64,000 nt of DNA, taken from Hydrogenovibrio thermophilus. GTDB lineage: Bacteria > Pseudomonadota > Gammaproteobacteria > Thiomicrospirales > Thiomicrospiraceae. How positions within the stretch are numbered: the first letter of the stretch is position 1; the number at the start of each line of letters is the position of its first letter. Under the pieces are notes generated by a model that did no database searches, was not told the DNA's origin, and saw nothing but the letters and a program-made list of their open reading frames with translations. Of the stretch, positions 1 through 64,000 are shown in pieces. The position numbers and the translations under genes were made by a program. Location of the stretch: the NCBI RefSeq assembly GCF_004028275.1, contig NZ_CP035033.1, positions 1,364,001 to 1,428,000 on the forward strand. Direction: 5' to 3'.

Positions 1-78
1 GATGGAGACGATAAGCGCCAATCGCCGGGAGGGCAGATTTTTCCAGCGTCGGAATGTTCTTTTGGCAGGTGTCGGCAT
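1..78 (-). CDS. N-terminal fragment of an unidentified protein (runs off the left edge)
   Basis: Reading leftward from an ATG at 78, an open frame of 26 codons continues to the window edge. It begins MPTPAKRTFRRWKNLPSRRL and then turns hydrophobic (ALIVSI). A basic N-terminus followed by a hydrophobic run looks like a membrane anchor or signal segment. The ribosome-binding site upstream is weak. It lies downstream of sppA on the same strand, with a palindromic hairpin at 190-216 between them. Too little is visible to name a family, and the call rests on the frame and the N-terminal pattern only. Confidence 0.35.
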   Translation of the reverse strand, partial: MPTPAKRTFRRWKNLPSRRLALIVSI

Positions 79-189
79 GGTATAAAAAAATCAAATGCAG
101 TTAGGTGAAATATTCATTATACCATTTCTGCAAAATAACACTAAAACTCAGTGGGTTATACCGTGAAGTTTACGCCAAGTCGGACATTG

Positions 190-216
190 AAAATGCCCAG
201 GCCTGGCGGAAAATGG
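190..216 (-). terminator. CCAGGCCTGG hairpin downstream of sppA
   Basis: The palindrome CCAGGCCTGG lies at 197-206, 19 bases beyond the sppA stop. On the minus strand it is followed by GCATTTTC, a short T-run. The arms do not pair beyond the 10-base core, so it is at best a weak terminator. It is one of 22 copies of the core motif in the window. Confidence 0.5.
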
Positions 217-224
217 AATGGCGC

Positions 225-1163
225 TTAGCGCAAGGAAGTGAGGTAGAGAGACAGCTTGGTCGCGGTTTCTGTGCTGATGTCGCCCAATAGCTGTTCCATA
301 AAGCCTTTTTCGGTTTCGTAGTAACGGGTGTTGGTCTGTTTGATGACTTCACGCTCCACGTAACCCATGTCACCCAAACCGTCAATCAAACCGTTTTCAA
401 CCGCTTCGTCGCCCAACCAGACCAAGCCGGTAAAGGTGTTTTTATTTTCTTTCAAACGGTCGCCTCGGCCTTTACGAACCGCTTCGATAAATTGTTCATG
501 CGTTCGGTCCAGAATGCGTTTCTGGAAGAACTCGCGGCCTTCTTTATCAATCGGGCCGAACGGGTTCAAAAAGGTTTTGTGTTCTCCGGCGTGCATGGAA
601 CGGTTTTCCACGCCGATTTTATCCATCAGGCCGGTGAAGCCGAAGCTGTCCATGCGCACGCCGATGGAGCCGACCAGCGAGCCTTTGTTGGCGTAAATTT
701 TATCGGCGGCCACGGCAATGTAATAACAGCCGGAGGCACAGGCGTCTTCCACCACCACGTACACCGGTTTTTGATACAGGTTTTTCAAACGGGTGATTTC
801 ATCATTGATCAGCGCCGATTGCACCGGGCTGCCGCCGGGTGAATTGGCTTGGATAATGACGGCCTCGGAATTCGGGTTCTTAAAGGCTTTGTCCAATAAT
901 GGGTTGAGTTTTTCCGCACTGGTGTAAGTGCCCGGCATAATGGCGCCTTCCAGTTTGACGATTGCGACATGCTTATCGGTGCCGAGCATTTCCTGTTCGG
1001 ACGGAATCTGGCGAGTCAACATCACGAGGGTGACGATAATGTAGGCCACGACGGCCAGTTTCAGCAGATTGGTCCAGCGGCGGCTCCAACGTTCCTGCTT
1101 GATGAACTTTTCCGCCGCACCGGCTAAACGGTTCAAACCATCGTTTTGATTCGGATTCTCCAT
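225..1163 (-). CDS. sppA: Signal peptide peptidase SppA-like S49 serine protease, membrane anchored
   Basis: This 312-residue protein is an S49 family peptidase of the single-domain (short SppA/SohB-like) type, which degrades cleaved signal peptides and membrane fragments at the periplasmic face of the inner membrane. One hydrophobic segment (LAVVAYIIVTLVMLT, about residues 34-50) precedes the protease domain. The family motifs are present: NSPGGSP for the oxyanion region and ACASGCYYIA with the catalytic serine. I chose the ATG at 1163 because an AAGG sits eight bases upstream. An in-frame ATG 51 bases earlier gives an N-terminus unlike the family. It is divergent from uvrC. Confidence 0.88.
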   Translation of the reverse strand: MENPNQNDGLNRLAGAAEKFIKQERWSRRWTNLLKLAVVAYIIVTLVMLTRQIPSEQEMLGTDKHVAIVKLEGAIMPGTYTSAEKLNPLLDKAFKNPNSEAVIIQANSPGGSPVQSALINDEITRLKNLYQKPVYVVVEDACASGCYYIAVAADKIYANKGSLVGSIGVRMDSFGFTGLMDKIGVENRSMHAGEHKTFLNPFGPIDKEGREFFQKRILDRTHEQFIEAVRKGRGDRLKENKNTFTGLVWLGDEAVENGLIDGLGDMGYVEREVIKQTNTRYYETEKGFMEQLLGDISTETATKLSLYLTSLR

Positions 1164-1249
1164 TGACAATACCTTATAATGTGTCGAAATCGCCTGACGA
1201 AAACCGGAATGCAAGCCGGCACTCCGAATGCCGAAAATCGGTCGTTTCG

Positions 1250-1302
1250 TTTAGAGATTTCTAAATTATCTGAATTATGACAGCCCGCCACGCGCCGGGC
1301 TG
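1250..1302. promoter_or_regulatory. Inverted repeats in the sppA-uvrC divergent region
   Basis: Two dyads lie between the divergent starts. TTTAGA/TCTAAA (1250-1255 and 1260-1265, 4-base spacer) could be an operator. CAGCCCG/CGGGCTG (1281-1287 and 1296-1302, 8-base loop) would form a hairpin in the uvrC leader, 30 bases before its ATG. No T-run follows, so a terminator is unlikely. The function is not known. Confidence 0.35.
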
Positions 1303-1331
1303 ATTGAACAAGAAGCCCCATTCTAACCGAA

Positions 1332-3188
1332 ATGACAAAGCAAGTAGATACCCAATTCGACATCGATGCCTTTTTGAAGAACCTGACCGAGCGGCCGGGC
1401 GTGTACATGATGAAAGACGCCGAGGATCAGATCATATACGTCGGGAAGGCCAAGAACCTGAAACGGCGGGTATCAAGTTATTTCAAAAAACGCCACGACG
1501 CTATCAAAACCGAGGCGATGGTGGCGCAAATCGCGTCGATTGAGGTCACGGTCACGGACACCGAATCCGAAGCCTTGATTCTGGAAAACACCTTAATCAA
1601 ACGCCATAAACCGCGTTACAACATCCTGTTCCGCGACGATAAATCCTATCCGTACATTTTTGTGTCGACCGGCAAGAAATTTCCATCTTTGAGTTATCAC
1701 CGCGGCGCGAAACGCAGGGTGGGGCGTTATTTTGGGCCTTTCCCGAATGCGTCCGCGGTGCATCAGACCTTGCATGCCATCCAGAAAATTTTTCCGGTGC
1801 GCCAGTGTGCGGAAAGTGTGTTCAACCACCGTTCGCGGCCGTGTTTGCAATATCAAATCAAACGCTGTTCCGGCCCCTGCGTGGAGGGTTTGGTCACCAA
1901 AGAAGAGTACGACGAAGACGTGGCCAACACCATTGCGTTTTTGGAAGGCAAAAGCTTTGAGGTGATTGAAAACCTGGGGCATAAAATGCAGGCGGCGTCC
2001 GATGCGTTCGAGTTTGAAGTGGCGGCGGTCTATCGCGATAAAATCTCCGCGTTGCGCGCCATTCAAAGCCAGCATTTGATTAATCAGCCCGGCTCCAAGG
2101 ACACCGACGTGGTCGCGATGGCCGAAGAAGCCAATCAAGTGTGCGTGTCGATTATGATGTATCGCGGCGGCAACTTGTGGGGCAGTCAGAATTATTTCCC
2201 GAAAACCGGCGGGCAAGACGTGAACGCCGACGAAGTGATTACCGCCTTTATCAGTCAGCATTACAGCGACTTGCCGGTGCCGCAGTTGTTACTGGTGTCG
2301 GAAGCCTTGGAAGATAAAACCGCGTTGGAAAGCTGGATGTCGCAACGACGCCAAGAAGGCAAAGCGAGCGGTAAGGTGAAAATCCGCCAAGCGAAATCAC
2401 AAACCGAAAAAGGTCTGATGAAGCTGGCGATGACCAACGCCACGTCCGGTTTGAAGCAGCAATTGACGCAGAAAGCTTCGCAAGCCGAGCGGGTAAAAGC
2501 CTTGCAGGAAGTGCTGGCCTTGCCGGTGCCACCGAATCATATGGAGTGTTTCGACATCAGTCATACTCAAGGCAATCAAACCGTCGCCAGTTGCGTGGTG
2601 TTCAGCGAAGGCGTCCCGAACAGCAGCGCTTACCGCAAGTTCAATATCGAAGGCATTCAGCCGGGCGATGACTACGCCGCCATGCATCAGGCGCTGACAC
2701 GCCGTTACAGTCGAGTGAAAAAAGAAGGCTTGCCGATGGCGGATTTAATTGTCATCGACGGCGGGAAAGGCCAGCTCAATAAGGCCATTGAGGTGTTCAA
2801 AGCTTTGGAGCTGGATAATGTGCCGCTGGTATCGGTCGCCAAAGGAGAAGGGCGCAAGGCAGGCCTGGAGATTTTGTACACGCCGTTTAATGAAGAAGGC
2901 ATTGACCTCGAAGCCGATGATATCGCCTTGCATTTAATCAATTACATTCGTGACGAAGCCCACCGTTTCGCCATCACCAGCCATCGCAGCCGCCGTCAAA
3001 AAGCACAAACCCATTCGCGTTTGGAAGATATTCCTGGGGTTGGCGCCAAAACGCGCCATAAATTGTTGACGCATTTTGGCGGTTTGGGGGAAGTGAAAAA
3101 CGCGGCGGTGGCCGAGTTGCAGAAAGTGCCCGGCATCAGTCAGAAGATCGCCCAGACCATTTACGATTTCTTCCACGGTGAAATCTGA
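1332..3188 (+). CDS. uvrC: UvrABC excinuclease subunit C
   Basis: UvrC makes both incisions in nucleotide excision repair after UvrB is loaded on damaged DNA. The 618 residues match the usual length of about 610. The order is a GIY-YIG nuclease domain (GVYMM at 23-27, YVGKAKNLKRR at 36-46) for the 3' cut, a UVR helix pair that binds UvrB (about 200-240), the RNase H-like domain for the 5' cut (ECFDISHTQG near 400), and a C-terminal double helix-hairpin-helix (IPGVGAKT and VPGISQKI). It is followed by pgsA, as in enterobacteria. A copy of CAGGCCTGG lies at 2860-2868. Confidence 0.97.
   Translation: MTKQVDTQFDIDAFLKNLTERPGVYMMKDAEDQIIYVGKAKNLKRRVSSYFKKRHDAIKTEAMVAQIASIEVTVTDTESEALILENTLIKRHKPRYNILFRDDKSYPYIFVSTGKKFPSLSYHRGAKRRVGRYFGPFPNASAVHQTLHAIQKIFPVRQCAESVFNHRSRPCLQYQIKRCSGPCVEGLVTKEEYDEDVANTIAFLEGKSFEVIENLGHKMQAASDAFEFEVAAVYRDKISALRAIQSQHLINQPGSKDTDVVAMAEEANQVCVSIMMYRGGNLWGSQNYFPKTGGQDVNADEVITAFISQHYSDLPVPQLLLVSEALEDKTALESWMSQRRQEGKASGKVKIRQAKSQTEKGLMKLAMTNATSGLKQQLTQKASQAERVKALQEVLALPVPPNHMECFDISHTQGNQTVASCVVFSEGVPNSSAYRKFNIEGIQPGDDYAAMHQALTRRYSRVKKEGLPMADLIVIDGGKGQLNKAIEVFKALELDNVPLVSVAKGEGRKAGLEILYTPFNEEGIDLEADDIALHLINYIRDEAHRFAITSHRSRRQKAQTHSRLEDIPGVGAKTRHKLLTHFGGLGEVKNAAVAELQKVPGISQKIAQTIYDFFHGEI
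2860..2868. repeat. CAGGCCTGG palindrome copy inside uvrC
   Basis: This nine-base core has G instead of C before it. It is read as Ala-Gly-Leu in the uvrC frame. Confidence 0.85.
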
Positions 3189-3327
3189 GCCGTAAAGCGC
3201 ACGGAATTCATTCGCCCCATTTATGACACCAATCAATTTAGGGGTATGAACTTTTTACGAAACCCCACTATTTATTGCCATACTCACGCGGGTCTATGGT
3301 AATATTTTTTGGATTTTGACCGATAAA

Positions 3328-3349
3328 CCGTCCGTCGGGCGGCCTTTTT
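3328..3349 (+). terminator. Possible weak terminator between uvrC and pgsA
   Basis: CCGTCC and GGGCGG (3328-3333 and 3337-3342) can pair with one G-T wobble around a 3-base loop, followed by a CCTTTTT run. The hairpin is about 140 bases after uvrC and 30 before pgsA, so it could also act as a partial attenuator inside the operon. Confidence 0.35.
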
Positions 3350-3380
3350 ACCAGCTGAAATAAAAAAGATTTAGAGTTTT

Positions 3381-3968
3381 ATGTCCCTGCAATCCTTACC
3401 TATGATGATGACGTGGTCACGCGTACTGCTGATTCCCGTTTTCCTGATTTGTTACTACGCACCGATTGAGGATGCGCGTTTCTGGGCCGGGTTGGCCTTT
3501 ATGATCGCCGCCATTACCGACTGGTTCGACGGATTCCTGGCACGTAAACTTAATGTCAGCAGCAAACTAGGCGCCTTTCTCGACCCGGTGGCGGACAAGT
3601 TGATTGTCGCCGCCGCCTTGATTGTGGTGGCCGTGGAATATCAAAACATCTGGGTGACCTTGTCGGCCATCGTCATTATGATGCGTGAAGTCAGTATTTC
3701 CGCTTTACGGGAATGGATGGCGGAAAACAATGCCCGTGAAGTGGTGGCCGTGTCCAATTTGGGTAAAGTCAAAACCGCCTCGCAATTGGCGGCCTTGACC
3801 TGGTTGCTGTATGGCGGCGAACTTTGGGGCGTGGATTGGGGCACCTTGGGCTTCCCAATGTTGTACTTCGCCGCGATTCTGACGATTATTACCTGGTATC
3901 AATACGGGCGTGCCGCCTTGCCGGTGATTTTGGACACGTCATCCGAGGATGCAAAAGATTCACACTAA
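3381..3968 (+). CDS. pgsA: CDP-diacylglycerol-glycerol-3-phosphate 3-phosphatidyltransferase
   Basis: PgsA makes phosphatidylglycerophosphate from CDP-diacylglycerol and glycerol-3-phosphate, the committed step to phosphatidylglycerol and cardiolipin, in the inner membrane. The protein has 195 residues, slightly longer than E. coli PgsA. It carries the CDP-alcohol phosphotransferase signature in full, DG-x2-AR-x8-G-x3-D-x3-D, seen as DGFLAR, then LGAFLDPVAD (about residues 49-75). Hydrophobic segments occupy most of the remainder. It follows uvrC by 192 bases and is followed by tRNA-Gly, -Cys and -Leu, the same order as in E. coli. Confidence 0.96.
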   Translation: MSLQSLPMMMTWSRVLLIPVFLICYYAPIEDARFWAGLAFMIAAITDWFDGFLARKLNVSSKLGAFLDPVADKLIVAAALIVVAVEYQNIWVTLSAIVIMMREVSISALREWMAENNAREVVAVSNLGKVKTASQLAALTWLLYGGELWGVDWGTLGFPMLYFAAILTIITWYQYGRAALPVILDTSSEDAKDSH

Positions 3969-3992
3969 TCAATAACTTGCGTTTTGATTTTG

Positions 3993-4043
3993 AAAACCCG
4001 AATACTGGGCGGTTCATTTTCCGTCACAGATTCGGGTTTTTTC
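3993..4043 (+). terminator. Rho-independent terminator after pgsA
   Basis: AAAACCCGAAT at 3993-4003 pairs with ATTCGGGTTTT at 4030-4040, followed by more T. The loop is long (26 bases). It sits between pgsA and the tRNA promoter at 4055, so the tRNAs are probably transcribed independently. Confidence 0.65.
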
Positions 4044-4054
4044 GTTAAAAAAGC

Positions 4055-4082
4055 TTGTAATTTTTCCGTCTCGCCCTATAAT
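4055..4082 (+). promoter_or_regulatory. Sigma-70 type promoter of the Gly-Cys-Leu tRNA cluster
   Basis: TTGTAA at 4055-4060 and TATAAT at 4077-4082 are separated by 16 bases. Transcription would start about 10 bases before tRNA-Gly. The ACGCC directly after the -10 box is identical to that of the second tRNA promoter at 25705-25732. Confidence 0.75.
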
Positions 4083-4099
4083 ACGCCTTCATTACGAAT

Positions 4100-4174
4100 G
4101 CGGGAATAGCTCAGCGGTAGAGCACAACCTTGCCAAGGTTGGGGTCGCGAGTTCGATCCTCGTTTCCCGCTCCA
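4100..4174 (+). tRNA. tRNA-Gly (anticodon GCC)
   Basis: The 75 bases start GCGGGAATAGCTCAG, with the T-loop GTTCGATCC, and end in an encoded CCA. The acceptor stem GCGGGAA pairs with TTCCCGC. The anticodon GCC is at 4132-4134. It is first in a Gly-Cys-Leu cluster in the same order as glyW-cysT-leuZ of E. coli. Confidence 0.97.
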
Positions 4175-4177
4175 AAT

Positions 4178-4251
4178 GGCGGAATGGCAGAGTGGCTATG
4201 CAGCGGATTGCAAATCCGTGGACCTCGGTTCGACTCCGGGTTCCGCCTCCA
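4178..4251 (+). tRNA. tRNA-Cys (anticodon GCA)
   Basis: The 74 bases have acceptor stem GGCGGAA/TTCCGCC, T-loop GGTTCGACTCC and an encoded CCA. The anticodon GCA is at 4210-4212. It starts three bases after tRNA-Gly, so they share a transcript. Confidence 0.97.
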
Positions 4252-4289
4252 TTTTTCGGTTCTTCGTAATCCTCATTATTTTCTTGCCC

Positions 4290-4376
4290 GCCCAGGTGGC
4301 GAAATTGGTAGACGCAAGGGACTTAAAATCCCTCGGTGGCAACACCGTGCCGGTTCGATTCCGGCCCTGGGCACCA
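4290..4376 (+). tRNA. tRNA-Leu (anticodon TAA)
   Basis: The 87 bases have the long variable arm expected for a class II tRNA, acceptor stem GCCCAGG/CCTGGGC, and an encoded CCA. The anticodon TAA is at 4324-4326. It is the last tRNA in the cluster. Confidence 0.97.
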
Positions 4377-4445
4377 TTTACAAAGCTTTACTTTCCTCCG
4401 TTTTATTTTTTCAGTATTTATCCATACATTCTTCGGTATTTGCCT

Positions 4446-4474
4446 TTGACGGAACCTCGCGGGTCAAGTAAGAT
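4446..4474 (+). promoter_or_regulatory. Candidate promoter of minC
   Basis: TTGACG at 4446-4451 and TAAGAT at 4469-4474 are separated by 17 bases. The predicted start leaves a leader of about 30 bases before the minC ATG at 4511. Confidence 0.6.
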
Positions 4475-4510
4475 TCCCTTCTTTAATTGTTTCAGGTTCG
4501 ACCTTACGCT

Positions 4511-5203
4511 ATGAGCAAAATAATCGATTTAAAAGGCTCAATCCTTTCCTTAACCGTTCTAAATCTTTTTTCCGATCAAATTGATGATACCAAGCAGGCG
4601 ATTGCGGCGAAAATCGGCCAGGCGCCGGATTTTTTTGTGGGGATTCCGATTGTATTGGAACCGCAAATTGAATTGAAAGACCCGACCTTTTTGGCGTTGT
4701 TGGTGGAGTATTTAACCCAGCAGCAGATGATTCCGATTGGGATTCGTACTGAAGACGAGAGTATTAAAGAACAGGCGGAGTATGCAGGCCTGGCGATTTT
4801 CCCGAAAGAGAAGCCGAAAGCGGCCCGCGCAAGCAAACCGAAAGCGGCGGCCGAAGAAGCTGGTTTGAAAACGGCGATGATGGTGAACGGCGCGGTGCGT
4901 TCCGGCCAGCAGATTTATGCGAAGGACCGTGACTTGATTGTCATGGGGCCGATTAATCCGGGTGCGGAAGTGGTGGCGGACGGCCATGTGCATGTATTCG
5001 GTAAGGTAATGGGTAAAGTGTTTGCCGGTTCGTCGGGCGATACGTCGGCGCGGATTTTTGCCAAACAGTTGAACCCGGAACTGGTGTGCATCGCGGGAAT
5101 GTATCAATTGTCGGAAGATATCGACGAGGCCTATAAATCCGGTTTTGTGGAGATTTGTCTTCAGGACGGGAAGTTGGTGTTCAATACCGATATTCTGGCG
5201 TAA
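4511..5203 (+). CDS. minC: Septum site-determining protein MinC
   Basis: MinC is the FtsZ inhibitor of the Min system, which blocks division away from midcell and is recruited to the membrane by MinD. The 230-residue protein has an N-terminal FtsZ-binding domain (about 1-100), a lysine/alanine-rich linker (KPKAARASKPKAAAEEA), and a C-terminal beta-helix with the family signature VRSGQQIYA, then GAEVVADGHVHVFG. I chose the ATG at 4511, where the MinC similarity begins. An upstream in-frame ATG adds eight unrelated residues. minD follows after 129 bases and has its own promoter-like sequence. A CAGGCCTGG copy lies at 4785-4793. Confidence 0.94.
   Translation: MSKIIDLKGSILSLTVLNLFSDQIDDTKQAIAAKIGQAPDFFVGIPIVLEPQIELKDPTFLALLVEYLTQQQMIPIGIRTEDESIKEQAEYAGLAIFPKEKPKAARASKPKAAAEEAGLKTAMMVNGAVRSGQQIYAKDRDLIVMGPINPGAEVVADGHVHVFGKVMGKVFAGSSGDTSARIFAKQLNPELVCIAGMYQLSEDIDEAYKSGFVEICLQDGKLVFNTDILA
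4785..4793. repeat. CAGGCCTGG palindrome copy inside minC
   Basis: The nine-base core is preceded by G and read as Ala-Gly-Leu in minC. Confidence 0.85.
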
Positions 5204-5237
5204 TCGTGACGGTTTGCAAACTTTTGTCACGAGTAAA

Positions 5238-5266
5238 TTTACGCAACCCATCAAGTCCGTTATAAT
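5238..5266 (+). promoter_or_regulatory. Candidate promoter of minD-minE
   Basis: TTTACG at 5238-5243 and a perfect TATAAT at 5261-5266 are separated by 17 bases, in the 129-base gap between minC and minD. The implied leader is about 60 bases. Confidence 0.65.
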
Positions 5267-5332
5267 TTTGAGAATTTGTTTTTATTCGCCGGTCGTTTCG
5301 ACGGGCGATTTTCATTTCAAGGAGAAGCTTAG

Positions 5333-6145
5333 GTGTCACGTGTAATCGTTGTAACCTCTGGTAAAGGTGGCGTGGGTAAAACCACGACCAGTGCGAGTAT
5401 TTCAGCCGGCCTGGCGTTAAAGGGCTATAAAGTCGCGGTCATTGACTTTGATGTGGGGCTGCGTAATCTGGATTTGATTATGGGCTGCGAACGCCGCGTG
5501 GTGTACGATTTCGTTAATGTGGTGCAAGGCGAAGCTTCTTTGAAACAGGCGTTGATTCGCGATAAGCGCATCAATAACCTGTACATTCTGGCGGCGTCTC
5601 AAACCCGCGATAAGGATGCGTTGACACAGGAAGGCGTGGAAAAAGTCATTGAAGACCTGAAAGAAGACGGTTTCGATTTCATTATTTGTGACTCTCCGGC
5701 CGGTATCGAAAAAGGCGCGCAATTGGCGCTGTACTTCGCGGACGAAGCGATTGTGGTCACCAACCCGGAAGTGTCTTCCGTGCGTGACTCCGACCGTATT
5801 TTGGGCATTTTGCAAGCCAAGTCGCGTCGTGCGGAGAACGGCGATGAGGCGATTGTTGAACACTTGGTGTTGACGCGCTACAACCCGGAACGAGTGGAAA
5901 CCGGCGAAATGCTGTCGGTTGAAGACGTGACGGATTTGTTGAATGTTCGTTTGTTGGGTGTGATCCCGGAGTCGCAACAGGTGTTGAATGCCTCCAACTC
6001 CGGTGAACCGGTGATTCTGACCAAAGATTCCGATGCGGCGTTGGCGTATGAAGATGTGGTGGATCGCTTCTTGGGCGAAGAGAAAGAACACCGTTTCTTA
6101 ACGGCTGAAAAGAAAGGCCTTTTCAAGAAAATTTTCGGGAAGTAA
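5333..6145 (+). CDS. minD: Septum site-determining ATPase MinD
   Basis: MinD is the membrane-cycling ATPase that carries MinC and is released by MinE, giving the pole-to-pole oscillation. The 270 residues hold the deviant Walker A motif GKGGVGKTT (10-18), the conserved DFDVGLRNLD and DSPAGIEKGA regions, and a C-terminal amphipathic membrane-targeting helix ending KKGLFKKIFGK. The start codon is GTG at 5333, supported by a strong AGGAGAAG upstream. minE begins three bases after the stop, so the two are co-transcribed. Confidence 0.97.
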   Translation: MSRVIVVTSGKGGVGKTTTSASISAGLALKGYKVAVIDFDVGLRNLDLIMGCERRVVYDFVNVVQGEASLKQALIRDKRINNLYILAASQTRDKDALTQEGVEKVIEDLKEDGFDFIICDSPAGIEKGAQLALYFADEAIVVTNPEVSSVRDSDRILGILQAKSRRAENGDEAIVEHLVLTRYNPERVETGEMLSVEDVTDLLNVRLLGVIPESQQVLNASNSGEPVILTKDSDAALAYEDVVDRFLGEEKEHRFLTAEKKGLFKKIFGK

Positions 6146-6148
6146 GCT

Positions 6149-6403
6149 ATGGCGTTACTAGACTATTTACTTGGACAGAAAAAGAAGAAATCGGCAAATG
6201 TCGCAAAAGACCGTTTGCAGATTTTGTTGGCGCACGAGCGCTCTGAACGTAAAGCACCGGATTATTTGCCGAAAATGCGTGAAGAGATTCTGGAAGTGAT
6301 TGCCAAGTACGTGAACATCGACCAGGATCAACTGCAGATTTCGGTGGATGAAGCGAACGGCTTTGAAGTGCTGGAATTGAACTTGGTGTTGCCGGATAAG
6401 TAA
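6149..6403 (+). CDS. minE: Cell division topological specificity factor MinE
   Basis: MinE stimulates the MinD ATPase and confines MinC/MinD to the poles. It has 84 residues, near the usual 88. The N-terminus MALLDYLLGQKKKKSANVAK is the membrane-targeting and MinD-contacting part (about 1-31). The C-terminal half is the dimerisation and topology domain. It is the last gene of minCDE, followed by two consecutive terminator-like hairpins. Confidence 0.95.
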   Translation: MALLDYLLGQKKKKSANVAKDRLQILLAHERSERKAPDYLPKMREEILEVIAKYVNIDQDQLQISVDEANGFEVLELNLVLPDK

Positions 6404-6431
6404 GCGTTTACTTTTTAAAGAGTAACCTATT

Positions 6432-6467
6432 AAAAAAGCCGCTGGGATAACTCTCAGCGGCTTTTTT
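6432..6467 (+). terminator. Rho-independent terminator of minDE
   Basis: GCCGCTG (6438-6444) pairs with CAGCGGC (6455-6461), flanked by six A and six T, around a 10-base loop. It is 28 bases after the minE stop. Confidence 0.9.
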
Positions 6468-6494
6468 ATTTTGGAGCCTTTGGTTTTTAAACAC

Positions 6495-6522
6495 CCAAAA
6501 CCACCAGGCCTGGTGATTTTGG
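6495..6522. terminator. Bidirectional terminator built on CCAGGCCTGG
   Basis: CCAGGCCTGG at 6504-6513 is extended on both sides by arms that pair almost fully (CCAAAA on one side, TTTTGG on the other, with one mismatch). It lies between the convergent minE and DUF3817 genes, so it can serve both strands. Confidence 0.75.
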
Positions 6523-6533
6523 TTACTTCCGGT

Positions 6534-6830
6534 TTAGGCTTGCGTGACCGCCTTTTTCAAACGGTAATCGGCATAGAAGGCGCCCAGCGGAATCAAGGCC
6601 GCGACAAAGACCAAAGCGCCCAGTCCTGGTCGAATTAGCTTTTTCGCCACTGCGGACAACATGGTCAGGGTGAGAGAGATAAACAAAACGCCGTGCGTCG
6701 GCCCAAGCACCTTGACCGCGTAAGGCCAATCGAATTGGTATTTAATGGGAACGGCGACAAAGACCAATAGCAGCAAAGCGATACCGTCCAGCAGAGCCAG
6801 CCAGTAAAGTAATTTAAGATGGGAGTTCAT
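6534..6830 (-). CDS. DUF3817 family small membrane protein
   Basis: This 98-residue protein has three hydrophobic segments (about 6-27, 42-60, 67-86) and the DUF3817 signature around KVLGPTHGVLFI. The family is widespread in bacteria, sits in the cytoplasmic membrane and has no established function. I chose the ATG at 6830 because AGGA lies eight bases upstream. A longer frame would add nine unsupported residues. It faces minE and ends at the palindrome-based terminator. Confidence 0.75.
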   Translation of the reverse strand: MNSHLKLLYWLALLDGIALLLLVFVAVPIKYQFDWPYAVKVLGPTHGVLFISLTLTMLSAVAKKLIRPGLGALVFVAALIPLGAFYADYRLKKAVTQA

Positions 6831-6975
6831 CGTTTTTCCTCTTGAAAACCGCGTCAAAAACGCCGTTCGGTCTTATTGAAAGTGTGTTTAAGCGTGGCTG
6901 TTATGGTGTCACGTTTTGATGGATGAAGGCTTGAGAAAGCCTTGAAACGGCTGGATTGGGCAAGCGGGAGGGCGT

Positions 6976-7003
6976 TTGAAAACCGAATGGCGAAACCATT
7001 CGG
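6976..7003 (-). terminator. Terminator of the mfd-csiV operon
   Basis: CCGAATGG and CCATTCGG (6983-6990 and 6996-7003) form a perfect 8-pair stem with a 5-base loop. On the minus strand the stem is followed by TTTTC. It is 17 bases beyond the csiV stop. Confidence 0.7.
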
Positions 7004-7020
7004 TCATCATGTTTGAACGC

Positions 7021-7635
7021 TTAGCGTCCGAGGTATTGAATTTTGACCAGCGCACCGAAAATCGGGTGGTCGAAATAATGCAGTTCGCCGGATTTGATTT
7101 TGCGGGATTCTTTTAGCTGAAAGCGCCAAAACTCCGGTAACTCGGTTTCTTCCACATTCTGGTTGACGGCGAATTCGTCGCGGATGCGCAATGGGATTTT
7201 GCGGTCCAGTTCCAAATCCAAACGCACATGGGCGTAACGGGATTTGTAAAACACCAAGGTGCCGAGCAGTTTGGATTGATAGCTTTTGTCCGGCAGAGCT
7301 TCAATCAGAATCGGTTTGGTTTTGTCTTCCGGCTTGCCTTCCAGCACCCAGCTGGTGTGATAGAGGATGTGATAACCTTTTTGCGGCGTCATTTTATTCG
7401 CTTCACCTTCCAGCATGAAACGACTGGCCGGAAGGGTGGTGAGGTTAACCGTGCCATCAATATTGACCGGGTCCGGTTCATGCCAGTATTCTTCGGTCCA
7501 GCCACGCAAGGCCAGGGTTTCGAAAACAATCAGTTCCACTTGATATTTCGGCAGGTCTTCCGCTTGGGCTTTGGTGGCAAGGCCCAGACTGAGAAAGCAA
7601 GCCGTCATCAAGCTGAAAAACAATCGTGTATGCAT
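7021..7635 (-). CDS. csiV: CsiV family periplasmic protein
   Basis: The 204-residue protein begins with a cleavable signal peptide (hydrophobic ACFLSLGLA, then AQA before EDLPKYQVELIVF). The mature start YQVELIVFE and the WHEPDP element are typical of the CsiV family, named after a Vibrio peptidoglycan-binding protein needed for D-amino-acid-linked cell wall synthesis. Its molecular role here is inferred from family membership only. It starts at the base directly after the mfd stop codon, so it is translated from the mfd transcript. Confidence 0.75.
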   Translation of the reverse strand: MHTRLFFSLMTACFLSLGLATKAQAEDLPKYQVELIVFETLALRGWTEEYWHEPDPVNIDGTVNLTTLPASRFMLEGEANKMTPQKGYHILYHTSWVLEGKPEDKTKPILIEALPDKSYQSKLLGTLVFYKSRYAHVRLDLELDRKIPLRIRDEFAVNQNVEETELPEFWRFQLKESRKIKSGELHYFDHPIFGALVKIQYLGR

Positions 7636-10600
7636 TTAAGTGTCCTTGTTCGAAATGGTGGCCACGATGAGTTCGATGGCGTCGATTCGTTGTTTCATGT
7701 CAGGCATTGTATCGAAATATTTTAATTCCGTTTGCCCTTTTAGTTGATAGTTCTTCGGGTGATTTTGAATCAATTTAATCAATTCCACCGGGTTGATGTT
7801 GGGGCTGTCGCCGAATTGGATACGAATCATCGACTCGGACGCTTCCAGTTTTTTCAGGTTCAGCGGTTCAATCAACAGCTTGACACGCGTGGCCTCGAAC
7901 AGGTTTTTGACCTGTGGCGGTAACAGCCCGAAACGGTCGATCATTTCCACTTCCAGTTCCTGTAAGCCGTTGGTGTTGTCGGCACTGGCGATGCGTTTGT
8001 AGAACACCAGACGGGTGTGGATGTCCGGCAGATAGTCTTCCGGAATCAAGGCCGGTAAACCGAGTTCGATTTCCGCGCCGGTGTGGAGCTTGGCCTCCAA
8101 CTCGGGTTGTTTGCCGGATTTTAACGATTTGACGGCGCGTTCCAGCAATTCCGAATAGAGACCGAAACCGATTTCCTGAATTTGGCCGGATTGGCCGTCG
8201 CCCAGCAGTTCACCCGCGCCACGGATTTCCAAATCATGGCTGGCAAGCATGAACCCGGCACCGAGGGTATCGTGCTTGGCGATGGCAGTGAGGCGTTTTT
8301 CCGCATCGGCGGTCATCAGGCTTTTACCGGCAGTGAACATATAGGCGTAGGCTTTGTGGTGCGAACGTCCGACACGGCCGCGTAACTGATGCAATTGCGC
8401 CAGGCCAAATTTGTCGGCGCGGTGAATCAGAATGGTGTTGGCGGTTGGAATGTCGATGCCGGTTTCGATAATGGTGGTGCAGACCAGAATGTTGAAACGA
8501 CGGTGATAAAAATTCTGCATCACCTGTTCGAGTTCACGCTCGTGCATTTGGCCGTGGGCGACGTCCACCTTGGCTTCCGGCAGGAGTTCGCGCATGTCTT
8601 CCGCCATCTGTTCGATGCGGTCGACGTTGTTGTAAAGCAGGTAAATCTGCCCGCCACGACGGATTTCACGCAGACAGGCTTCTTTGACCACATCCGGGTT
8701 CCATTCCAGCACGAAGGTTTGCACCGCCAGACGTTTGGCCGGCGGCGTGGCGATAATCGACAGGTCACGCAAATCGTTCATCGCCATGTTCAGGGTTCTT
8801 GGAATCGGTGTGGCGGTCATGGTGAGCACGTCCACCTCGGTGCGGAGTTTCTTGAGCTGTTCTTTCTGGCGCACGCCGAAACGGTGTTCTTCGTCGATGA
8901 TAATCAGGCCGAGGTTGTCGAATTTCATGTCGCCCTGAATCAGCTTATGGGTGCCGATGACGATATCGACCTGTTTGTTTTGAACCGCTTCGAGAATCTG
9001 TTTGGTTTCCTTGGCGGTTTGGAAACGGGATAAGCCTTCAATGCGCACCGGCCAGTCGGCAAAACGGTTTTTAAAGTTTTCCATGTGTTGCTGCGCCAGC
9101 AGGGTGGTGGGCACCAAAACCGCGACCTGTTTGCCGGCGTAAGCGGCAATGAAGGCGGCGCGCATGGCCACTTCGGTTTTGCCGAAGCCGACGTCGCCGC
9201 AAATGAGGCGGTCCATCGGTTTGCTGGCTTGCATGTCATGCACCACCGCATCGATAGCGGCTTCCTGATCGGGTGTTTCCTCGAATGGGAAGCTGGCGCT
9301 GAAGCGGGCGTAGGCTTCTTCGTCGGTTTCGAAAGAATGACCAGGCCTGGCTTCGCGCTGGGCGTAGATGTCGAGCAGTTCGGCGGCGACGTCACGGACT
9401 TTTTCGGCGGCTTTGCGTTTGGCCTTGTCCCATTTGTCGGAACCGAGTTTGTGTAACGGTGCGGTTTCGGCGCTGGCGCCGGTGTAACGGCTGATGAGGT
9501 GCAGCGAGGTGACGGGCACGTACAATTTGGCTTCGCCGGCGTATTCGATCATCAGGAATTCGTGTTCTTCACCTTGGATGGTCATGGTTTCCAGGCCAAG
9601 GTAGCGGCCGACCCCGTGGTCGAAATGCACAATCGGGCTGCCGATGTCCAGTTCGATGAGGTTGGAGATGGCGGTGTCGAATTCGGAGTGTTTGCGCTTA
9701 CGGCGTCGTTTCTGAATGACGGTTTGGCCGAAAATCTGCGCTTCGGAAATCAGGCAGAAATCCGGTGTGAAGATGGATTCTTCCAACGGGCCGACTACGA
9801 TTTGATGTGGTAAATCGTTGTGTTTGAACGCATTCCAATCATCGACGATTTTCGGGACTTTTCCTTTAAATTCAGTATGTTTTCCGAGCAGTGTTAACAG
9901 CGTTTCTCGGCGTCCGGTGGATTCGGCGCAATACATAATACGGCCGCCGTATTCGCTTTGGAATTGATCCAGAAAGGCATTGAGTTTGGCCATCGGGTAT
10001 TCGCTATTGGCCTGCACATTTAAATCCGGTGCCGGCAGGGTTTTGAAGTCCACTTGGTTTTTGCCGGAGGCGATGCGCTCCAGTTGAATGCGATGATAGT
10101 TTTTCAGGGCGCTGAAAATGTCGTTTTCGGATTGAATCAGTTCTTCCGGCGGCAGTACCGGATAATCCGGGTTGTGCTGTGCGATTTGATACCGCTCACG
10201 GTAATCGCGCCAGTTTTGTTTAATGGCGTCCTGAATGGCCGGTTGGCTGAAGAACAGACTGTTTTCGGGAATGTAATCAAACAGCGTGGCGGTTTCGGGG
10301 TGAAATAATGACAGGTAATATTCCAGGCCATCAACGGTCTGGCCGTTATGAACCGCTTGGTACAACAGGCTGTTGCGGGATTCGTCACCGAAGGTTTGGC
10401 GGAAGCGTTGTTTGAATAAGGTGATGCCGTCCGGGTTGAGGTCGTATTCCTTGGCGGGCAGGAGTTCGATTTGGTCAATCTGCTCGGTGCTGAGCTGGGT
10501 TTCCGGGTCGAAACAGCGGATGGTTTCGACTTCGTCGTCGAACAAGTCCAATCGGAAAGGCGTGCGGCTGCCCATCGGGAAGAGGTCGATAATCGAGCCG

Positions 10601-11109
10601 CGCACCGCAAATTCGCCGTGTTCCATCACCTGGCTGACGCGTTGATAGCCGCCGGATTCCAAACGTTGGGTAAAGGGTTCGATGTCGAGGGTATCGCCAC
10701 ACTTTAATATAAAGGTGTATTGTTCGATGAACGTATGGGGAACCACTTTCTGCAACAGGGTACTGACCGGCAGGATCAAAATGCCTTTTTGGGTTTGCGG
10801 CAGTTGATAGAGCGTGCGCAGGCGTTGCGAGATGATGTCCTGATGCGGTGAAAACTGGTCATAGGGCAGGGTTTCCCATTCCGGAAAGTTCAGAATCGAA
10901 AGGTCGCCTTCGGAAAAGAAGTTCAGCGCGTCTTCATATTTATTGGCTTCGCTCATGTCCTGAGTCAGCAAAACCACCAGGCCTGGGTGGTTTCGGGCTT
11001 TTTCCATGATGACGAGCGCGTCTTCGGCCGAGGTGTTGAGCGACCAGTGTGACGTCTGGCCTTTTAGTGGAACCTGATCGGCTTCCAGCAACGAGTAGGG
11101 TTTGGGCAT
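7636..11109 (-). CDS. mfd: Transcription-repair coupling factor Mfd
   Basis: Mfd displaces RNA polymerase stalled at DNA damage and recruits UvrA. The 1157 residues match the family (about 1150). In order are the UvrB-like N-terminal domains, the RNA-polymerase interaction region (FDHGVGRYLGLETM), the RecG-like translocase with Walker A GDVGFGKTE and DEEH box, the TRG motif region (RGRVGRS), and the C-terminal regulatory domain. I chose the ATG at 11109, where similarity begins. A 45-residue upward extension is not supported. csiV follows without a gap. Two CCAGGCCTGG copies lie within it. Confidence 0.95.
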   Translation of the reverse strand: MPKPYSLLEADQVPLKGQTSHWSLNTSAEDALVIMEKARNHPGLVVLLTQDMSEANKYEDALNFFSEGDLSILNFPEWETLPYDQFSPHQDIISQRLRTLYQLPQTQKGILILPVSTLLQKVVPHTFIEQYTFILKCGDTLDIEPFTQRLESGGYQRVSQVMEHGEFAVRGSIIDLFPMGSRTPFRLDLFDDEVETIRCFDPETQLSTEQIDQIELLPAKEYDLNPDGITLFKQRFRQTFGDESRNSLLYQAVHNGQTVDGLEYYLSLFHPETATLFDYIPENSLFFSQPAIQDAIKQNWRDYRERYQIAQHNPDYPVLPPEELIQSENDIFSALKNYHRIQLERIASGKNQVDFKTLPAPDLNVQANSEYPMAKLNAFLDQFQSEYGGRIMYCAESTGRRETLLTLLGKHTEFKGKVPKIVDDWNAFKHNDLPHQIVVGPLEESIFTPDFCLISEAQIFGQTVIQKRRRKRKHSEFDTAISNLIELDIGSPIVHFDHGVGRYLGLETMTIQGEEHEFLMIEYAGEAKLYVPVTSLHLISRYTGASAETAPLHKLGSDKWDKAKRKAAEKVRDVAAELLDIYAQREARPGHSFETDEEAYARFSASFPFEETPDQEAAIDAVVHDMQASKPMDRLICGDVGFGKTEVAMRAAFIAAYAGKQVAVLVPTTLLAQQHMENFKNRFADWPVRIEGLSRFQTAKETKQILEAVQNKQVDIVIGTHKLIQGDMKFDNLGLIIIDEEHRFGVRQKEQLKKLRTEVDVLTMTATPIPRTLNMAMNDLRDLSIIATPPAKRLAVQTFVLEWNPDVVKEACLREIRRGGQIYLLYNNVDRIEQMAEDMRELLPEAKVDVAHGQMHERELEQVMQNFYHRRFNILVCTTIIETGIDIPTANTILIHRADKFGLAQLHQLRGRVGRSHHKAYAYMFTAGKSLMTADAEKRLTAIAKHDTLGAGFMLASHDLEIRGAGELLGDGQSGQIQEIGFGLYSELLERAVKSLKSGKQPELEAKLHTGAEIELGLPALIPEDYLPDIHTRLVFYKRIASADNTNGLQELEVEMIDRFGLLPPQVKNLFEATRVKLLIEPLNLKKLEASESMIRIQFGDSPNINPVELIKLIQNHPKNYQLKGQTELKYFDTMPDMKQRIDAIELIVATISNKDT
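9341..9350. repeat. CCAGGCCTGG palindrome copy inside mfd
   Basis: A full 10-base copy, read on the minus strand as Arg-Pro-Gly in mfd. Confidence 0.9.
10977..10986. repeat. Second CCAGGCCTGG palindrome copy inside mfd
   Basis: A full 10-base copy, read on the minus strand as Pro-Gly-Leu near the Mfd N-terminus. This is a different frame from the copy at 9341. Confidence 0.9.
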
Positions 11110-11267
11110 GCGATTTTCTATGACTTTGGGTTTGTATTGGTTTGAAAAATGACGGTATTTTATCAAAATATTGCTTTCAACTGGCGCTTTCAGGCACCAT
11201 AATAGCCGCGCAAACATCAGTTTAAATGAATCGCATCGTATCAATAAGCAAAAAGGTTGAATGAATC

Positions 11268-12491
11268 ATGAACGGTCGCTGGGCTTACAACTGGGTACAG
11301 ATTTTGGCACACCATTATGTCTTGAGCGCAGTGGTGTTCGCGGCAGCTTGGTTGTTGGCACTGGCCGGGGTGTTCAAGTCACCGGCCTTATTCGAGCAAA
11401 TGAATTTCATGTGGGTTTGGTTGGCGTTGGCCTTGATGGGTGGGGTGTCGGTCAAGGTCATGGATTCGGTCAAGACCGGCGTTTTGGTGTTTGGGCTGAG
11501 TTTGGCGGTGTTGGGCGCGGTACTCGGGTTGTTGGGCTGGTTCGGCTTGGCGTTGACTGAAACGTCGGTACTGGGCATGGTGGTGGTGTTGGCGCTGATG
11601 ATGAGCAATTTGGTGCATGTGATGGCGGCCTTGTTGCGTGAAATGGCGCGGGGCGGGTTTCAACATGATGCTTTAGCCGAAGCATTGAATATGAATGCCG
11701 CGCCGGTGTTTTTGTCGAACCTGACGACCGGTTTGGGGTTTGCTGTCGCGGCTTTTTACGATGCCCGTTTGCTGGATGCGGCCTGGGTTGTCTTGCTAGG
11801 CGCGCTAGTGAGTTATGCGATGCTGATGACGGGCTTGCCGCTGATTCTGTTGCGTTGGTTTTTGGAGTTCCGCGTCGGGCATTATGAAGACCGCCACGGG
11901 TTTATCGGTTTGGCGGAAAAATTTCAGACCTATCCGAAATGGGTGACGCTCATGTTGTGGTTGTCGGCGTTGGTGGTGGTGATGAGCGCCGTGTATCTGT
12001 GGCGCAAGCTGGATAACCTCAATGCGGTGGGCGTGATGTTAGCCACGAGTTTTGTGGTGTTATTAGTATTTTGGCATGACCTTAAAATAACTTTGATGAC
12101 CCTATTAAGCAGTGTTTTGTCGGTTATTTTGGTTTTGACTGCGTATTTTTCCGTGCAGAATTTCCAATCGATTTCGGCGGTTATTTTGATTGTGCCGCTC
12201 GGGATAGTATTGGATGATGCCATTCATTACTTTGCGCGTTACTTGAAATCAAAACGCGGTTACTTTAACGATGTGGAATCCTGTCATCGGTTTGCGTTAG
12301 CCAGCGTGGGGCGCCCGATTTGGGCCACGACACAAATTCTGATTGCCGGACTATTGGTGTTGAGTTTCAACGAAAATTCATTGGTGCAACAGGCAAGTTT
12401 GATTACCCTTTTGGCGGTTTTATTGGCGTCTTATATTGTCTTGGTTTGGCTGCCGGCCTTGGGCTTGAAAAAAGCGAAAAACAACCGCTAA
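11268..12491 (+). CDS. Compact RND/MMPL-like membrane protein without periplasmic domains
   Basis: The 407-residue protein appears to have 12 membrane segments in two halves of six. The second half carries the RND hallmark GIVLDDAIHYFARY, followed by GRPIWATTQILIAGLLVLSF. The first half has the matching but degenerate LMMSNLVHVM, then APVFLSNLTTGLGFAVA. In RND transporters each half has a large periplasmic porter domain after its first helix. Here those places hold only about 10 residues, which explains the length of 407 against 770-1050. The acidic pair is kept only in the second half. The function is unknown. It is divergent from mfd. Confidence 0.7.
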   Translation: MNGRWAYNWVQILAHHYVLSAVVFAAAWLLALAGVFKSPALFEQMNFMWVWLALALMGGVSVKVMDSVKTGVLVFGLSLAVLGAVLGLLGWFGLALTETSVLGMVVVLALMMSNLVHVMAALLREMARGGFQHDALAEALNMNAAPVFLSNLTTGLGFAVAAFYDARLLDAAWVVLLGALVSYAMLMTGLPLILLRWFLEFRVGHYEDRHGFIGLAEKFQTYPKWVTLMLWLSALVVVMSAVYLWRKLDNLNAVGVMLATSFVVLLVFWHDLKITLMTLLSSVLSVILVLTAYFSVQNFQSISAVILIVPLGIVLDDAIHYFARYLKSKRGYFNDVESCHRFALASVGRPIWATTQILIAGLLVLSFNENSLVQQASLITLLAVLLASYIVLVWLPALGLKKAKNNR

Positions 12492-12795
12492 TAAAATTTA
12501 TTCCACAAAATCAGTAAAACTTATTATTCAATATACGAAAAATTTATTTTTAATTTGAATATTAATGCTTCATTATTTCCGGTCAAGAAGTCTGTGGTAA
12601 CTCAGAATACAGCTCGGATAGGGCGTCTTGTTCAAGACGGCACCCACTTCCGGCTCGGATTTCTCAAATAAAAAATCAGATAAGCGCTTGATGTTACAGC
12701 GGGATTCAGAGTTTTCGGGGTCTGAAACCTAAAACCTTATTCTTGTTTGACGATTAAGTGCAATTTCTAGAGATACGAATGAAAAGGAACGAAAA
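12492..12795 (+). other. 304-base AT-rich intergenic region and long leader upstream of sqr
   Basis: I see no gene here. The first 100 bases are very AT-rich. CGTCTTG/CAAGACG (12624-12630 and 12633-12639) forms a short-loop hairpin, flanked by direct repeats of GCTCGGA at 12612 and 12653. TTGACG at 12747-12752 resembles a -35 box, but no good -10 box is at the right distance. A GAAAAGGAACG ribosome-binding site precedes sqr. The region is likely to hold regulatory signals for sulfide oxidation, but none can be assigned. Confidence 0.45.
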
Positions 12796-14103
12796 ATGGC
12801 AACAATTGTTGTAGTAGGATCAAGCACCGGTGGTCTACCGATGGCTTACGATGTTCGTAAGCACCTAGGCAAAGAGCATACCATCAAAGTCGTAAACGCA
12901 ATCGACGAGTTCAATTTTGTCCCGTCCAACCCTTGGGTGGCGGTTGGCTGGCGTAAGCCGGAAGACATTTCCTTTAAATTGGAACCGCATTTGACGCGTA
13001 AAGGCATTGAGTTTTACCACCAGACTGTGACGAAGCTGGATGCTCCGAACAACAAAATCACTTTGGATGACGGTAGCGAAATGGACTACGACTACCTGAT
13101 TCTGGCCACCGGTCCGGCATTGGCTTTCGAGGAAATCGAAGGGTTTGGTCCGAAGAGCCATGGCGGGAATACGGTTTCCGTTTGTACGACACCGCACGCG
13201 ACTGAAGCGTTTGAACAATGGGAAGAATTCTGCGAAAACCCTGGCCCAATCGTTGTGGGCGCGGTACAAGGCGCATCCTGTTACGGTCCGGCTTACGAGT
13301 TCGCGATGATCATGGAAACCGATTTGCGTAAGCGTAAGATTCGTAGCCAGGTTCCGATGACGTTTGTAACGTCCGAACCTTATATTGGCCACTTGGGTCT
13401 GGGTGGTGTTGGTGATTCCAAAGGGTTGATGGAAACCGAAATGCGTAACCGTCACATCAACTGGATTTGCAACGCAAAAGTGACCAAAATCGAAGACGGT
13501 AAAATGTATGTCGACGAGCACAACAATAAAGGTGACGTCATCGATCAGCACGAACTGCCGTTCAAATATTCCATGATGTTGCCGGCGTTTAAAGGTTCCA
13601 AGTTCCTGCAAGAATTGGCCGAGCCTGAAAACATGGGTGGTCCTTTGGTTAACCCTCGTGGTTTCGTTAAAGTCGATAGCTATAGCCGTAACCCGGCGTT
13701 CCACAATATCTATGCATTGGGTGTTGGGATCGCCATTCCTCCGGTTGAAGCGACGCCAGTTCCTGTCGGAACGCCAAAAACCGGTTTGATGATCGAGTCG
13801 ATGGTGACCGCCATTTGTCATAACATTGAAGCGAACCTGGAAGGTAAAGAGCCACACGAAGAGCCGACTTGGAACACTGTGTGTCTGGCCGATATGGGCG
13901 ATACCGGTGCCGCGTTTGTGGCCTTGCCACAGATTCCACCGCGTAACTTGACGTGGGCGAAACGTGGTAAATGGGTTCACTTGGCGAAAATCGCGTTTGA
14001 AAAATACTTCATCCGTAATATGAAAGCCGGTAACTCCGAGCCGATTTACCAGAAGTACATCATGAAAATGTTGGGTATCAACCGTTTGAAATCCGACAAA
14101 TAA
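12796..14103 (+). CDS. sqr: Sulfide:quinone oxidoreductase
   Basis: This FAD protein oxidises sulfide to sulfur and passes electrons to quinone at the cytoplasmic membrane. The 435 residues start with a dinucleotide-fold glycine motif (VVVGSSTGG, 5-13) and contain the second binding stretch LILATGPA (101-108). The three redox cysteines expected for the family are visible: C130 in SVCTTP, C162 in GASCYGP and C363 in TVCLADMGDTG. The VPVGTPKTG quinone/FAD region is present, and the C-terminus has basic and aromatic residues suited to membrane attachment. The exact SQR subtype is not certain. A clear terminator follows. Confidence 0.88.
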   Translation: MATIVVVGSSTGGLPMAYDVRKHLGKEHTIKVVNAIDEFNFVPSNPWVAVGWRKPEDISFKLEPHLTRKGIEFYHQTVTKLDAPNNKITLDDGSEMDYDYLILATGPALAFEEIEGFGPKSHGGNTVSVCTTPHATEAFEQWEEFCENPGPIVVGAVQGASCYGPAYEFAMIMETDLRKRKIRSQVPMTFVTSEPYIGHLGLGGVGDSKGLMETEMRNRHINWICNAKVTKIEDGKMYVDEHNNKGDVIDQHELPFKYSMMLPAFKGSKFLQELAEPENMGGPLVNPRGFVKVDSYSRNPAFHNIYALGVGIAIPPVEATPVPVGTPKTGLMIESMVTAICHNIEANLEGKEPHEEPTWNTVCLADMGDTGAAFVALPQIPPRNLTWAKRGKWVHLAKIAFEKYFIRNMKAGNSEPIYQKYIMKMLGINRLKSDK

Positions 14104-14123
14104 GACGCTTTCGTCTGCCACTG

Positions 14124-14151
14124 AAAACGCCCTCCTTGTGAGGGCGTTTTT
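14124..14151 (+). terminator. Rho-independent terminator of sqr
   Basis: AAAACGCCCTC pairs with GAGGGCGTTTT around a short loop, and the T-run continues. It begins 20 bases after the sqr stop. Confidence 0.92.
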
Positions 14152-14213
14152 GTTTGCGACATTCAGTGAAATGGCTTAACGTTTAAAGTCATCATTGCCG
14201 CAAGTCTTTGCTT

Positions 14214-14219
14214 TATAAT
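14214..14219 (+). promoter_or_regulatory. -10 box placed for a possible leaderless transcript
   Basis: A perfect TATAAT ends seven bases before the ATG at 14227, so transcription would begin at or next to the start codon. No Shine-Dalgarno sequence is visible and no good -35 box is seen. Confidence 0.45.
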
Positions 14220-14226
14220 AAGCGCC

Positions 14227-14853
14227 ATGAATTTAGCCGCCACCCTTCATTATCTGGACCTGCTTGGAACCGTCGTGTTTGCCATGACCGGCCTGCTGGC
14301 CGCCAGCCGAAAGCAACTTGATTTGTTCGGCGCCATTGTCATTGCGATGGTGACGGCTGTCGGCGGCGGCACCTTGCGTGATTTGATTCTGGATCAGCCG
14401 GTTTTCTGGTTGTCGGAAAATATCTATATTTATGTGGTGGTGATTTCCACCTTGTTCTTGTTTTTCTACGCACGCTTTCGCAGTTTACCGACACGCTTGT
14501 TATTGTTTTTGGATGCGTTGGGGTTGGCGGTGTTCAGTGTCATCGGGGCGCAAAAGGCGATGGCCTTAGGATTGTCCGACCCGATTGTAATCATGACCGG
14601 GGTCATGACCGGAGTGGTCGGCGGGGTGATTCGCGATGTGCTGATGGGCGAAGTCCCACTGATTTTCCGTAAAGAAATTTATGCCACGGCGTCCTTTGTC
14701 GGCATCAGCTTATTGCTGCTGATGGTCGGTTGGGGCGTGTCGGTCGACGTTTCGGTCATTGTATCGATTTTAGTGATTTTCATCTTGCGGGCCTGGGCGG
14801 TGCAGTTCAATATCGGACTGCCGGTGTTCCAACCCGTGAATACGCAGGATTAA
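14227..14853 (+). CDS. TRIC-type cation channel family protein (UPF0126, YadS/YicG-like)
   Basis: The 208 residues contain about seven hydrophobic segments in two related halves. Each half has the family's glycine/arginine-aspartate motif: AVGGGTLRDLIL (about 54-65) and GVVGGVIRDVLMGE (about 129-142). Prokaryotic members form trimeric potassium-permeable channels in some studied species; the physiological role in bacteria is unclear. The gene follows sqr but is separated from it by a terminator. lolC starts 15 bases downstream, so lolC may be co-transcribed. Confidence 0.85.
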   Translation: MNLAATLHYLDLLGTVVFAMTGLLAASRKQLDLFGAIVIAMVTAVGGGTLRDLILDQPVFWLSENIYIYVVVISTLFLFFYARFRSLPTRLLLFLDALGLAVFSVIGAQKAMALGLSDPIVIMTGVMTGVVGGVIRDVLMGEVPLIFRKEIYATASFVGISLLLLMVGWGVSVDVSVIVSILVIFILRAWAVQFNIGLPVFQPVNTQD

Positions 14854-14868
14854 AGTAAGAGTCTTTTT

Positions 14869-16119
14869 ATGTTCAAACTGCCATTCGAACTGCTGCTGGG
14901 GACGCGTTACACCCGGGCCAAAAAACGCAACGGGTTTATCTCGTTTATTTCGCTGTCGTCGATTATCGGGATTGCCTTAGGGGTAACGGCTTTGGTGACG
15001 GTGATGTCGATCATGAATGGTTTCCAGCAGGAACTGCGAGACCGTATTCTGGACATGACCGCTCATATGACGCTATCGGAACGTGGCGAGCGTTTGCATC
15101 ACTGGCAAGATTTGTACGGTATTGTCAAAACCTTGCCGCATGTAAAAGGCGCGGCGCCGAATGCGATGGGTCAGGGCATGTTGACGGCTGGCGACCGGGT
15201 CAAAGGCGTTTTGGTTCGCGGGGTGTTGCCTAAGTACGAAGGTCAGGTGGCGGACGTGCAGTCTAAAATGGTGTACGGTCAGATGGATGATTTGAAATCT
15301 CGAGATTACAACATCATTCTCGGCACGGAATTGGCAAATGGTCTTGGGGTGTCGGTGGGGGACAAGGTCACCTTGGTCGCGCCGCAGGCATCGATTTCGC
15401 CAATGGGGATTATGCCGAGATTGAAGCGCTTTACGGTGTCCGGTTTATTCGAGGTGGGCATGCATGAATATGACAGTGCTTTGGCGCTGGTGCACATGAA
15501 CGATGCTCAGCGGGTGTTCAAGTTGGGCGATGCCGTGTCGGCATTGCAACTGCGTTTGGATGATTTGTTCGCGGTGCGGGCGGTACGCAACGAAATTGCG
15601 GATAACATCGATCAGGTGTTGTATATCCGGGATTGGACGCAACAACACGCCAATTTCTTTAAAGCCATCGAAATGGAAAAGCGCATGATGTTCATTGTAT
15701 TGGCGTTGATTATTATGGTGGCGGCGTTCAATATCGTGTCGACCATGGTGATGGTGGTCACCGACAAGCAGAAAGACATCGCAGTGCTGCGTACTATTGG
15801 TGCCAGTCCGGCCAGTATTCAGACCATTTTCATGGTGCAGGGTTTGATTATCGGGATTGTCGGTGCCTTGATGGGCATTGTCGGCGGGGTGACCATTTCC
15901 CTGAATATCGATGTCATCGTCCCGTTCATTGAAAACCTGTTCGGCTTTAAATTCTTCCCGGCGGACATTTATTACATCAGCAAAATTCCGTCTGACCTGC
16001 ATTGGGAGGACGTTTGGGTGGTGTCAGGCCTGGCGTTTATTCTGACTTTGTTAGCGACGATTTATCCGGCCCGACGCGCGGCCAAAACTCAACCGGCGGA
16101 GGCTTTGCGTTATGAGTGA
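14869..16119 (+). CDS. lolC: Lipoprotein-releasing ABC transporter permease LolC/LolE family
   Basis: This permease forms the inner-membrane part of the Lol complex that extracts outer-membrane lipoproteins and hands them to LolA. The 416 residues have the family topology: one N-terminal helix (about 26-49), a large periplasmic domain, then three helices (about 272-298, 320-345, 378-400). The N-terminal [17 protein letters not shown] is characteristic. The stop overlaps the lolD start. No second permease gene (lolE) follows, so this may be the sole LolC/E-type subunit (LolF-like homodimer). A CAGGCCTGG copy is at 16025. Confidence 0.9.
16025..16033. repeat. CAGGCCTGG palindrome copy inside lolC
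   Basis: The nine-base core is preceded by T and read as Ser-Gly-Leu in a membrane helix of LolC. Confidence 0.85.
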
Positions 16120-16813
16120 TGTCATTCTTCATGCCATGAATCTGGAAAAAGAATACCGTGACGGCAAACTGGTGACGCCGGTCATCAAAGGTTTGGATTT
16201 CGAACTGAAAACCAATGAAAAGGTGGCGATTGTCGGCAGTTCGGGTTCCGGCAAAAGTACTTTGCTGCATCTGCTGGCCGGATTGGATACACCGACCGGC
16301 GGTGAAGTCGGCTTGATGGGGCAGGATTTTTCCCGTCTCAGCGAAGTCAAACGCGGTCGGCTGCGGAACGAATACATGGGCTTCGTATACCAATTTCATT
16401 TCTTGTTGCCGGAACTCAGCGCGCTGGAAAACACCATGTTGCCGTTGCGCGTGGCCCGAAAACCGGCGCATCAAGCACAGCAAGAAGCCGAAGCCTTGCT
16501 GGAACGGGTCGGTTTATCGCATCGTATGGCGCATAAGCCGGCCGAATTGTCGGGCGGTGAGCGTCAACGCGTTGCGATTGCCCGTGCCTTGATTACGCGT
16601 CCTGCCTGTGTGTTGGCGGACGAGCCGACCGGCAACTTGGATGAAACCTCGGCACAACAGGTTTTTGATTTAATGTTGGAATTGAATCAAGAGCTTGAAA
16701 CGGCTTTGTTGGTGGTGACGCACGACCTGAAGCTGGCTGCGAAAATGGATCGGCAGTATCAACTGACGGAAGGGCATTTTGTCGCGCCGGATCTAGGGGT
16801 GACGTCCGCCTGA
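16112..16813 (+). CDS. lolD: Lipoprotein-releasing ABC transporter ATPase LolD
   Basis: LolD energises lipoprotein release. The 233 residues show Walker [10 protein letters not shown], the Q-loop, the ABC signature LSGGERQR, Walker B with ADEPTGNLD, and the switch histidine in VVTHDLK. The gene overlaps the end of lolC by eight bases, which indicates translational coupling. The next gene, yheS, begins one base after its stop. Confidence 0.94.
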
Positions 16814-16814
16814 T

Positions 16815-18776
16815 ATGCTCAATATTCAATCCGTAACCTTGATGGCCGGGACGAAAGTCCTGTTGGAAAATGCTTCACTGGTCATTCACCCTGGGCAAAA
16901 AATCGGCTTGATTGGTGCCAATGGCGCCGGGAAATCCACGCTGCTTAAAGCGATTCTTAACGAGGTGCCGTTGGATGCGGGCAGCATCGCCATGCCGGAC
17001 GCCTGGCAAGTGGGATATGTGGAGCAGGAACAAACGCACCTGCACATGAAAGCGCTGGACTACGTGATGTTCGGCGATACGTTGTATGCTGAGGCACGAA
17101 GCAAAATCGAGCAAGCCGAGCGAGATAATCATCATGACCGGTTGGTAGCGGCTTACGATGAACTGGATCACATTGACGGTTATGACGTGCCGATGAAAGC
17201 CCAGCAATTGATGTATGGTCTAGGGTTCAAGGAAGCGGATTTCGACAAACCGCTGGAAGCCTTTTCCGGTGGTTGGCAGGTTCGCCTGAAATTGGGGCGA
17301 GCGTTGATGCAGCGTGCGGATTTGCTTTTACTGGATGAACCGACCAACCATTTGGATATCGAAGCGGTTTCCTGGTTGGTGCAGTGGTTGAAATCGTTTT
17401 CCGGTGCCGTGATTGTCATTTCCCATGACCGCCATTTTCTCGACGAAGTGGTGCAGGGCATTGCGCAACTTGATCAAGGGCGAATCCACTATTTTACCGG
17501 CAATTTTGCGGCCTTCGAACGTCAGCGCAACGAGCAACTGATGCAGCAGCAGGCGCTGCACGATAAGCAGAAACAGCAGATGCAACATCTGAAGTCCTTT
17601 ATCGAACGCTTTAAAGCTAAAGCCTCCAAAGCCAAACAGGCGCAGAGCCGTGTCAAAGCCATGGAGCGCATTGAGCAAGTGGCCGCGGTGCAGGCCACAA
17701 ATCCCTTTCAGTTCCATTTAGCCGAACCGGATCATTTACCGGACCCGATGTTGAATGTTGAACAACTGGCGTTCGGTTACGGTGATACTGCGATTTTGCA
17801 GGAAGTTTCTTTGGTGTTGCGTGCCGGTGACCGCATCGGATTGGTCGGGGTGAACGGCTCCGGGAAATCGACGTTATTGAAACTGTTGATTCGTGAGCTG
17901 CAACCGAAAAGCGGGGTGGTCAAACACAGTAAAGGCTTGAAAATCGGTTACTTCGCACAGCATCAACTGGAGGCATTGAATCCGAATCAAACGCCTTTGG
18001 CGCATATGTTGGCGCTTGGCAAGGAAATGATGACGGACATTACCGATCAGGAAGCGCGGGATTTTCTCGGGCGTTTCGGGTTCGGGCATGACAAAGCCTT
18101 GTCGCCGGTCAAGCCGTTTTCCGGCGGCGAAAAGGCTCGTTTGTCGCTGGCACTGATGGTGTATCAAAAACCGAACCTGGTGATTTTGGATGAACCGACT
18201 AACCATTTGGATATGGAAACCCGAGATGCGCTGGAAATGGCGTTGCAGGAGTTTTCCGGCGCTTTGATTTTGGTGACGCACGATCAGCATTTATTGTCGA
18301 GTATTGTCGATCAGTTTTGGTGGGTGCACGATACGCGGGTGGAACGCTATGCCGGTGATCTGGAAAGTTACTTGCAGCAGCGTTTAAAACGTTTGAAAGA
18401 GCAGCAGGCAAGCATCAAAGCTGAAAAAGCGGCTCTTTCGGCCAGGCCTGGTGATTCTTCGGATGACGCCGGGGCGGTCAACAAAAAAGCCCAGCGTCAG
18501 GAAAACGCTCAGTTCCGCAAGCGGTTGAAAGAAGCGACACGTGCACAAACCAAGCGATTGACCCAGGTGGAAAATGCCTTGTCGAAAGCGCAAAATGCGC
18601 TGAGTGACATTCATTCGACCATGGAAGATTCCGGTTTGTACGAGGCCAGTCGTTCCGAAGAACTGACCGCATTGCTCAAAGACGAGGCGCGCTTAACCGC
18701 TGATATTGAAACGTTGGAAGAAGAGTGGCTGCTGTTGGAAGCGGAAATCGAGGAGATTACCGATAATTTTCAATGA
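16815..18776 (+). CDS. yheS: ABC-F family ATPase, YheS type
   Basis: ABC-F proteins lack membrane segments and act on ribosomes as translation factors. The 653 residues hold two nucleotide-binding domains, each with Walker A (GANGAGKST and GVNGSGKST), signature (FSGGWQVR and FSGGEKAR) and LDEPTNHLD. Between them is the basic P-site tRNA-interaction linker (FKAKASKAKQAQSRVKAME). The C-terminus is a long charged coiled coil (about 520-640). The order of motifs and the C-terminus fit YheS better than Uup or EttA. It is directly after lolD. A CCAGGCCTGG copy lies in the C-terminal linker, a place of low protein constraint. Confidence 0.88.
   Translation: MLNIQSVTLMAGTKVLLENASLVIHPGQKIGLIGANGAGKSTLLKAILNEVPLDAGSIAMPDAWQVGYVEQEQTHLHMKALDYVMFGDTLYAEARSKIEQAERDNHHDRLVAAYDELDHIDGYDVPMKAQQLMYGLGFKEADFDKPLEAFSGGWQVRLKLGRALMQRADLLLLDEPTNHLDIEAVSWLVQWLKSFSGAVIVISHDRHFLDEVVQGIAQLDQGRIHYFTGNFAAFERQRNEQLMQQQALHDKQKQQMQHLKSFIERFKAKASKAKQAQSRVKAMERIEQVAAVQATNPFQFHLAEPDHLPDPMLNVEQLAFGYGDTAILQEVSLVLRAGDRIGLVGVNGSGKSTLLKLLIRELQPKSGVVKHSKGLKIGYFAQHQLEALNPNQTPLAHMLALGKEMMTDITDQEARDFLGRFGFGHDKALSPVKPFSGGEKARLSLALMVYQKPNLVILDEPTNHLDMETRDALEMALQEFSGALILVTHDQHLLSSIVDQFWWVHDTRVERYAGDLESYLQQRLKRLKEQQASIKAEKAALSARPGDSSDDAGAVNKKAQRQENAQFRKRLKEATRAQTKRLTQVENALSKAQNALSDIHSTMEDSGLYEASRSEELTALLKDEARLTADIETLEEEWLLLEAEIEEITDNFQ
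18442..18451. repeat. CCAGGCCTGG palindrome copy inside yheS
   Basis: A full copy, read as Arg-Pro-Gly in the variable linker before the C-terminal coiled coil. Confidence 0.9.
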
Positions 18777-18813
18777 TGATGCTTTTTGAAAGGTGAGAAC
18801 TGGTAAATCCCAA

Positions 18814-18842
18814 TAAAAAAAGCTGCATCATGCAGCCTTTTT
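18814..18842. terminator. Bidirectional terminator between yheS and the DUF2892 gene
   Basis: GCTGCA and TGCAGC (18822-18827 and 18831-18836) are flanked by seven A on the left and five T on the right, between two convergent genes. Confidence 0.85.
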
Positions 18843-18863
18843 GGTATCGACGCCGTTTAGCGA

Positions 18864-19067
18864 TTAACGGAAAGCACAGCCGTGCTTTAGACCGAACTTG
18901 CGCAGGATGTACACCATCGGGCAGAATCCGGTCAAACCGGAAATCAACAGGTTTAGACCGATGAAACCGGTCAACAGCAACCATGCCGGAGTGTAAACGT
19001 ACGCCAGAATTGCGGACAGCAATACCATTGTGCCGACCATCAGCATCATGAATTTTTCAATAACCAT
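18864..19067 (-). CDS. DUF2892 family small inner-membrane protein
   Basis: This 67-residue protein has two membrane segments (about 7-25 and 29-48) and the family signature LTGFCPMVYILRKFG with a conserved cysteine. The domain is also found at the C-terminus of some rhodanese proteins (YgaP), where it dimerises in the membrane, and stand-alone copies are common in sulfur-oxidising and other proteobacteria. A link to sulfur transfer is inference. AGAGG lies about eight bases before the ATG. The upstream region to tig is extremely AT-rich. Confidence 0.8.
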   Translation of the reverse strand: MVIEKFMMLMVGTMVLLSAILAYVYTPAWLLLTGFIGLNLLISGLTGFCPMVYILRKFGLKHGCAFR

Positions 19068-19188
19068 CTTTGTTAGCCTCTTTTAAATATATAAGCGTTT
19101 ATAAATATATTTTACATATAACCCAATATATTAATTTTATCACAGTCGCGCTATTTGGTGGAAGAGCGCATTAATTTCCGGCTATGTC

Positions 19189-19217
19189 TTTCATTAATTT
19201 AATAAAATCGGTATAAT
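19189..19217 (+). promoter_or_regulatory. Candidate promoter of tig
   Basis: A perfect TATAAT is at 19212-19217. The hexamer 17 bases upstream (TTTCAT, 19189-19194) is a poor -35 box. The leader would be about 85 bases. Confidence 0.45.
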
Positions 19218-19307
19218 TCCGCGTTTATTTTAGTTAGAGAATAAACCGCCGAACGGGATGTTGTAATTCTGTTCACGAACTGGATTTTAATTTTTGAGAT
19301 TAAACAC

Positions 19308-20618
19308 ATGCAAGTAACAGTAGAAAAGCCGGAAACAGGCCTTGAACACAAAATTAACGTCACGCTGCCAGCGGGTGATTTAGACAGTAAAGTTGAAAGC
19401 CGTTTAGCCCAAATGCGTCGTACGGTGAAGATGGATGGTTTCCGTCCTGGAAAAGTCCCTATGAGCATTGTGAAAAAACGCTATGGCGGTCAAGTTCGTC
19501 AAGAAATGATGGGTGAAACGGTTCAGCAATCTTTCTATGAAGCGGTTGCGAAAGAATCTTTGAACATCGCCGGTTACCCACAGTTCCAAGAGCTGGATGA
19601 GAAAGACGGTAATATCATCTATTCGGCGACATTCGAAGTTTTCCCGGAAATCAAATTGCCGAAGTTCTCGACATTGAAAGTGGAAACCGTTAAGTCCGAA
19701 GTCACGGATAAAGACGTTGAGAACATGATGACCAAGCTGCGTGAACAAAAAATGGCTTGGAAAACGGCCAGCGCCGCTAAAAAAGCCCGTAATGGTGAAC
19801 AGGTTATTATTGATTTCGTCGGTAAGAAAGACGGCGTTGAGTTCGAAGGCGGCAAAGCCGAAAACGTACCTCTTGAACTGGGTTCCGGTCGTATGATTCC
19901 AGGTTTCGAAGACGGAATTATCGGCATGAAAAAGGGAGAGGAAAAAACCATTGAAGTGACTTTCCCGGAAGACTATCAGTCTGAAGAGCTGAAAGGGCAA
20001 ACCGTTACATTTGACATTACGGTACACTCGGTACAAAAGAAAGTCTTGCCAGAGATTGATGAAGAATTCGTTAAGTCCTTCGGTATCGAAGAAGGGACTG
20101 AAGAAGCTTTGATGAACGAAATTCGTTCCAACATGGAAAAAGAGTTGCAACGCGCAGTTGAAAACCAAAACCGTACCGCTGTTTTGGATGCCTTGTCCGA
20201 AAAAGTGGACGTTGAATTGCCGCAAGCCTTGATTGATCAAGAAGCGTCTGCGTTGATGCAGCGTCAGGTCGAACAATTCCAACAACAAGGTTTGAAAGCG
20301 GAAGACATCGGTTTGACGTTGGAAACCTTCAAGCCTGACGCGGAAAAACGTGTCAAAATCGGTTTGGTTCTAGGTGAAGTCATCAAAGAAAACAAAATCG
20401 AAGCGACGGAAGAAGCGAGAAAAGCGTTTATCGAAGATCAAGCCTCGGCGTATGAAGATCCGAAAGAAGTGATCGACTGGTATGCGAAGAACCCGCAGGC
20501 TCAGAAAGAAATCGATGCGATTTTGGTGGAAAAAGAGATTGCCAACACCATCTTGAAAGACGCCAAAGTCAAAGAAGTTTCAAAATCGTTCGAAGAGATT
20601 GTTAGCCCAGCTGCCTAA
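19308..20618 (+). CDS. tig: Trigger factor (ribosome-associated chaperone and prolyl isomerase)
   Basis: Trigger factor binds nascent chains at the ribosome exit tunnel. The 436 residues carry the ribosome-binding signature FRPGKVPMSIVKKRYG (about 44-59), the FKBP-like isomerase domain (about 155-240, GQTVTFDITVHSV), and the helical C-terminal chaperone arms. It is first in tig-clpP-clpX-lon-hupB, the conserved proteobacterial order, but a strong terminator separates it from clpP. Codon choice shows the bias of a highly expressed gene. Confidence 0.97.
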   Translation: MQVTVEKPETGLEHKINVTLPAGDLDSKVESRLAQMRRTVKMDGFRPGKVPMSIVKKRYGGQVRQEMMGETVQQSFYEAVAKESLNIAGYPQFQELDEKDGNIIYSATFEVFPEIKLPKFSTLKVETVKSEVTDKDVENMMTKLREQKMAWKTASAAKKARNGEQVIIDFVGKKDGVEFEGGKAENVPLELGSGRMIPGFEDGIIGMKKGEEKTIEVTFPEDYQSEELKGQTVTFDITVHSVQKKVLPEIDEEFVKSFGIEEGTEEALMNEIRSNMEKELQRAVENQNRTAVLDALSEKVDVELPQALIDQEASALMQRQVEQFQQQGLKAEDIGLTLETFKPDAEKRVKIGLVLGEVIKENKIEATEEARKAFIEDQASAYEDPKEVIDWYAKNPQAQKEIDAILVEKEIANTILKDAKVKEVSKSFEEIVSPAA

Positions 20619-20635
20619 CCGCTTTTCAACGTCTG

Positions 20636-20697
20636 TAAAAAACTTAACTTCTGTTGCAAAATGATGTAATTTTGTAACAAAGTTAAGTTTTTTTTTG
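20636..20697 (+). terminator. Long stem-loop terminator of tig
   Basis: AACTTAACTT (from 20641) pairs with AAGTTAAGTT, with an inner pairing of TTGCAAAAT to ATTTTGTAA, followed by a run of about ten T. It begins 20 bases after the tig stop. Confidence 0.9.
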
Positions 20698-20817
20698 CCT
20701 GATAAAAAGCTAAGATAGAACCATCTATACGGTAACTTTTTGACGAAACAATTGAAATTTCGAGCCTGTTTTCAGGTCTTTGAAATAAAAACTAAATAAA
20801 AATAAAGGTTTATTTGA

Positions 20818-21420
20818 ATGCATTCAACACCGATCCAAGACGCTTTGATTCCAATGGTCATCGAACAAACGAGCCGGGGAGAACGCTCGTTCGACATTTA
20901 TTCCCGTTTGCTGAAAGAACGCGTCATCTTTTTGGTCGGACAAGTCGAAGACCAGATGGCGAACTTGATTGTCGCCCAGTTGCTGTTTTTGGAATCCGAG
21001 AACCCGGATAAGGATATTCATCTTTATATCAATTCACCGGGCGGAAGCGTAACGGCGGGCATGGCCATTTACGATACGATGCGATTCATCAAGCCGGATG
21101 TTAGCACCATGTGCATTGGCCAGGCAGCGAGCATGGGATCGTTTTTGCTGTCCGCCGGCGCGGAAGGCAAGCGCTTTGCATTGCCGAATTCCCGTGTGAT
21201 GATTCACCAGCCGTTGGGTGGTTTCCAGGGGCAGGCTTCGGATATTGAAATCCATGCAAAAGAGATTATGCAAATTAAAGGGCGTTTGAATCAGGCTTTG
21301 GCCGACCACACCGGTCAGCCGTTGGATGTGATTGAGCGTGATACGGATCGTGATAATTTCATGAGCGCGCAGGAAGCGTGTGATTACGGTTTGGTTGATA
21401 AAGTACTAACACGTCGTTAA
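20818..21420 (+). CDS. clpP: ATP-dependent Clp protease proteolytic subunit
   Basis: ClpP forms the tetradecameric peptidase chamber used by ClpX and ClpA. The 200 residues contain the catalytic triad: S105 in [10 protein letters not shown]130 in MIHQPLGG and D179 in RDTDRD. SPGGSV at 73-78 forms the oxyanion region. The start at 20818 follows AAAGG in an A-rich leader. clpX begins 20 bases after the stop. Confidence 0.97.
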
Positions 21421-21440
21421 TAGAAAGAAAAGGCAGTCGG

Positions 21441-22691
21441 ATGAGTGAAAAAACGTTGTATTGTTCATTTTGCGGTAAAGCGCAGGATGAAGTGAAAAAA
21501 TTGATTGCAGGCCCTTCTGTTTATATTTGTGACGAATGTGTTGAGCTGTGTAATGACATTCTTAAAGAGGAATTCGGCGAAGAAGAATTGAATGCGTTCG
21601 AGTTGGATAATTTGCCGACGCCGCATGAAATCAGCCAAATTCTGGACGACTACGTCATTGGCCAGTACCACGCCAAAAAAGTGCTGTCGGTGGCGGTGTA
21701 TAACCACTACAAGCGTTTACAAAACGGTTATCAGAAAGACGATGTCGAACTGAACAAAAGTAATATTTTGCTGATCGGGCCGACCGGTTCCGGTAAAACC
21801 TTGCTGGCTCAGACTCTGGCGCGCTTGCTGGATGTCCCATTCGCCATCGCCGACGCCACCACGCTGACCGAAGCCGGTTATGTGGGGGAAGATGTTGAGA
21901 GCATTGTGCTGAAACTGTTGCAACGTTGTGACAACGATGCGGAAAAAGCCGAAAGAGGCATTATCTATATCGATGAAATCGATAAGATTACCCGTAAATC
22001 GGAAAACCCATCGATTACGCGCGACGTATCCGGCGAAGGGGTTCAACAGGCGCTTCTGAAACTGATTGAAGGCACCGTTGCGAACATTCCTCCGCAGGGC
22101 GGGCGCAAGCACCCGAACCAGGATATGATTCAAGTTGATACCTCGAAGATTCTGTTTATCGTCGGTGGGGCGTTCGAGGGGCTGGATAAGCTTATCGAGC
22201 AGCGTACGGATAAGAATACAGGCATCGGCTTCTCGGCTGAGGTGAAGTCGCAAGACACCAAGGCATCATTGTCGGAACGTTTCCAGGGCATCGAGCCGGA
22301 AGATTTGGTCAAGTTCGGTTTGATTCCGGAATTTGTCGGGCGCTTGCCGGTGGTCGCGGCTTTGGAAGAGTTGGATGAGAAAGCCTTGATTCAAATTCTG
22401 ACCGAACCGAAAAACGCTTTGGTCAAACAATATCAGAAAATGTTCGAGCTGGAAGGCGTGGAACTACAGTTTCGTAAGGATGCCTTGACGGAAATCGCCA
22501 AAATGGCGATCGAACGTAAAACCGGTGCGCGTGGGTTACGCTCCATTTTGGAGAAAACTTTGCTTGATACCATGTACGACCTACCGAGCATGCAAAATGT
22601 CGAGAAAGTTGTGATTAACAAAGCCGTTATCAAAGGCAGTAAAAAGCCGATGCTGATGTACCACGAGTCGGACGAAAAAGTCTCCGGGTAG
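21441..22691 (+). CDS. clpX: ATP-dependent Clp protease unfoldase ClpX
   Basis: ClpX is a AAA+ unfoldase that feeds tagged proteins to ClpP. The 416 residues start with the zinc-binding domain (C8, C11, C30, C33), then the AAA+ core with Walker [12 protein letters not shown], Walker [11 protein letters not shown], the GYVGEDVE pore loop and the sensor/arginine regions. The ClpP-binding IGF-type loop is expected near [11 protein letters not shown]. It is co-transcribed with clpP, and lon follows after 60 bases. Confidence 0.97.
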
Positions 22692-22751
22692 TTAACGGTT
22701 GCCACTGCGTGGACGCGTGGATAATAACGATAAAAAAGATTGGAACGCATT

Positions 22752-25202
22752 ATGGACATAGACCAAATTGAATTTAAAACCAACGTGTTTGTTTTAGCTT
22801 TACGCGACGTGGTGGTTTTTCCCGGGATGGTGGTGCCGTTGTTTGTCGGTCGCCCGAAGTCAATGAATGCATTGAATGCGGCCATGAAAGAAGATAAGCA
22901 GATTTTTCTGATTACCCAGAAAAATGCCACCGAGGAAACGCCCACCATCGATAACCTTTACCGCATCGGGGTGATGGCGAATATTCTGCAATTGCTGAAA
23001 TTGCCGGATGGAACCTTGAAGGTACTGGTGGAAGGGGTTAAACGTTTTGAATTGCTGGGGCTGAACAACGAAGAGTCCTTCCTGACCGGTGACATTCAGC
23101 AAGTGGAGTCGGACGAAACCTTGGATAACGATGGGGTGGTTCTGGTACGCACCATTCAAGAGCGTTTTCAGGATTATGCGGATTTGAAGAAAAAGATTCC
23201 ATCTGAAGTCCAGAAAAGCATTCAAAAAACGACTGAACCGAATCGTTTGGTGGATACCATTTCCGCGAATTTGAAATTGGGCATTGAAGAAAAACAGCAG
23301 TTGCTGGAAATCTTGTCCATCAATGATCGTTTGGAACACATTCTCAGTACCATCGAAACCGAAATCGATTTGTTGGAGTCTGAACAGCGCATTAATTCGC
23401 GCGTTAAGAAAAAGATGGATCAGACCCAGCGAAACTTCTATTTGAACACCAAGCTGCAAGCGATTCACGAAGAGCTGGGCGAAGCTTCGGAAGACGGCGT
23501 CAGCGAAATGACCAAGTTGAAAGAACAAATCGATGCGGCCGGTATGACGCCGGATGCCTTGAAGGTGGCCGAAGAAGAGTTGAAAAAACTCAAAATGATG
23601 TCACCGCAATCGCCGGAAGCCAATATTGTTCGCACTTATATTGAGTGGTTGGTGGCGATTCCGTGGAAGAAGCGTACCCGTGTTTCTAAAGACTTGAATA
23701 AAGCTCAGGCGATTTTGGATAAACAGCATTACGGCTTGGAAAAAGTCAAAGAACGGATTATTGAATATTTGGCAGTCCAGAAGCGCGTTAAAAAGATGAA
23801 AGGGCCGATTCTGTGCTTGGTGGGGCCTCCGGGGGTCGGTAAAACCTCTTTGGCTCGCTCCATTGCCGAAGCCACCAACCGTCATTACGTGCGTATGTCA
23901 TTGGGTGGTGTGCGAGACGAAGCGGAAATCCGCGGCCACCGTAAAACCTATTTGGGTGCCATGCCGGGACGTGTGATTCAAAAAATGAAAACCGCCGGAA
24001 CTCGGAACCCGCTGTTCTTGTTGGACGAAATTGACAAAATGGCGCGTGACCAGCGCGGCGATCCAGCCAGTGCGTTGCTGGAAGTATTGGATCCGGAACA
24101 AAACAAGGCGTTTAACGACCATTACCTGGAAGTCGACTATGATTTGTCCGACGTCATGTTTGTGGCAACATCGAATTCCATGGATATTCCGGAACCGTTG
24201 TTGGACCGAATGGAAATCATCGATTTAGCCGGTTACACCGAAAATGAGAAGCTTAATATCGCTTCCCAACATCTGTTACCGCGTGAAATGAAAGATCACG
24301 GCTTGAAAAAAGACGAAATTGAAGTGCCGCGTGAATCGATTTTGAAGATTATTCAAACCTACACCCGCGAAGCCGGTGTGCGATTGTTGGATCAGAAGTT
24401 GGCGAAAATCTGTCGTAAATCGGTTAAGGAAATCGTTACGGGCGAGGCCGAAGCGCCGATTCAGGTGATGCCGGAGGATTTGGAAAAATACCTCGGTGTC
24501 GCCAAATACCGTTTCGGTCTGGCGGAAGAAAAAAATCAGATCGGGCAAGTGGCCGGTTTGGCCTGGACACGTGTTGGCGGTGACTTATTACGCATTGAAG
24601 CCACGGCTATGCCCGGAAAGGGGAAAAATACCTCGACTGGTCAATTGGGCAGTGTGATGCAGGAATCGACGCAAACCGCGATGAGCGTCATTCGCAGCCG
24701 TTCCAAAGAATTGGGGTTGGAAGACGATTTCTATGAAAAACAAGATATTCATTTGCACTTTCCCGAAGGGGCTATTAAAAAGGATGGGCCGAGCGCGGGG
24801 ATTGCGATTTGTACCGCCATTGCGTCGGTCCTGACCCAAATTCCGGTACGTTCCGATGTGGCCATGACCGGTGAAATTACCTTGCGTGGTGAAGTCTTGC
24901 CGATTGGAGGCTTGAAAGAAAAATTGCTGGCGGCGGCGAGAGGCGGCATTAAAACCGTTTTGATTCCGTATGAAAATGTCCGGGATTTGTCGGAAATTTC
25001 CGAGGAAGTGAAAGCCGGTTTGGACATTCATCCGGTGCAATGGATTGACGAAGTCTTTAAGATTGCATTGGAATCCATGCCCGCAATCGACGATGAAGAG
25101 GCGCTTGCGGACATTAGCATGAAAGATGCCGAAATGGACAAAATCATTGCAAATAAAGAAACTTCCAAGCAAATTCTTAAAAAAGGTCAGAAAAGGCATT
25201 AA
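22752..25202 (+). CDS. lon: ATP-dependent protease Lon
   Basis: Lon is the hexameric AAA+ protease that degrades damaged and regulatory proteins. The 816 residues have the N-terminal substrate-binding LON domain (about 10-200), a coiled-coil region, the AAA+ module with Walker [10 protein letters not shown], and the protease domain with the catalytic serine in KDGPSAGIA and lysine in [12 protein letters not shown] chose the ATG at 22752 with GGA seven bases upstream. A TTG 12 bases earlier is in frame but less likely. hupB follows after its own promoter. Confidence 0.97.
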
Positions 25203-25229
25203 TTTTGTAAATTTTTCCTCTGAACAGGC

Positions 25230-25259
25230 TTGACAGTAAATGTTGAACGCTGATATAAC
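25230..25259 (+). promoter_or_regulatory. Sigma-70 promoter of hupB
   Basis: A perfect TTGACA at 25230-25235 and TATAAC at 25254-25259 are separated by 18 bases. The leader to the hupB ATG is about 50 bases. Confidence 0.75.
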
Positions 25260-25318
25260 TACCACAAGCCTTAATTTGGGTGGAAAGAATACTTAATACT
25301 TATGGAGAAACTCACATC

Positions 25319-25591
25319 ATGAATAAGACCGAATTAGTTAGTGCGATCGCTGAAGAAGCAGGTTTAACGAAAGCAGATGCCGCTAAAGCGCTAGAAGCAA
25401 CTGTGTCCACTGTTACAAAAGCCTTGAGCTCAGGTGATTCAGTCGCCATCATTGGATTTGGTACTTTTAAAGTTGGTGAGCGTTCAGCACGTACTGGTCG
25501 TAACCCTCAAACAGGTGCAGAAATGCAAATCCCTGCGGCAAAAGTTCCTAAGTTCTCAGCTGGTAAAGCACTTAAGGACGCTGTTAACTAA
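25319..25591 (+). CDS. hupB: DNA-binding protein HU-beta
   Basis: HU compacts and bends DNA as a dimer. The 90 residues are the standard length and carry the helical dimerisation part (1-45), [21 protein letters not shown] leading into the DNA-binding arm, and the proline that intercalates ([14 protein letters not shown]). I chose the ATG at 25319; earlier in-frame codons lie in the leader. It ends the tig-clpP-clpX-lon-hupB block. Here the block is followed by tRNAs, not by ppiD as in E. coli. Confidence 0.96.
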
Positions 25592-25620
25592 GACCGAATT
25601 TGTCTTAATAGCTGTCACAA

Positions 25621-25667
25621 CCCCTCAAATTTAATCAAATCAATAGGTTAAATTCTGAGGGTTTTTT
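25621..25667 (+). terminator. Rho-independent terminator of hupB
   Basis: CCCTCAAATTT pairs with AAATTCTGAGGG with one bulge, followed by nine T. Confidence 0.85.
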
Positions 25668-25704
25668 TTATGTCAGAAATTTGTAAAAAAAGCATCCAAA
25701 TTGT

Positions 25705-25732
25705 TTGACAACGTCGCTTAAGTACTTATAAT
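25705..25732 (+). promoter_or_regulatory. Consensus promoter of the Val-Asp-Val-Asp tRNA cluster
   Basis: TTGACA (25705-25710) and TATAAT (25727-25732) are both perfect and separated by 16 bases. The ACGCC after the -10 box is shared with the other tRNA promoter at 4055-4082. Confidence 0.88.
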
Positions 25733-25743
25733 ACGCCCATCAG

Positions 25744-25780
25744 TTGAGGCAAGCTCAGACAGCGTCTGAAACGGCCTCAA
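25744..25780 (+). other. Nested stem-loop in the tRNA cluster leader
   Basis: TTGAGGC (25744-25750) pairs perfectly with GCCTCAA (25774-25780). Inside it TCAGAC (25755-25760) pairs with GTCTGA (25764-25769) around a 3-base loop. It begins within a few bases of the expected transcription start and has no T-run, so it is likely a 5' processing or stability structure and not a terminator. Confidence 0.6.
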
Positions 25781-25803
25781 GCGCAAAAGAATAGATCAGA
25801 GTT

Positions 25804-25879
25804 GGGTGATTAGCTCAGTTGGGAGAGCATCGCCCTTACAAGGCGAGGGTCACTGGTTCGAGCCCAGTATCACCCACCA
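25804..25879 (+). tRNA. tRNA-Val (anticodon TAC), copy 1
   Basis: The 76 bases have acceptor stem GGGTGAT/ATCACCC, T-loop GGTTCGAGCCC and an encoded CCA. The anticodon TAC is at 25837-25839. It is identical to the copy at 26006-26081. Confidence 0.97.
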
Positions 25880-25894
25880 GTTTTGATTCGATTC

Positions 25895-25971
25895 GGAGTG
25901 GTAGTTCAGTTGGTTAGAATACCTGCCTGTCACGCAGGGGGTCGCGGGTTCGAGTCCCGTCCACTCCGCCA
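25895..25971 (+). tRNA. tRNA-Asp (anticodon GTC), copy 1
   Basis: The 77 bases have acceptor stem GGAGTGG/CCACTCC, T-loop GGTTCGAGTCC and an encoded CCA. The anticodon GTC is at 25929-25931. It is identical to the copy at 26119-26195. Confidence 0.97.
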
Positions 25972-26005
25972 TTATTTGCACTGATTCGAATTGTTTCTAC
26001 GATTC

Positions 26006-26081
26006 GGGTGATTAGCTCAGTTGGGAGAGCATCGCCCTTACAAGGCGAGGGTCACTGGTTCGAGCCCAGTATCACCCACCA
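26006..26081 (+). tRNA. tRNA-Val (anticodon TAC), copy 2
   Basis: This is an exact duplicate of the tRNA at 25804-25879. The anticodon is at 26039-26041. The spacers around the copies differ, so selection or gene conversion keeps the tRNAs identical. Confidence 0.97.
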
Positions 26082-26118
26082 TTATTATTTCGATGATTTC
26101 CAATCATCATCCCTGTTC

Positions 26119-26195
26119 GGAGTGGTAGTTCAGTTGGTTAGAATACCTGCCTGTCACGCAGGGGGTCGCGGGTTCGAGTCCCGTCCACTCCGCCA
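26119..26195 (+). tRNA. tRNA-Asp (anticodon GTC), copy 2
   Basis: This is an exact duplicate of the tRNA at 25895-25971. The anticodon is at 26153-26155. It is the last tRNA of the cluster. Confidence 0.97.
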
Positions 26196-26295
26196 TTTAT
26201 CGATTCTCGATTTCCTTTTTCTTATTTAAAAATAACCTTTCACAGGCCTTTGCGGTTTTGTTTTCTACGGTATTTTCTATCCGTGCTTCAGGCAT

Positions 26296-26320
26296 AAAAA
26301 AAGCCCCTTGCGGAGCTTTT
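26296..26320 (-). terminator. Terminator downstream of fabI
   Basis: AAGCCCC and GGAGCTT (26301-26317 region) can pair around a short loop. On the minus strand the stem is followed by seven T. It is the second of two hairpins beyond fabI. Confidence 0.65.
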
Positions 26321-26324
26321 GTAT

Positions 26325-26350
26325 GAAATGACCAGGCCTGGCCATTTTTT
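26325..26350. terminator. Bidirectional terminator built on CCAGGCCTGG
   Basis: CCAGGCCTGG at 26332-26341 has arms AAATG and CATTT that pair with one mismatch next to the core, and six T follow on the plus strand. It lies between the end of the tRNA cluster and the convergent fabI. Confidence 0.75.
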
Positions 26351-26357
26351 GATGATA

Positions 26358-27134
26358 TCAGTTGCTGGCTGTGGTGTTGTAACCGCCATCCACGTAAGTG
26401 ATTTCACCGGTGATGCCTGATGCCAGGTCTGAGCATAGGAACGCGGCGGTGTTGCCGACTTCTTCGATGCTGACGTTACGACGCAGTGGCGTGGCTGCCG
26501 CGGCTTTATCCAGCATGCTACGGAAGTCTTTGATGCCGGAAGCCGCTAGGGTGCGGATCGGACCGGCCGATACGGCATTAACACGGATACCATCTTGTCC
26601 CAAGTCGGCCGCCAGGTAACGTACGGTTGCTTCCAGAGACGCTTTGGCGATGCCCATGACGTTATAGTTTGGAACGGCTCTTTCCGCACCCAGGTAAGAG
26701 ACGGTGAGGACCGAACCGTTGTTTTTGTTCAGCATGTCATAGCCGGCTTTGGTCAAAGCTGTCAGGCTGTAAGCAGAAATGTCGTGCGCCACCGAAAAGC
26801 CGGAGCGGGTTGAGGCGTCAATCATGCGGCCTTCCAATTCCTCACGCGGTGCGAAAGCGACCGAGTGAACCAGAATGTCCAAACCGTCCCATTGTTTGCC
26901 CAGTTCGGCAAAGACGTTGTCGATTTGTTCGTCGGACGTGACGTCCAAAGGGAGAACGATGCTGCTGCCCAGTTCTTCGGCGATTTTCTCAACGCGACCT
27001 TTCAGTTTTTCGGTTTGATAGGTCAGGGCGATTTCCGCACCTTGTTCGTGCATTTGTTTGGCGATACCGTATGCGATGGATTTGTTATTCGCGACCCCGA
27101 CGATCAGGGCTTTTTTTCCCGCAAGAAATCCCAT
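26358..27134 (-). CDS. fabI: Enoyl-[acyl-carrier-protein] reductase (NADH) FabI
   Basis: FabI performs the last reduction of each fatty acid elongation cycle. The 258 residues belong to the atypical short-chain dehydrogenases: N-terminal [13 protein letters not shown] nucleotide motif (about 13-25), SVAFAP (about 90-95), and the catalytic Tyr-x6-Lys in [16 protein letters not shown] precedes the ATG. It is divergent from the ABC importer operon across a symmetric promoter region and convergent with the tRNA cluster. Confidence 0.96.
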
Positions 27135-27192
27135 TTTGACTCCTTTGTTCTACTAGGTTGTTTCCGAAAAATGTACAAAAATAATTTGGGTC

Positions 27193-27219
27193 ATTATAAC
27201 GTTAAAATCGGGCTATAAT
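27193..27219. promoter_or_regulatory. Symmetric back-to-back -10 boxes between fabI and the ABC importer operon
   Basis: TCATTATA (27191-27198) and TATAATGA (27214-27221) are a perfect inverted repeat. Each half is a perfect TATAAT for one direction: minus strand for fabI, plus strand for the binding-protein gene. The predicted starts leave leaders of about 50 and 87 bases. The -35 region of each promoter falls on the other's -10 box and is weak. Confidence 0.6.
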
Positions 27220-27312
27220 GATCTTCTTTTTATTTGAAAAACCATTCGTAATTTTGATAACCTAGTCGGAATGTCGAGTCGATTCAAATCTCTCTTATAA
27301 AGCGGATGAAGC

Positions 27313-29478
27313 GTGGTTGGTAACTTCTTAAAAATCAGTGTGATTTTATCGGTAATCATGTTTTTTTCCGGCTGTGACGGCAGCCGTTGGAACAATCCTT
27401 ATGAACTGTCGCAAGTGGAAGAGCCGGTGCTGTTTTCGGCTTTTTCATCCCGCCCGAAACATCTTGATCCGGTGATTTCTTATAATGCCAACGAGTGGTC
27501 GATTATCAGCCAGGTCTATGAACCGCCGCTGCAATACCATTATTTGAAACGCCCTTATACCCTTGAGCCTTTGACCCTGACGGAAATGCCCACAGTGACC
27601 TTTTTAAATCAGGCCGGGGAAGTGGTGTCGGAGGATTCCGGCGAGGTTGCCTTTTCGGAATATCGGCTGCAGCTGAAACCCAACATCTATTTCCAACCCC
27701 ATCCGGCCTTTGTCAAAGATGCGCAGGGGCAACCGGCATTGGTGTCGCTTACCAACGAGCAGTTGGAAGGCATTCGAACCTTGGAAGATTTCACCGAAAC
27801 CGATACCCGTCCTTTGACCGCGGACGATTATGCTTATGCCATCAAGCGTATGGCGGTGACCAGTAATCATTCGCCGATTCTGGGTACGATGAAGCCGCTG
27901 ATTGTCGGCATGGCATCGTTTTCGAAAGCGGTGTCGGCGCAACCGGTAACGGTACCCGAGCTCAGACAGAAGGATTTACCCGGCGTGCAGGTGGTGTCGG
28001 ACCGTGAATTGCGCATCCGCATTCATGGGGTTTATCCGCAATTTCTGTATTGGTTGAGCATGAATTTCTTCGCGCCGATTCCTTGGGAAGCGGAGGTGTT
28101 TTACGATCAGCCAGGCCTGGCGGAAAAGAATATTTCATTGGACACCTATCCGGTCGGCACCGGCCCGTACCAATTGGTGGAAAATGACCCGAACCGTCGC
28201 ATGCGCCTGTTGGCTAACCCGAATTACCACCACGGTTTTTACCCGACCGACGGCTTGCCGGACGATGCGAATCCGAATCTGCTGAACGATGCCGGAAAGC
28301 CGCTGCCGTTCATTAAGGAAGTCATCTATTCCCTGGAAAAGGAAAGTGTGCCGTTATGGAATAAGTTCTTGCAAGGGTATTACGATGCCTCCGGTGTCAG
28401 TTCGGACAGCTTCGATCAGGCGATTTCGGTTTCTTCCGGCGGCGATTTGAGTTTGACCCCCGAGATGCGGGACAAAGGCATTCGCTTTCTGAATGTGGTG
28501 GAACCCACTGTGTTTTATTTCGGCTTCAATATGCTTGACCCGGTGGTCGGCGGCTACAGTAAGAAGCAGCGCAAACTGCGTCAAGCGATCAGCATTGCGC
28601 TGAACGAGGAAGAATTCATTTCCATTTTCCTGAACGGGCGTGGGGTGGCGGCGCAAGGCCCGATTCCGCCGGGTATTTTCGGTTTTGAACCCGGCAAGGC
28701 GGGCATGGATCCGTTTGTGTATGATTGGCGAAACGGTCGTCCGCAACGCAAATCGATTGAAGAAGCCAAACGCTTGCTGGTCGAAGCGGGTTACCCGAAT
28801 GGCCGTCAACCGAACGGCGACCCCTTGGTGTTGCATTACGATACGGCGGCCACTGGCCCGAACAGCAAATCACAGCTTAATTGGTACCGTAAGCAGTTTG
28901 CCAAGCTGGGAATTGAGCTGGTGATTCGCGCCACCGATTACAATCGTTTTCAGGACAAAATGCGCACCGGGCAAGGGCAGATGTTTTCCTGGGGTTGGAA
29001 CGCGGATTACCCCGATCCGGAAAACTTCCTGTTCCTGCTGGATGGCGAGCAGGCCACCGTTAAAAACAAGGGCGCGGGTATCAACTACGCCAATTACGAT
29101 AATCCGGAATTCAACCGTTTGTTCAAGCAAATCAAAACCATGTCAAACGGGCCGGAGCGTTTAGAATTGATTCGTCAAATGGTGCGCATCGCGCAACAGG
29201 ACGCGCCTTGGTCTTGGGGCTTTAATCCGAAAAGCCTGGCGCTGTATCACAGTTGGTACCACAATGCCTGGGCGAACCCGTTGGCGAATAACACCTTAAA
29301 ATACAAGCGTTTGGATCCCAAGCTTCGAGCGGAAAAACAGATTGAATGGAATCCGCCGGTGTTGTGGCCATTGATTTTAGTGCTGGTCCTGTTACTGGTG
29401 TCCATTTACCCGCTGGTACGTGCCTATCAAAAACGGCAAAAAACCGCAATTGAAACGCATGACTCGGGAGGCGCGTAA
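27313..29478 (+). CDS. ABC importer solute-binding protein, family 5 (peptide type), with C-terminal membrane segment
   Basis: The 721-residue protein belongs to the DppA/OppA binding-protein family (SBP_bac_5). It begins with a lipoprotein signal, FFSGC with Cys21 as the acylated residue, and Asp at +2, which in enterobacteria keeps lipoproteins in the inner membrane. The family core includes SRPKHLDPVIS and the later GWNADYPDPENFLF. Unusually, a second hydrophobic segment lies at the C-terminus (WPLILVLVLLLVSIYPLV, about 684-701) followed by basic residues. The start is GTG at 27313 with GGATGAAG upstream. It is the first gene of a four-gene operon. The substrate is unknown. Confidence 0.85.
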   Translation: MVGNFLKISVILSVIMFFSGCDGSRWNNPYELSQVEEPVLFSAFSSRPKHLDPVISYNANEWSIISQVYEPPLQYHYLKRPYTLEPLTLTEMPTVTFLNQAGEVVSEDSGEVAFSEYRLQLKPNIYFQPHPAFVKDAQGQPALVSLTNEQLEGIRTLEDFTETDTRPLTADDYAYAIKRMAVTSNHSPILGTMKPLIVGMASFSKAVSAQPVTVPELRQKDLPGVQVVSDRELRIRIHGVYPQFLYWLSMNFFAPIPWEAEVFYDQPGLAEKNISLDTYPVGTGPYQLVENDPNRRMRLLANPNYHHGFYPTDGLPDDANPNLLNDAGKPLPFIKEVIYSLEKESVPLWNKFLQGYYDASGVSSDSFDQAISVSSGGDLSLTPEMRDKGIRFLNVVEPTVFYFGFNMLDPVVGGYSKKQRKLRQAISIALNEEEFISIFLNGRGVAAQGPIPPGIFGFEPGKAGMDPFVYDWRNGRPQRKSIEEAKRLLVEAGYPNGRQPNGDPLVLHYDTAATGPNSKSQLNWYRKQFAKLGIELVIRATDYNRFQDKMRTGQGQMFSWGWNADYPDPENFLFLLDGEQATVKNKGAGINYANYDNPEFNRLFKQIKTMSNGPERLELIRQMVRIAQQDAPWSWGFNPKSLALYHSWYHNAWANPLANNTLKYKRLDPKLRAEKQIEWNPPVLWPLILVLVLLLVSIYPLVRAYQKRQKTAIETHDSGGA
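28111..28120. repeat. CCAGGCCTGG palindrome copy inside the binding-protein gene
   Basis: A full copy, read as Pro-Gly-Leu. Confidence 0.9.
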
Positions 29479-30459
29479 ATGTTGGCTTATATCGTAAGAC
29501 GCTTGTTGTTCGCCGTTCCGATTTTGATCGGCGTGAACCTGATTACTTTTGCACTGTTTTTCATGGTGAACACTCCGGACGATATGGCGCGCACTCATTT
29601 GGGCGCTAAGCAGACCACGCCGGAAATGATCGAGGCCTGGAAGCAGGACCACGGTTACGACAAGCCGCTGTTCTATAATGAAAAAGCACCAGGCCTGGGC
29701 GTTTTGACCGATACCTTGTTTGTGAATGAATCCGTTAAGCTTTTCACTTTTGACTTCGGCCAGTCGGATGACGGTCGGCAGATTTCCGCCGACATTCAGG
29801 AACGCATGTGGCCGAGCTTGGCCATTGCCTTACCGACGTTTCTCATCGGTTTGGTGACCAATATTTCACTGGCGTTGTTGATTGTCCTGTTTCGAGGGTC
29901 GGTGCTCGACAGCGTGACCATGATGGTGGCGGTGGCGATTATGTCGATTTCCGGGCTGTTCTACATCATCGCCGGCCAGGTGCTGTTCAGCAAAATTTGG
30001 CACTGGGTGCCGATTTCCGGTTACAGCGAAGGTTGGGATGCCTTTAAGTTCTTGATTTTGCCGGTGGCCATCGGCGTTTTCGCCGGGTTGGGTGCCGGCG
30101 TGCGTTGGTATCGCAGCATTTTCCTGGAAGAAATCAATAAGGATTACATTCGCACGGCTCGGGCCAAAGGCTTGTCTGAAATCAAATTGCTGTTCGGTCA
30201 TTTATTGCAAAACGGGCTGCTGCCGATTCTGACCGGCGTGGTGGTGGTGATTCCGACCTTGTTCATGGGCAGCTTGATTATGGAGTCCTTCTTCGGTATT
30301 CCAGGCCTGGGCAGTTATACGATTGACGCCATCAATGCGCAGGACTTCGCCATCGTGAAGTCGATGGTGTTCCTCGGTTCGGTATTGTACATCATCGGCC
30401 TGATTCTCACCGATATTTCCTATACGGTGTTTGACCCGAGAGTGAGGTTGGACGGATGA
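29479..30459 (+). CDS. ABC peptide importer permease, DppB/OppB type
   Basis: The 326 residues have the DppB pattern: N-terminal helix (MLAYIVRRLLFAVPILIGVN), a periplasmic loop, then about five helices with the coupling EAA motif in YIRTARAKGLSEIKLLFGH and the family IPGLG near the end. It starts at the base after the upstream stop and its own stop overlaps the next ATG. Two copies of CCAGGCCTGG lie within it; the second encodes the conserved IPGLG. Confidence 0.92.
   Translation: MLAYIVRRLLFAVPILIGVNLITFALFFMVNTPDDMARTHLGAKQTTPEMIEAWKQDHGYDKPLFYNEKAPGLGVLTDTLFVNESVKLFTFDFGQSDDGRQISADIQERMWPSLAIALPTFLIGLVTNISLALLIVLFRGSVLDSVTMMVAVAIMSISGLFYIIAGQVLFSKIWHWVPISGYSEGWDAFKFLILPVAIGVFAGLGAGVRWYRSIFLEEINKDYIRTARAKGLSEIKLLFGHLLQNGLLPILTGVVVVIPTLFMGSLIMESFFGIPGLGSYTIDAINAQDFAIVKSMVFLGSVLYIIGLILTDISYTVFDPRVRLDG
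29689..29698. repeat. CCAGGCCTGG palindrome copy inside the DppB-type permease gene (first)
   Basis: A full copy, read as Pro-Gly-Leu in the periplasmic loop. Confidence 0.9.
30301..30310. repeat. CCAGGCCTGG palindrome copy inside the DppB-type permease gene (second)
   Basis: A full copy, read as Pro-Gly-Leu in the conserved IPGLG, so protein constraint may contribute here. Confidence 0.85.
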
Positions 30460-31817
30460 TGGGCATCAGCTTGGAAATGCTTTGGACGGATTACATGATC
30501 TGGGGGCTGATGCTGGCCTTGCTGGTGTGGGCGCGTTTGATCAGCCGTTCACCGCAGGTGCGTCAACAATGGCTGCAGATTTTCGAATCGCGTTTGGCAA
30601 TGATTTCCGCGATTCTGTTGATGGTGTATTTGTTGATTGCTCTGATGGATTCGGTGCACTTCCGCGTCGACGCGTCGTCCACGCTGTTATCGGATAATCA
30701 AAGTGTGCTGGACACCGCCTTACCGCATTTGGCGAGTGATCAGGAACGCACTTACTCCGCGCCGTTTGCGACGACCGAATACAACAAGAGTTTGGAAGTC
30801 GGCGACGATGGCCGTGTCGAACAGCGTTACCGTCCCTTGAAGCATGTGGAACCGGTGTCGATTGTTCAGGCCAGTTTGGAAGCCGCTTTGGCCGGGTTAT
30901 TGATCAGTTTGTTGTTGATTTTATTGCACGCCTTGTGGCGCTCACGGGTTCACCGACTGTCGTTACTGGCTTACAGCCGCCAAGTATGGCTTAACCAAAC
31001 ACGCCTGCCTTGGCGGACCGGCTATTTAACGCTGATACTGGTGGTTGTCTTTTTAGCTTGGCTGTATCACCTCAGTTTCTTCTACCATGTGTTCGGCACC
31101 GACAAGGTGGGCAACGATGTGTTGTACGAATCCTTGAAAAGTATCCGCACCGGCGTGTTGATCGGGGTGCTGACCACTTTGGTGATGTTGCCGCTGTCGT
31201 TGATTCTGGGCATCAGCGCGGGTTTGTTCCGCGGCTGGGTGGATGACGTCATCCAATACATTTACACCACCTTGAACTCGATTCCCGGTGTTTTGTTGAT
31301 TGCCGCCGCCGTCCTGGTGATGCAAGCAATTATGAGCAACAATCCGGAATGGTTCAGCAGCACGGAAGAGCGCGCGGACATTCGATTGCTCTTCCTGATT
31401 TTTATTCTTGGCATGACCAGTTGGACTGGACTGTGCCGATTGCTTCGCGCCGAAACCCTCAAAATCAGCCAAGTCGATTATGTCACGGCCTCGAAAGCCT
31501 TTGGCGTGAGCCGCTTCCGCATCATCGGCCGTCACATCATGCCGAATGTAATGCACATCGTATTGATTGCGGTGGTGCTGGATTTCAGTGGCCTGGTGTT
31601 GGCGGAAGCCGTTTTGTCGTATGTTGGCGTCGGGGTGGACCCGACCATGCACAGTTGGGGAAATATGATCAACCAGGCACGCTTGGAAATGGCGCGGGAA
31701 CCGATGGTCTGGTGGTCGCTGTTTTCGGCTTTCTTTTTTATGTTTATCTTGGTGCTGGCCGCCAATTTATTCTCGGATCGAGTGCAAACCGTGCTGGATC
31801 CACGTAATCAGAAATAA
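30456..31817 (+). CDS. ABC peptide importer permease, DppC/OppC type, with enlarged N-terminal part
   Basis: The 453-residue protein contains the DppC core in its second half: FGTDKVGNDVLYESL, several helices, EAA motif VTASKAFGVSRFRIIGRH, and a C-terminal helix ending near SDRVQTVLDPR. The first 210 residues are longer than usual (whole DppC proteins have about 300). They hold three extra hydrophobic segments (about 9-22, 47-62, 139-161) besides the usual first helix (about 190-207). It overlaps the upstream permease by four bases, and the ATPase gene follows after 15 bases. Confidence 0.88.
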   Translation: MMGISLEMLWTDYMIWGLMLALLVWARLISRSPQVRQQWLQIFESRLAMISAILLMVYLLIALMDSVHFRVDASSTLLSDNQSVLDTALPHLASDQERTYSAPFATTEYNKSLEVGDDGRVEQRYRPLKHVEPVSIVQASLEAALAGLLISLLLILLHALWRSRVHRLSLLAYSRQVWLNQTRLPWRTGYLTLILVVVFLAWLYHLSFFYHVFGTDKVGNDVLYESLKSIRTGVLIGVLTTLVMLPLSLILGISAGLFRGWVDDVIQYIYTTLNSIPGVLLIAAAVLVMQAIMSNNPEWFSSTEERADIRLLFLIFILGMTSWTGLCRLLRAETLKISQVDYVTASKAFGVSRFRIIGRHIMPNVMHIVLIAVVLDFSGLVLAEAVLSYVGVGVDPTMHSWGNMINQARLEMAREPMVWWSLFSAFFFMFILVLAANLFSDRVQTVLDPRNQK

Positions 31818-31832
31818 TGTTAGGATGAATCT

Positions 31833-33482
31833 ATGGCATCACAAGAACCCGTATTGAGCGTTGAACACCTGGCAATCAAAGCCGGTGACACTTCGCTGGT
31901 CAAAAACATCAGCTTTCAGATTCAACCGGGAGAAATTTTCACGTTGGTCGGGGAATCGGGCAGCGGCAAATCCCTGACGTCATTAGCGATTATGCGTCTG
32001 CTGCCGGAAGCACTGGACATCACCGGCGGGCAAATTGTGCTCAACGACGAAAGTCTGTTCTTGTTGCCGGAAGTGAAAATGCAGCGAGTGCGCGGTCAGC
32101 AAGTGGCGATGATTTTTCAGGAACCGATGACATCCTTGAACCCAGTCATGAAAGTGGGGGATCAAGTCGCGGAAGCCTTGAAGGTTCATTTAAAAATGAA
32201 TCGTCAGGCCGCTCGCAAAAAGGTGATCAGCCTGTTTGAGGAAGTCGGCATTCCCGACCCGGAGGCACGTTACGACTGGTATCCGCACCAATTGTCTGGT
32301 GGGCAGAAGCAACGCGTAATGATTGCGATGGCGCTGGCCTGTGAACCGGATTTGTTGATTGCCGACGAGCCGACGACCGCCTTGGACGTTACCATTCAAG
32401 CCCAGGTGCTGGAACTGCTGAAACGGTTGCGCGATGAGCGAGGCCTGGCGATTTTATTCATTACCCATGACATGGGCGTGGTCAACGAAATGGCGGACCG
32501 CGTGGCGGTGATGAAGCAAGGTGAATTGGTCGAGCAGGCCGATAAAGCGCACTTCTTTGCCAAACCGACCCATCCGTATACTCAAAAACTGCTGGCCGAT
32601 GCCGTGCCGAAACTGACGTACAAGCCGATTTCGGAAGCGCGCAGTTTGTTGCGTATTAGCGATTTGAAAGTGCATTTTCCGATTAAAAAAGGGATTTTCC
32701 AGCGCACCGTCGGCTATGTGAAAGCGGTGGACGGCGTCAATCTGGCGATTAATCGCGGGGAAACCTTGGCGCTGGTCGGCGAATCCGGCAGCGGCAAAAG
32801 CACCATCGGGCAGGCGATTTTACGGTTGGTGGACGCGACGTTCGGCGAAGTGGAGTTTCATACTGAATCGGAAATCGTCGATTTGCTGCCGTTGAATGAA
32901 CGTCATATGAAGCCGTTTCGCAAACGGGTGCAGGTGATTTTTCAGGACCCGTTCTCGGCGCTGAACCCGCGAATGCAAATTCGCGACATTATCCGTGAAG
33001 GCATGAACAGCTTGAAGGTCGGCCCGAAAACGCCGGCCGAGCAGGATGCGCGCATTGATGAATTGTTGGAACAGGTCGGGCTGCTGCCGGAACATAAGTT
33101 CCGCTACCCGCATGAGTTTTCCGGCGGGCAGCGGCAGCGCATCGGCATTGCCCGCGCCTTGGCGGTGGAGCCGGAGTTGATTATCTGTGACGAGCCGACC
33201 AGCGCCTTGGACGTATCGGTACGGGCGCAGGTGTTGGAGCTGTTGAACCGATTGCAGCAGCAATATCATATGTCGTATCTGTTCATCACCCATGACTTAT
33301 CGATTATTCCCGCCATCGCCCATCAGGTGGCGGTGATGAAAGAAGGGCGGATTGTCGAACAGGGCCCGGTGGAAGACATTATGCTGAACCCGCAGCATGA
33401 CTACACTCGCAAGCTGTTGGATTCCGCGCCGGAGTTGATTAAACAGGCCTTTAATCGTCCGCCAGAGGCACCAGCACTTTAA
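31833..33482 (+). CDS. ABC importer ATPase with two fused nucleotide-binding domains (DppD-DppF type)
   Basis: The 549-residue protein combines two oligopeptide-type ATPases. Domain 1 (about 7-265) has [16 protein letters not shown] and ADEPTTALD. Domain 2 (about 275-545) has [17 protein letters not shown] and CDEPTSALD. Both end with the peptide-transporter C-terminal extension containing HPYTQKLL or HDYTRKLL. Fused forms are known as YejF and GsiA. The YejABEF system is the nearest layout I know, but the binding protein and second permease differ enough that I do not assign that name. Confidence 0.92.
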
Positions 33483-33495
33483 TTCAAGCGAGTAT

Positions 33496-33523
33496 GAAAA
33501 GTCACCAGGCCTGGCGACTTTTC
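33496..33523. terminator. Bidirectional terminator built on CCAGGCCTGG
   Basis: CCAGGCCTGG at 33505-33514 is flanked by GAAAAGTC and GACTTTTC, which pair fully apart from one mismatch beside the core. It lies between the convergent ABC operon and ppsA. Confidence 0.85.
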
Positions 33524-33545
33524 AGGAAAGTGCTTTCACGTTCAA

Positions 33546-35960
33546 TCAGGTTTTGGCCTGACCTTCCAGTTCGGCAATGCATTGCATGGTTTTCAACACC
33601 GAATCCGGATTCAAACTGATGGAGTCAATGCCCAGTTCAATCAAGAACTCGGCCATTTCCGGATAATCCGACGGCGCCTGACCGCATAGTCCGGAGTGCA
33701 GGCCATTGCGTTTAGCCCCTTCAACGGCCCATTTAATCATGGTTTTCACGCCTTCGGCACGTTCGTCATAACTGTCCGCGACCAAAGCGGAATCCCGATC
33801 CACACCGAGCACCAGCTGCGTCAAATCGTTCGAGCCGATGGAAATACCGTCAAAGTAGGGCGCGAAGGCGTCCATTTCAAGTACATTGTTGGGAATCTCG
33901 CACATCATGTAGATTTTCAACGCATTTTTATTACGTTTCAAACCATGTTTTTCCATGGTTTCGATCACTTTTTGCGCTTCGACCACACGCCGCACAAACG
34001 GAATCATCACGATGACATTGCTGAATCCCATTTCTTCGCGCACGTGTTTGATGGCTTGGCACTCCAGAGCAAAGGCCGGCTCAAACGCCTCGGAAATATA
34101 ACGCGATGCGCCGCGATAGCCCAACATCGGGTTTTCTTCATCCGGTTCGAAATATTTTCCGCCCAGCAGGCTGGCGTATTCGTTGGATTTAAAGTCCGAC
34201 AGGCGGACCACAACCGGTTTCGGATAGAAAGCCGCAGCAATGGTGCCGATGCCGCTGGCGAGTTTGTCGATGAAAAAGGCTTTGCCGCTATCGTAACCGC
34301 GGGTTAGGTCGGTCAGCTGTTCCAGGATGGTTTTGGCCGTTATTTTTTCCGGTTGCAGTAACGCTAAAGGGTGGGCTTTGACCGATTCATTAATGATGAA
34401 TTCCATTCTGGCCAGCCCGACGCCCTGATTTGGGATAAAACTGGTTTGAAAGGCCAGTGCCGGATTGCCTAGATTCAGCATGATGTCTGTTTTCGGCATC
34501 TCCAAATCGGACAGGTCAGTTTCATGGATTTCAAACGGTTGTTTGCCGAGATAGACTTTTCCTGTATCGCCTTCGGCACAGGAAACGGTGATTTCGGGAT
34601 TGGATTCCAACTCCTTGGTGGCTTGGGGGCAACCGACAATCGCCGGAATGCCCAGTTCACGCGCAATAATGGCGGCGTGGCAGGTTCGTCCGCCGCGATT
34701 GGTGATGATGGCTGAAGCGATTTTCATCACCGGTTCCCAGTCCGGCGTAGTGATGTCGGTGACGAGAATTTCGCCGGCTTTGAACTGGTCGATGTAAGCG
34801 ACATCTTGGATTACGTGGGCCTGGCCATGAGCGACTTTGCTGCCAACGGCGCGGCCTGTCGCCAGAATTTGAGCATCCGGTTCCGGTGAAATTTGGTAGG
34901 TTTTCAATTGGGTGCCAATCTTTTGAGAAGCCACGGTTTCCGGGCGGGCCTGGACGATATACAGCTGCCCATCGTCGCCGTCTTTGGCCCATTCAATGTC
35001 CATGGGGCGTTGGTAACCGATTTTGTCGCTGTAATGTTTCTCGATACGAATGGCGTAATCCGCCAGCTTGAGAACCTCTTCGTCGGTAATGCAGAAAGCC
35101 TGGCGTTCGGCGAGGGAGGTGCTGATGTTGCGCACCGGCGATTTATGGGCGTCCGCGGCATAAATCATTTTGATTTTCTTGGCGCCAAGGTGGCGTCGCA
35201 ATACGGTTCGGTAGCCTTGTTCAAAGGTTGGTTTATGGACATAGAATTCGTCGGGGTCGACGGCGCCTTGAACGACGTTTTCGCCCAGACCGTAAGCACC
35301 GGTAATGAACACCGCATCCTTAAAGCCGGTTTCGGTGTCGATCGAGAACATCACGCCGGATGCGGATAAATCGGAGCGCACCATTTTTTGGACGCCAATC
35401 GACAGTCCGACATCAAAGTGATTGAACCCTTGGTCGATTCGGTAATGGATGGCGCGGTCGGTGAACAAGCTGGCAAAGCAGCGTTTACAGGCATCGAGCA
35501 GGGCGGTTTCACCGCTGATATTAAGATAGGTGTCCTGTTGGCCAGCGAAACTGGCGGTGGGCAGGTCTTCCGCCGTTGCCGAGCTGCGAATGGCCATGGT
35601 AATCGGCGTGGTGAAACAGTCGCTTAAAACGTGATAAGCGTCGAGAATTTCGTCGATCAACGCTTGTGGCAGATCGGCATGGTAAACCAATTGCCGTGCG
35701 GCCTGACCACGTTCGGCTAAATCGGTTACGCTGGATTCGTCGAGCGGGTCAAGAATGTCATGAAGCTTGTCCCACAAGTCGTTTTCCGTTAACACGGCTC
35801 GATAAGCCTCGGCGGTGACGGCAAAACCGTTTGGCACCGGAACGCCGACCGGCGTCAGAGCCTGAAACATTTCACCCAAGGAGGCGTTTTTACCGCCCAC
35901 CAATGGAATATCATCAATTCCGATTTCGTCAAAAAATCGAATATAACGCCGCTTTGCCAT
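33546..35960 (-). CDS. ppsA: Phosphoenolpyruvate synthase
   Basis: PpsA converts pyruvate and ATP to phosphoenolpyruvate, AMP and phosphate, the gluconeogenic entry step. The 804 residues match the family (about 790). In order are the ATP-grasp domain (starting FDEIGIDDIPLVGGKNASLGEM), the swivelling phosphohistidine domain with the catalytic histidine in GGRTCHAAIIARE, and the PEP/pyruvate barrel with NDLTQLVLGVDRD and the catalytic cysteine in GLCGQAPSD. AGGAG precedes the ATG. No ppsR regulator gene is adjacent. Confidence 0.96.
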   Translation of the reverse strand: MAKRRYIRFFDEIGIDDIPLVGGKNASLGEMFQALTPVGVPVPNGFAVTAEAYRAVLTENDLWDKLHDILDPLDESSVTDLAERGQAARQLVYHADLPQALIDEILDAYHVLSDCFTTPITMAIRSSATAEDLPTASFAGQQDTYLNISGETALLDACKRCFASLFTDRAIHYRIDQGFNHFDVGLSIGVQKMVRSDLSASGVMFSIDTETGFKDAVFITGAYGLGENVVQGAVDPDEFYVHKPTFEQGYRTVLRRHLGAKKIKMIYAADAHKSPVRNISTSLAERQAFCITDEEVLKLADYAIRIEKHYSDKIGYQRPMDIEWAKDGDDGQLYIVQARPETVASQKIGTQLKTYQISPEPDAQILATGRAVGSKVAHGQAHVIQDVAYIDQFKAGEILVTDITTPDWEPVMKIASAIITNRGGRTCHAAIIARELGIPAIVGCPQATKELESNPEITVSCAEGDTGKVYLGKQPFEIHETDLSDLEMPKTDIMLNLGNPALAFQTSFIPNQGVGLARMEFIINESVKAHPLALLQPEKITAKTILEQLTDLTRGYDSGKAFFIDKLASGIGTIAAAFYPKPVVVRLSDFKSNEYASLLGGKYFEPDEENPMLGYRGASRYISEAFEPAFALECQAIKHVREEMGFSNVIVMIPFVRRVVEAQKVIETMEKHGLKRNKNALKIYMMCEIPNNVLEMDAFAPYFDGISIGSNDLTQLVLGVDRDSALVADSYDERAEGVKTMIKWAVEGAKRNGLHSGLCGQAPSDYPEMAEFLIELGIDSISLNPDSVLKTMQCIAELEGQAKT

Positions 35961-36284
35961 GATGTTCTCCTAACCCGAATATTTAACAAATTTGCACCGA
36001 TTTTGCTTGTTCCTTGATTCCACAAGAAATATTTTCTCAGTCGGCCGTAATCACCGATACGACGCTTCTTCGAAAATTTCCTTGTGAAACCAATGCTCTG
36101 CGCAATCTCAGCACAAATTCATGAAACATTCGGCTAAAAAGTTGTATAGTTTGTAAGGTGTTAATGCTGCGTAACATCATACGCCCTTCCCAGGCGGATT
36201 CAAACCCAAATAAAAACACATCCGGCCGTTTGCACAGCATAAGTTTCCAGACCGATTGTAACCCGATAATGAGGAGATTTGATC
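35961..36284. other. 324-base divergent intergenic region between ppsA and the CxxCH membrane protein
   Basis: I see no gene or RNA here. A TATAGT at 36145-36150 could be a -10 box for the plus-strand gene, but no matching -35 box is clear. GAGGAG at 36271-36276 is the ribosome-binding site of the downstream gene. Confidence 0.4.
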
Positions 36285-37031
36285 ATGAATGCTACCCGAA
36301 ACTGGTCGCTGCCCGAACTCAGTATTCCGTTAAAAGCCCTGTTCACCGGCTACATTATGGTGGTGGGGCTAGGGCTGTTGATGGCCGGCGGACAAATACT
36401 GCTGACGCACGGTATGGCGGACGGTAAATTCGGGGTTTCGGTCGATGATATTGTGTACAGTTATTACGGGAATCGAACCGGCTCCAAGCTGGAGTCGAAA
36501 CTGAACGGGTCGATGAAAGACAAAGCCACGCCGGAAGAACGGATGACATTGATTAAGTGGGCGCGTGACGGGGCGAAGGAATCGGAATGGGAGCCGATTG
36601 TTCAGCCGATCGTGATGCAAAAATGCGCCATGTGTCATGCACACATCAAGTCTCTGCCAAATGTTTCTCAATTCGACACCATGAAAGACATCGCCAAAGT
36701 GGATGAGGGCGCGGACATTACTTCTCTAACACGGGTTTCGCATATCCACCTGTTCGGTATTTCGTTTATTTTCTTCTTTGTTGGTTATATTTTTTCGATG
36801 GCGGTTGGCTTTAATCGCTGGGTGAAGGCGGTGATTATCTTTATTCCGTTTGCATTTTTGGTGGTGGACATCGCGTCCTGGTGGCTAACGAAGATGAATC
36901 CGCAGTTTGCCTGGTTTGTGATTATCGGTGGCTTTGGTTACAGCATTGCCGCGACGATTATGTTGTTCACGTCTTTGTACCAAATGTGGGTGATGCCATG
37001 GGTGGCTGCGCATAAAACGCCGTCGGCGTAA
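36285..37031 (+). CDS. Membrane protein with one c-type haem motif, function unknown
   Basis: The 248-residue protein has four hydrophobic segments (about 17-40, 154-174, 180-200, 209-232). Between the first and second is a loop of over 100 residues with C114-A-M-C117-H118, a single c-type haem attachment site, which places this loop in the periplasm. Two histidines (H153, H155) sit at the start of the second segment. I do not recognise the family with confidence. A role in membrane electron transfer is inference. The ATG at 36285 has a strong GAGGAG upstream. It stands alone between ppsA and the yciK operon. Confidence 0.75.
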   Translation: MNATRNWSLPELSIPLKALFTGYIMVVGLGLLMAGGQILLTHGMADGKFGVSVDDIVYSYYGNRTGSKLESKLNGSMKDKATPEERMTLIKWARDGAKESEWEPIVQPIVMQKCAMCHAHIKSLPNVSQFDTMKDIAKVDEGADITSLTRVSHIHLFGISFIFFFVGYIFSMAVGFNRWVKAVIIFIPFAFLVVDIASWWLTKMNPQFAWFVIIGGFGYSIAATIMLFTSLYQMWVMPWVAAHKTPSA

Positions 37032-37085
37032 TCACCGAAACGGCCTTCTGAAAAGGCGAAACGCAAGTTAAATTGACTGAATTGC

Positions 37086-37113
37086 AAAAAAACGCCCAGG
37101 CCTGGGCGTTTTT
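37086..37113. terminator. Bidirectional terminator built on CCAGGCCTGG
   Basis: CCAGGCCTGG at 37096-37105 is extended by AACGC and GCGTT to a perfect stem with seven A before and five T after. The 23 bases at 37091-37113 recur exactly at 60333-60355. It lies between two convergent genes. Confidence 0.93.
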
Positions 37114-37118
37114 CGGTT

Positions 37119-37817
37119 TTAGAGCTTTTGCAGAGAATCGGTCGTGGAATCGTCTTGCAAGGCTTTCAGGAGTTCGGCGGCGATAACCTGACTGGTCGGA
37201 ATGGTCTCGGGGTTCTCACTCGGGAACTGACGGCTGCGCGTATTGGATTGAAAAGCACCGAGTTTGGCGCTGTAAAAGCGCAGGGGGCTTTTCTGGTTTT
37301 CGAGCGCCACGGTTTTCATAAGTTGTTCCAGCCCGGCTTTGGCCACCCCGTAAGCGCCGTAATAAGCCGGATTGTCTTCCAGGTTTCCATCCAATATTGC
37401 AACCAATTGCCCGGCGTCTGCAGCGCGTAATAAAGGCAGTGTTTGCTGAATGAGATGGAAGTTGGCATTCAAATTGGTGTGCAGCACTTCGTACCATTGG
37501 ATGTAATCGAAATACTCAACCGGCGTAAAGGCCGGTAGGGTCGCGGCATTCAAAAACACCCCGTCAAGATGGCCGTATTCATTTTCCAATGTGGTTCTCA
37601 GTTGCCCGTAATGCTCGATGTTTGCGCCGAGCAAATCCATTGGAAACAAAGCCGGTTGCGCTTGGTAGTCATCGGAGTCGACAAGGGTGTCATAAAGGTG
37701 ATTCAAGCCTTTCAGGTTTTTATCCAATAAAATCAGTTGGTTGTTGTCGTGTGCTGAGGCCAGTGCGAGGCTGCGCCCCAAGCCTTCCGCGGCACCGGTA
37801 ATCAAATAAATGCTCAT
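37119..37817 (-). CDS. yciK: Short-chain dehydrogenase/reductase, YciK-like
   Basis: The 232-residue protein is a classical SDR: GAAEGLGRSL nucleotide-binding motif (about 8-17), LNAAT (NAA motif near 90), and the catalytic Tyr-x3-Lys in YGVAKAG. The substrate is not known. Its ATG overlaps the mupP stop (ATGA), and the ubiG-mupP-yciK order is found in pseudomonads and other gammaproteobacteria, which supports the YciK call more than sequence alone. Confidence 0.75.
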   Translation of the reverse strand: MSIYLITGAAEGLGRSLALASAHDNNQLILLDKNLKGLNHLYDTLVDSDDYQAQPALFPMDLLGANIEHYGQLRTTLENEYGHLDGVFLNAATLPAFTPVEYFDYIQWYEVLHTNLNANFHLIQQTLPLLRAADAGQLVAILDGNLEDNPAYYGAYGVAKAGLEQLMKTVALENQKSPLRFYSAKLGAFQSNTRSRQFPSENPETIPTSQVIAAELLKALQDDSTTDSLQKL

Positions 37818-38473
37818 AATGTCTCTTGAATGAAGTGAGTGATTTCAATCGGGGTTTCAAAGAAATAATCGGCCGGCCACGCGGTTTCGGACGCGGCTTC
37901 CGGCAGATAACCGAACATGGCGGCCCCGGTTTGCATCCCGGCGTTGATGCCGGCTTCAATGTCTCTTGGGTGGTCGCCGAGATAAATACATTGGTCTGCG
38001 GTGACGCCGCATTGTTGCGCGGCCAACAACAAGGGTTCCGGATGCGGCTTACGCACGCTTAAGGTGTCGCCGCAAATGATGCTGGCCGGTTCGGATGGAA
38101 ACGAGATGTTCGCCAACAACTTTTCCGTCAACCAGGTGGGCTTGTTGGTGACAATCCCCCAGGGAATATTACGTTCGGCGATTTCCGCCAGGCCGGCTTC
38201 CAGCCCCGGGAAAAGGCGTGTATGCATGTCGATGTGCTTGAAGTACACATCCAGAAAAAATTGTCGTTTGCTTTCCAATTCCTCGCCTTCCAAGCCGGGA
38301 AACGCCAGCTGTGTCATCGCCAGTCCGCCTTGAGAAACGGTTTTGCGAATGTCTTGATAATGCAAAGGGTCCTGGCCGTAATGGCGACAGGTGTGGTTCA
38401 GCGCGTAGGCAAAATCGTAGGAAGTGTCGAGCAGGGTGCCGTCCAAGTCAAAAAGCACACATCGAATGGTCAT
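37814..38473 (-). CDS. mupP: HAD-superfamily phosphatase, MupP / phosphoglycolate phosphatase type
   Basis: The 219 residues carry the HAD motifs: DLDGTLLDT (nucleophile and acid aspartates, about 7-15), a threonine in GIVTNKP, and the lysine with GDHPRDIEAG motif IV. Members in this gene position next to ubiG dephosphorylate N-acetylmuramate-6-phosphate in cell-wall recycling in Pseudomonas (MupP). Older annotations call them Gph. Which substrate applies here cannot be told from sequence. I chose the ATG at 38473 with AAAGAGAC upstream; an ATG 30 bases earlier is possible. Confidence 0.8.
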   Translation of the reverse strand: MTIRCVLFDLDGTLLDTSYDFAYALNHTCRHYGQDPLHYQDIRKTVSQGGLAMTQLAFPGLEGEELESKRQFFLDVYFKHIDMHTRLFPGLEAGLAEIAERNIPWGIVTNKPTWLTEKLLANISFPSEPASIICGDTLSVRKPHPEPLLLAAQQCGVTADQCIYLGDHPRDIEAGINAGMQTGAAMFGYLPEAASETAWPADYFFETPIEITHFIQETL

Positions 38474-38508
38474 AGGGTTGTCTCTTTCAATTTGGTCAGT
38501 CATTGCGG

Positions 38509-39228
38509 TTAAGCGGGTTTTTGATAAGCCATCAGGTAATTAACATCGAGTTTCTCGCTCAAACCATAACGCTTTAAGAGCGGGTTGAACTCGATGCCGG
38601 CGCCGTCTTTGAGTAGCAGTCCGGCTTGTCTTGCCATGGCGTCCAACTCGGACGGTTGGATGAATTTTTCATGTGTATGGGTGCCTTTCGGTACCAGATC
38701 CAACAGCTGTTCTGCCGCGAAAATCGCCAATAGGTAGGATTTGTAATTGCGGTTCAGGGTGGAAAAGAACACCCAGCCGCCGGGTTTTACGGCTTTAGCA
38801 GCCGCTTCGATGATGGCCGCTGGTTGTGGCACGTGTTCCAGCATTTCCATACAGGTGACGATGTCGTAATGCCCGGCGTGTTGGTCGGCATGATCCTCTG
38901 CCGATTCCAAACGGTAATCGACCTTGACGCCGGAATCCAAGCCGTGCAGTTTGGCGACAGTCAGTACTTCATCGGCCAAGTCGATACCGGTGACTTGGCC
39001 GCCGGCCTTGGCCATGGCTTCCGATAGAATCCCGCCGCCGCAACCGATGTCGAGGATGGTGTGACCTTCAATGGGCAAAAACTGCTCCATGAACGTCAAT
39101 CGGAAAGGGTTGATTTTATGCAGTGCGCCGAACTCGCCCGACTCGTCCCACCAGGTGTTGGCGAGCTGATTGAAATTGTTCAGTTCGGCTTGGTCGGCGT
39201 TGATGTGTGGCGTTTTGGACGTTGACAT
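38509..39228 (-). CDS. ubiG: Ubiquinone biosynthesis O-methyltransferase UbiG
   Basis: UbiG performs both O-methylations in ubiquinone synthesis using S-adenosylmethionine. The 239 residues match the family. The methyltransferase motifs are LDIGCGGGILSEAMAK (motif I), VTGIDLADEVL and DIVTCMEMLEHVP, and the N-terminus has NFNQLANTWWDESGEF typical of UbiG. It is the first gene of the ubiG-mupP-yciK operon. Ubiquinone is also the expected electron acceptor for the SQR in this window. Confidence 0.95.
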   Translation of the reverse strand: MSTSKTPHINADQAELNNFNQLANTWWDESGEFGALHKINPFRLTFMEQFLPIEGHTILDIGCGGGILSEAMAKAGGQVTGIDLADEVLTVAKLHGLDSGVKVDYRLESAEDHADQHAGHYDIVTCMEMLEHVPQPAAIIEAAAKAVKPGGWVFFSTLNRNYKSYLLAIFAAEQLLDLVPKGTHTHEKFIQPSELDAMARQAGLLLKDGAGIEFNPLLKRYGLSEKLDVNYLMAYQKPA

Positions 39229-39277
39229 AAAAACAAAACTTCCTCGGAACTTTTTGGCAATTGGTAAAGTGCTCGTG

Positions 39278-39283
39278 ATTATA
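39278..39283 (-). promoter_or_regulatory. Candidate -10 box for ubiG
   Basis: TATAAT reads on the minus strand here, about 50 bases before the ubiG start. No good -35 box is seen. Confidence 0.4.
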
Positions 39284-39467
39284 GCAACTACTCGGGTTTT
39301 TATGTGACTTAATCCAAGCCGTACCTTTCGTGATTGAAAATTTGAATCCCCCGATAAATTGGTGAATGAAAAATCGCATAAACCCTGATGAATGGCTGGG
39401 AAAGGTCAATTGCGCCTCGATTGCCGACAGGACGCATAAAACCTAGAGGAAAGGCCTTTTTTTGGGT

Positions 39468-39473
39468 TATAAT
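39468..39473 (+). promoter_or_regulatory. Candidate -10 box for gyrA
   Basis: A perfect TATAAT lies 38 bases before the gyrA ATG. No recognisable -35 box lies 15-19 bases upstream. Confidence 0.45.
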
Positions 39474-39511
39474 GCTTAGCTAATGTCAACTAAAAAGAAA
39501 ACTGTGATTCT

Positions 39512-42136
39512 ATGTCTGATTTTGCAAGAGAAATTCTTCCGATCTCATTAGAAGATGAGATGAAACAATCTTATCTCAGCTATGCGATGAGCGTTATTGT
39601 AGGGCGAGCCTTGCCGGATGTTCGAGACGGTCTGAAGCCGGTTCACCGTCGCGTGCTTTATGCGATGAACGAATTGGGGAACTCCTGGAATAAGCCTTAC
39701 AAGAAATCGGCACGTATCGTTGGGGATGTGATTGGTAAATACCATCCGCATGGCGATACGGCGGTGTACGACACCATTGTGCGTATGGCGCAACCTTTCT
39801 CGTTGCGTTACATGCTGGTGGATGGACAGGGGAATTTCGGCTCAATCGACGGGGACGCGCCGGCCGCGATGCGTTATACCGAAGTTCGAATGGCCAAAAT
39901 CGCACATGAATTACTGGCGGATCTGGAAAAAGAAACCGTCGACTTCACTCCGAACTACGACGGTTCTGAGACCGAACCGGACGTTTTGCCGACACGAGTT
40001 CCGAATTTGCTGGTCAACGGTTCTTCTGGGATTGCGGTGGGGATGGCGACCAATATCCCGCCGCACAACCTAAACGAAACCGTCAATGCCTGCGTGGCTC
40101 TGATTGATAATCCTGAGTTGGATATTCCTGGGCTGATGGAGTATCTACCGGGACCGGATTTCCCGACTTACGGGATTATTAACGGTACCAAGGGAATTCG
40201 AGAAGCCTATGAAACCGGTCGCGGTCGTGTGCAAATGCGCGCCAAAACCAGTGTCGAAACCGATAAGAGTGGCAAGGCTTCCATCATCGTTCATGAAATC
40301 CCGTATCAGGTCAATAAAGCCAAACTGATCGAGCGTATTGCCGAACTGGTCAAAGAGAAAAAAATTGACGGCATCACCGCACTGCGAGACGAGTCCGACA
40401 AGGACGGTATGCGTATCGTGATTGAGGTACGTCGTGGTGAAGTCCCGGAAGTTCTGATTAACAATCTCTATAAGCAGACCGCGTTGCAAACCGTTTTCGG
40501 CATCAATATGGTGGCGTTGATGGACGGCCAGCCGAAACTGCTGAACCTGAAAGACGTGCTGGAAGCCTTTATTCGCCATCGTCGTGAAGTGGTGACGCGT
40601 CGCACGATTTTCGACTTGCGCAAAGCGCGTGAAAAAGCGCATATCTTGGAAGGCTTGGCGCTGGCGTTGAACAATATCGACGAAATGATCGAGTTGATTA
40701 AGTCGTCACCAAGCCCGTCGGTTGCGAAAGAGCGTATGTTGGAGCGCGACTGGCCAATCGGCAATGTCGGGCAGCTACTGGATCGCGTCGAAATGGACGA
40801 TGTGCGCCCTGAAGATTTGCCGGCTGGCTTTGGCGCCGAGGGTGAAATTTATAAATTGTCACCAGTTCAGGCGCAAGCCATTCTGGAAATGCGTCTGCAC
40901 CGCTTGACCGGTTTGGAACAGGATAAAATCCTAAACGAATACCGCGAGTTGATCGAAAAAATCGCCGAGTTCCTGGAGATTCTTCGTAATCCGGACCGTT
41001 TAACTGAAGTGGTACGTGAAGAATTGCTGGAAGTGGTCGAAAACTTCGGTGATGATCGTCGTACTGAAATCGACCACTCGTATCAAGAAATCGACGCTGA
41101 AGATTTGATTGCGGTCGAAGACCGTATTGTCACCTTGTCGCAAGACGGTTACATCAAAACGCAGCCGTTGTCCGATTACCAGGCACAACGTCGGGGCGGT
41201 CGTGGCAAGTCGGCCACGCAAATGAAAGAAGACGATCAGGTCGGTAAGATTCTGGTGGCCAGCACGCACGATATGTTGCTGTGCTTCTCTAACCGCGGCA
41301 AGCTTTATTGGCAGAAGACCTGGCAGTTACCTTTGGCGAGCCGAGGTTCGAAAGGGAAACCAATTGTGAATGTCCTGCCATTGGAAGATGGTGAGTACAT
41401 CACTTCCATCTTGCCGGTGACGGAATTCTCCGACGGTTATTATGTCTTTATGGCGACCAAGAAATCGACCGTGAAACGTGTAGCGCTGGCGGACTTTTCA
41501 CGTCCAAGAGCCAACGGTATTATCGCCGTTGATTTATTGGATGACGACGAATTGGTCGGCACCGCCATTACTGACGGCGAACAGGATATTATGTTGTTCA
41601 GCAATATCGGTAAAGCGATTCGTTTCGACGAAAACGACGTCCGTGTCATGGGACGCCAAGCACGTGGTGTGCGCGGCATGAAACTGAAAGACGATATGTC
41701 AATTATCAGCATGCAGGTGGCGCGTCAAGACACATTGATTCTGACCGCGACCGAGCACGGTTACGGTAAATGTACGCCGGTGGACGACTACTCCACCATC
41801 AATCGTGGCGGACAAGGGGTCATTTCCATTAAGACCTCCGACCGTAACGGTAATGTGGTGTCGTCGGTCGCGGTGACACCGGAACAGGAAGTGGTGCTGA
41901 TTACCAATAAAGGGACTTTGGTGCGTACGCGCGTTTCCGAAATTTCCGTGGTGGGACGTAATACCCAGGGTGTGAAATTGATCAACGTCGGCAAAGGTGA
42001 AGTCGTGGTCGGTTTGGCTGTCGTCGATGTTCAGGACGAAGAGCTGTTGGAGGCCATCGACGAGGCGGCGGATGAGACAACTGTCGAGAATGCTGCGCCT
42101 GAATCGGACGCTGGAGAAGACACTGCAACGGAATAA
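39512..42136 (+). CDS. gyrA: DNA gyrase subunit A
   Basis: GyrA cuts and rejoins DNA in the GyrA2B2 supercoiling enzyme. The 874 residues have the breakage-reunion domain with catalytic Y122 in AAMRYTEVR and the C-terminal beta-pinwheel with the GyrA box QRRGGRGK. In the quinolone-resistance region, [11 protein letters not shown] places threonine at position 83 (serine in E. coli) and aspartate at 87. Threonine at 83 is the natural residue in several gammaproteobacteria. The acidic C-terminal tail (EEL...DAGEDTATE) is usual. It heads the gyrA-serC-pheA-hisC-tyrA-aroA-cmk-rpsA series. Confidence 0.97.
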
Positions 42137-42150
42137 TGTTCAATCAAATC

Positions 42151-42169
42151 GGGCCGGGTTCATCGGCCC
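42151..42169 (+). other. Inverted repeat between gyrA and serC
   Basis: GGGCCG and CGGCCC (42151-42156 and 42164-42169) form a 6-pair stem with a 7-base loop and no T-run. It could slow transcription or protect an RNA end between the two genes. Confidence 0.3.
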
Positions 42170-42200
42170 AATTCCAAGTTCAATGTAATAAAGAGACACA

Positions 42201-43265
42201 ATGAGAGCATTTAATTTTAGTGCCGGCCCTGCGATGTTGCCGGAAGCTGTGATGCGTAAAGCGCAGGCGGAGTTTTTAAACTGGAATAATACAGGCATGT
42301 CGGTGATGGAAATGAGTCACCGTAGCAAGGAATTTATGGAAGTGGCGCACCATATGGAAGCCACCTTACGTGAAATCATGGGCATTCCTAGCAATTATAA
42401 GGTGTTGTTCGTGCACGGCGGCGCCTCTTTGCAGTTTGCCGGTGTGCCGATGAACCTAACTGAAGCCGATGATGTGGTGGATTACGTCAACACCGGTGTT
42501 TGGTCTCAAAAAGCCATTAAAGAAGCCTCTCGTTATGTCAATGTGAACGAAGTCGCAAAAGCGGAAAACAGCATTCCGGCTCCGGAAACGTGGCGACTGT
42601 CACCTGAAGCCAAATACTTGCATATTTGCCAGAACGAAACCATCACCGGTGTGGAATATCAATCCGCTCCCATCAGCGACAAGCCCATCATTTCCGACTT
42701 TTCATCCACGGTTCTTTCCCGTCCAATCAATGTCTCCGATTACGGTGTCATCTATGCCGGTGCGCAAAAGAATATCGGCCCGGCAGGCTTGGCGATTGTT
42801 GTGGTGCGCGAGGACCTGATCGGACAGGCGCGTTCCGATACTCCGAATCTGATGAATTGGCAAACCTACAACGATAACGAATCCATGTTCAATACACCGG
42901 CGACCTTCTCTTGGTATTTGGCCGGTCTGGTCTTCGACTGGATTAAAGAGCAGGGCGGAGTTGACGCCATGGGGGAAATCAATCAGCGTAAATCGAAAAA
43001 ACTGTATGACTTGATTGATGCTTCGGAATTCTTCTACAACGAAGTCGACCCGTCGGTGCGCTCTTGGATGAATGTGACCTTCAAGTTGAAAAATACGGAT
43101 TTGGACGCGGCGTTCCTGGAAGAATCGAAAGCCGCCGGTCTGTTGAGTTTGAAAGGCCATAAAGCCTATGGCGGTATGCGTGCCAGTATCTATAACGCCA
43201 TGCCGGAAGAAGGCGTGGATGCATTGGTGCAGTTTATGAAAAACTTTGAAGCGAAATACGCCTGA
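42201..43265 (+). CDS. serC: Phosphoserine aminotransferase
   Basis: SerC makes phosphoserine from phosphohydroxypyruvate and also serves pyridoxal phosphate synthesis. The 354 residues begin with the family signature FNFSAGPAMLPEAV and HRSKEF, and hold the pyridoxal-phosphate lysine in YAGAQKNIGPAG. AAAGAGA lies before the ATG. It follows gyrA by 64 bases and precedes pheA by 34, the arrangement known in Pseudomonas and relatives. Confidence 0.96.
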   Translation: MRAFNFSAGPAMLPEAVMRKAQAEFLNWNNTGMSVMEMSHRSKEFMEVAHHMEATLREIMGIPSNYKVLFVHGGASLQFAGVPMNLTEADDVVDYVNTGVWSQKAIKEASRYVNVNEVAKAENSIPAPETWRLSPEAKYLHICQNETITGVEYQSAPISDKPIISDFSSTVLSRPINVSDYGVIYAGAQKNIGPAGLAIVVVREDLIGQARSDTPNLMNWQTYNDNESMFNTPATFSWYLAGLVFDWIKEQGGVDAMGEINQRKSKKLYDLIDASEFFYNEVDPSVRSWMNVTFKLKNTDLDAAFLEESKAAGLLSLKGHKAYGGMRASIYNAMPEEGVDALVQFMKNFEAKYA

Positions 43266-43299
43266 TAACGGCCGGCCCTGAGTAAAACGACAAGACTTT

Positions 43300-44400
43300 A
43301 TGATTGACGAAACAGAAAAACAACAACTCAACGAGATTCGAGAAGAAATCGACCAAATCGATGCCGAGATTCAGGCATTGATTTCGCGCCGTGCAGACTG
43401 TGCCCAGAAAGTGGCGGACATCAAAACCAAAGGCGGCCAGGTGGAAGCGGTATTTTACCGCCCGGAACGGGAAGCACAGGTTTTGCGTGCGGTCAAAGCG
43501 CGCAATAAGAGCTTGATTCCCGATGATGAAATGGCGCGGTTGTTTCGTGAAATTATGTCGGTTTGTTTGGCGTTGGAACAACCGATCAAGGTCGCGTACC
43601 TTGGACCGGAAGGCAGCTTTACGCATGCCGGCGTGATAAAACAGTTCGGTTCGTCGGTGCATCCATTAGCGGTTTCGTCGATTGAAGAAGTCTTTGAAAT
43701 CGTTGAAAAGGGCGACGCCAATTATGGTTTGGTACCGGTTGAAAATTCCACGGAAGGCGTGGTGAAGCAAACCCAAAACGAGTTGGTGACCACGCCGTTA
43801 AAGATTTCCGGTGAAGTCGGTTTGGAAATCCATCATTGTCTGCTGTCACAACAAAGTTCGTTGGAAGGTATTGAAAAAATCGTCGCCCACCCACAGGCGC
43901 TGGGACAGTGTGAACAGTGGTTGAAAAACAATGCCCCTCGTATTGCGTTGGAACCGGTGGAATCCAATGCGCTGGCCGCACAAATGGCACAGCAGGATGC
44001 CAGTTTGGGTGCCATAGCTTCAGAAGCCGCGGCCCAATTGTACTCTTTGAACGTGTTGGAAACCCACATCGAAGACCGCAAGGATAATACGACCAAGTTT
44101 TGGGTCATCGGCTCCGAAGCGACCGAACCGAGCGGTGAAGATAAAACCGCGATGGTGTTGGCCATGCCCAACAAGGCCGGCTCCTTGTTGGATGTGTTAT
44201 CGAGTTTCGCCACGCGCAATATCAGTATGACGCGCATCGTGTCGATTCCATCAACGGAAACCAAATGGGATTATTTGTTTTTCATCGATGTCGATGGTCA
44301 TCAAAAAGACGCCAATCTCGCGGAGGCGATTCAAGAGGTTCAACAAAAAACCAGCTTTTGTAAAATCTTGGGCTCTTTTCCCGTCTCCCCGTTGAACTAA
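43300..44400 (+). CDS. pheA: Bifunctional chorismate mutase / prephenate dehydratase (P-protein)
   Basis: PheA converts chorismate to prephenate and then phenylpyruvate. The 366 residues have an AroQ chorismate mutase domain (about 1-90), a prephenate dehydratase domain (from VAYLGPEGSFTHAG, about 97-275), and an ACT regulatory domain (about 285-365). The dehydratase TRF motif reads TKF. In the ACT domain, the phenylalanine-binding ESRP motif reads VSIP and the GALV-type motif reads GSLL. Family members with these motifs intact are feedback-inhibited by phenylalanine, so control may differ here. hisC follows after 16 bases. Confidence 0.94.
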   Translation: MIDETEKQQLNEIREEIDQIDAEIQALISRRADCAQKVADIKTKGGQVEAVFYRPEREAQVLRAVKARNKSLIPDDEMARLFREIMSVCLALEQPIKVAYLGPEGSFTHAGVIKQFGSSVHPLAVSSIEEVFEIVEKGDANYGLVPVENSTEGVVKQTQNELVTTPLKISGEVGLEIHHCLLSQQSSLEGIEKIVAHPQALGQCEQWLKNNAPRIALEPVESNALAAQMAQQDASLGAIASEAAAQLYSLNVLETHIEDRKDNTTKFWVIGSEATEPSGEDKTAMVLAMPNKAGSLLDVLSSFATRNISMTRIVSIPSTETKWDYLFFIDVDGHQKDANLAEAIQEVQQKTSFCKILGSFPVSPLN

Positions 44401-44416
44401 TTGAAGCGATTACGAT

Positions 44417-45532
44417 ATGTCCAACCCTTTGTTTTCCGACCAGGTCCTGTCACACGTCAACCGTATCGAAGTTTACCAGCCGGGGAAACCGATTTCTGAA
44501 TTGCAGCGCGAGCATAACCTGTTTCGCATCTCCAAATTGGCGTCCAATGAAAACCCACTGGGCAGTAGCCCGAAAGTGGTGAAAGCCATTCAGTCGGAAC
44601 TGATGAATCTGGGACGTTATCCGGACGGCAATAATTATTATCTGAAACAAGCTCTGGCGGATTTTCTGCAGCGTGATGTGTCGCAGATTGCGCTGGGCAA
44701 CGGTTCGAATGAGTTGTTGGAAATGGCCGCTCGAGCGTTTGCGGGTTCGGGTGATGAAATCGTGTATTCGCAGTATGCTTTTGCCGTCTATGCCATTAGC
44801 GCTCAGGTGGTCGGCGCGACGGGTGTCGAAGTCCCTGCGAAGGATTGGGGGCATGATTTGGCCGCCATGGCCGATGCGATTACCGAGCGAACCAAACTGG
44901 TTTATTTAGCCAATCCGAATAATCCGACCGGCACCTTTTTCGGAAAAACCGAATGGGAAGACTTTATCCAGAAAGTACCGAAGCACGTCATTGTCGTGCT
45001 GGATGAAGCCTATACCGAATACGTGACCGATCCGGACTATGCAGATGGACTTGACTATCTGGATGCATATCCGAACCTGTTGGTTTCGCGAACCTTTTCA
45101 AAAGCCTATGGTTTGGCCGCATTGCGGGTCGGTTACATGGTCGGTCACCCGGAAGTGATTGGCTACATTAACCGGATTCGTGAGCCATTCAACATCAACC
45201 ATCTGGCGCAGGTGGCCGCACAGACGGCCTTAACCGACCAGGCTTTCGTCAAGAAAACGGTGGAACTGAATCAGCAGGGCATGGTCAGTCTGATGCGCTT
45301 TTTCGACGATATGGATTTGGAATATATCCCATCCCAAGGTAATTTCATTTGTGTCCGATTGGGTGAAAGCGCACCACAGGTCAATCAAGCCCTGTTGGCG
45401 GAAGGCGTGATTGTCCGCCCCGTCGCCAAACAAGGCACTTTCGCTGAATTCTTGCGGGTGTCGATTGGGCTGCAAAAAGAAAACAGCCATTTCATGGATG
45501 CTTTGCGAAAGATTTTAAGTCGTTCGGCCTAA
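44417..45532 (+). CDS. hisC: Histidinol-phosphate / aromatic aminotransferase
   Basis: This fold-type I aminotransferase of 371 residues has LASNENPLGSSPKV near the N-terminus, NPNNPTGT, and the pyridoxal-phosphate lysine in SRTFSKAYGLAALRVGY. Sequence places it in the HisC family. Its position between pheA and tyrA suggests it also transaminates phenylpyruvate or hydroxyphenylpyruvate, as shown for hisC genes in this cluster in other species. That second role is inference. Confidence 0.92.
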   Translation: MSNPLFSDQVLSHVNRIEVYQPGKPISELQREHNLFRISKLASNENPLGSSPKVVKAIQSELMNLGRYPDGNNYYLKQALADFLQRDVSQIALGNGSNELLEMAARAFAGSGDEIVYSQYAFAVYAISAQVVGATGVEVPAKDWGHDLAAMADAITERTKLVYLANPNNPTGTFFGKTEWEDFIQKVPKHVIVVLDEAYTEYVTDPDYADGLDYLDAYPNLLVSRTFSKAYGLAALRVGYMVGHPEVIGYINRIREPFNINHLAQVAAQTALTDQAFVKKTVELNQQGMVSLMRFFDDMDLEYIPSQGNFICVRLGESAPQVNQALLAEGVIVRPVAKQGTFAEFLRVSIGLQKENSHFMDALRKILSRSA

Positions 45533-45572
45533 TACGCAATAGACGGTCAAAACGGCAACGGATAAAAATGAA

Positions 45573-46475
45573 ATGAAACAATGGAATAATATAACGATTA
45601 TCGGAGTGGGGCTGATTGGCGGCTCCTTGGCCAAGGCCCTTAAAAAGGCAGGCCTGGTCAAAAACGTTACGGGTTATGGAACACGTGAAGAAAGCCTGCA
45701 AAAAGCCCAGCAGTTAGGCGTCGTCGACCAATATACCTTGTCATTGCAAGAGGCGGTTCAGGGCGCGGATGTGGTGGTTTTGGCCGTACCGCTGGGTGCG
45801 ATGGAAGCGGTCTTGAAAGAGATGCAACCGTTCTTGTCGGAAGAGACACTTTTGACCGATGTCGGCAGTGCGAAAACCTCGGTTTTAAACGCCGTGAAAG
45901 CCGCGTTTGGGCGAATCCCCAAACGTTTTGTGGCAGGGCATCCGATCGCCGGTAAAGAAAAAAGCGGGGTTGAAGCCGCTTGTGAGAATCTGTTTGTCGA
46001 CCATCGTGTGATTTTGACGCCAACGGCGGAAACCGATAAAGGCGCTTTGGCCGAACTGACCGAACTTTGGCAAGCCACGGGAGCCTGCGTGTCGGAAATG
46101 ACACCCGCTTTTCACGATGAAGTCTTTGCCGCCACCAGCCATTTACCGCATTTGTTGGCGTTCGGATTGGTTAATCTGCTGAATGAACATGAAGAATTGG
46201 GCAATGTGTTTCAGTATACCGCGGGTGGCTTCCGGGATTTTACCCGCATCGCTTCCAGTGACGCGGTCATGTGGCGGGACATCGCTTTGACGAACCGCGA
46301 CGCCATCGTCAAGTGGTTGAATCATTATCAAGCCGAAATTCAAGCCTTGACCGAATTGGTCGGCTCCGGCGACGGGCAACGCCTTCATGATTATTTTGCG
46401 CAGGCCAAGCAGGCAAGGGACGAACACATCGTCAAGCCGAACGAAATAAAAGACGGCTCGCAGACAAAGCCGTAA
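45573..46475 (+). CDS. tyrA: Prephenate / arogenate dehydrogenase
   Basis: TyrA oxidatively decarboxylates prephenate (or arogenate) toward tyrosine. The 300 residues begin with the NAD(P) motif GVGLIGGSLAKAL (8-20) and carry HPIAGKEKSGVEAA with the catalytic histidine region. There is no chorismate mutase or ACT domain, so it is the monofunctional form. It lies between hisC and aroA. A CAGGCCTGG copy is at 45649-45657. Confidence 0.93.
   Translation: MKQWNNITIIGVGLIGGSLAKALKKAGLVKNVTGYGTREESLQKAQQLGVVDQYTLSLQEAVQGADVVVLAVPLGAMEAVLKEMQPFLSEETLLTDVGSAKTSVLNAVKAAFGRIPKRFVAGHPIAGKEKSGVEAACENLFVDHRVILTPTAETDKGALAELTELWQATGACVSEMTPAFHDEVFAATSHLPHLLAFGLVNLLNEHEELGNVFQYTAGGFRDFTRIASSDAVMWRDIALTNRDAIVKWLNHYQAEIQALTELVGSGDGQRLHDYFAQAKQARDEHIVKPNEIKDGSQTKP
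45649..45657. repeat. CAGGCCTGG palindrome copy inside tyrA
   Basis: The nine-base core is preceded by G and read as Ala-Gly-Leu just after the nucleotide-binding loop. Confidence 0.85.
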
Positions 46476-46524
46476 AACGTAAAAGGAATTAAGATTGTTC
46501 GAGTCGCCGGAAGTCTTACCGGCG
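46453..46524 (+). other. Two inverted repeats in the tyrA-aroA junction
   Basis: ACGGCT/AGCCGT (46453-46458 and 46468-46473) spans the tyrA stop. CGCCGG/CCGGCG (46505-46510 and 46519-46524) follows. Neither has a T-run, so read-through into aroA is likely. Confidence 0.3.
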
Positions 46525-46551
46525 GGCTTGTAAACCTCAGGAAAGTTGATT

Positions 46552-47889
46552 ATGTCAGAAAACATTCAATTCAAAGTCCGTCCGGGCGGGAAAATTCACG
46601 GGCGCATCCGTGTACCGGGCGATAAATCGGTTTCGCACCGCAGTATTATGCTCGGCGCCATTGCCGATGGCACTACTCACATCACCGGCTTTTTGGAAGG
46701 GGAAGACAGCTTGGCGACCTTGAAGGCGTTTCAGGCCATGGGCGTGGCGATTGAAGGGCCGGATAATGGCCGTGTCACCGTGCACGGTGTGGGCCTGAAA
46801 GGTTTGAAAGCACCGACTCACCCGTTGGACATGGGGAACTCCGGGACGGCCATGCGTTTGATGGCTGGGATTTTGGCGGGCCAGGATTTCGAATGTGAAC
46901 TGGTTGGCGATGCTTCCTTATCCAAACGGCCGATGAAGCGGGTGACCGATCCGCTTGCGGAAATGGGCGCTGAAATCGAAACCGAAGCCGGCGGGACGCC
47001 ACCGTTGAAAATCAAGCGCGGCGGTCCGTTGAAACCGATTGATTATGTGTTACCGATGGCGAGTGCGCAGGTGAAGTCTTGTGTTCTGTTGGCAGGACTT
47101 TATGCAGAAGGGCAGACCGCGGTTGAGGAACCGGCACCGACACGGGATCATACTGAACGCATGTTGCGCGGTTTCGGTTATGATGTGGTGTCCGAAAAAC
47201 TGGACGATATGCGAACGCGTGTATCGCTCACCGGCGGTCAGTCCTTGGCGGCGTCCGATATCGATGTTCCGTCGGATATTTCTTCGGCGGCTTTCTTTAT
47301 GGTGGCGGCGGCGATTGCCGAAGAAGCCGATTTGATGATTGAGCATGTCGGCATCAATCCGACTCGTACCGGAGTATTGGATATTCTCAAACTGATGGGC
47401 GCCGATATTACGCTTGAGAACGAAGCGACGGTTGGTGGCGAACCGGTGGCGGATATCCGAATCCGTTCGTCGAAATTGAAGGGGATCGACATTCCGCCGC
47501 ATTTGGTCCCTTTGGCAATTGATGAATTCCCTGTGTTGTTTGTTGCGGCTTCCGCAGCCGAAGGGCGCACCGTGTTGACCGGTGCCGAAGAGCTACGTGT
47601 CAAGGAGTCCGACCGCATTCAGGTAATGGCGGATGCTTTGAACGCGCTTGGCATTCAAGCCACGCCAACCGAAGATGGCATGATTATCGAAGGGGGGCAA
47701 CAAGCACCGCAATCCGCACCGATTTTAAGTCACCATGACCACCGAATTTCCATGGCAGCAACCGTTGCCGGATTACGCGCCGCGTCGGATGTGATCGTGG
47801 ACGATTGCGCCAACGTCAATACATCCTTTCCAACGTTCATTGAATTGATTAATCAGGTCGGCATGCATGTTGTCGCTGAGGAGGCTTAA
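46552..47889 (+). CDS. aroA: 5-enolpyruvylshikimate-3-phosphate synthase
   Basis: AroA joins shikimate-3-phosphate and phosphoenolpyruvate in the chorismate pathway. The 445 residues show GDKSVSHRSIMLGAIA near the N-terminus, LDMGNSGTAMRLMAG at the PEP site, LPMASAQVKSC, and ELRVKESDRI in the second half. An ATG at 46552 fits the family start; the in-frame codons before it are not needed. cmk starts two bases after the stop, so the two are coupled. Confidence 0.96.
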   Translation: MSENIQFKVRPGGKIHGRIRVPGDKSVSHRSIMLGAIADGTTHITGFLEGEDSLATLKAFQAMGVAIEGPDNGRVTVHGVGLKGLKAPTHPLDMGNSGTAMRLMAGILAGQDFECELVGDASLSKRPMKRVTDPLAEMGAEIETEAGGTPPLKIKRGGPLKPIDYVLPMASAQVKSCVLLAGLYAEGQTAVEEPAPTRDHTERMLRGFGYDVVSEKLDDMRTRVSLTGGQSLAASDIDVPSDISSAAFFMVAAAIAEEADLMIEHVGINPTRTGVLDILKLMGADITLENEATVGGEPVADIRIRSSKLKGIDIPPHLVPLAIDEFPVLFVAASAAEGRTVLTGAEELRVKESDRIQVMADALNALGIQATPTEDGMIIEGGQQAPQSAPILSHHDHRISMAATVAGLRAASDVIVDDCANVNTSFPTFIELINQVGMHVVAEEA

Positions 47890-47890
47890 T

Positions 47891-48562
47891 ATGGAAACAA
47901 CCGAAGCAATCGTCACGGTGGATGGGCCAAGCGGTGTCGGAAAGGGCACCTTGGCGCAATACCTGTGTTGCAAAACCGGCTTCCACTTACTGGACAGCGG
48001 CGCCATTTATCGAAGCTTGGCGTACGGCGTGCTCGATCAAGACTTGGCGTTGGACAATCTACCAGGCCTGGTGGAATTGGCTGAAAACCTGCCGGTGGAG
48101 TTTATCGAAACCAGCATCCTGTACCAAGGCCAGGACATTACCGCCAAAGTGCGCACCGAAGAAGTGGCGGCCATGGCGTCTAAAGTGGCGGCGATTCCGG
48201 AAGTGCGCGCCGCCTTATTGAAGCGCCAAAAAGACTATGCGCAACCGCCTGGCTTGATTGCGGACGGGCGAGATATGGGCACAGTGGTCTTCCCGAATGC
48301 GCCGGTTAAGCTGTTTTTGACGGCCTCGGCGGAAGAAAGAGCAAAAAGGCGAGTTAAACAGTTGAAAAATCAAGGGGTTGATGTTAATATTCGCCAAATA
48401 ACTCAAGACATTATGGAAAGGGACGAGCGCGACCGCACTCGGAAGACCTCTCCATTAGTTCCGGCAGACGATGCGTTGGAAATCGATACAACCGATTTAA
48501 GTATCGATGAGGTCTGCAAATTGGCGATGGATCAATTATGGAAACATGGGTTAATCAAGTAA
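47891..48562 (+). CDS. cmk: Cytidylate kinase
   Basis: Cmk phosphorylates CMP and dCMP. The 223 residues start with the P-loop GPSGVGKGTLA (10-20) and include SGAIYRSLAYGVL, DGRDMGTVVFPNA and the lid region DERDRTRKTSPL. GAGGAGG before the ATG at 47891 decides the start. It is the last gene before a strong terminator, and rpsA follows, as in E. coli (cmk-rpsA). A CCAGGCCTGG copy is at 48062. Confidence 0.96.
   Translation: METTEAIVTVDGPSGVGKGTLAQYLCCKTGFHLLDSGAIYRSLAYGVLDQDLALDNLPGLVELAENLPVEFIETSILYQGQDITAKVRTEEVAAMASKVAAIPEVRAALLKRQKDYAQPPGLIADGRDMGTVVFPNAPVKLFLTASAEERAKRRVKQLKNQGVDVNIRQITQDIMERDERDRTRKTSPLVPADDALEIDTTDLSIDEVCKLAMDQLWKHGLIK
48062..48071. repeat. CCAGGCCTGG palindrome copy inside cmk
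   Basis: A full copy, read as Pro-Gly-Leu. Confidence 0.9.
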
Positions 48563-48608
48563 GTTAGCATTTAAATAATCTAACTTATTGAATTAAAAGA
48601 TTTTATTG

Positions 48609-48648
48609 AAATCCTCGTTCGGTTGACGAATGGGGATTTTGTTTTTTG
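48609..48648 (+). terminator. Rho-independent terminator of cmk
   Basis: A 13-pair stem (48609-48621 with 48627-48639, two G-T wobbles) around a 5-base loop is followed by six T at 48642-48647. rpsA therefore needs its own promoter in the next 110 bases. Confidence 0.88.
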
Positions 48649-48759
48649 ACGATTTGCTGACTTGTTGGGATGTCGGCAATATTAATAACGGACCCGTTAA
48701 CTTTCTGGAAACCCCAATATGAAAGAAGTGAACGGCTATGAAAATTTGGTAAATTATCC

Positions 48760-50433
48760 ATGAGTGAATTATCTTTCGCTGAATTATTTGAGCAGTCTTT
48801 GCAAGAAGACAAATTCCAAACCGGTTCTTTGATTATCGGTAAAGTTGTTGGTATCGATAAAGAAACCGTTTTGGTTGACGCAGGTATGAAATCTGAGTCA
48901 GCGATTCCTAAGAGCCAATTTGAAGATGCCAGCGGTGAGCTGGAAGTGGCTGTCGGGGATGACGTTGAAGTCTATCTTGAGACTTTGGAAGACGGTTTCG
49001 GTGAAACACGTCTTTCTCGTGAAAAAGCGAAACGCGCTAAGACTTGGGATCGTTTGGAAGCGGCTCTTGAAGATAGCGAAACCGTTACCGGTACGGTTAC
49101 TGGTAAAGTTAAAGGTGGTCTTACAGTTGATGTTGAAGGTGTTCGAGGATTCCTTCCGGGTTCACTTGTGGATGTCCGCCCAATTCGCGACTTCGGCTTC
49201 TTGGAAGGTAAAGAAGTTGAATTGAAACTGGTCAAGCTTGACCGTAAACGTAACAACGTTGTCGTTTCTCGTCGTGCCGTTATTGAAGCTGAAAACTCTG
49301 TTGAGCGTGAAGCGCTTCTGGCCAATATGGAAGAAGGTTCTGTATTGAACGGTATCGTTAAAAACCTAACTGACTACGGTGCGTTCATCGACCTAGGCGG
49401 TATTGACGGTCTATTGCACATCACGGACATGGCTTGGCGTCGTGTAAACCATCCTTCTGAAGTCATCCAAGTGGGTGATGAGATTGAAGTGAAGGTATTG
49501 AAGTTCGACCGTGAGAAGAACCGTGTATCTCTAGGCATGAAACAATTGCAAGAAGATCCATGGACCGATATGGTTGCGCGTTACCCGATTGGTTCTGAAA
49601 TCATGGGTAAAGTGGCGAACATCACCGACTACGGTGCGTTCATTGAGATCGAAGACGGTATTGAAGGTTTGGTTCACACATCTGAACTGGATTGGACTAA
49701 CCGTAACATCCACCCATCCAAAGTGGTTCACTTGGGTCAGGAAGTTAAAGTTAAGATTTTGGACGTTGATCAAGAACGTCGTCGTATCTCCTTGTCCATC
49801 AAGCAATGTACCGTCAACCCTTGGGAAGCGTTCTCTGCAACCCACGCCAAAGGTGACAAAATCACTGGCAGCATCAAATCGATCACCGATTTCGGTATTT
49901 TCATCGGTTTGGATGGCAACATCGACGGTTTGGTTCACTTGACGGATATTTCTTGGTCTCAGTCTGGTGAAGAAGCGGTTCGCGAATTCAAAAAAGGCGA
50001 CGAGCTTGAAACGGTTATCTTGTCTATCGACCCTGAGCGTGAGCGTATCTCTCTTGGTTTGAAACAACTTGAGCAAGACCCATTCGGTGAATTTGTCGCT
50101 GAAAACGGTAAAAACAGCATCGTAACCGGTACGGTTAAATCCGTTGACGAGAAAGGTGCGGTTGTCGACTTGGCAGAAGAAGTGGAAGGTTACCTTCGTG
50201 CTTCCGAGCTGGAAGAAGACACGCGTGATGCCAGCTCTGTCTTGAAAGTTGGTGATTCCGTTGAAGCGAAAATCACGAATGTGGATCGTAAGAACCGCAG
50301 CGTATCGCTTTCTGTTAAAGCCAAAGCGGCTCAAGAAGAAGCGAATGCCGTCAAGGACTATTCTGCAAACCAACCTCAAGCCCAAAACACTCTGGGTGAT
50401 TTGCTAAAAGGTCAACTTTCTTCTGAAGAGTAA
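48760..50433 (+). CDS. rpsA: 30S ribosomal protein S1
   Basis: S1 binds mRNA leaders on the 30S subunit. The 557 residues match E. coli S1 (557) and contain six S1 repeats; the later four show the clear DYGAFI / DFGIFI plus GLVH pattern (for example [30 protein letters not shown]). Codon use is strongly biased, as expected for a ribosomal gene. The leader of about 110 bases between the cmk terminator and the start may be an autoregulatory site, as in E. coli. ihfB follows. Confidence 0.97.
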
Positions 50434-50442
50434 TTGTTGTGA

Positions 50443-50476
50443 GATTCGGGTGCTCTGCACCTGAATCGGCCTTTTC
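50443..50476 (+). terminator. Stem-loop between rpsA and ihfB, terminator or attenuator
   Basis: GATTCGGGTGC (50443-50453) pairs with GCACCTGAATC (50457-50467) with one G-T wobble and a 3-base loop, followed after four bases by TTTT. The short T-run suggests partial termination. Confidence 0.6.
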
Positions 50477-50551
50477 AATCCGGCCGTATGTCTATGTACT
50501 TGGGCCGGACAACGATTCATTTTTAATGAATGAAGAAAGAGACAAATTACA

Positions 50552-50857
50552 ATGACGAAGTCAGAATTAATTGAATTGATAGCCCGAAAGCAGACTCAGT
50601 TTAGTCAAAAGGATGTGGAACTGGCGATCAACCAAATCTTAGACTCGATGATAGACACTTTATCAGAAGGCGACAGAATTGAAATTCGTGGCTTTGGAAG
50701 TTTCAGTCTCCATCACCGAAAAGCACGCATGGGCCGAAACCCGAAAACGGGAGAGAAAGTCCAGTTAACTGCAAAACGTGTGCCGCACTTCAAGCCAGGT
50801 AAATCCTTGCGGGATCGTGTGGATGAGTCAAAGGATTTTACCGATATTATCGGTTAA
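50552..50857 (+). CDS. ihfB: Integration host factor subunit beta
   Basis: IHF-beta pairs with IHF-alpha (gene not in this window) to bend DNA at specific sites. The 101 residues carry the HU/IHF fold with [22 protein letters not shown] and the intercalating-proline arm region [15 protein letters not shown]. The IRGFGSF element and the long arm favour IHF-beta over HU. It follows rpsA, as in E. coli. IHF often assists sigma-54 promoters, and rpoN is also in this window. Confidence 0.95.
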
Positions 50858-50878
50858 TATCATTTCAACTCAATTATG

Positions 50879-50918
50879 AAAAGGTTACAATATTGAAAAA
50901 ATATTGTGGCCTTTTTTT
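50879..50918 (+). terminator. Terminator of ihfB that abuts the lapA start codon
   Basis: Bases 50879-50894 pair with 50900-50915 in a 16-pair stem including two G-T wobbles, around a 5-base loop, and the T-run extends to 50918. The ATG of the next gene is at 50919. Confidence 0.8.
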
Positions 50919-51266
50919 ATGTCTCGAATTCTTTCACTGATCATCACGCTGTTATTCCTTTCTGCCGGTTTGATTTTAGGGGTCCTTAACCCAGCCATCG
51001 TTCCATTCGATGTTTTTTGGACTCAAATCGAAATTCCGCTTTCATTATTATTGGCCATTGCCGTGGTTATCGGTATGCTGTTGGCGGGCTTTTACGCCTT
51101 TTCACAATTGATTAAGTTAAAGTGGGAACTGAGACGTTCCGAAAAAAACAATAAAAAACAAATGGATGAAATCATCAGTTTGAAAAAAGACATTCTCGAT
51201 TTGCAGAAAAAACAACCGGAAAGCGCTGATGCGTCAACCTCACTTGAAATGCTTTCCAAACCTTGA
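50919..51266 (+). CDS. lapA: LapA domain inner-membrane protein
   Basis: The 115 residues have two membrane segments (about 3-22 and 37-59) followed by a charged coiled coil (WELRRSEKNNKKQMDEI, then LKKDILDLQKKQ). This is the LapA (YciS, DUF1049) pattern; in E. coli LapA works with LapB to regulate lipopolysaccharide synthesis. The order ihfB-lapA-pyrF matches relatives, but lapB, normally after lapA, is absent here. The ATG at 50919 directly follows a terminator T-run and lacks a ribosome-binding site. A TTG at 50904 inside the stem is an alternative. Confidence 0.8.
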   Translation: MSRILSLIITLLFLSAGLILGVLNPAIVPFDVFWTQIEIPLSLLLAIAVVIGMLLAGFYAFSQLIKLKWELRRSEKNNKKQMDEIISLKKDILDLQKKQPESADASTSLEMLSKP

Positions 51267-51315
51267 AAAAAGCCCGTCTTCTAGCCTTTACGTTATTTTG
51301 ATTTACGAGTAATTT

Positions 51316-52026
51316 ATGACTGATATGATTTCTTCCGACCCCAAGGTCGTGGTGGCGTTGGATTTTCCAAAAGAATCCTTAGCGCTTTCATTTGTTGAAC
51401 AATTGGAACCGAACCTGTGTCGGTTGAAGGTAGGAAAAGAACTGTTTGCCATCGGCGGACCTCAGTTGGTGGAAAAACTGGTCGGCAAAGGCTTTGATGT
51501 ATTCTTGGATTTGAAATACCATGACATTCCCAACACCGTAGCGATGGCTTGTAAAGCGGCGGCGGAATTGGGCGTTTGGATGCTGAACGTGCATGCTTTG
51601 GGTGGTCGTCGCATGATGGAAGCCGCCAAGGAAGCCGTGATGCAATGTGAACAGCCGCCTTTATTGATTGGCGTGACGGTTCTGACCAGTATGGAGCAAT
51701 CCGACTTGGCGGAAATCGGGCTACCCGGCACACCGAAAGAAAATGTCTTGCGATTGGCAGGCCTGGCCAAATCATCCGGTTTGGATGGTGTGGTCTGTTC
51801 TGCACAAGAAGCCAGCGCCATTCGTAGCCAGTTGGGTGACGACTTTTGCTTGGTGACGCCCGGCATCCGCCCGGCCAACAACAGTGCCGGCGATGACCAA
51901 CGCCGTATCATGACGCCGGCACAGGCGATGGAAGCCGGTTCGAGTTATTTGGTGGTCGGTCGACCGATTACTCAAGCGGCGGATCCGGTGGCCGTGTTGA
52001 AATCCATCAACGATTCCATTCGATAA
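51316..52026 (+). CDS. pyrF: Orotidine 5'-phosphate decarboxylase
   Basis: PyrF makes UMP, the last step of de novo pyrimidine synthesis. The 236 residues are the usual length and show VALDFP at the N-terminus, the catalytic [11 protein letters not shown] (about 62-72), and the C-terminal phosphate site [12 protein letters not shown]. The convergent histidine kinase gene ends 29 bases downstream. A CAGGCCTGG copy is at 51758-51766. Confidence 0.96.
51758..51766. repeat. CAGGCCTGG palindrome copy inside pyrF
   Basis: The nine-base core is preceded by G and read as Ala-Gly-Leu. Confidence 0.85.
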
Positions 52027-52045
52027 GTTTTTATCTGATTTTAAA

Positions 52046-52076
52046 GCTGTCGATTTAAGCCTTATAAATCGGCAGC
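52046..52076 (-). terminator. Hairpin at the end of the histidine kinase gene
   Basis: GCTGTCGATTT (52046-52056) pairs with AAATCGGCAGC (52066-52076) with one wobble. The stem includes the kinase stop codon. On the minus strand it is followed by TTTAAAAT, a weak T-run. Confidence 0.45.
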
Positions 52077-53611
52077 TCCAACCGAAATTCCACACCGTAA
52101 GCTTCGCCGTCCGCGTTAAACAGGTTATAGGCTTCGACATTGCCTTTGTGAAAATCCGTGATTAGCTTAACGATGAACAGCCCTAGTCCTAAGTGGGTTT
52201 GGTCGTCGGCGTTCACTTCCCGAATCGACATCATGCCGTCGAATATTTGTTTTTCGTAACCGTTTGGTAGGGCCGGTCCGGAGTTCTGGACCGAGATCAC
52301 CACATCTTTGTCGGTTTGGTGGGCGGAAATCTTAATGGGCGAACGATGATCGTTAAAGTCTTTGGCATTGCTGATGAGCTTATCCATCATCTGTTCAATC
52401 ATGAAGCCATCACCCAGTAATAAGGTATTATTTTTCAAGCGGTAATCGACTTCGATTTCACTGGCGTCGTTGGTTTCCCGAATGCTGTCCAGATAATGTT
52501 GGAGCATCTCGCCGACGTCAAAGGCTTCCGGTGTTTGAGAGTGCAAACTGTCTTCGATGCTGGAGGCTTCGGACAGGGAGGCAATGATTTGTTTAAGCTG
52601 TTCCAGGGCATGCTTGGAGTATTGGACCTGTTTGTGCTCCACGTCTTTTTCCAACAGCGACAGCGACATCGATAGACGGTTTAACGGATTATGGATTTCA
52701 TGGCGTAAGGTGCGCGGTAACTGCTTCAGATAACGTTCATAGGATGACAATTGCGTGAGCATTTCGTAAATGTGGTGGCGCAGATCGGACAGTTCGTCAT
52801 GATACCCGCGAATGCGCGTATCCGGGAAGGAAAGCTGGTTGACCTTGCCGTAGTTATCGAAGGTGTTGCTAACGTCCTTATCCAGACGAACAATGCGATT
52901 GGAGAGGGAGGCGGTGTAAAAAATCGCACCCAAAATCACCAGTAGAAACACCACGCCACCGATACCGATTAATCGATAAAAATAGTTCAACGATTCGGAT
53001 AACAGACTGTCCATGGTTTGTTCCAACACTGCCGCGCCGATGATTTTGTTTTGCAAACGTAAAGGTGTCGCCGACATCAACGAAATCGGCTGATTGTCGC
53101 GGTTCATTCGGTATTGCTGAAAGGTTCGGCCGTTGATGGCTTGGCGAATCAGGGCAATTTCCGGGGTCTTGCTTTGCGGATACGGGTAGGGCAAGGTGTA
53201 GGGGATGATCGTTGAAAACGTCTTAATCAAAAAGTGGCCCAATAAGCTGAAGGGGTCGCGGTTTTTTTGTGCGCTTTCGTCGTAATTGGGTAAGCGGCCG
53301 ACGACATACGTGGCCTGCCCGAATTCATTGACAATCCACAGCACGGATTTTTCCAGGTTGAGGTGCGCCAATTGACTGGTGGGGTTACCGGCTTGAATCT
53401 GCAATGCCCAGAGGTCGGTACGGTTTTCCAGAATATAAGATAAGTTGACAACGGTTTGTTGCTGGATAATGGCTTGGTTTTTCAAGAGCAGGCGGTGAAG
53501 GTCCACCGCAAACTTATAGGCAAGAAACGGCAATATTGTTAGCAATAACAATAAGATAAAGAACCTTGTTCGAATGGAGAGTCGCAATTGAAAAGGGGGC
53601 TTGTTTTGCAT
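52055..53611 (-). CDS. Membrane sensor histidine kinase
   Basis: The 518 residues have an N-terminal helix (about 13-28), a periplasmic sensor region of about 170 residues, a second helix (about 212-234), then a HisKA domain with the phosphoacceptor in LRHEIHNPLNRLSMSL and an ATPase domain with N box ISNAKDF and G2 box GLGLFIVK. The G1 box reads QNSGPALP, where many kinases have DxGxG. The signal is unknown. It is encoded after the response regulator on the same strand, with a motif hairpin at 53644 between them. Confidence 0.9.
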   Translation of the reverse strand: MQNKPPFQLRLSIRTRFFILLLLLTILPFLAYKFAVDLHRLLLKNQAIIQQQTVVNLSYILENRTDLWALQIQAGNPTSQLAHLNLEKSVLWIVNEFGQATYVVGRLPNYDESAQKNRDPFSLLGHFLIKTFSTIIPYTLPYPYPQSKTPEIALIRQAINGRTFQQYRMNRDNQPISLMSATPLRLQNKIIGAAVLEQTMDSLLSESLNYFYRLIGIGGVVFLLVILGAIFYTASLSNRIVRLDKDVSNTFDNYGKVNQLSFPDTRIRGYHDELSDLRHHIYEMLTQLSSYERYLKQLPRTLRHEIHNPLNRLSMSLSLLEKDVEHKQVQYSKHALEQLKQIIASLSEASSIEDSLHSQTPEAFDVGEMLQHYLDSIRETNDASEIEVDYRLKNNTLLLGDGFMIEQMMDKLISNAKDFNDHRSPIKISAHQTDKDVVISVQNSGPALPNGYEKQIFDGMMSIREVNADDQTHLGLGLFIVKLITDFHKGNVEAYNLFNADGEAYGVEFRLELPIYKA

Positions 53612-53643
53612 ATGGCTCCTTAAGTGCGATTCTCCGGAATGAG

Positions 53644-53653
53644 CCAGGCCTGG
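53644..53653. repeat. CCAGGCCTGG palindrome between response regulator and kinase genes
   Basis: A full copy begins one base beyond the response-regulator stop codon (53654-53656), 33 bases before the kinase start. A T-run exists only on the plus strand, so on the coding strand it is not a normal terminator. Confidence 0.85.
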
Positions 53654-54355
53654 CTATTTTTCATACCAGCTGTAGCCGCGTCCATATTCGTTGTGAATCA
53701 AGTTGAACTCCGGATCGATTTTCTTGAACGCCGAACGGATACGACAAATATGGGTATTGATGGTGTTACGTTCAACCACGCCTTGAGTGGATTCCTGCAG
53801 TGTGTCGTAGGTAACGACACCGCGCTCACCGGTCAAAGCGAACTGCTTCAACATTTCAAATTCGGTGGCGGTCAAGTCCAGCGCTTTATCCTGCCAGTAA
53901 GCCTTGAACTCTTCGTTGGCCAAGCGCAAACCGTCAATAATCGACTTTTCGGCCTTGTCCGCCGTCGGCGCCGTGCCGGTAATGCGCAGCAGGTTTTTGA
54001 CTTTGGCGGTCAGAACGCTCAGGCTGATAGGCTTGGGTAAATAGTCGATAGCACCTAAGGCATGGCCGGTATAAATATCGAATTCGGATTGGCGTTCCGA
54101 CAGAAAAATCACCGGAATGGCTCTTTCGTAAGACAACAGGTGCTTGGCCAGTTCAAAACCGCCGTCGATTTCATTACCGAGAATGATGTCGGAAATGACC
54201 AGGTCTGGTAACGCTTCATCAAAGCTGGCTTCAGCGGGTTTACGCTCGGTAAAGGCTTTGACTTGGAAGCCTTGTTCGGTCAAAGCGGTTTCGAGGTTTT
54301 CCAACTGAAGCGGATCGTCTTCGATAATGGTGATGGTGTAATCGGTGTTTAACAT
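53654..54355 (-). CDS. OmpR-type response regulator
   Basis: The 233 residues have a receiver domain with acidic pocket EDD (12-14), phosphoacceptor D56 in LVISDIIL and the conserved lysine in DYLPKPIS, followed by a winged-helix DNA-binding domain (about 150-233, ending with IRSAFKKIDPEFNLIHNEYGRGYSW). The pair with the downstream kinase is clear from orientation and distance. No target gene is evident. The bicupin gene lies upstream on the same strand. Confidence 0.92.
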   Translation of the reverse strand: MLNTDYTITIIEDDPLQLENLETALTEQGFQVKAFTERKPAEASFDEALPDLVISDIILGNEIDGGFELAKHLLSYERAIPVIFLSERQSEFDIYTGHALGAIDYLPKPISLSVLTAKVKNLLRITGTAPTADKAEKSIIDGLRLANEEFKAYWQDKALDLTATEFEMLKQFALTGERGVVTYDTLQESTQGVVERNTINTHICRIRSAFKKIDPEFNLIHNEYGRGYSWYEK

Positions 54356-54410
54356 AGCCGTGTTTTCTCCACAATACGGGTTATTCCCTAATCGCTTTAT
54401 TCTATGCCGC

Positions 54411-55346
54411 TTACGCGATGTATTGGAAGTCCAGTACTTGCATATTCATAATGATTCCAGCATCTTGAATCGGCAGCACAATGGCATCCTGGTCGGAATG
54501 GTTGTGGTGTGAGTGCCACCAACCCGGCGGGGTGACGAAAACCGAACCTGGCGTCCACATGGCCTTGACTGGATTGATCAGGTTGCCGTCGGCATCGATT
54601 TCCTTGGCAATCATGGTGTAAGTGTCGGGCCCGGCATCCACGCAATAATCCAATGCAATGGAGTTATGGCGGTGCGGTTTTTGCACCACGCCAGCCGGTA
54701 GCGCGTTGTACAGCGACCAAAGCGTATGGGTCAGCGTCATGGTTTGCGGAAAATGCGGGTTTGCCAATAGGACGCCAGTGCGATTTCGGCCGGCGGCTTC
54801 TTCACGAATTGCATTGAGTTCTTTGGTCAGGCGTTCTTTGGTGTAAAGCACCGGTGAAAAGCGCTTGGTTTTCGGTGCGACGCCGAGGTAATTCAGCAAC
54901 GGGCCGTCATGCACCCAATACAAGGCGCTGTCTTTTGTGGCAGTGTGTAAGGCATCCGGAACGGCTGGCAAGGTGAACAAATCACCTTCTTTCCATTCAA
55001 TGGTTCCTTCAGACATTTGTGTCTTACCGGCACCGCGAATGACGAAAAACATTTGCGATGTCGCCTGTGCCTGGGTCTTCAGGGTATCGTTCGGGTTGAT
55101 TTTGATGAAGTTCGCCATCAGGTTCGGGCTGGTCGCCGGGTATGAAATATCCAGGCTTTTCGATAAATCAAAGGGAATAATGCGCGTGTCGCCCTGCTCA
55201 TGCAGACTGGAAGGGTAGTCCACAACATCGATTTTCGGCATCGGCGGGTTTACGGCAGACATGTACTCTTTAAAATCGGCTTGCGCTTCCCATTGTTGCT
55301 GAGCAGCTTCTTGACGTTGTTCAACGGCTTGCTTTGGTATGATCAT
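54411..55346 (-). CDS. Bicupin protein, gentisate-dioxygenase-like
   Basis: The 311 residues contain two cupin barrels. The first includes FFVIRGAGKTQ and WKEGDLFTLPA; the second includes HRHNSIALDYCVDAG and TPGSVFVTPPGWWHSHHN. The overall form resembles gentisate 1,2-dioxygenase and related ring-cleaving enzymes. In the first barrel the usual metal-binding His-x-His is not visible (TSQMFFVI), while the second has HRH and several later histidines. The substrate cannot be stated. It stands alone between the two-component genes and ndvB. Confidence 0.7.
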   Translation of the reverse strand: MIIPKQAVEQRQEAAQQQWEAQADFKEYMSAVNPPMPKIDVVDYPSSLHEQGDTRIIPFDLSKSLDISYPATSPNLMANFIKINPNDTLKTQAQATSQMFFVIRGAGKTQMSEGTIEWKEGDLFTLPAVPDALHTATKDSALYWVHDGPLLNYLGVAPKTKRFSPVLYTKERLTKELNAIREEAAGRNRTGVLLANPHFPQTMTLTHTLWSLYNALPAGVVQKPHRHNSIALDYCVDAGPDTYTMIAKEIDADGNLINPVKAMWTPGSVFVTPPGWWHSHHNHSDQDAIVLPIQDAGIIMNMQVLDFQYIA

Positions 55347-55399
55347 CCCGATATTCCTAATTATATAAATGAATGGTCGTCTTTATGCGGCCAACCCCC

Positions 55400-55420
55400 A
55401 AAAAGGCCAGGCCTGGTCAA
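55400..55420 (-). terminator. CCAGGCCTGG hairpin downstream of ndvB
   Basis: The palindrome is at 55407-55416, between the ndvB stop and the bicupin start. On the minus strand it is followed by CCTTTTT, so it can terminate ndvB. The arms pair only two bases beyond the core. Confidence 0.6.
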
Positions 55421-55470
55421 AATGGTTTATAGCAAACATTTTACTGCATGGCTTTATCGAATTCCAAAAA

Positions 55471-58074
55471 TTAGCCGGTTGTCACTGAATTGAATCGCAG
55501 CCATCGAGCGGAAACGGATGGAAACGCACTGATGGTCGATAAGATTACGGCTGCCAAATAAGGCATCATTTGCACACCCAGCACGATGCACCAAAACAAT
55601 GTTTCAAGTGATTCGAAGCCCACTCGCCAGTAAATGACCAGCACTAATGATGCTAAAATCGTGACCAGTGCGGTTTCTTGGCCGGCGTCTTTCAATGCTT
55701 GCAAAATCGCCGCCGACTGGCGCCCTTTTGGGGTTCGTAAAAAGGGCACTTTTCGACCGATAAACAAACCAGACAACACGGCTTTTGCAATGGTGTGTGA
55801 CAATGCCAGCCCGGCCACGGCCGCGCCAGTGGCCGTAACAAAACTGGCATGCATTCGAGTCAGATAAAGGGCCAGCATCTTCAATAGTTTGAAACCAAAG
55901 AATAAAATCGGCACCAGTGAAATCATAATATTCGGCGCATTAAAGTGAATCGGGTTGCTGATCATTAATAATGACCAGATGATGGCCAATAGCGTGAAAA
56001 TAAAATTGAAACCATCGGCAATCCAAGGCAACCAGCCGGCGATGAAGTGGTAACGTTGCCCGAGGTTTAAGTGTGTTTGGTTGAGGAAAAGGGCGCCGGC
56101 ATGTTCCCGCATAATCTGCATGGCACCATAGGCCCAGCGATAACGTTGTTTTTTGTAATCCATAAACGTATCCGGCATGACGCCGCGGCCATAGCTGGTG
56201 GATTCATAAGTGGCTTGATAGCCGTGTTCGAAAATTTTAAGACCGAGTTCAGCGTCTTCGGTAATGGTCGTTTCACCCCAACCACCGACTTCTTGCAGAA
56301 CTTTTCGTCGAACCAATGTCATGGTGCCATGCTGGATGATGGCATTCCGTTCGTTGCGGGTCACCATGCCGATATGGAAAAAGCCTTTATATTCGGCATA
56401 GCACATGGCCTTAAAGGCATTTTCATTGAAATCACGATAGTCTTGCGGGGCTTGAACAATTGCCACTTCCGGTTCGTCAAAATGCACGACCAAGCGTTTT
56501 AACCAATCCGATTCAACCTGATAATCACTGTCGATCACAGCAATGGCTTCGGCCTCCGTATGCGTATGTTTTAATGCAAAATTCAGGGCCCCGGCTTTGA
56601 ACCCTTCCAGCGGCGAAACATGAAAAAAACGAAATCGTGTGCCCAATTTTTTGCAATGCTGCTGAACCGGTCGCCAGACATTTTCATTTTGAGTGTTATT
56701 ATCAATGACCAGTACTTCGAAACTCGGATAATCCAGGCGAGAAAGCGCATCGAGGGTCTCGATCATCATGTCCGGTGGTTCATTATAAGCCGGTACGTGA
56801 ACGGAAATAAACGGCCAATCTCGAGAGGTTGAAGTCGTCTCTGGAAGGGAAGAGGGTAGTAAAAGCCGGCGATGTTTCCGTAACCAGAGGGCTTCGGCCC
56901 ATTCGTGCGCTTCAACCAATATAACCAGCCAAACCCCCATGACCCCAAGCATCAGTAAGAGGCCAACCATTCGGCTGATCCAGTCTTGATAAAGCAGGGT
57001 GTGCTGATAAACAACCCAAATAATAACGGAGGAAGCGAAGAACGCAATGGCAACCAAGAAGGTCCGTCCGCGTTTTTTCAAATTACGGCTATCCATCAGT
57101 AAGAAAAGTACTAAAAATACCGCTAATAAAATGGATGCAATGGCAAGAATTCGCCATTCTTTAATCGGAATGATGGGTTTATAAAATTCGAATTTGGGTT
57201 GACGGTTTACATCATAAACACCCCAGTAAGCCCCGACAGCACCTTCCAGATCGGCTTTCCAAGGTTGATCAAAAGCTTCCATGACGTAGTAAACGTAACC
57301 TTCCGTTCGAGCTTTATCGAGGAAACGTCTTAAAAAAATGGCTTCGTTGGCATTTGAAGCAGAAGCTTCTTTGATGCTGCGTCCATTACTGGGCCAGCCT
57401 ACCTCGGCAATGACAATCGGTTTGTTGGGAAAGTTTTCGCTCAGCAAAGCCATTTTATCGACAATATAATCAACCGCACTTTCTACCGGAACACCTTCCC
57501 AGAAGGGCAGCATATGGACGGCGAGATAATCTGCATGCTCGGCCAACTCCGGGTATTTCATCCAAACATGCCATGGCTCGGCTGTACTCACAGGAACATC
57601 CAGCGCCTTTTGCATTCTTTCAAGGTAAGCGGACATTTGATCAACGCTGATTTCTTTTCTCAGTACTGCCTCATTTCCGACAATGGCGCGCACAACATTG
57701 TATGGCGGACGATGAACAATCTCTTCCAGAGCTTTCAGTTCTTGTTCATTTGTTTCGAAGTCACCATCAATCCAGGCGCCGAGCGCGAGGTTAATGTTGT
57801 GTTTTGCCGCGAGCTCGGGAATCTCACCAAATACGCCTGTCGCGGAATATGTGCGAATAGCGTGAACCATTCCGGATAAGATCTCCAGGTCTTTTTCGAT
57901 TGATTCTGTGGTTGGGTAAATCCCGGAGAAAGGGCTTTGATCGTAATGATATGGGGAAAATGCAAAACCGGGAATTGTGGTTGGCCAGGATGGTTCTTCA
58001 AGTGGTTTATTAAAATAAGCGTAAGAACCAAATGTGAAAAGAGCGAATGATAATAAGATGAGTAAGTTTTGCAT
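55471..58074 (-). CDS. ndvB: Membrane beta-glucan synthase with GH17-like domain (NdvB type)
   Basis: The 867-residue protein begins with a signal-anchor helix, then a glycoside hydrolase 17-like domain (about 35-300) with acid/base candidate E135 in VGNEAV and nucleophile candidate E224 in AEVGWPS. Membrane segments follow (about 308-327 and others), then a family 2 glycosyltransferase domain (from FISVHVPAYNEPP, about 425) with DSDYQ, TEDAE and QRYRW motifs, and C-terminal membrane helices. This matches Pseudomonas NdvB, which makes periplasmic cyclic beta-1,3-glucans. The product here is inferred. Confidence 0.8.
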   Translation of the reverse strand: MQNLLILLSFALFTFGSYAYFNKPLEEPSWPTTIPGFAFSPYHYDQSPFSGIYPTTESIEKDLEILSGMVHAIRTYSATGVFGEIPELAAKHNINLALGAWIDGDFETNEQELKALEEIVHRPPYNVVRAIVGNEAVLRKEISVDQMSAYLERMQKALDVPVSTAEPWHVWMKYPELAEHADYLAVHMLPFWEGVPVESAVDYIVDKMALLSENFPNKPIVIAEVGWPSNGRSIKEASASNANEAIFLRRFLDKARTEGYVYYVMEAFDQPWKADLEGAVGAYWGVYDVNRQPKFEFYKPIIPIKEWRILAIASILLAVFLVLFLLMDSRNLKKRGRTFLVAIAFFASSVIIWVVYQHTLLYQDWISRMVGLLLMLGVMGVWLVILVEAHEWAEALWLRKHRRLLLPSSLPETTSTSRDWPFISVHVPAYNEPPDMMIETLDALSRLDYPSFEVLVIDNNTQNENVWRPVQQHCKKLGTRFRFFHVSPLEGFKAGALNFALKHTHTEAEAIAVIDSDYQVESDWLKRLVVHFDEPEVAIVQAPQDYRDFNENAFKAMCYAEYKGFFHIGMVTRNERNAIIQHGTMTLVRRKVLQEVGGWGETTITEDAELGLKIFEHGYQATYESTSYGRGVMPDTFMDYKKQRYRWAYGAMQIMREHAGALFLNQTHLNLGQRYHFIAGWLPWIADGFNFIFTLLAIIWSLLMISNPIHFNAPNIMISLVPILFFGFKLLKMLALYLTRMHASFVTATGAAVAGLALSHTIAKAVLSGLFIGRKVPFLRTPKGRQSAAILQALKDAGQETALVTILASLVLVIYWRVGFESLETLFWCIVLGVQMMPYLAAVILSTISAFPSVSARWLRFNSVTTG

Positions 58075-58127
58075 AACTGTTTGAAATATTTCACTATCCA
58101 GCGATGGAAAGAAAAATATTTTAACAG

Positions 58128-58149
58128 ATTGTTACTTTTTCGTAACAAT
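58128..58149. other. Inverted repeat between rpoN and ndvB
   Basis: ATTGTTAC (58128-58135) and GTAACAAT (58142-58149) pair perfectly around a 6-base loop, 43 bases beyond the rpoN stop. On the minus strand no T-run follows directly. It could be a terminator remnant or an operator upstream of ndvB. Confidence 0.4.
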
Positions 58150-58192
58150 ATATGAAGACGACTTGTCTGTCGACCAAGAAGTCAGCTAAAAC

Positions 58193-59680
58193 TTATTTAA
58201 ATTTATTGAGCTTTTTGCGCTCGCTGGACGATGGAATGTGCATCGCCTCGCGATATTTGGCAATGGTACGGCGCGCAACATTGATTTCTTTTTCTTCCAG
58301 TAACGCCATGAGTTTATTATCACTGAGCGGCTTGTTTGGATCTTCATCGTCAATCAATTGCTTGATGTGCGATTTGATGGCGATGGCGGATTGATCCTCG
58401 CTGCCGTATTGTGACACGCCGGTAGAGAAGAAGTATTTCAGTTCAAAGGTGCCGCGCGGCGTCTGCATGTATTTCTGATTGGTGGCACGGGAAATGGTGG
58501 ATTCGTGCAATTCAAGGGATTCGGCCACGTCGCGCAACACCATCGGCTGCATGGCTTGTTCGCCTTCATCGAAGAAGCGTGCTTGTTTCTCGACAATGTA
58601 TTTGCCGACACGCAGCAGGGTTTCCCCCCGACTTTGGATGCTTTTAATCAAGCCTTTCGCTTCAGTCAGTTGTTCTTTGATTTGTTTGGCTTCCTGGCTA
58701 CTGGAGCCTAAGTCACCCGCCATATTGATGTATGCGGAGTTGATGGTCAGGCGCGGAAACGCATCCTGATTGAGTTCCACCATAAAGCCGTCTTTGGTGC
58801 GATACAGCTTCAAATCCGGAATCACGATTTCACCCTGGGTCGACGAATACTCACGACCGGGTCTTGGGCTGAGCGATTGGATTACCTGAATCACTTCGGT
58901 CAGTTCATCGTCATTCAAAAGGTAAATCTTTTTGATGCGTTTATAATCACGAACACTCAGTAAATCGAAGTTTTCTTCGATAATTTTGATGGCAGTGACG
59001 ACATATGGGTTCTGGTGCAAGGCTTTCAGTTGCAGAATCAAGCATTCCGATAAGTCACGCGCGCCGACGCCGGTCGGCTCAAACTGTTGGATGACCGATA
59101 AAACGCCTTCGATGTCCGACAGGTGAATCAACAGGTCGGGTTCTTTTTCCTGAATATCGGCCAGAATGTTTTCCAATGGCGTTTTCAAGTAGCCTTCATC
59201 GTTGATGTCGTCAATGATGTAAGACGCAATGAGTTCTTGCGTTTCGGTCCAAGAATAAATGTCGGATTGCCAATACAGCTTTTCACTCAAAGTCACTTCG
59301 GACGAAGTATAGTTTTCCGGAGAGGTGTAATCATCGTTGTCGGATTTGATTGAACTGGAAACAGGGGAGATGTCGGTATACACCTCTTCCCATTCACAGT
59401 CGATTTGTAAATCGTCGGACAGCGTGTCGGACGCTTCGATGTCAATCTCATTCTCACTGGCATCCGAGACTTCGGCGGCTTCTTCTTCTGAAGCGAACTC
59501 TTCGGCGTCTTCCGGGCGGTCTTCATCCAGTTCCAGCATGAAGTTGGTTTCAAGCGTGGTGGAGATGGTTTGCTGAACTTCCAACGCGGAGTATTGCAGG
59601 ATTTTGATGGATTGTTGCAACTGCGGTGTCAGTTTGAGCTGTTGACCGATATTGATTTGTAAGCCCGGCATTAACGCCAT
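58193..59680 (-). CDS. rpoN: RNA polymerase sigma-54 factor RpoN
   Basis: RpoN directs polymerase to -24/-12 promoters that need an activator ATPase. The 495 residues begin with the glutamine-rich region I (LKLTPQLQQSIKILQYSALEVQQ), followed by a very acidic region II (about 50-110), the core-binding domain, the helix-turn-helix, and the RpoN box ARRTIAKYREAM near the C-terminus. The usual neighbours lptB and hpf are absent. The genes on both sides face away from any shared operon. Confidence 0.95.
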   Translation of the reverse strand: MALMPGLQINIGQQLKLTPQLQQSIKILQYSALEVQQTISTTLETNFMLELDEDRPEDAEEFASEEEAAEVSDASENEIDIEASDTLSDDLQIDCEWEEVYTDISPVSSSIKSDNDDYTSPENYTSSEVTLSEKLYWQSDIYSWTETQELIASYIIDDINDEGYLKTPLENILADIQEKEPDLLIHLSDIEGVLSVIQQFEPTGVGARDLSECLILQLKALHQNPYVVTAIKIIEENFDLLSVRDYKRIKKIYLLNDDELTEVIQVIQSLSPRPGREYSSTQGEIVIPDLKLYRTKDGFMVELNQDAFPRLTINSAYINMAGDLGSSSQEAKQIKEQLTEAKGLIKSIQSRGETLLRVGKYIVEKQARFFDEGEQAMQPMVLRDVAESLELHESTISRATNQKYMQTPRGTFELKYFFSTGVSQYGSEDQSAIAIKSHIKQLIDDEDPNKPLSDNKLMALLEEKEINVARRTIAKYREAMHIPSSSERKKLNKFK

Positions 59681-59850
59681 AGAGAATCTCTCCTTGGTGC
59701 CCGAAATGATTAATGGTTGAGTATCTCAGTAATGGTTATATAATAATCGAAAATTCGCCAAAACGGTATTATCTTGGCATAGAGATTTAAAAAACATGCC
59801 AATTTTTATTTTTAACTCAATAATACAAAAAAGACGAGAGGAGCGACAAG

Positions 59851-60303
59851 GTGTCAATCAAACAACAAGCGCATGAAATCGTTGATGCACTGCCGGATGA
59901 TGCAGATTGGAACGAGCTGGTCAAAAGTCTGTATCGCAATCAAAAAATCACCTTGGGAATGACTGATCTCGAGTTGACTCAAAAAGACCTGTCCGAAGCG
60001 GAAATTTCAACCATTATGGGCCGTCTGGAATCGTCCAGCTCACGTCCGGACGACATGCGAGACACCCGCTCTTACAACCCGGGAAATGCCGCCACACTGG
60101 GCATGGTGGCTGGGATTGTCGCCATTTTCTTCGCCTTCGTATTCCCGCCAATTACCTGGTTGGCCGCGCCGATTGCGGTGGTGGCCGGTGCGATTGGTGT
60201 GAAACATCATCAACCAAGAGCTTGGGTGCCGATTTTGATGGCCATTGTGTCCATGGCACCAATGATTATGGTTTTGAGTGAACACGTCGATTACTTTAAA
60301 TAG
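59851..60303 (+). CDS. Small protein with antitoxin-like N-terminus and membrane segments
   Basis: The 150-residue protein starts at a GTG with GAGAGGAG upstream. Residues 1-40 (AHEIVDALPDDADWNELVKSLYRNQKI) resemble the helical N-terminus of small antitoxin-like proteins. Residues 41-78 are polar and serine-rich. Residues 79-142 hold two or three hydrophobic helices (about 79-97, 102-116, 125-142). I do not recognise the full-length family. It is divergent from rpoN and followed by a strong palindromic terminator, so it is a single-gene unit. Confidence 0.7.
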   Translation: MSIKQQAHEIVDALPDDADWNELVKSLYRNQKITLGMTDLELTQKDLSEAEISTIMGRLESSSSRPDDMRDTRSYNPGNAATLGMVAGIVAIFFAFVFPPITWLAAPIAVVAGAIGVKHHQPRAWVPILMAIVSMAPMIMVLSEHVDYFK

Positions 60304-60330
60304 TTTTACGTTCAAAATAATCTCACCAAA

Positions 60331-60355
60331 GAAACGCCCAGGCCTGGGCGTTTTT
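60331..60355 (+). terminator. Terminator built on CCAGGCCTGG
   Basis: CCAGGCCTGG at 60338-60347 is extended to a perfect stem by AACGC and GCGTT and followed by six T. The 23 bases at 60333-60355 are the same as at 37091-37113. Confidence 0.92.
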
Positions 60356-60534
60356 TGTATCTGTTATTTACAAATCAGTGCAATTTTAGCAAACAACCTT
60401 TAAAAGGTTTCGCAACCAAAATAAGATAACAGGTTGATTTTAGTTGATTTTAAATAAAAACAAGTGAAACAGCCTTTGTGTTCGTCGTTATCGTATGTTC
60501 GCATAATGCATATTATGTTAAATTAGATATAACG

Positions 60535-60560
60535 TAAAAAAGTGCGCCGATCAGGCGCAC
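60535..60560 (-). terminator. Terminator of the dusA-xseA-xseB-arsC operon
   Basis: GTGCGCC (60542-60548) and GGCGCAC (60554-60560) pair perfectly around a 5-base loop. On the minus strand the stem is followed by six T. It is 32 bases beyond the arsC-like stop. Confidence 0.88.
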
Positions 60561-60591
60561 CTCTTCCGTTCACGTTTGAGCGTTTTTAAAT

Positions 60592-60948
60592 TCAGAACAA
60601 GCTGAGAACGTTTTCCGGTGGACGCCCGATAACGGCTTTGTCACCGATGCGAACAATCGGTCGTTGGATCAGTTTAGGATGTTGATGTAGGATTTCCAGC
60701 CAGGCCTGGCGGTTTGTTGCATTGTCTTTCAAGGATAATCCCAGTGCTTTGAATTCCGCTTCGCCGGTTCGTACGATCTCTGTAGGCGCGACACCCAGTA
60801 AATCACAAAGTGTGTCCATCATTTCTACCGTTGGCGGCGTATCCAGATACCGTACTTCCTCAATCTCAAAACCGTTTTCTTCTAATAATGTACGTGTTTG
60901 ACGACTTTTCGAACAACGTGGGTTGTGATAAATAATGGCGTGTTTCAT
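60592..60948 (-). CDS. arsC: ArsC/YfgD family thioredoxin-fold protein (arsenate reductase-like)
   Basis: The 118 residues have the ArsC glutaredoxin-type fold with the catalytic cysteine in HNPRCSKSR (residue 12) and the C-terminal QRPIVRIGDKAVIGRPPE that supplies the anion-binding arginine. These features fit arsenate reductase or its YfgD relative. No arsenic-resistance genes are near; it ends an operon with dusA, xseA and xseB, so a housekeeping redox role is as likely. A CCAGGCCTGG copy is at 60700. Confidence 0.82.
   Translation of the reverse strand: MKHAIIYHNPRCSKSRQTRTLLEENGFEIEEVRYLDTPPTVEMMDTLCDLLGVAPTEIVRTGEAEFKALGLSLKDNATNRQAWLEILHQHPKLIQRPIVRIGDKAVIGRPPENVLSLF
60700..60709. repeat. 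CCAGGCCTGG palindrome copy inside the arsC-like gene
   Basis: A full copy, read on the minus strand as Gln-Ala-Trp, a third reading frame of the motif. Confidence 0.9.
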
Positions 60949-60968
60949 CTGACGTTCACTTACTTCGG

Positions 60969-61193
60969 TTATTCGTCATTGTCTGACGAGTCGTTATCAC
61001 TGGCGATTCGCTTGTTTAAAGCCGCTTCAACAGCTTCAATGCGGGACTGACACACTTGATAAGCGCGTGTGGCTTCATCCACCATCGGCACCAGTTCATC
61101 GATGTCGATTTCTTCGGAATTTGATAGTTTCTGTGCGATTTCTTGCAGTTTCGCGTAGTTTTTTTGATAACTTTCGTTGGTGCTGTCGGCCAT
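60969..61193 (-). CDS. xseB: Exonuclease VII small subunit
   Basis: XseB forms the coiled-coil subunits of exonuclease VII, several of which bind each XseA. The 74 residues show YQKNYAKLQEIAQKLSN and the charged helix ending RIEAVEAALNKRI, followed by an acidic tail. I chose the ATG at 61193 with AAAGGA upstream; an earlier ATG in frame is less likely. It lies 21 bases after xseA. Confidence 0.92.
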   Translation of the reverse strand: MADSTNESYQKNYAKLQEIAQKLSNSEEIDIDELVPMVDEATRAYQVCQSRIEAVEAALNKRIASDNDSSDNDE

Positions 61194-61214
61194 AACGGGT
61201 TCCTTTAGCAATGG

Positions 61215-62792
61215 TTATTCTTCTACGGGAATGGCTTGTATGGCGCCATCCTTAAAGGTGATTTCAATTTGCGACTGACGTTTCGCCACATCGGCGGACT
61301 TAATCGGTGTGCCGCCCTTTTTGTCTTTAACGATCGCAAAGCCACGATTCAATTGGGTCTTCGGTCCGGAACTCAAAACGAAACGAATCCACTGTTTATT
61401 ACGAACGCGGGCTTTTTCCAAATGCTGGAACGGCGCATTGGCGACGGTGGTTTGGTATTGAGCCAATTGATGTTTCTGAAGTTTTAATTGACTCGAAACC
61501 TGATATTTAAGCTCTTGATTTAACTGTAATAAAGTGTGTTTTTGGGCTTGAACCAGCCCCAGGCTCTGTCGCTGAATTTGGTAATGCAGTGGCGTCAATA
61601 ACCGCTTGAGTCGCTCGGTAATATTCAAGCTTTGCCGTTGCACGGTTTTTTCCATGTCGGCCAGAATTTGCTTTTGTTTTTGCACGTACAACTGGCTGGA
61701 TTGTTCGATGGTGAGCCAATGTCGTTGCGCTTTTTGCGCGCCTTCGAAAATCGCCTGGCGAACACCGGCAATGACTTTACTCGGTGTGTCGAATCGCACT
61801 GCCGCGACTTCGTCCAGCAAGGTATTGTCGCGCTCGTGACCAATGCCGGTCAAAACCGGAATCGGCGCCATCGCAATCGCTTTGGCGAGGCTATAGACAT
61901 TCAATGGCGTTAAATCCAATTTGGCGCCACCGCCGCGGATAATGATCAGGGCATCAAATGGGTTGGCTTGATGCAGTGCGTCAAAGGCCTCAAAGGCGGT
62001 GAGCATTTCCGACTCGACCTGTTCACCTTGAAAAGCGGAGTAGAAATATTTGAATTCGCAGAGTTCGGCTTGTTGCAGCAAGTCGGCGTCGGCGCGGAAA
62101 TCTCCGAGCCCCGCGGCATTTGGCGGTGCAATGACCGCGACACGGAAAAAATCCGTCGGTAAAGAAAATTGTTTATTACGTTCGTATAGCTGCTCGGCCA
62201 CCAATTGCTGACGAATCTTATTTAAATTGGCTTCCAGCTCTCCCAGTGTAAAGCTCGGATCGATGTCCTGAACCACCAAAGAGAAACCGAATTTTTCGTG
62301 AAAATTCACTTCGGCCAGCAACAACACTTTCTGGCCTGGTTTTAATTCGGAACCGGTTTCTTTGGCAAAAGTCTCTAAAATACGAGTGACTTGGCTTTGC
62401 CAAATCATCGCGCGGCAGGTGGCAACCGCCCCGCCGGTTTCAGCAGTTTCTGTCAGTTCCAGATAAACGTGCCCTCGGCGTTCATTCAGGTTGGCGATTT
62501 CCGCTTTGACCCATACTGCACCGGGAAAGGATTGACGCAAAGCCGATTGAACCTGGAACATCAACTGCCCCAGCGTAACGCCCTTTTCCTTTTCATTCGC
62601 CGGCACGGCGTCCGGCGACAAGGGTGAATCGACAATCGACAAGGTTGGCTGATTGGGCAACCAGCGTTCGAACGGGGTTAAATCCTCCGAAAGGTTGTCG
62701 GGCACATACCATTTTTTCTCCATGGGGCTCCAACGAGCCCCTAATGATTTGGCGGCGTCTTTTTCGGCGAAGGGCACTTCCAGTAAAATCAT
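61215..62792 (-). CDS. xseA: Exonuclease VII large subunit with N-terminal DUF5710 domain
   Basis: XseA is the catalytic subunit of the single-strand exonuclease. The 525 residues are longer than usual (about 400-460). From about residue 70 comes the OB-fold (TLGQLMFQVQSALRQSF, VWVKAEIANL), then the catalytic domain with VAVIAPPNAAGLGDF, IIRGGGAKLDL and GIGHERDNTLLDEVAA, and a helical C-terminus. Residues 1-45 (VPFAEKDAAKSLGARWSPMEKKWYVP) are a DUF5710 domain, known mainly from plasmid and phage DNA-processing proteins. The start overlaps the dusA stop, which supports the long form. Confidence 0.92.
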   Translation of the reverse strand: MILLEVPFAEKDAAKSLGARWSPMEKKWYVPDNLSEDLTPFERWLPNQPTLSIVDSPLSPDAVPANEKEKGVTLGQLMFQVQSALRQSFPGAVWVKAEIANLNERRGHVYLELTETAETGGAVATCRAMIWQSQVTRILETFAKETGSELKPGQKVLLLAEVNFHEKFGFSLVVQDIDPSFTLGELEANLNKIRQQLVAEQLYERNKQFSLPTDFFRVAVIAPPNAAGLGDFRADADLLQQAELCEFKYFYSAFQGEQVESEMLTAFEAFDALHQANPFDALIIIRGGGAKLDLTPLNVYSLAKAIAMAPIPVLTGIGHERDNTLLDEVAAVRFDTPSKVIAGVRQAIFEGAQKAQRHWLTIEQSSQLYVQKQKQILADMEKTVQRQSLNITERLKRLLTPLHYQIQRQSLGLVQAQKHTLLQLNQELKYQVSSQLKLQKHQLAQYQTTVANAPFQHLEKARVRNKQWIRFVLSSGPKTQLNRGFAIVKDKKGGTPIKSADVAKRQSQIEITFKDGAIQAIPVEE

Positions 62793-63850
62793 CGGTTTTG
62801 CTCTTCCATGCGTTGGATTTCCTGGGCCACACGGCGGTAGGCTTCCTGCAATACTTCAATCCCGGCCCCCGGTTGGAACGCATTTTCGGAAATGTAACGG
62901 CGCCACATACGCCCGCCCGGCAAGCCGGCAAACAGGCCAAGCATATGGCGGCTCACCTGGTTCAGCTTGCCGCCAGACGACAAATGACGTTCGATATAAG
63001 GGTACATGGCTTCCAACACGGCTTCCCGATTCAATGGTTCAGACACATCATCATAATAAAGCCGATCGACTTCCGTCAATAAATACGGTTTTTCATACAC
63101 CGCACGCCCGAGCATGAGGCCGTCCACCGCTGGCAAATCTCCATCGGGTTGTAAAAACGCCAAACCGTCTTGCGGCGACGCGATTCCACCATTGATGGCG
63201 ACCGGAAACTCTGGGAATAATTGTTTAATGCGTCGAACCCAGTCGTATTTCAATGGGGGCACTTCGCGGTTTTCCTTGGGCGACAAACCTTGCAACCAGG
63301 CTTTACGGGCATGGATAATCATGCCGTCGGCACCGGCGTCGTGCACTTGAGTGACAAAGTCCACCAGCGTTTCGAAATCTTCCTGGTCGTCGATACCAAT
63401 CCGAGATTTCACCGTCACCGGAATTTTCGATACGGCGGCTTTCATGGCCGCCACCCCTTCTGCCACCAAACCGGGATGCCCCATCAAGCACGCGCCAATC
63501 ATATTGTTTTGGACCCGGTCGGATGGGCAGCCGACATTAAGATTGATTTCCGAATAGCCCCATTCCTCGCCCAAAGCGGCGCATTTGGCCAAATCCTCCG
63601 GCCCGGAACCCCCTAGTTGCAAGACCACTGGGACATCGTCCTCGGAATGCCCGAGAAACCGCTCCAGGTCATCGCCGTAAATAATCGCGCCGGTGGTGAC
63701 CATTTCCGAATACAGCCAGGCCTGGCGGGTTAGCTGACGATGAAAAACACGACAATGACGGTCGGTCCAGTCCAACATCGGCGCCACAGAGAAGTGTTGG
63801 GCACTGCAGGTCGGTTGACCGGTGGTTTTTTGAAGGGAGTGGTTGAGCAA
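62789..63850 (-). CDS. dusA: tRNA-dihydrouridine synthase A
   Basis: DusA reduces uridines in the tRNA D-loop using FMN. The 353 residues carry FSVAPMLDWTDRHCR at the N-terminus, EINLNVGCPSDRVQ and IGACLMG with the conserved cysteines, and VAINGGIAS at the phosphate site. The REEVP-type spacing and length fit DusA over DusB or DusC. The stop overlaps the xseA start by four bases. It is the first gene of a four-gene operon. A CCAGGCCTGG copy is at 63716. Confidence 0.94.
   Translation of the reverse strand: MLNHSLQKTTGQPTCSAQHFSVAPMLDWTDRHCRVFHRQLTRQAWLYSEMVTTGAIIYGDDLERFLGHSEDDVPVVLQLGGSGPEDLAKCAALGEEWGYSEINLNVGCPSDRVQNNMIGACLMGHPGLVAEGVAAMKAAVSKIPVTVKSRIGIDDQEDFETLVDFVTQVHDAGADGMIIHARKAWLQGLSPKENREVPPLKYDWVRRIKQLFPEFPVAINGGIASPQDGLAFLQPDGDLPAVDGLMLGRAVYEKPYLLTEVDRLYYDDVSEPLNREAVLEAMYPYIERHLSSGGKLNQVSRHMLGLFAGLPGGRMWRRYISENAFQPGAGIEVLQEAYRRVAQEIQRMEEQNR
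63716..63725. repeat. CCAGGCCTGG palindrome copy inside dusA
   Basis: A full copy, read on the minus strand as Gln-Ala-Trp. Confidence 0.9.
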
Positions 63851-63959
63851 AACGCTTCCTTATTGCGAATCAACAAAGAAGCGTATTATAAGTGAAAGCC
63901 GCGTGAATATCAGCGGCATGGTGTTTTTTACAGATGGGCCGGCCTTTCCGTAGATTCGG

Positions 63960-63984
63960 CCAGGCTTGGTCAATTATTGGCCAA
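63960..63984. other. One-mismatch palindrome variant and inverted repeat upstream of dusA
   Basis: CCAGGCTTGG at 63960-63969 differs from the repeated palindrome by one base. It overlaps a second dyad, TTGGTCAAT and ATTGGCCAA (63966-63974 and 63976-63984). The region up to the window edge shows no gene. Confidence 0.4.
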
Positions 63985-64000
63985 CGTGCGGTTTAGAAAT

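Follow-up and report, generated by a model that had tools for sequence, protein, structure and literature searches.

RND proteins are understood as a membrane proton engine geared to large periplasmic cargo-handling domains, and the locus described here raises the question of what such an engine could do in a protein from which those domains are missing. The soluble domains concerned lie between TM1 and TM2 and between TM7 and TM8, and are a feature of the RND superfamily (PMC8277102). Within the window, the 64,000 nucleotides of Hydrogenovibrio thermophilus DNA analysed here (contig NZ_CP035033.1, positions 1,364,001 to 1,428,000), an open reading frame at 11268-12491 of the forward strand, stop codon included, encodes 407 residues with twelve predicted TM helices. 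A sequence-only reading had called the product RND-like without both porter domains; the 407-residue frame lies exactly where it was placed and both quoted motifs are present. Our search of the open-access literature, with most subscription papers lying outside it, found no account of RND proteins that lack periplasmic domains. We describe this porterless protein from its reading frame, orthologue alignment, AlphaFold model and Foldseek matches, and propose a model for its function.

Results

The short length of the protein is genuine. All 23 orthologues in the residue alignment fall between 402 and 442 residues, a range that refers to the measured orthologues, and they share a common start site at which M1 and W9 are invariant and W5 is nearly so, which backs the assigned start codon. 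AlphaFold2, given five porterless sequences only and with full-length RND proteins left out of the alignment, returned a model of twelve long helices (pLDDT 86.7, pTM 0.87) in the RND arrangement of two pseudosymmetric six-helix bundles. At the TM1-TM2 junction (residues 38-46; 11379-11405, forward strand), the site of the first porter domain in full-length RND proteins, helices 17-37 and 47-64 are separated by 9 residues, as opposed to about 200 in full-length relatives. At the TM7-TM8 junction (residues 246-251; 12003-12020, forward strand), the site of the second, helices 223-247 and 251-269 are nearly contiguous, with a link of 3-6 residues where full-length relatives again have about 200. 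Links of this size leave no space for porter domains, and a soluble periplasmic domain at either junction is absent from the model and from every aligned orthologue. The positive charges of the protein fall on the sides expected under RND topology.

Searched against the PDB with Foldseek, the model matched SecDF, MmpL3/4/5, NPC1/NCR1, Dispatched and AcrB/AdeB with a probability of 1.00 and query TM-scores of 0.64-0.74, so that the predicted fold is that of RND proteins and not an unlike one. That the porterless protein is an RND membrane core is, in our judgement, almost certain, and its description as RND-like without both porter domains is borne out by the fold, by the profile match and by two halves that match full-length relatives in order.

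The profile of the orthologues matches solved RND pumps at E 9e-11. The nearest model for 22 of the 23 members is HAE3 TIGR00921 (NCBIfam), which they match over only part of its length, with a best E of 1.2e-16 and an E of 1.9e-8 for the window protein, whose 32.8 bits fall short of the curated cut-off of 351.9. The other matches are likewise far below this cut-off. By these E values the RND kinship of the family is beyond chance. Pfam assigns the window protein to no family even at E ≤ 10: it lies below the gathering score of MMPL PF03176 (6/23 members match at E ≤ 0.01), and it stands outside AcrB/AcrD/AcrF PF00873 both by the family model and by the porter and docking domains, which the AlphaFold model lacks. 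Sequence similarity to SecDF is weak, with three of 23 members matching at E ≤ 0.001. A sterol-sensing-like role, raised in the sequence-only reading, is compatible at the level of the fold only, as Sterol-sensing PF12349 has no match in the window protein and matches just two of the 23 members (best E 1e-4). Assignment to the MMPL, SSD, HAE3 or AcrB family models was rejected, every score being below cut-off. The protein is therefore built on the RND core plan, yet is without the defining soluble domains and below the cut-off of every RND family model to which it was compared.

The porterless gene is present in 41 of the 63 genomes of the window's GTDB family (the Hydrogenovibrio/Thiomicrorhabdus/Sulfurivirga group), a family of sulfur-oxidizing gammaproteobacteria, one copy each, with Sulfurivirga caldicuralii and Thiomicrospira sp. 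WB1 among the named carriers; one of the 41 genes (G024) is cut by a contig end. Short length is common to every orthologue in the family, and none has porter domains. Among 369 gammaproteobacterial genomes sampled, porterless matches at E ≤ 1e-30 were confined to the same GTDB family, and among 398 genomes sampled across the phylum the window's own genome alone matched at E ≤ 1e-32. In a scan of genome contigs, four porterless loci, all from Thiotrichales, ranked above 76 full-length or fragment loci among the matches listed; very distant porterless RND proteins may have escaped these class-, phylum- and contig-wide searches. A phage or mobile origin was rejected: viral contigs held no relatives, the fold search gave no match to a viral protein at E ≤ 0.001, and the gene is inherited at a single locus.

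In four close pairs of porterless genes dN/dS was 0.065, 0.065, 0.103 and 0.099, values of about 0.07-0.10 that indicate purifying selection on the protein, and we hold with great confidence that it retains a function under selection. In a comparison of genomes G000 and G010 the porterless protein is 91% identical, and its neighbours SQR, UPF0126, LolC and Mfd reach about 98%; for G000 and G009 the figures are 56% for the porterless protein and 97% for SQR. The porterless protein thus changes faster than its neighbours, and much faster than SQR. A degraded copy with seven stops lies between mfd and sqr in one further genome (G057, L146/L174; G057:C1:715300-716300), and the gene has therefore been lost at least once.

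The two halves of the protein also bear on its ancestry. When full-length relatives are scored with a profile built from the first half, their N-terminal halves reach about 60-90 bits and their C-terminal halves about 5-30; a profile of the second half shows the opposite preference. As the halves match full-length relatives in order, the ancestor was a complete twelve-helix RND protein from which both porter domains were lost. A fusion of two like halves, or a half-size RND protein, was rejected because each half fits the corresponding half of the full-length relatives. In a tree of the membrane part, which has long branches, a weakly supported branch (70/53) sets all the porterless proteins to one side, a placement that would be compatible with a single origin. 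Descent from the full-length RND proteins of about 790 residues found in the same bacterial family is unsupported, those proteins forming a separate clade (99/99).

The putative relay is centred on TM10, where the motif GIVLDDAIHYFARY (residues 312-325; 12201-12242, forward strand) holds G312, D316, D317, H320 and R324, all invariant in 23/23 orthologues; the glycine, the aspartate pair and the histidine are invariant across full-length relatives as well. The centre of TM4, LMMSNLVHVM (residues 110-119; 11595-11624, forward strand), contains H117, conserved at 100% in porterless orthologues and full-length relatives alike, and places N114 at the position of the usual Asp. In the porterless orthologues position 114 is Asn in 18 and His in five of the 23, never Asp; of 82 full-length relatives 62 have the TM4 Asp and nine have Asn. 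The central titratable residues that RND proteins have in TM4, TM10 or both are here D316, D317 and H320 of TM10, the TM4 Asp being replaced by Asn or His. T153/T154 of TM5 are invariant in all 23 orthologues and common to full-length relatives, T354 of TM11 is nearly invariant, and the TM12 Asp of full-length relatives has been lost from the porterless family.

Orthologue alignment further identified two family-specific signatures on the cytoplasmic face. In the TM4-TM5 loop, REMARGGFQHDALAE (11637-11681, forward strand), M126, A127, R128, G129, Q132, D134 and E138 are invariant, of which A127 and Q132 are unlike the full-length relatives and D134 is present in only a third of them. In the TM6-TM7 linker, EFRVGHYEDRHG (11865-11900, forward strand), R202, V203, G204, D208, R209 and G211 are invariant, and E200, F201, G204 and the DRHG part are not common to full-length relatives. 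W269 is similarly fixed in the porterless family and not in full-length relatives. About 30 sites in the porterless orthologues follow this strict invariant pattern, and conservation averages 0.61 over the cytoplasmic segments, 0.53 over the TM segments and 0.37 over the periplasmic ones (cytoplasmic versus periplasmic, p 1e-10).

Directly downstream of the porterless gene lies a type-I, sqrA-type sulfide:quinone oxidoreductase (12796-14103, forward strand), which matches the Acidithiobacillus ferrooxidans-type SQR 3sz0 at E 2.7e-152 by phmmer. The divergent upstream neighbour is mfd, the transcription-repair coupling factor (7636-11244, reverse strand; likely start near 11109), which scores above cut-off for NCBIfam PRK10689/TIGR00580 and holds the same position in the genomes examined. 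The order in carriers is mfd, porterless gene, sqr, the last two on the same strand, and sqr is directly downstream in 40 of the 41 genomes, the remaining one being split by a contig end. Co-transcription is not assured given the 304 bp gap to sqr in the window. In genomes without the porterless gene mfd and sqr usually adjoin, and the UPF0126-like gene, lolC and lolD after them are mostly unchanged; the gene is therefore a cassette whose absence leaves the block undisturbed, and its adjacency to sqr is weak evidence of a shared role, because the mfd-sqr order is also kept without it. Window-type SQR occurs without the porterless gene in thirteen genomes (four of genus g2, eight of g3 and one of g6), and eight g6 genomes that lack window-type SQR lack the porterless gene too. 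One paper on Hydrogenovibrio speaks of sqrA and sqrF as two SQR genes and does not contain the term RND (PMC6501319), and Hydrogenovibrio strain 104 has no sqr (PMC11439405). The placement of the porterless gene beside sqr in Hydrogenovibrio was not found in the open-access literature searched, and a description may still exist.

Several minor observations concern the same neighbourhood. NCBIfam detects the window SQR (12796-14103) poorly, the best model, that of the type III selenoprotein SQR, giving 97.6 bits where the cut-off is 525, and seems to have no model for this type despite its closeness to the solved A. ferrooxidans-type enzyme. The UPF0126/TRIC-like membrane protein after sqr (14227-14853; Gly_transporter PF03458) is kept in most genomes examined and retains its place in several that are without the porterless gene. 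In two other genomes without the gene (L151/L152; G076, G074) the other neighbour of sqr is not UPF0126-lolCD but an open reading frame of about 445-468 residues that matches Mfd locally at 30-35%.

Discussion

We propose a model in which the porterless protein would act as a proton-driven RND core without porters, working on a membrane-embedded substrate or on a partner in the cytoplasm or the membrane, with sulfide oxidation as a plausible setting; taken as a whole, we hold this reading to be about as probable as its negation. The proton relay would be kept in a mirrored form, comprising two Asp and a His in TM10, H117 with Asn or His in TM4, a Thr in TM5 and a Thr in TM11. As other RND proteins do, the two six-helix halves would rock when protons pass through the TM10 DDxxH and the TM4 His centre. 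With periplasmic cargo capture gone, this motion must act either within the membrane or on its cytoplasmic side. A target in the membrane could be a lipid, a quinone or a hydrophobic sulfur species that would be reached via grooves between the helices; alternatively, the target may be a protein at the cytoplasmic face, the side on which the family-specific conservation is found. We lean towards proton coupling on the strength of the relay residues, and the earlier suggestion of a minimal proton-coupled protein would be compatible with the invariant TM10 DDxxH.

The most likely setting for such a core would be sulfide oxidation beside SQR, in which the sulfane-sulfur product might be moved or released, or a quinone or SQR step tuned. 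This link is drawn because the SQR neighbour is fixed and the gene is absent from genomes without window-type SQR; shared ancestry and conserved gene order affect both observations, and for that reason a role tied to SQR or to sulfide oxidation is put forward only tentatively. The narrower proposal of a porter-free RND engine dedicated to sulfide oxidation, which would draw on the proton gradient in moving or releasing the membrane-embedded product of SQR or its quinone, or would act directly on SQR, we consider distinctly improbable.

The main rival to the proton-driven core, itself rather unlikely, is a sensor or scaffold of the sterol-sensing type, in which the core would bind a lipid or quinone and inform a partner in the cytoplasm or the membrane, perhaps SQR, with no net transport. 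Conservation focused on the cytoplasmic loops MARGxFQxDA and EFRVGxxxDRHG, and not on a periplasmic outlet, would suit such a sensor, as would the presence of NPC1, Dispatched and NCR1 among the fold matches and the weak Pfam Sterol-sensing hits in two of the 23 members, but the TM10 DDxxH would be needless for a passive sensor and is invariant in every orthologue. An engine without porters might instead require a partner, and as SecDF, the top fold match, is an RND core working mechanically for another complex, the porterless protein could be an energising subunit whose periplasmic cargo-handling part is provided in trans by another protein. We give this little credence, as the conserved neighbourhood holds only mfd, sqr, the UPF0126/TRIC-like gene and lolCD, with no periplasmic adaptor or porter-like gene, and conservation within the protein is lowest in its periplasmic loops.

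The sequence-only reading had also entertained a remnant kept for another role. That the protein is a remnant in the sense of a gene in decay, or a functionless product of deletion within a full-length RND pump, is hardly credible at all. Domains that are functional in relatives are indeed missing, and the G057 copy has degraded at the same place; the window copy is unlike that one, which shows what real decay looks like, and a deletion or pseudogene is ruled out here by the low dN/dS, which refutes decay for the window copy, and by the 41 family genomes that carry the gene, alongside the strict invariant pattern.

The proton-driven core that we favour can be set against known systems. The closest sequence relatives found are full-length HAE3-like/MMPL RND proteins of about 765-800 residues (for example L045, L050, L096 and L165), which match in both halves in register and share with the porterless family TTxxGF in TM5, GxxxDDxxH in TM10 and VGxxxWxT in TM11. 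These relatives have two periplasmic domains of about 200 residues, usually the TM4 Asp, and the TM12 Asp, whereas the porterless family is without these and has cytoplasmic signatures of its own. SecDF, the best fold match in the PDB, has an RND core in which the proton relay powers a task that is not classical efflux; unlike the porterless protein it has the P1 and P4 periplasmic domains (PMC8277102). AcrB-type (HAE1) pumps follow the same twelve-helix plan, and the relay is asymmetric in both, with an acidic pair in one repeat. In AcrB the two acidic relay residues lie in TM4 only and are paired with K940 in TM10 (PMC8277102), whereas the DD of the porterless protein is in TM10, the opposite repeat. 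AcrB-type pumps also carry large porter and docking domains and act in trimeric tripartite efflux, and the porterless protein has no porters. MmpL3 and other MmpL proteins match in fold (query TM-score up to 0.73), but their periplasmic porter domains are absent here. The helix bundle is homologous to that of NPC1 and Dispatched, which with Patched are sterol-sensing-domain proteins; all three have extracellular or lumenal domains, which the porterless protein does not.

A selected family consisting of the engine only would allow the membrane core to be studied alone, be it for proton conduction, lipid flipping, the binding of sterol-like molecules or quinones, or the driving of a partner. At about 400 residues the protein is also small enough to serve as a convenient subject for structural studies and mutagenesis of the RND proton relay. 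If the link to SQR is true, sulfide oxidation in vent bacteria has a component that had gone unrecognised, and if the reading as an engine of sulfide oxidation is true, it provides an RND protein that works wholly without periplasmic porter domains.

A final observation concerns full-length HAE3-like RND proteins of about 780-818 residues (L156-L164), which are found in five of the eight g3 genomes without the porterless gene versus three of the 24 with it (Fisher p 0.012). This excess may represent a functional replacement or mere clade structure.
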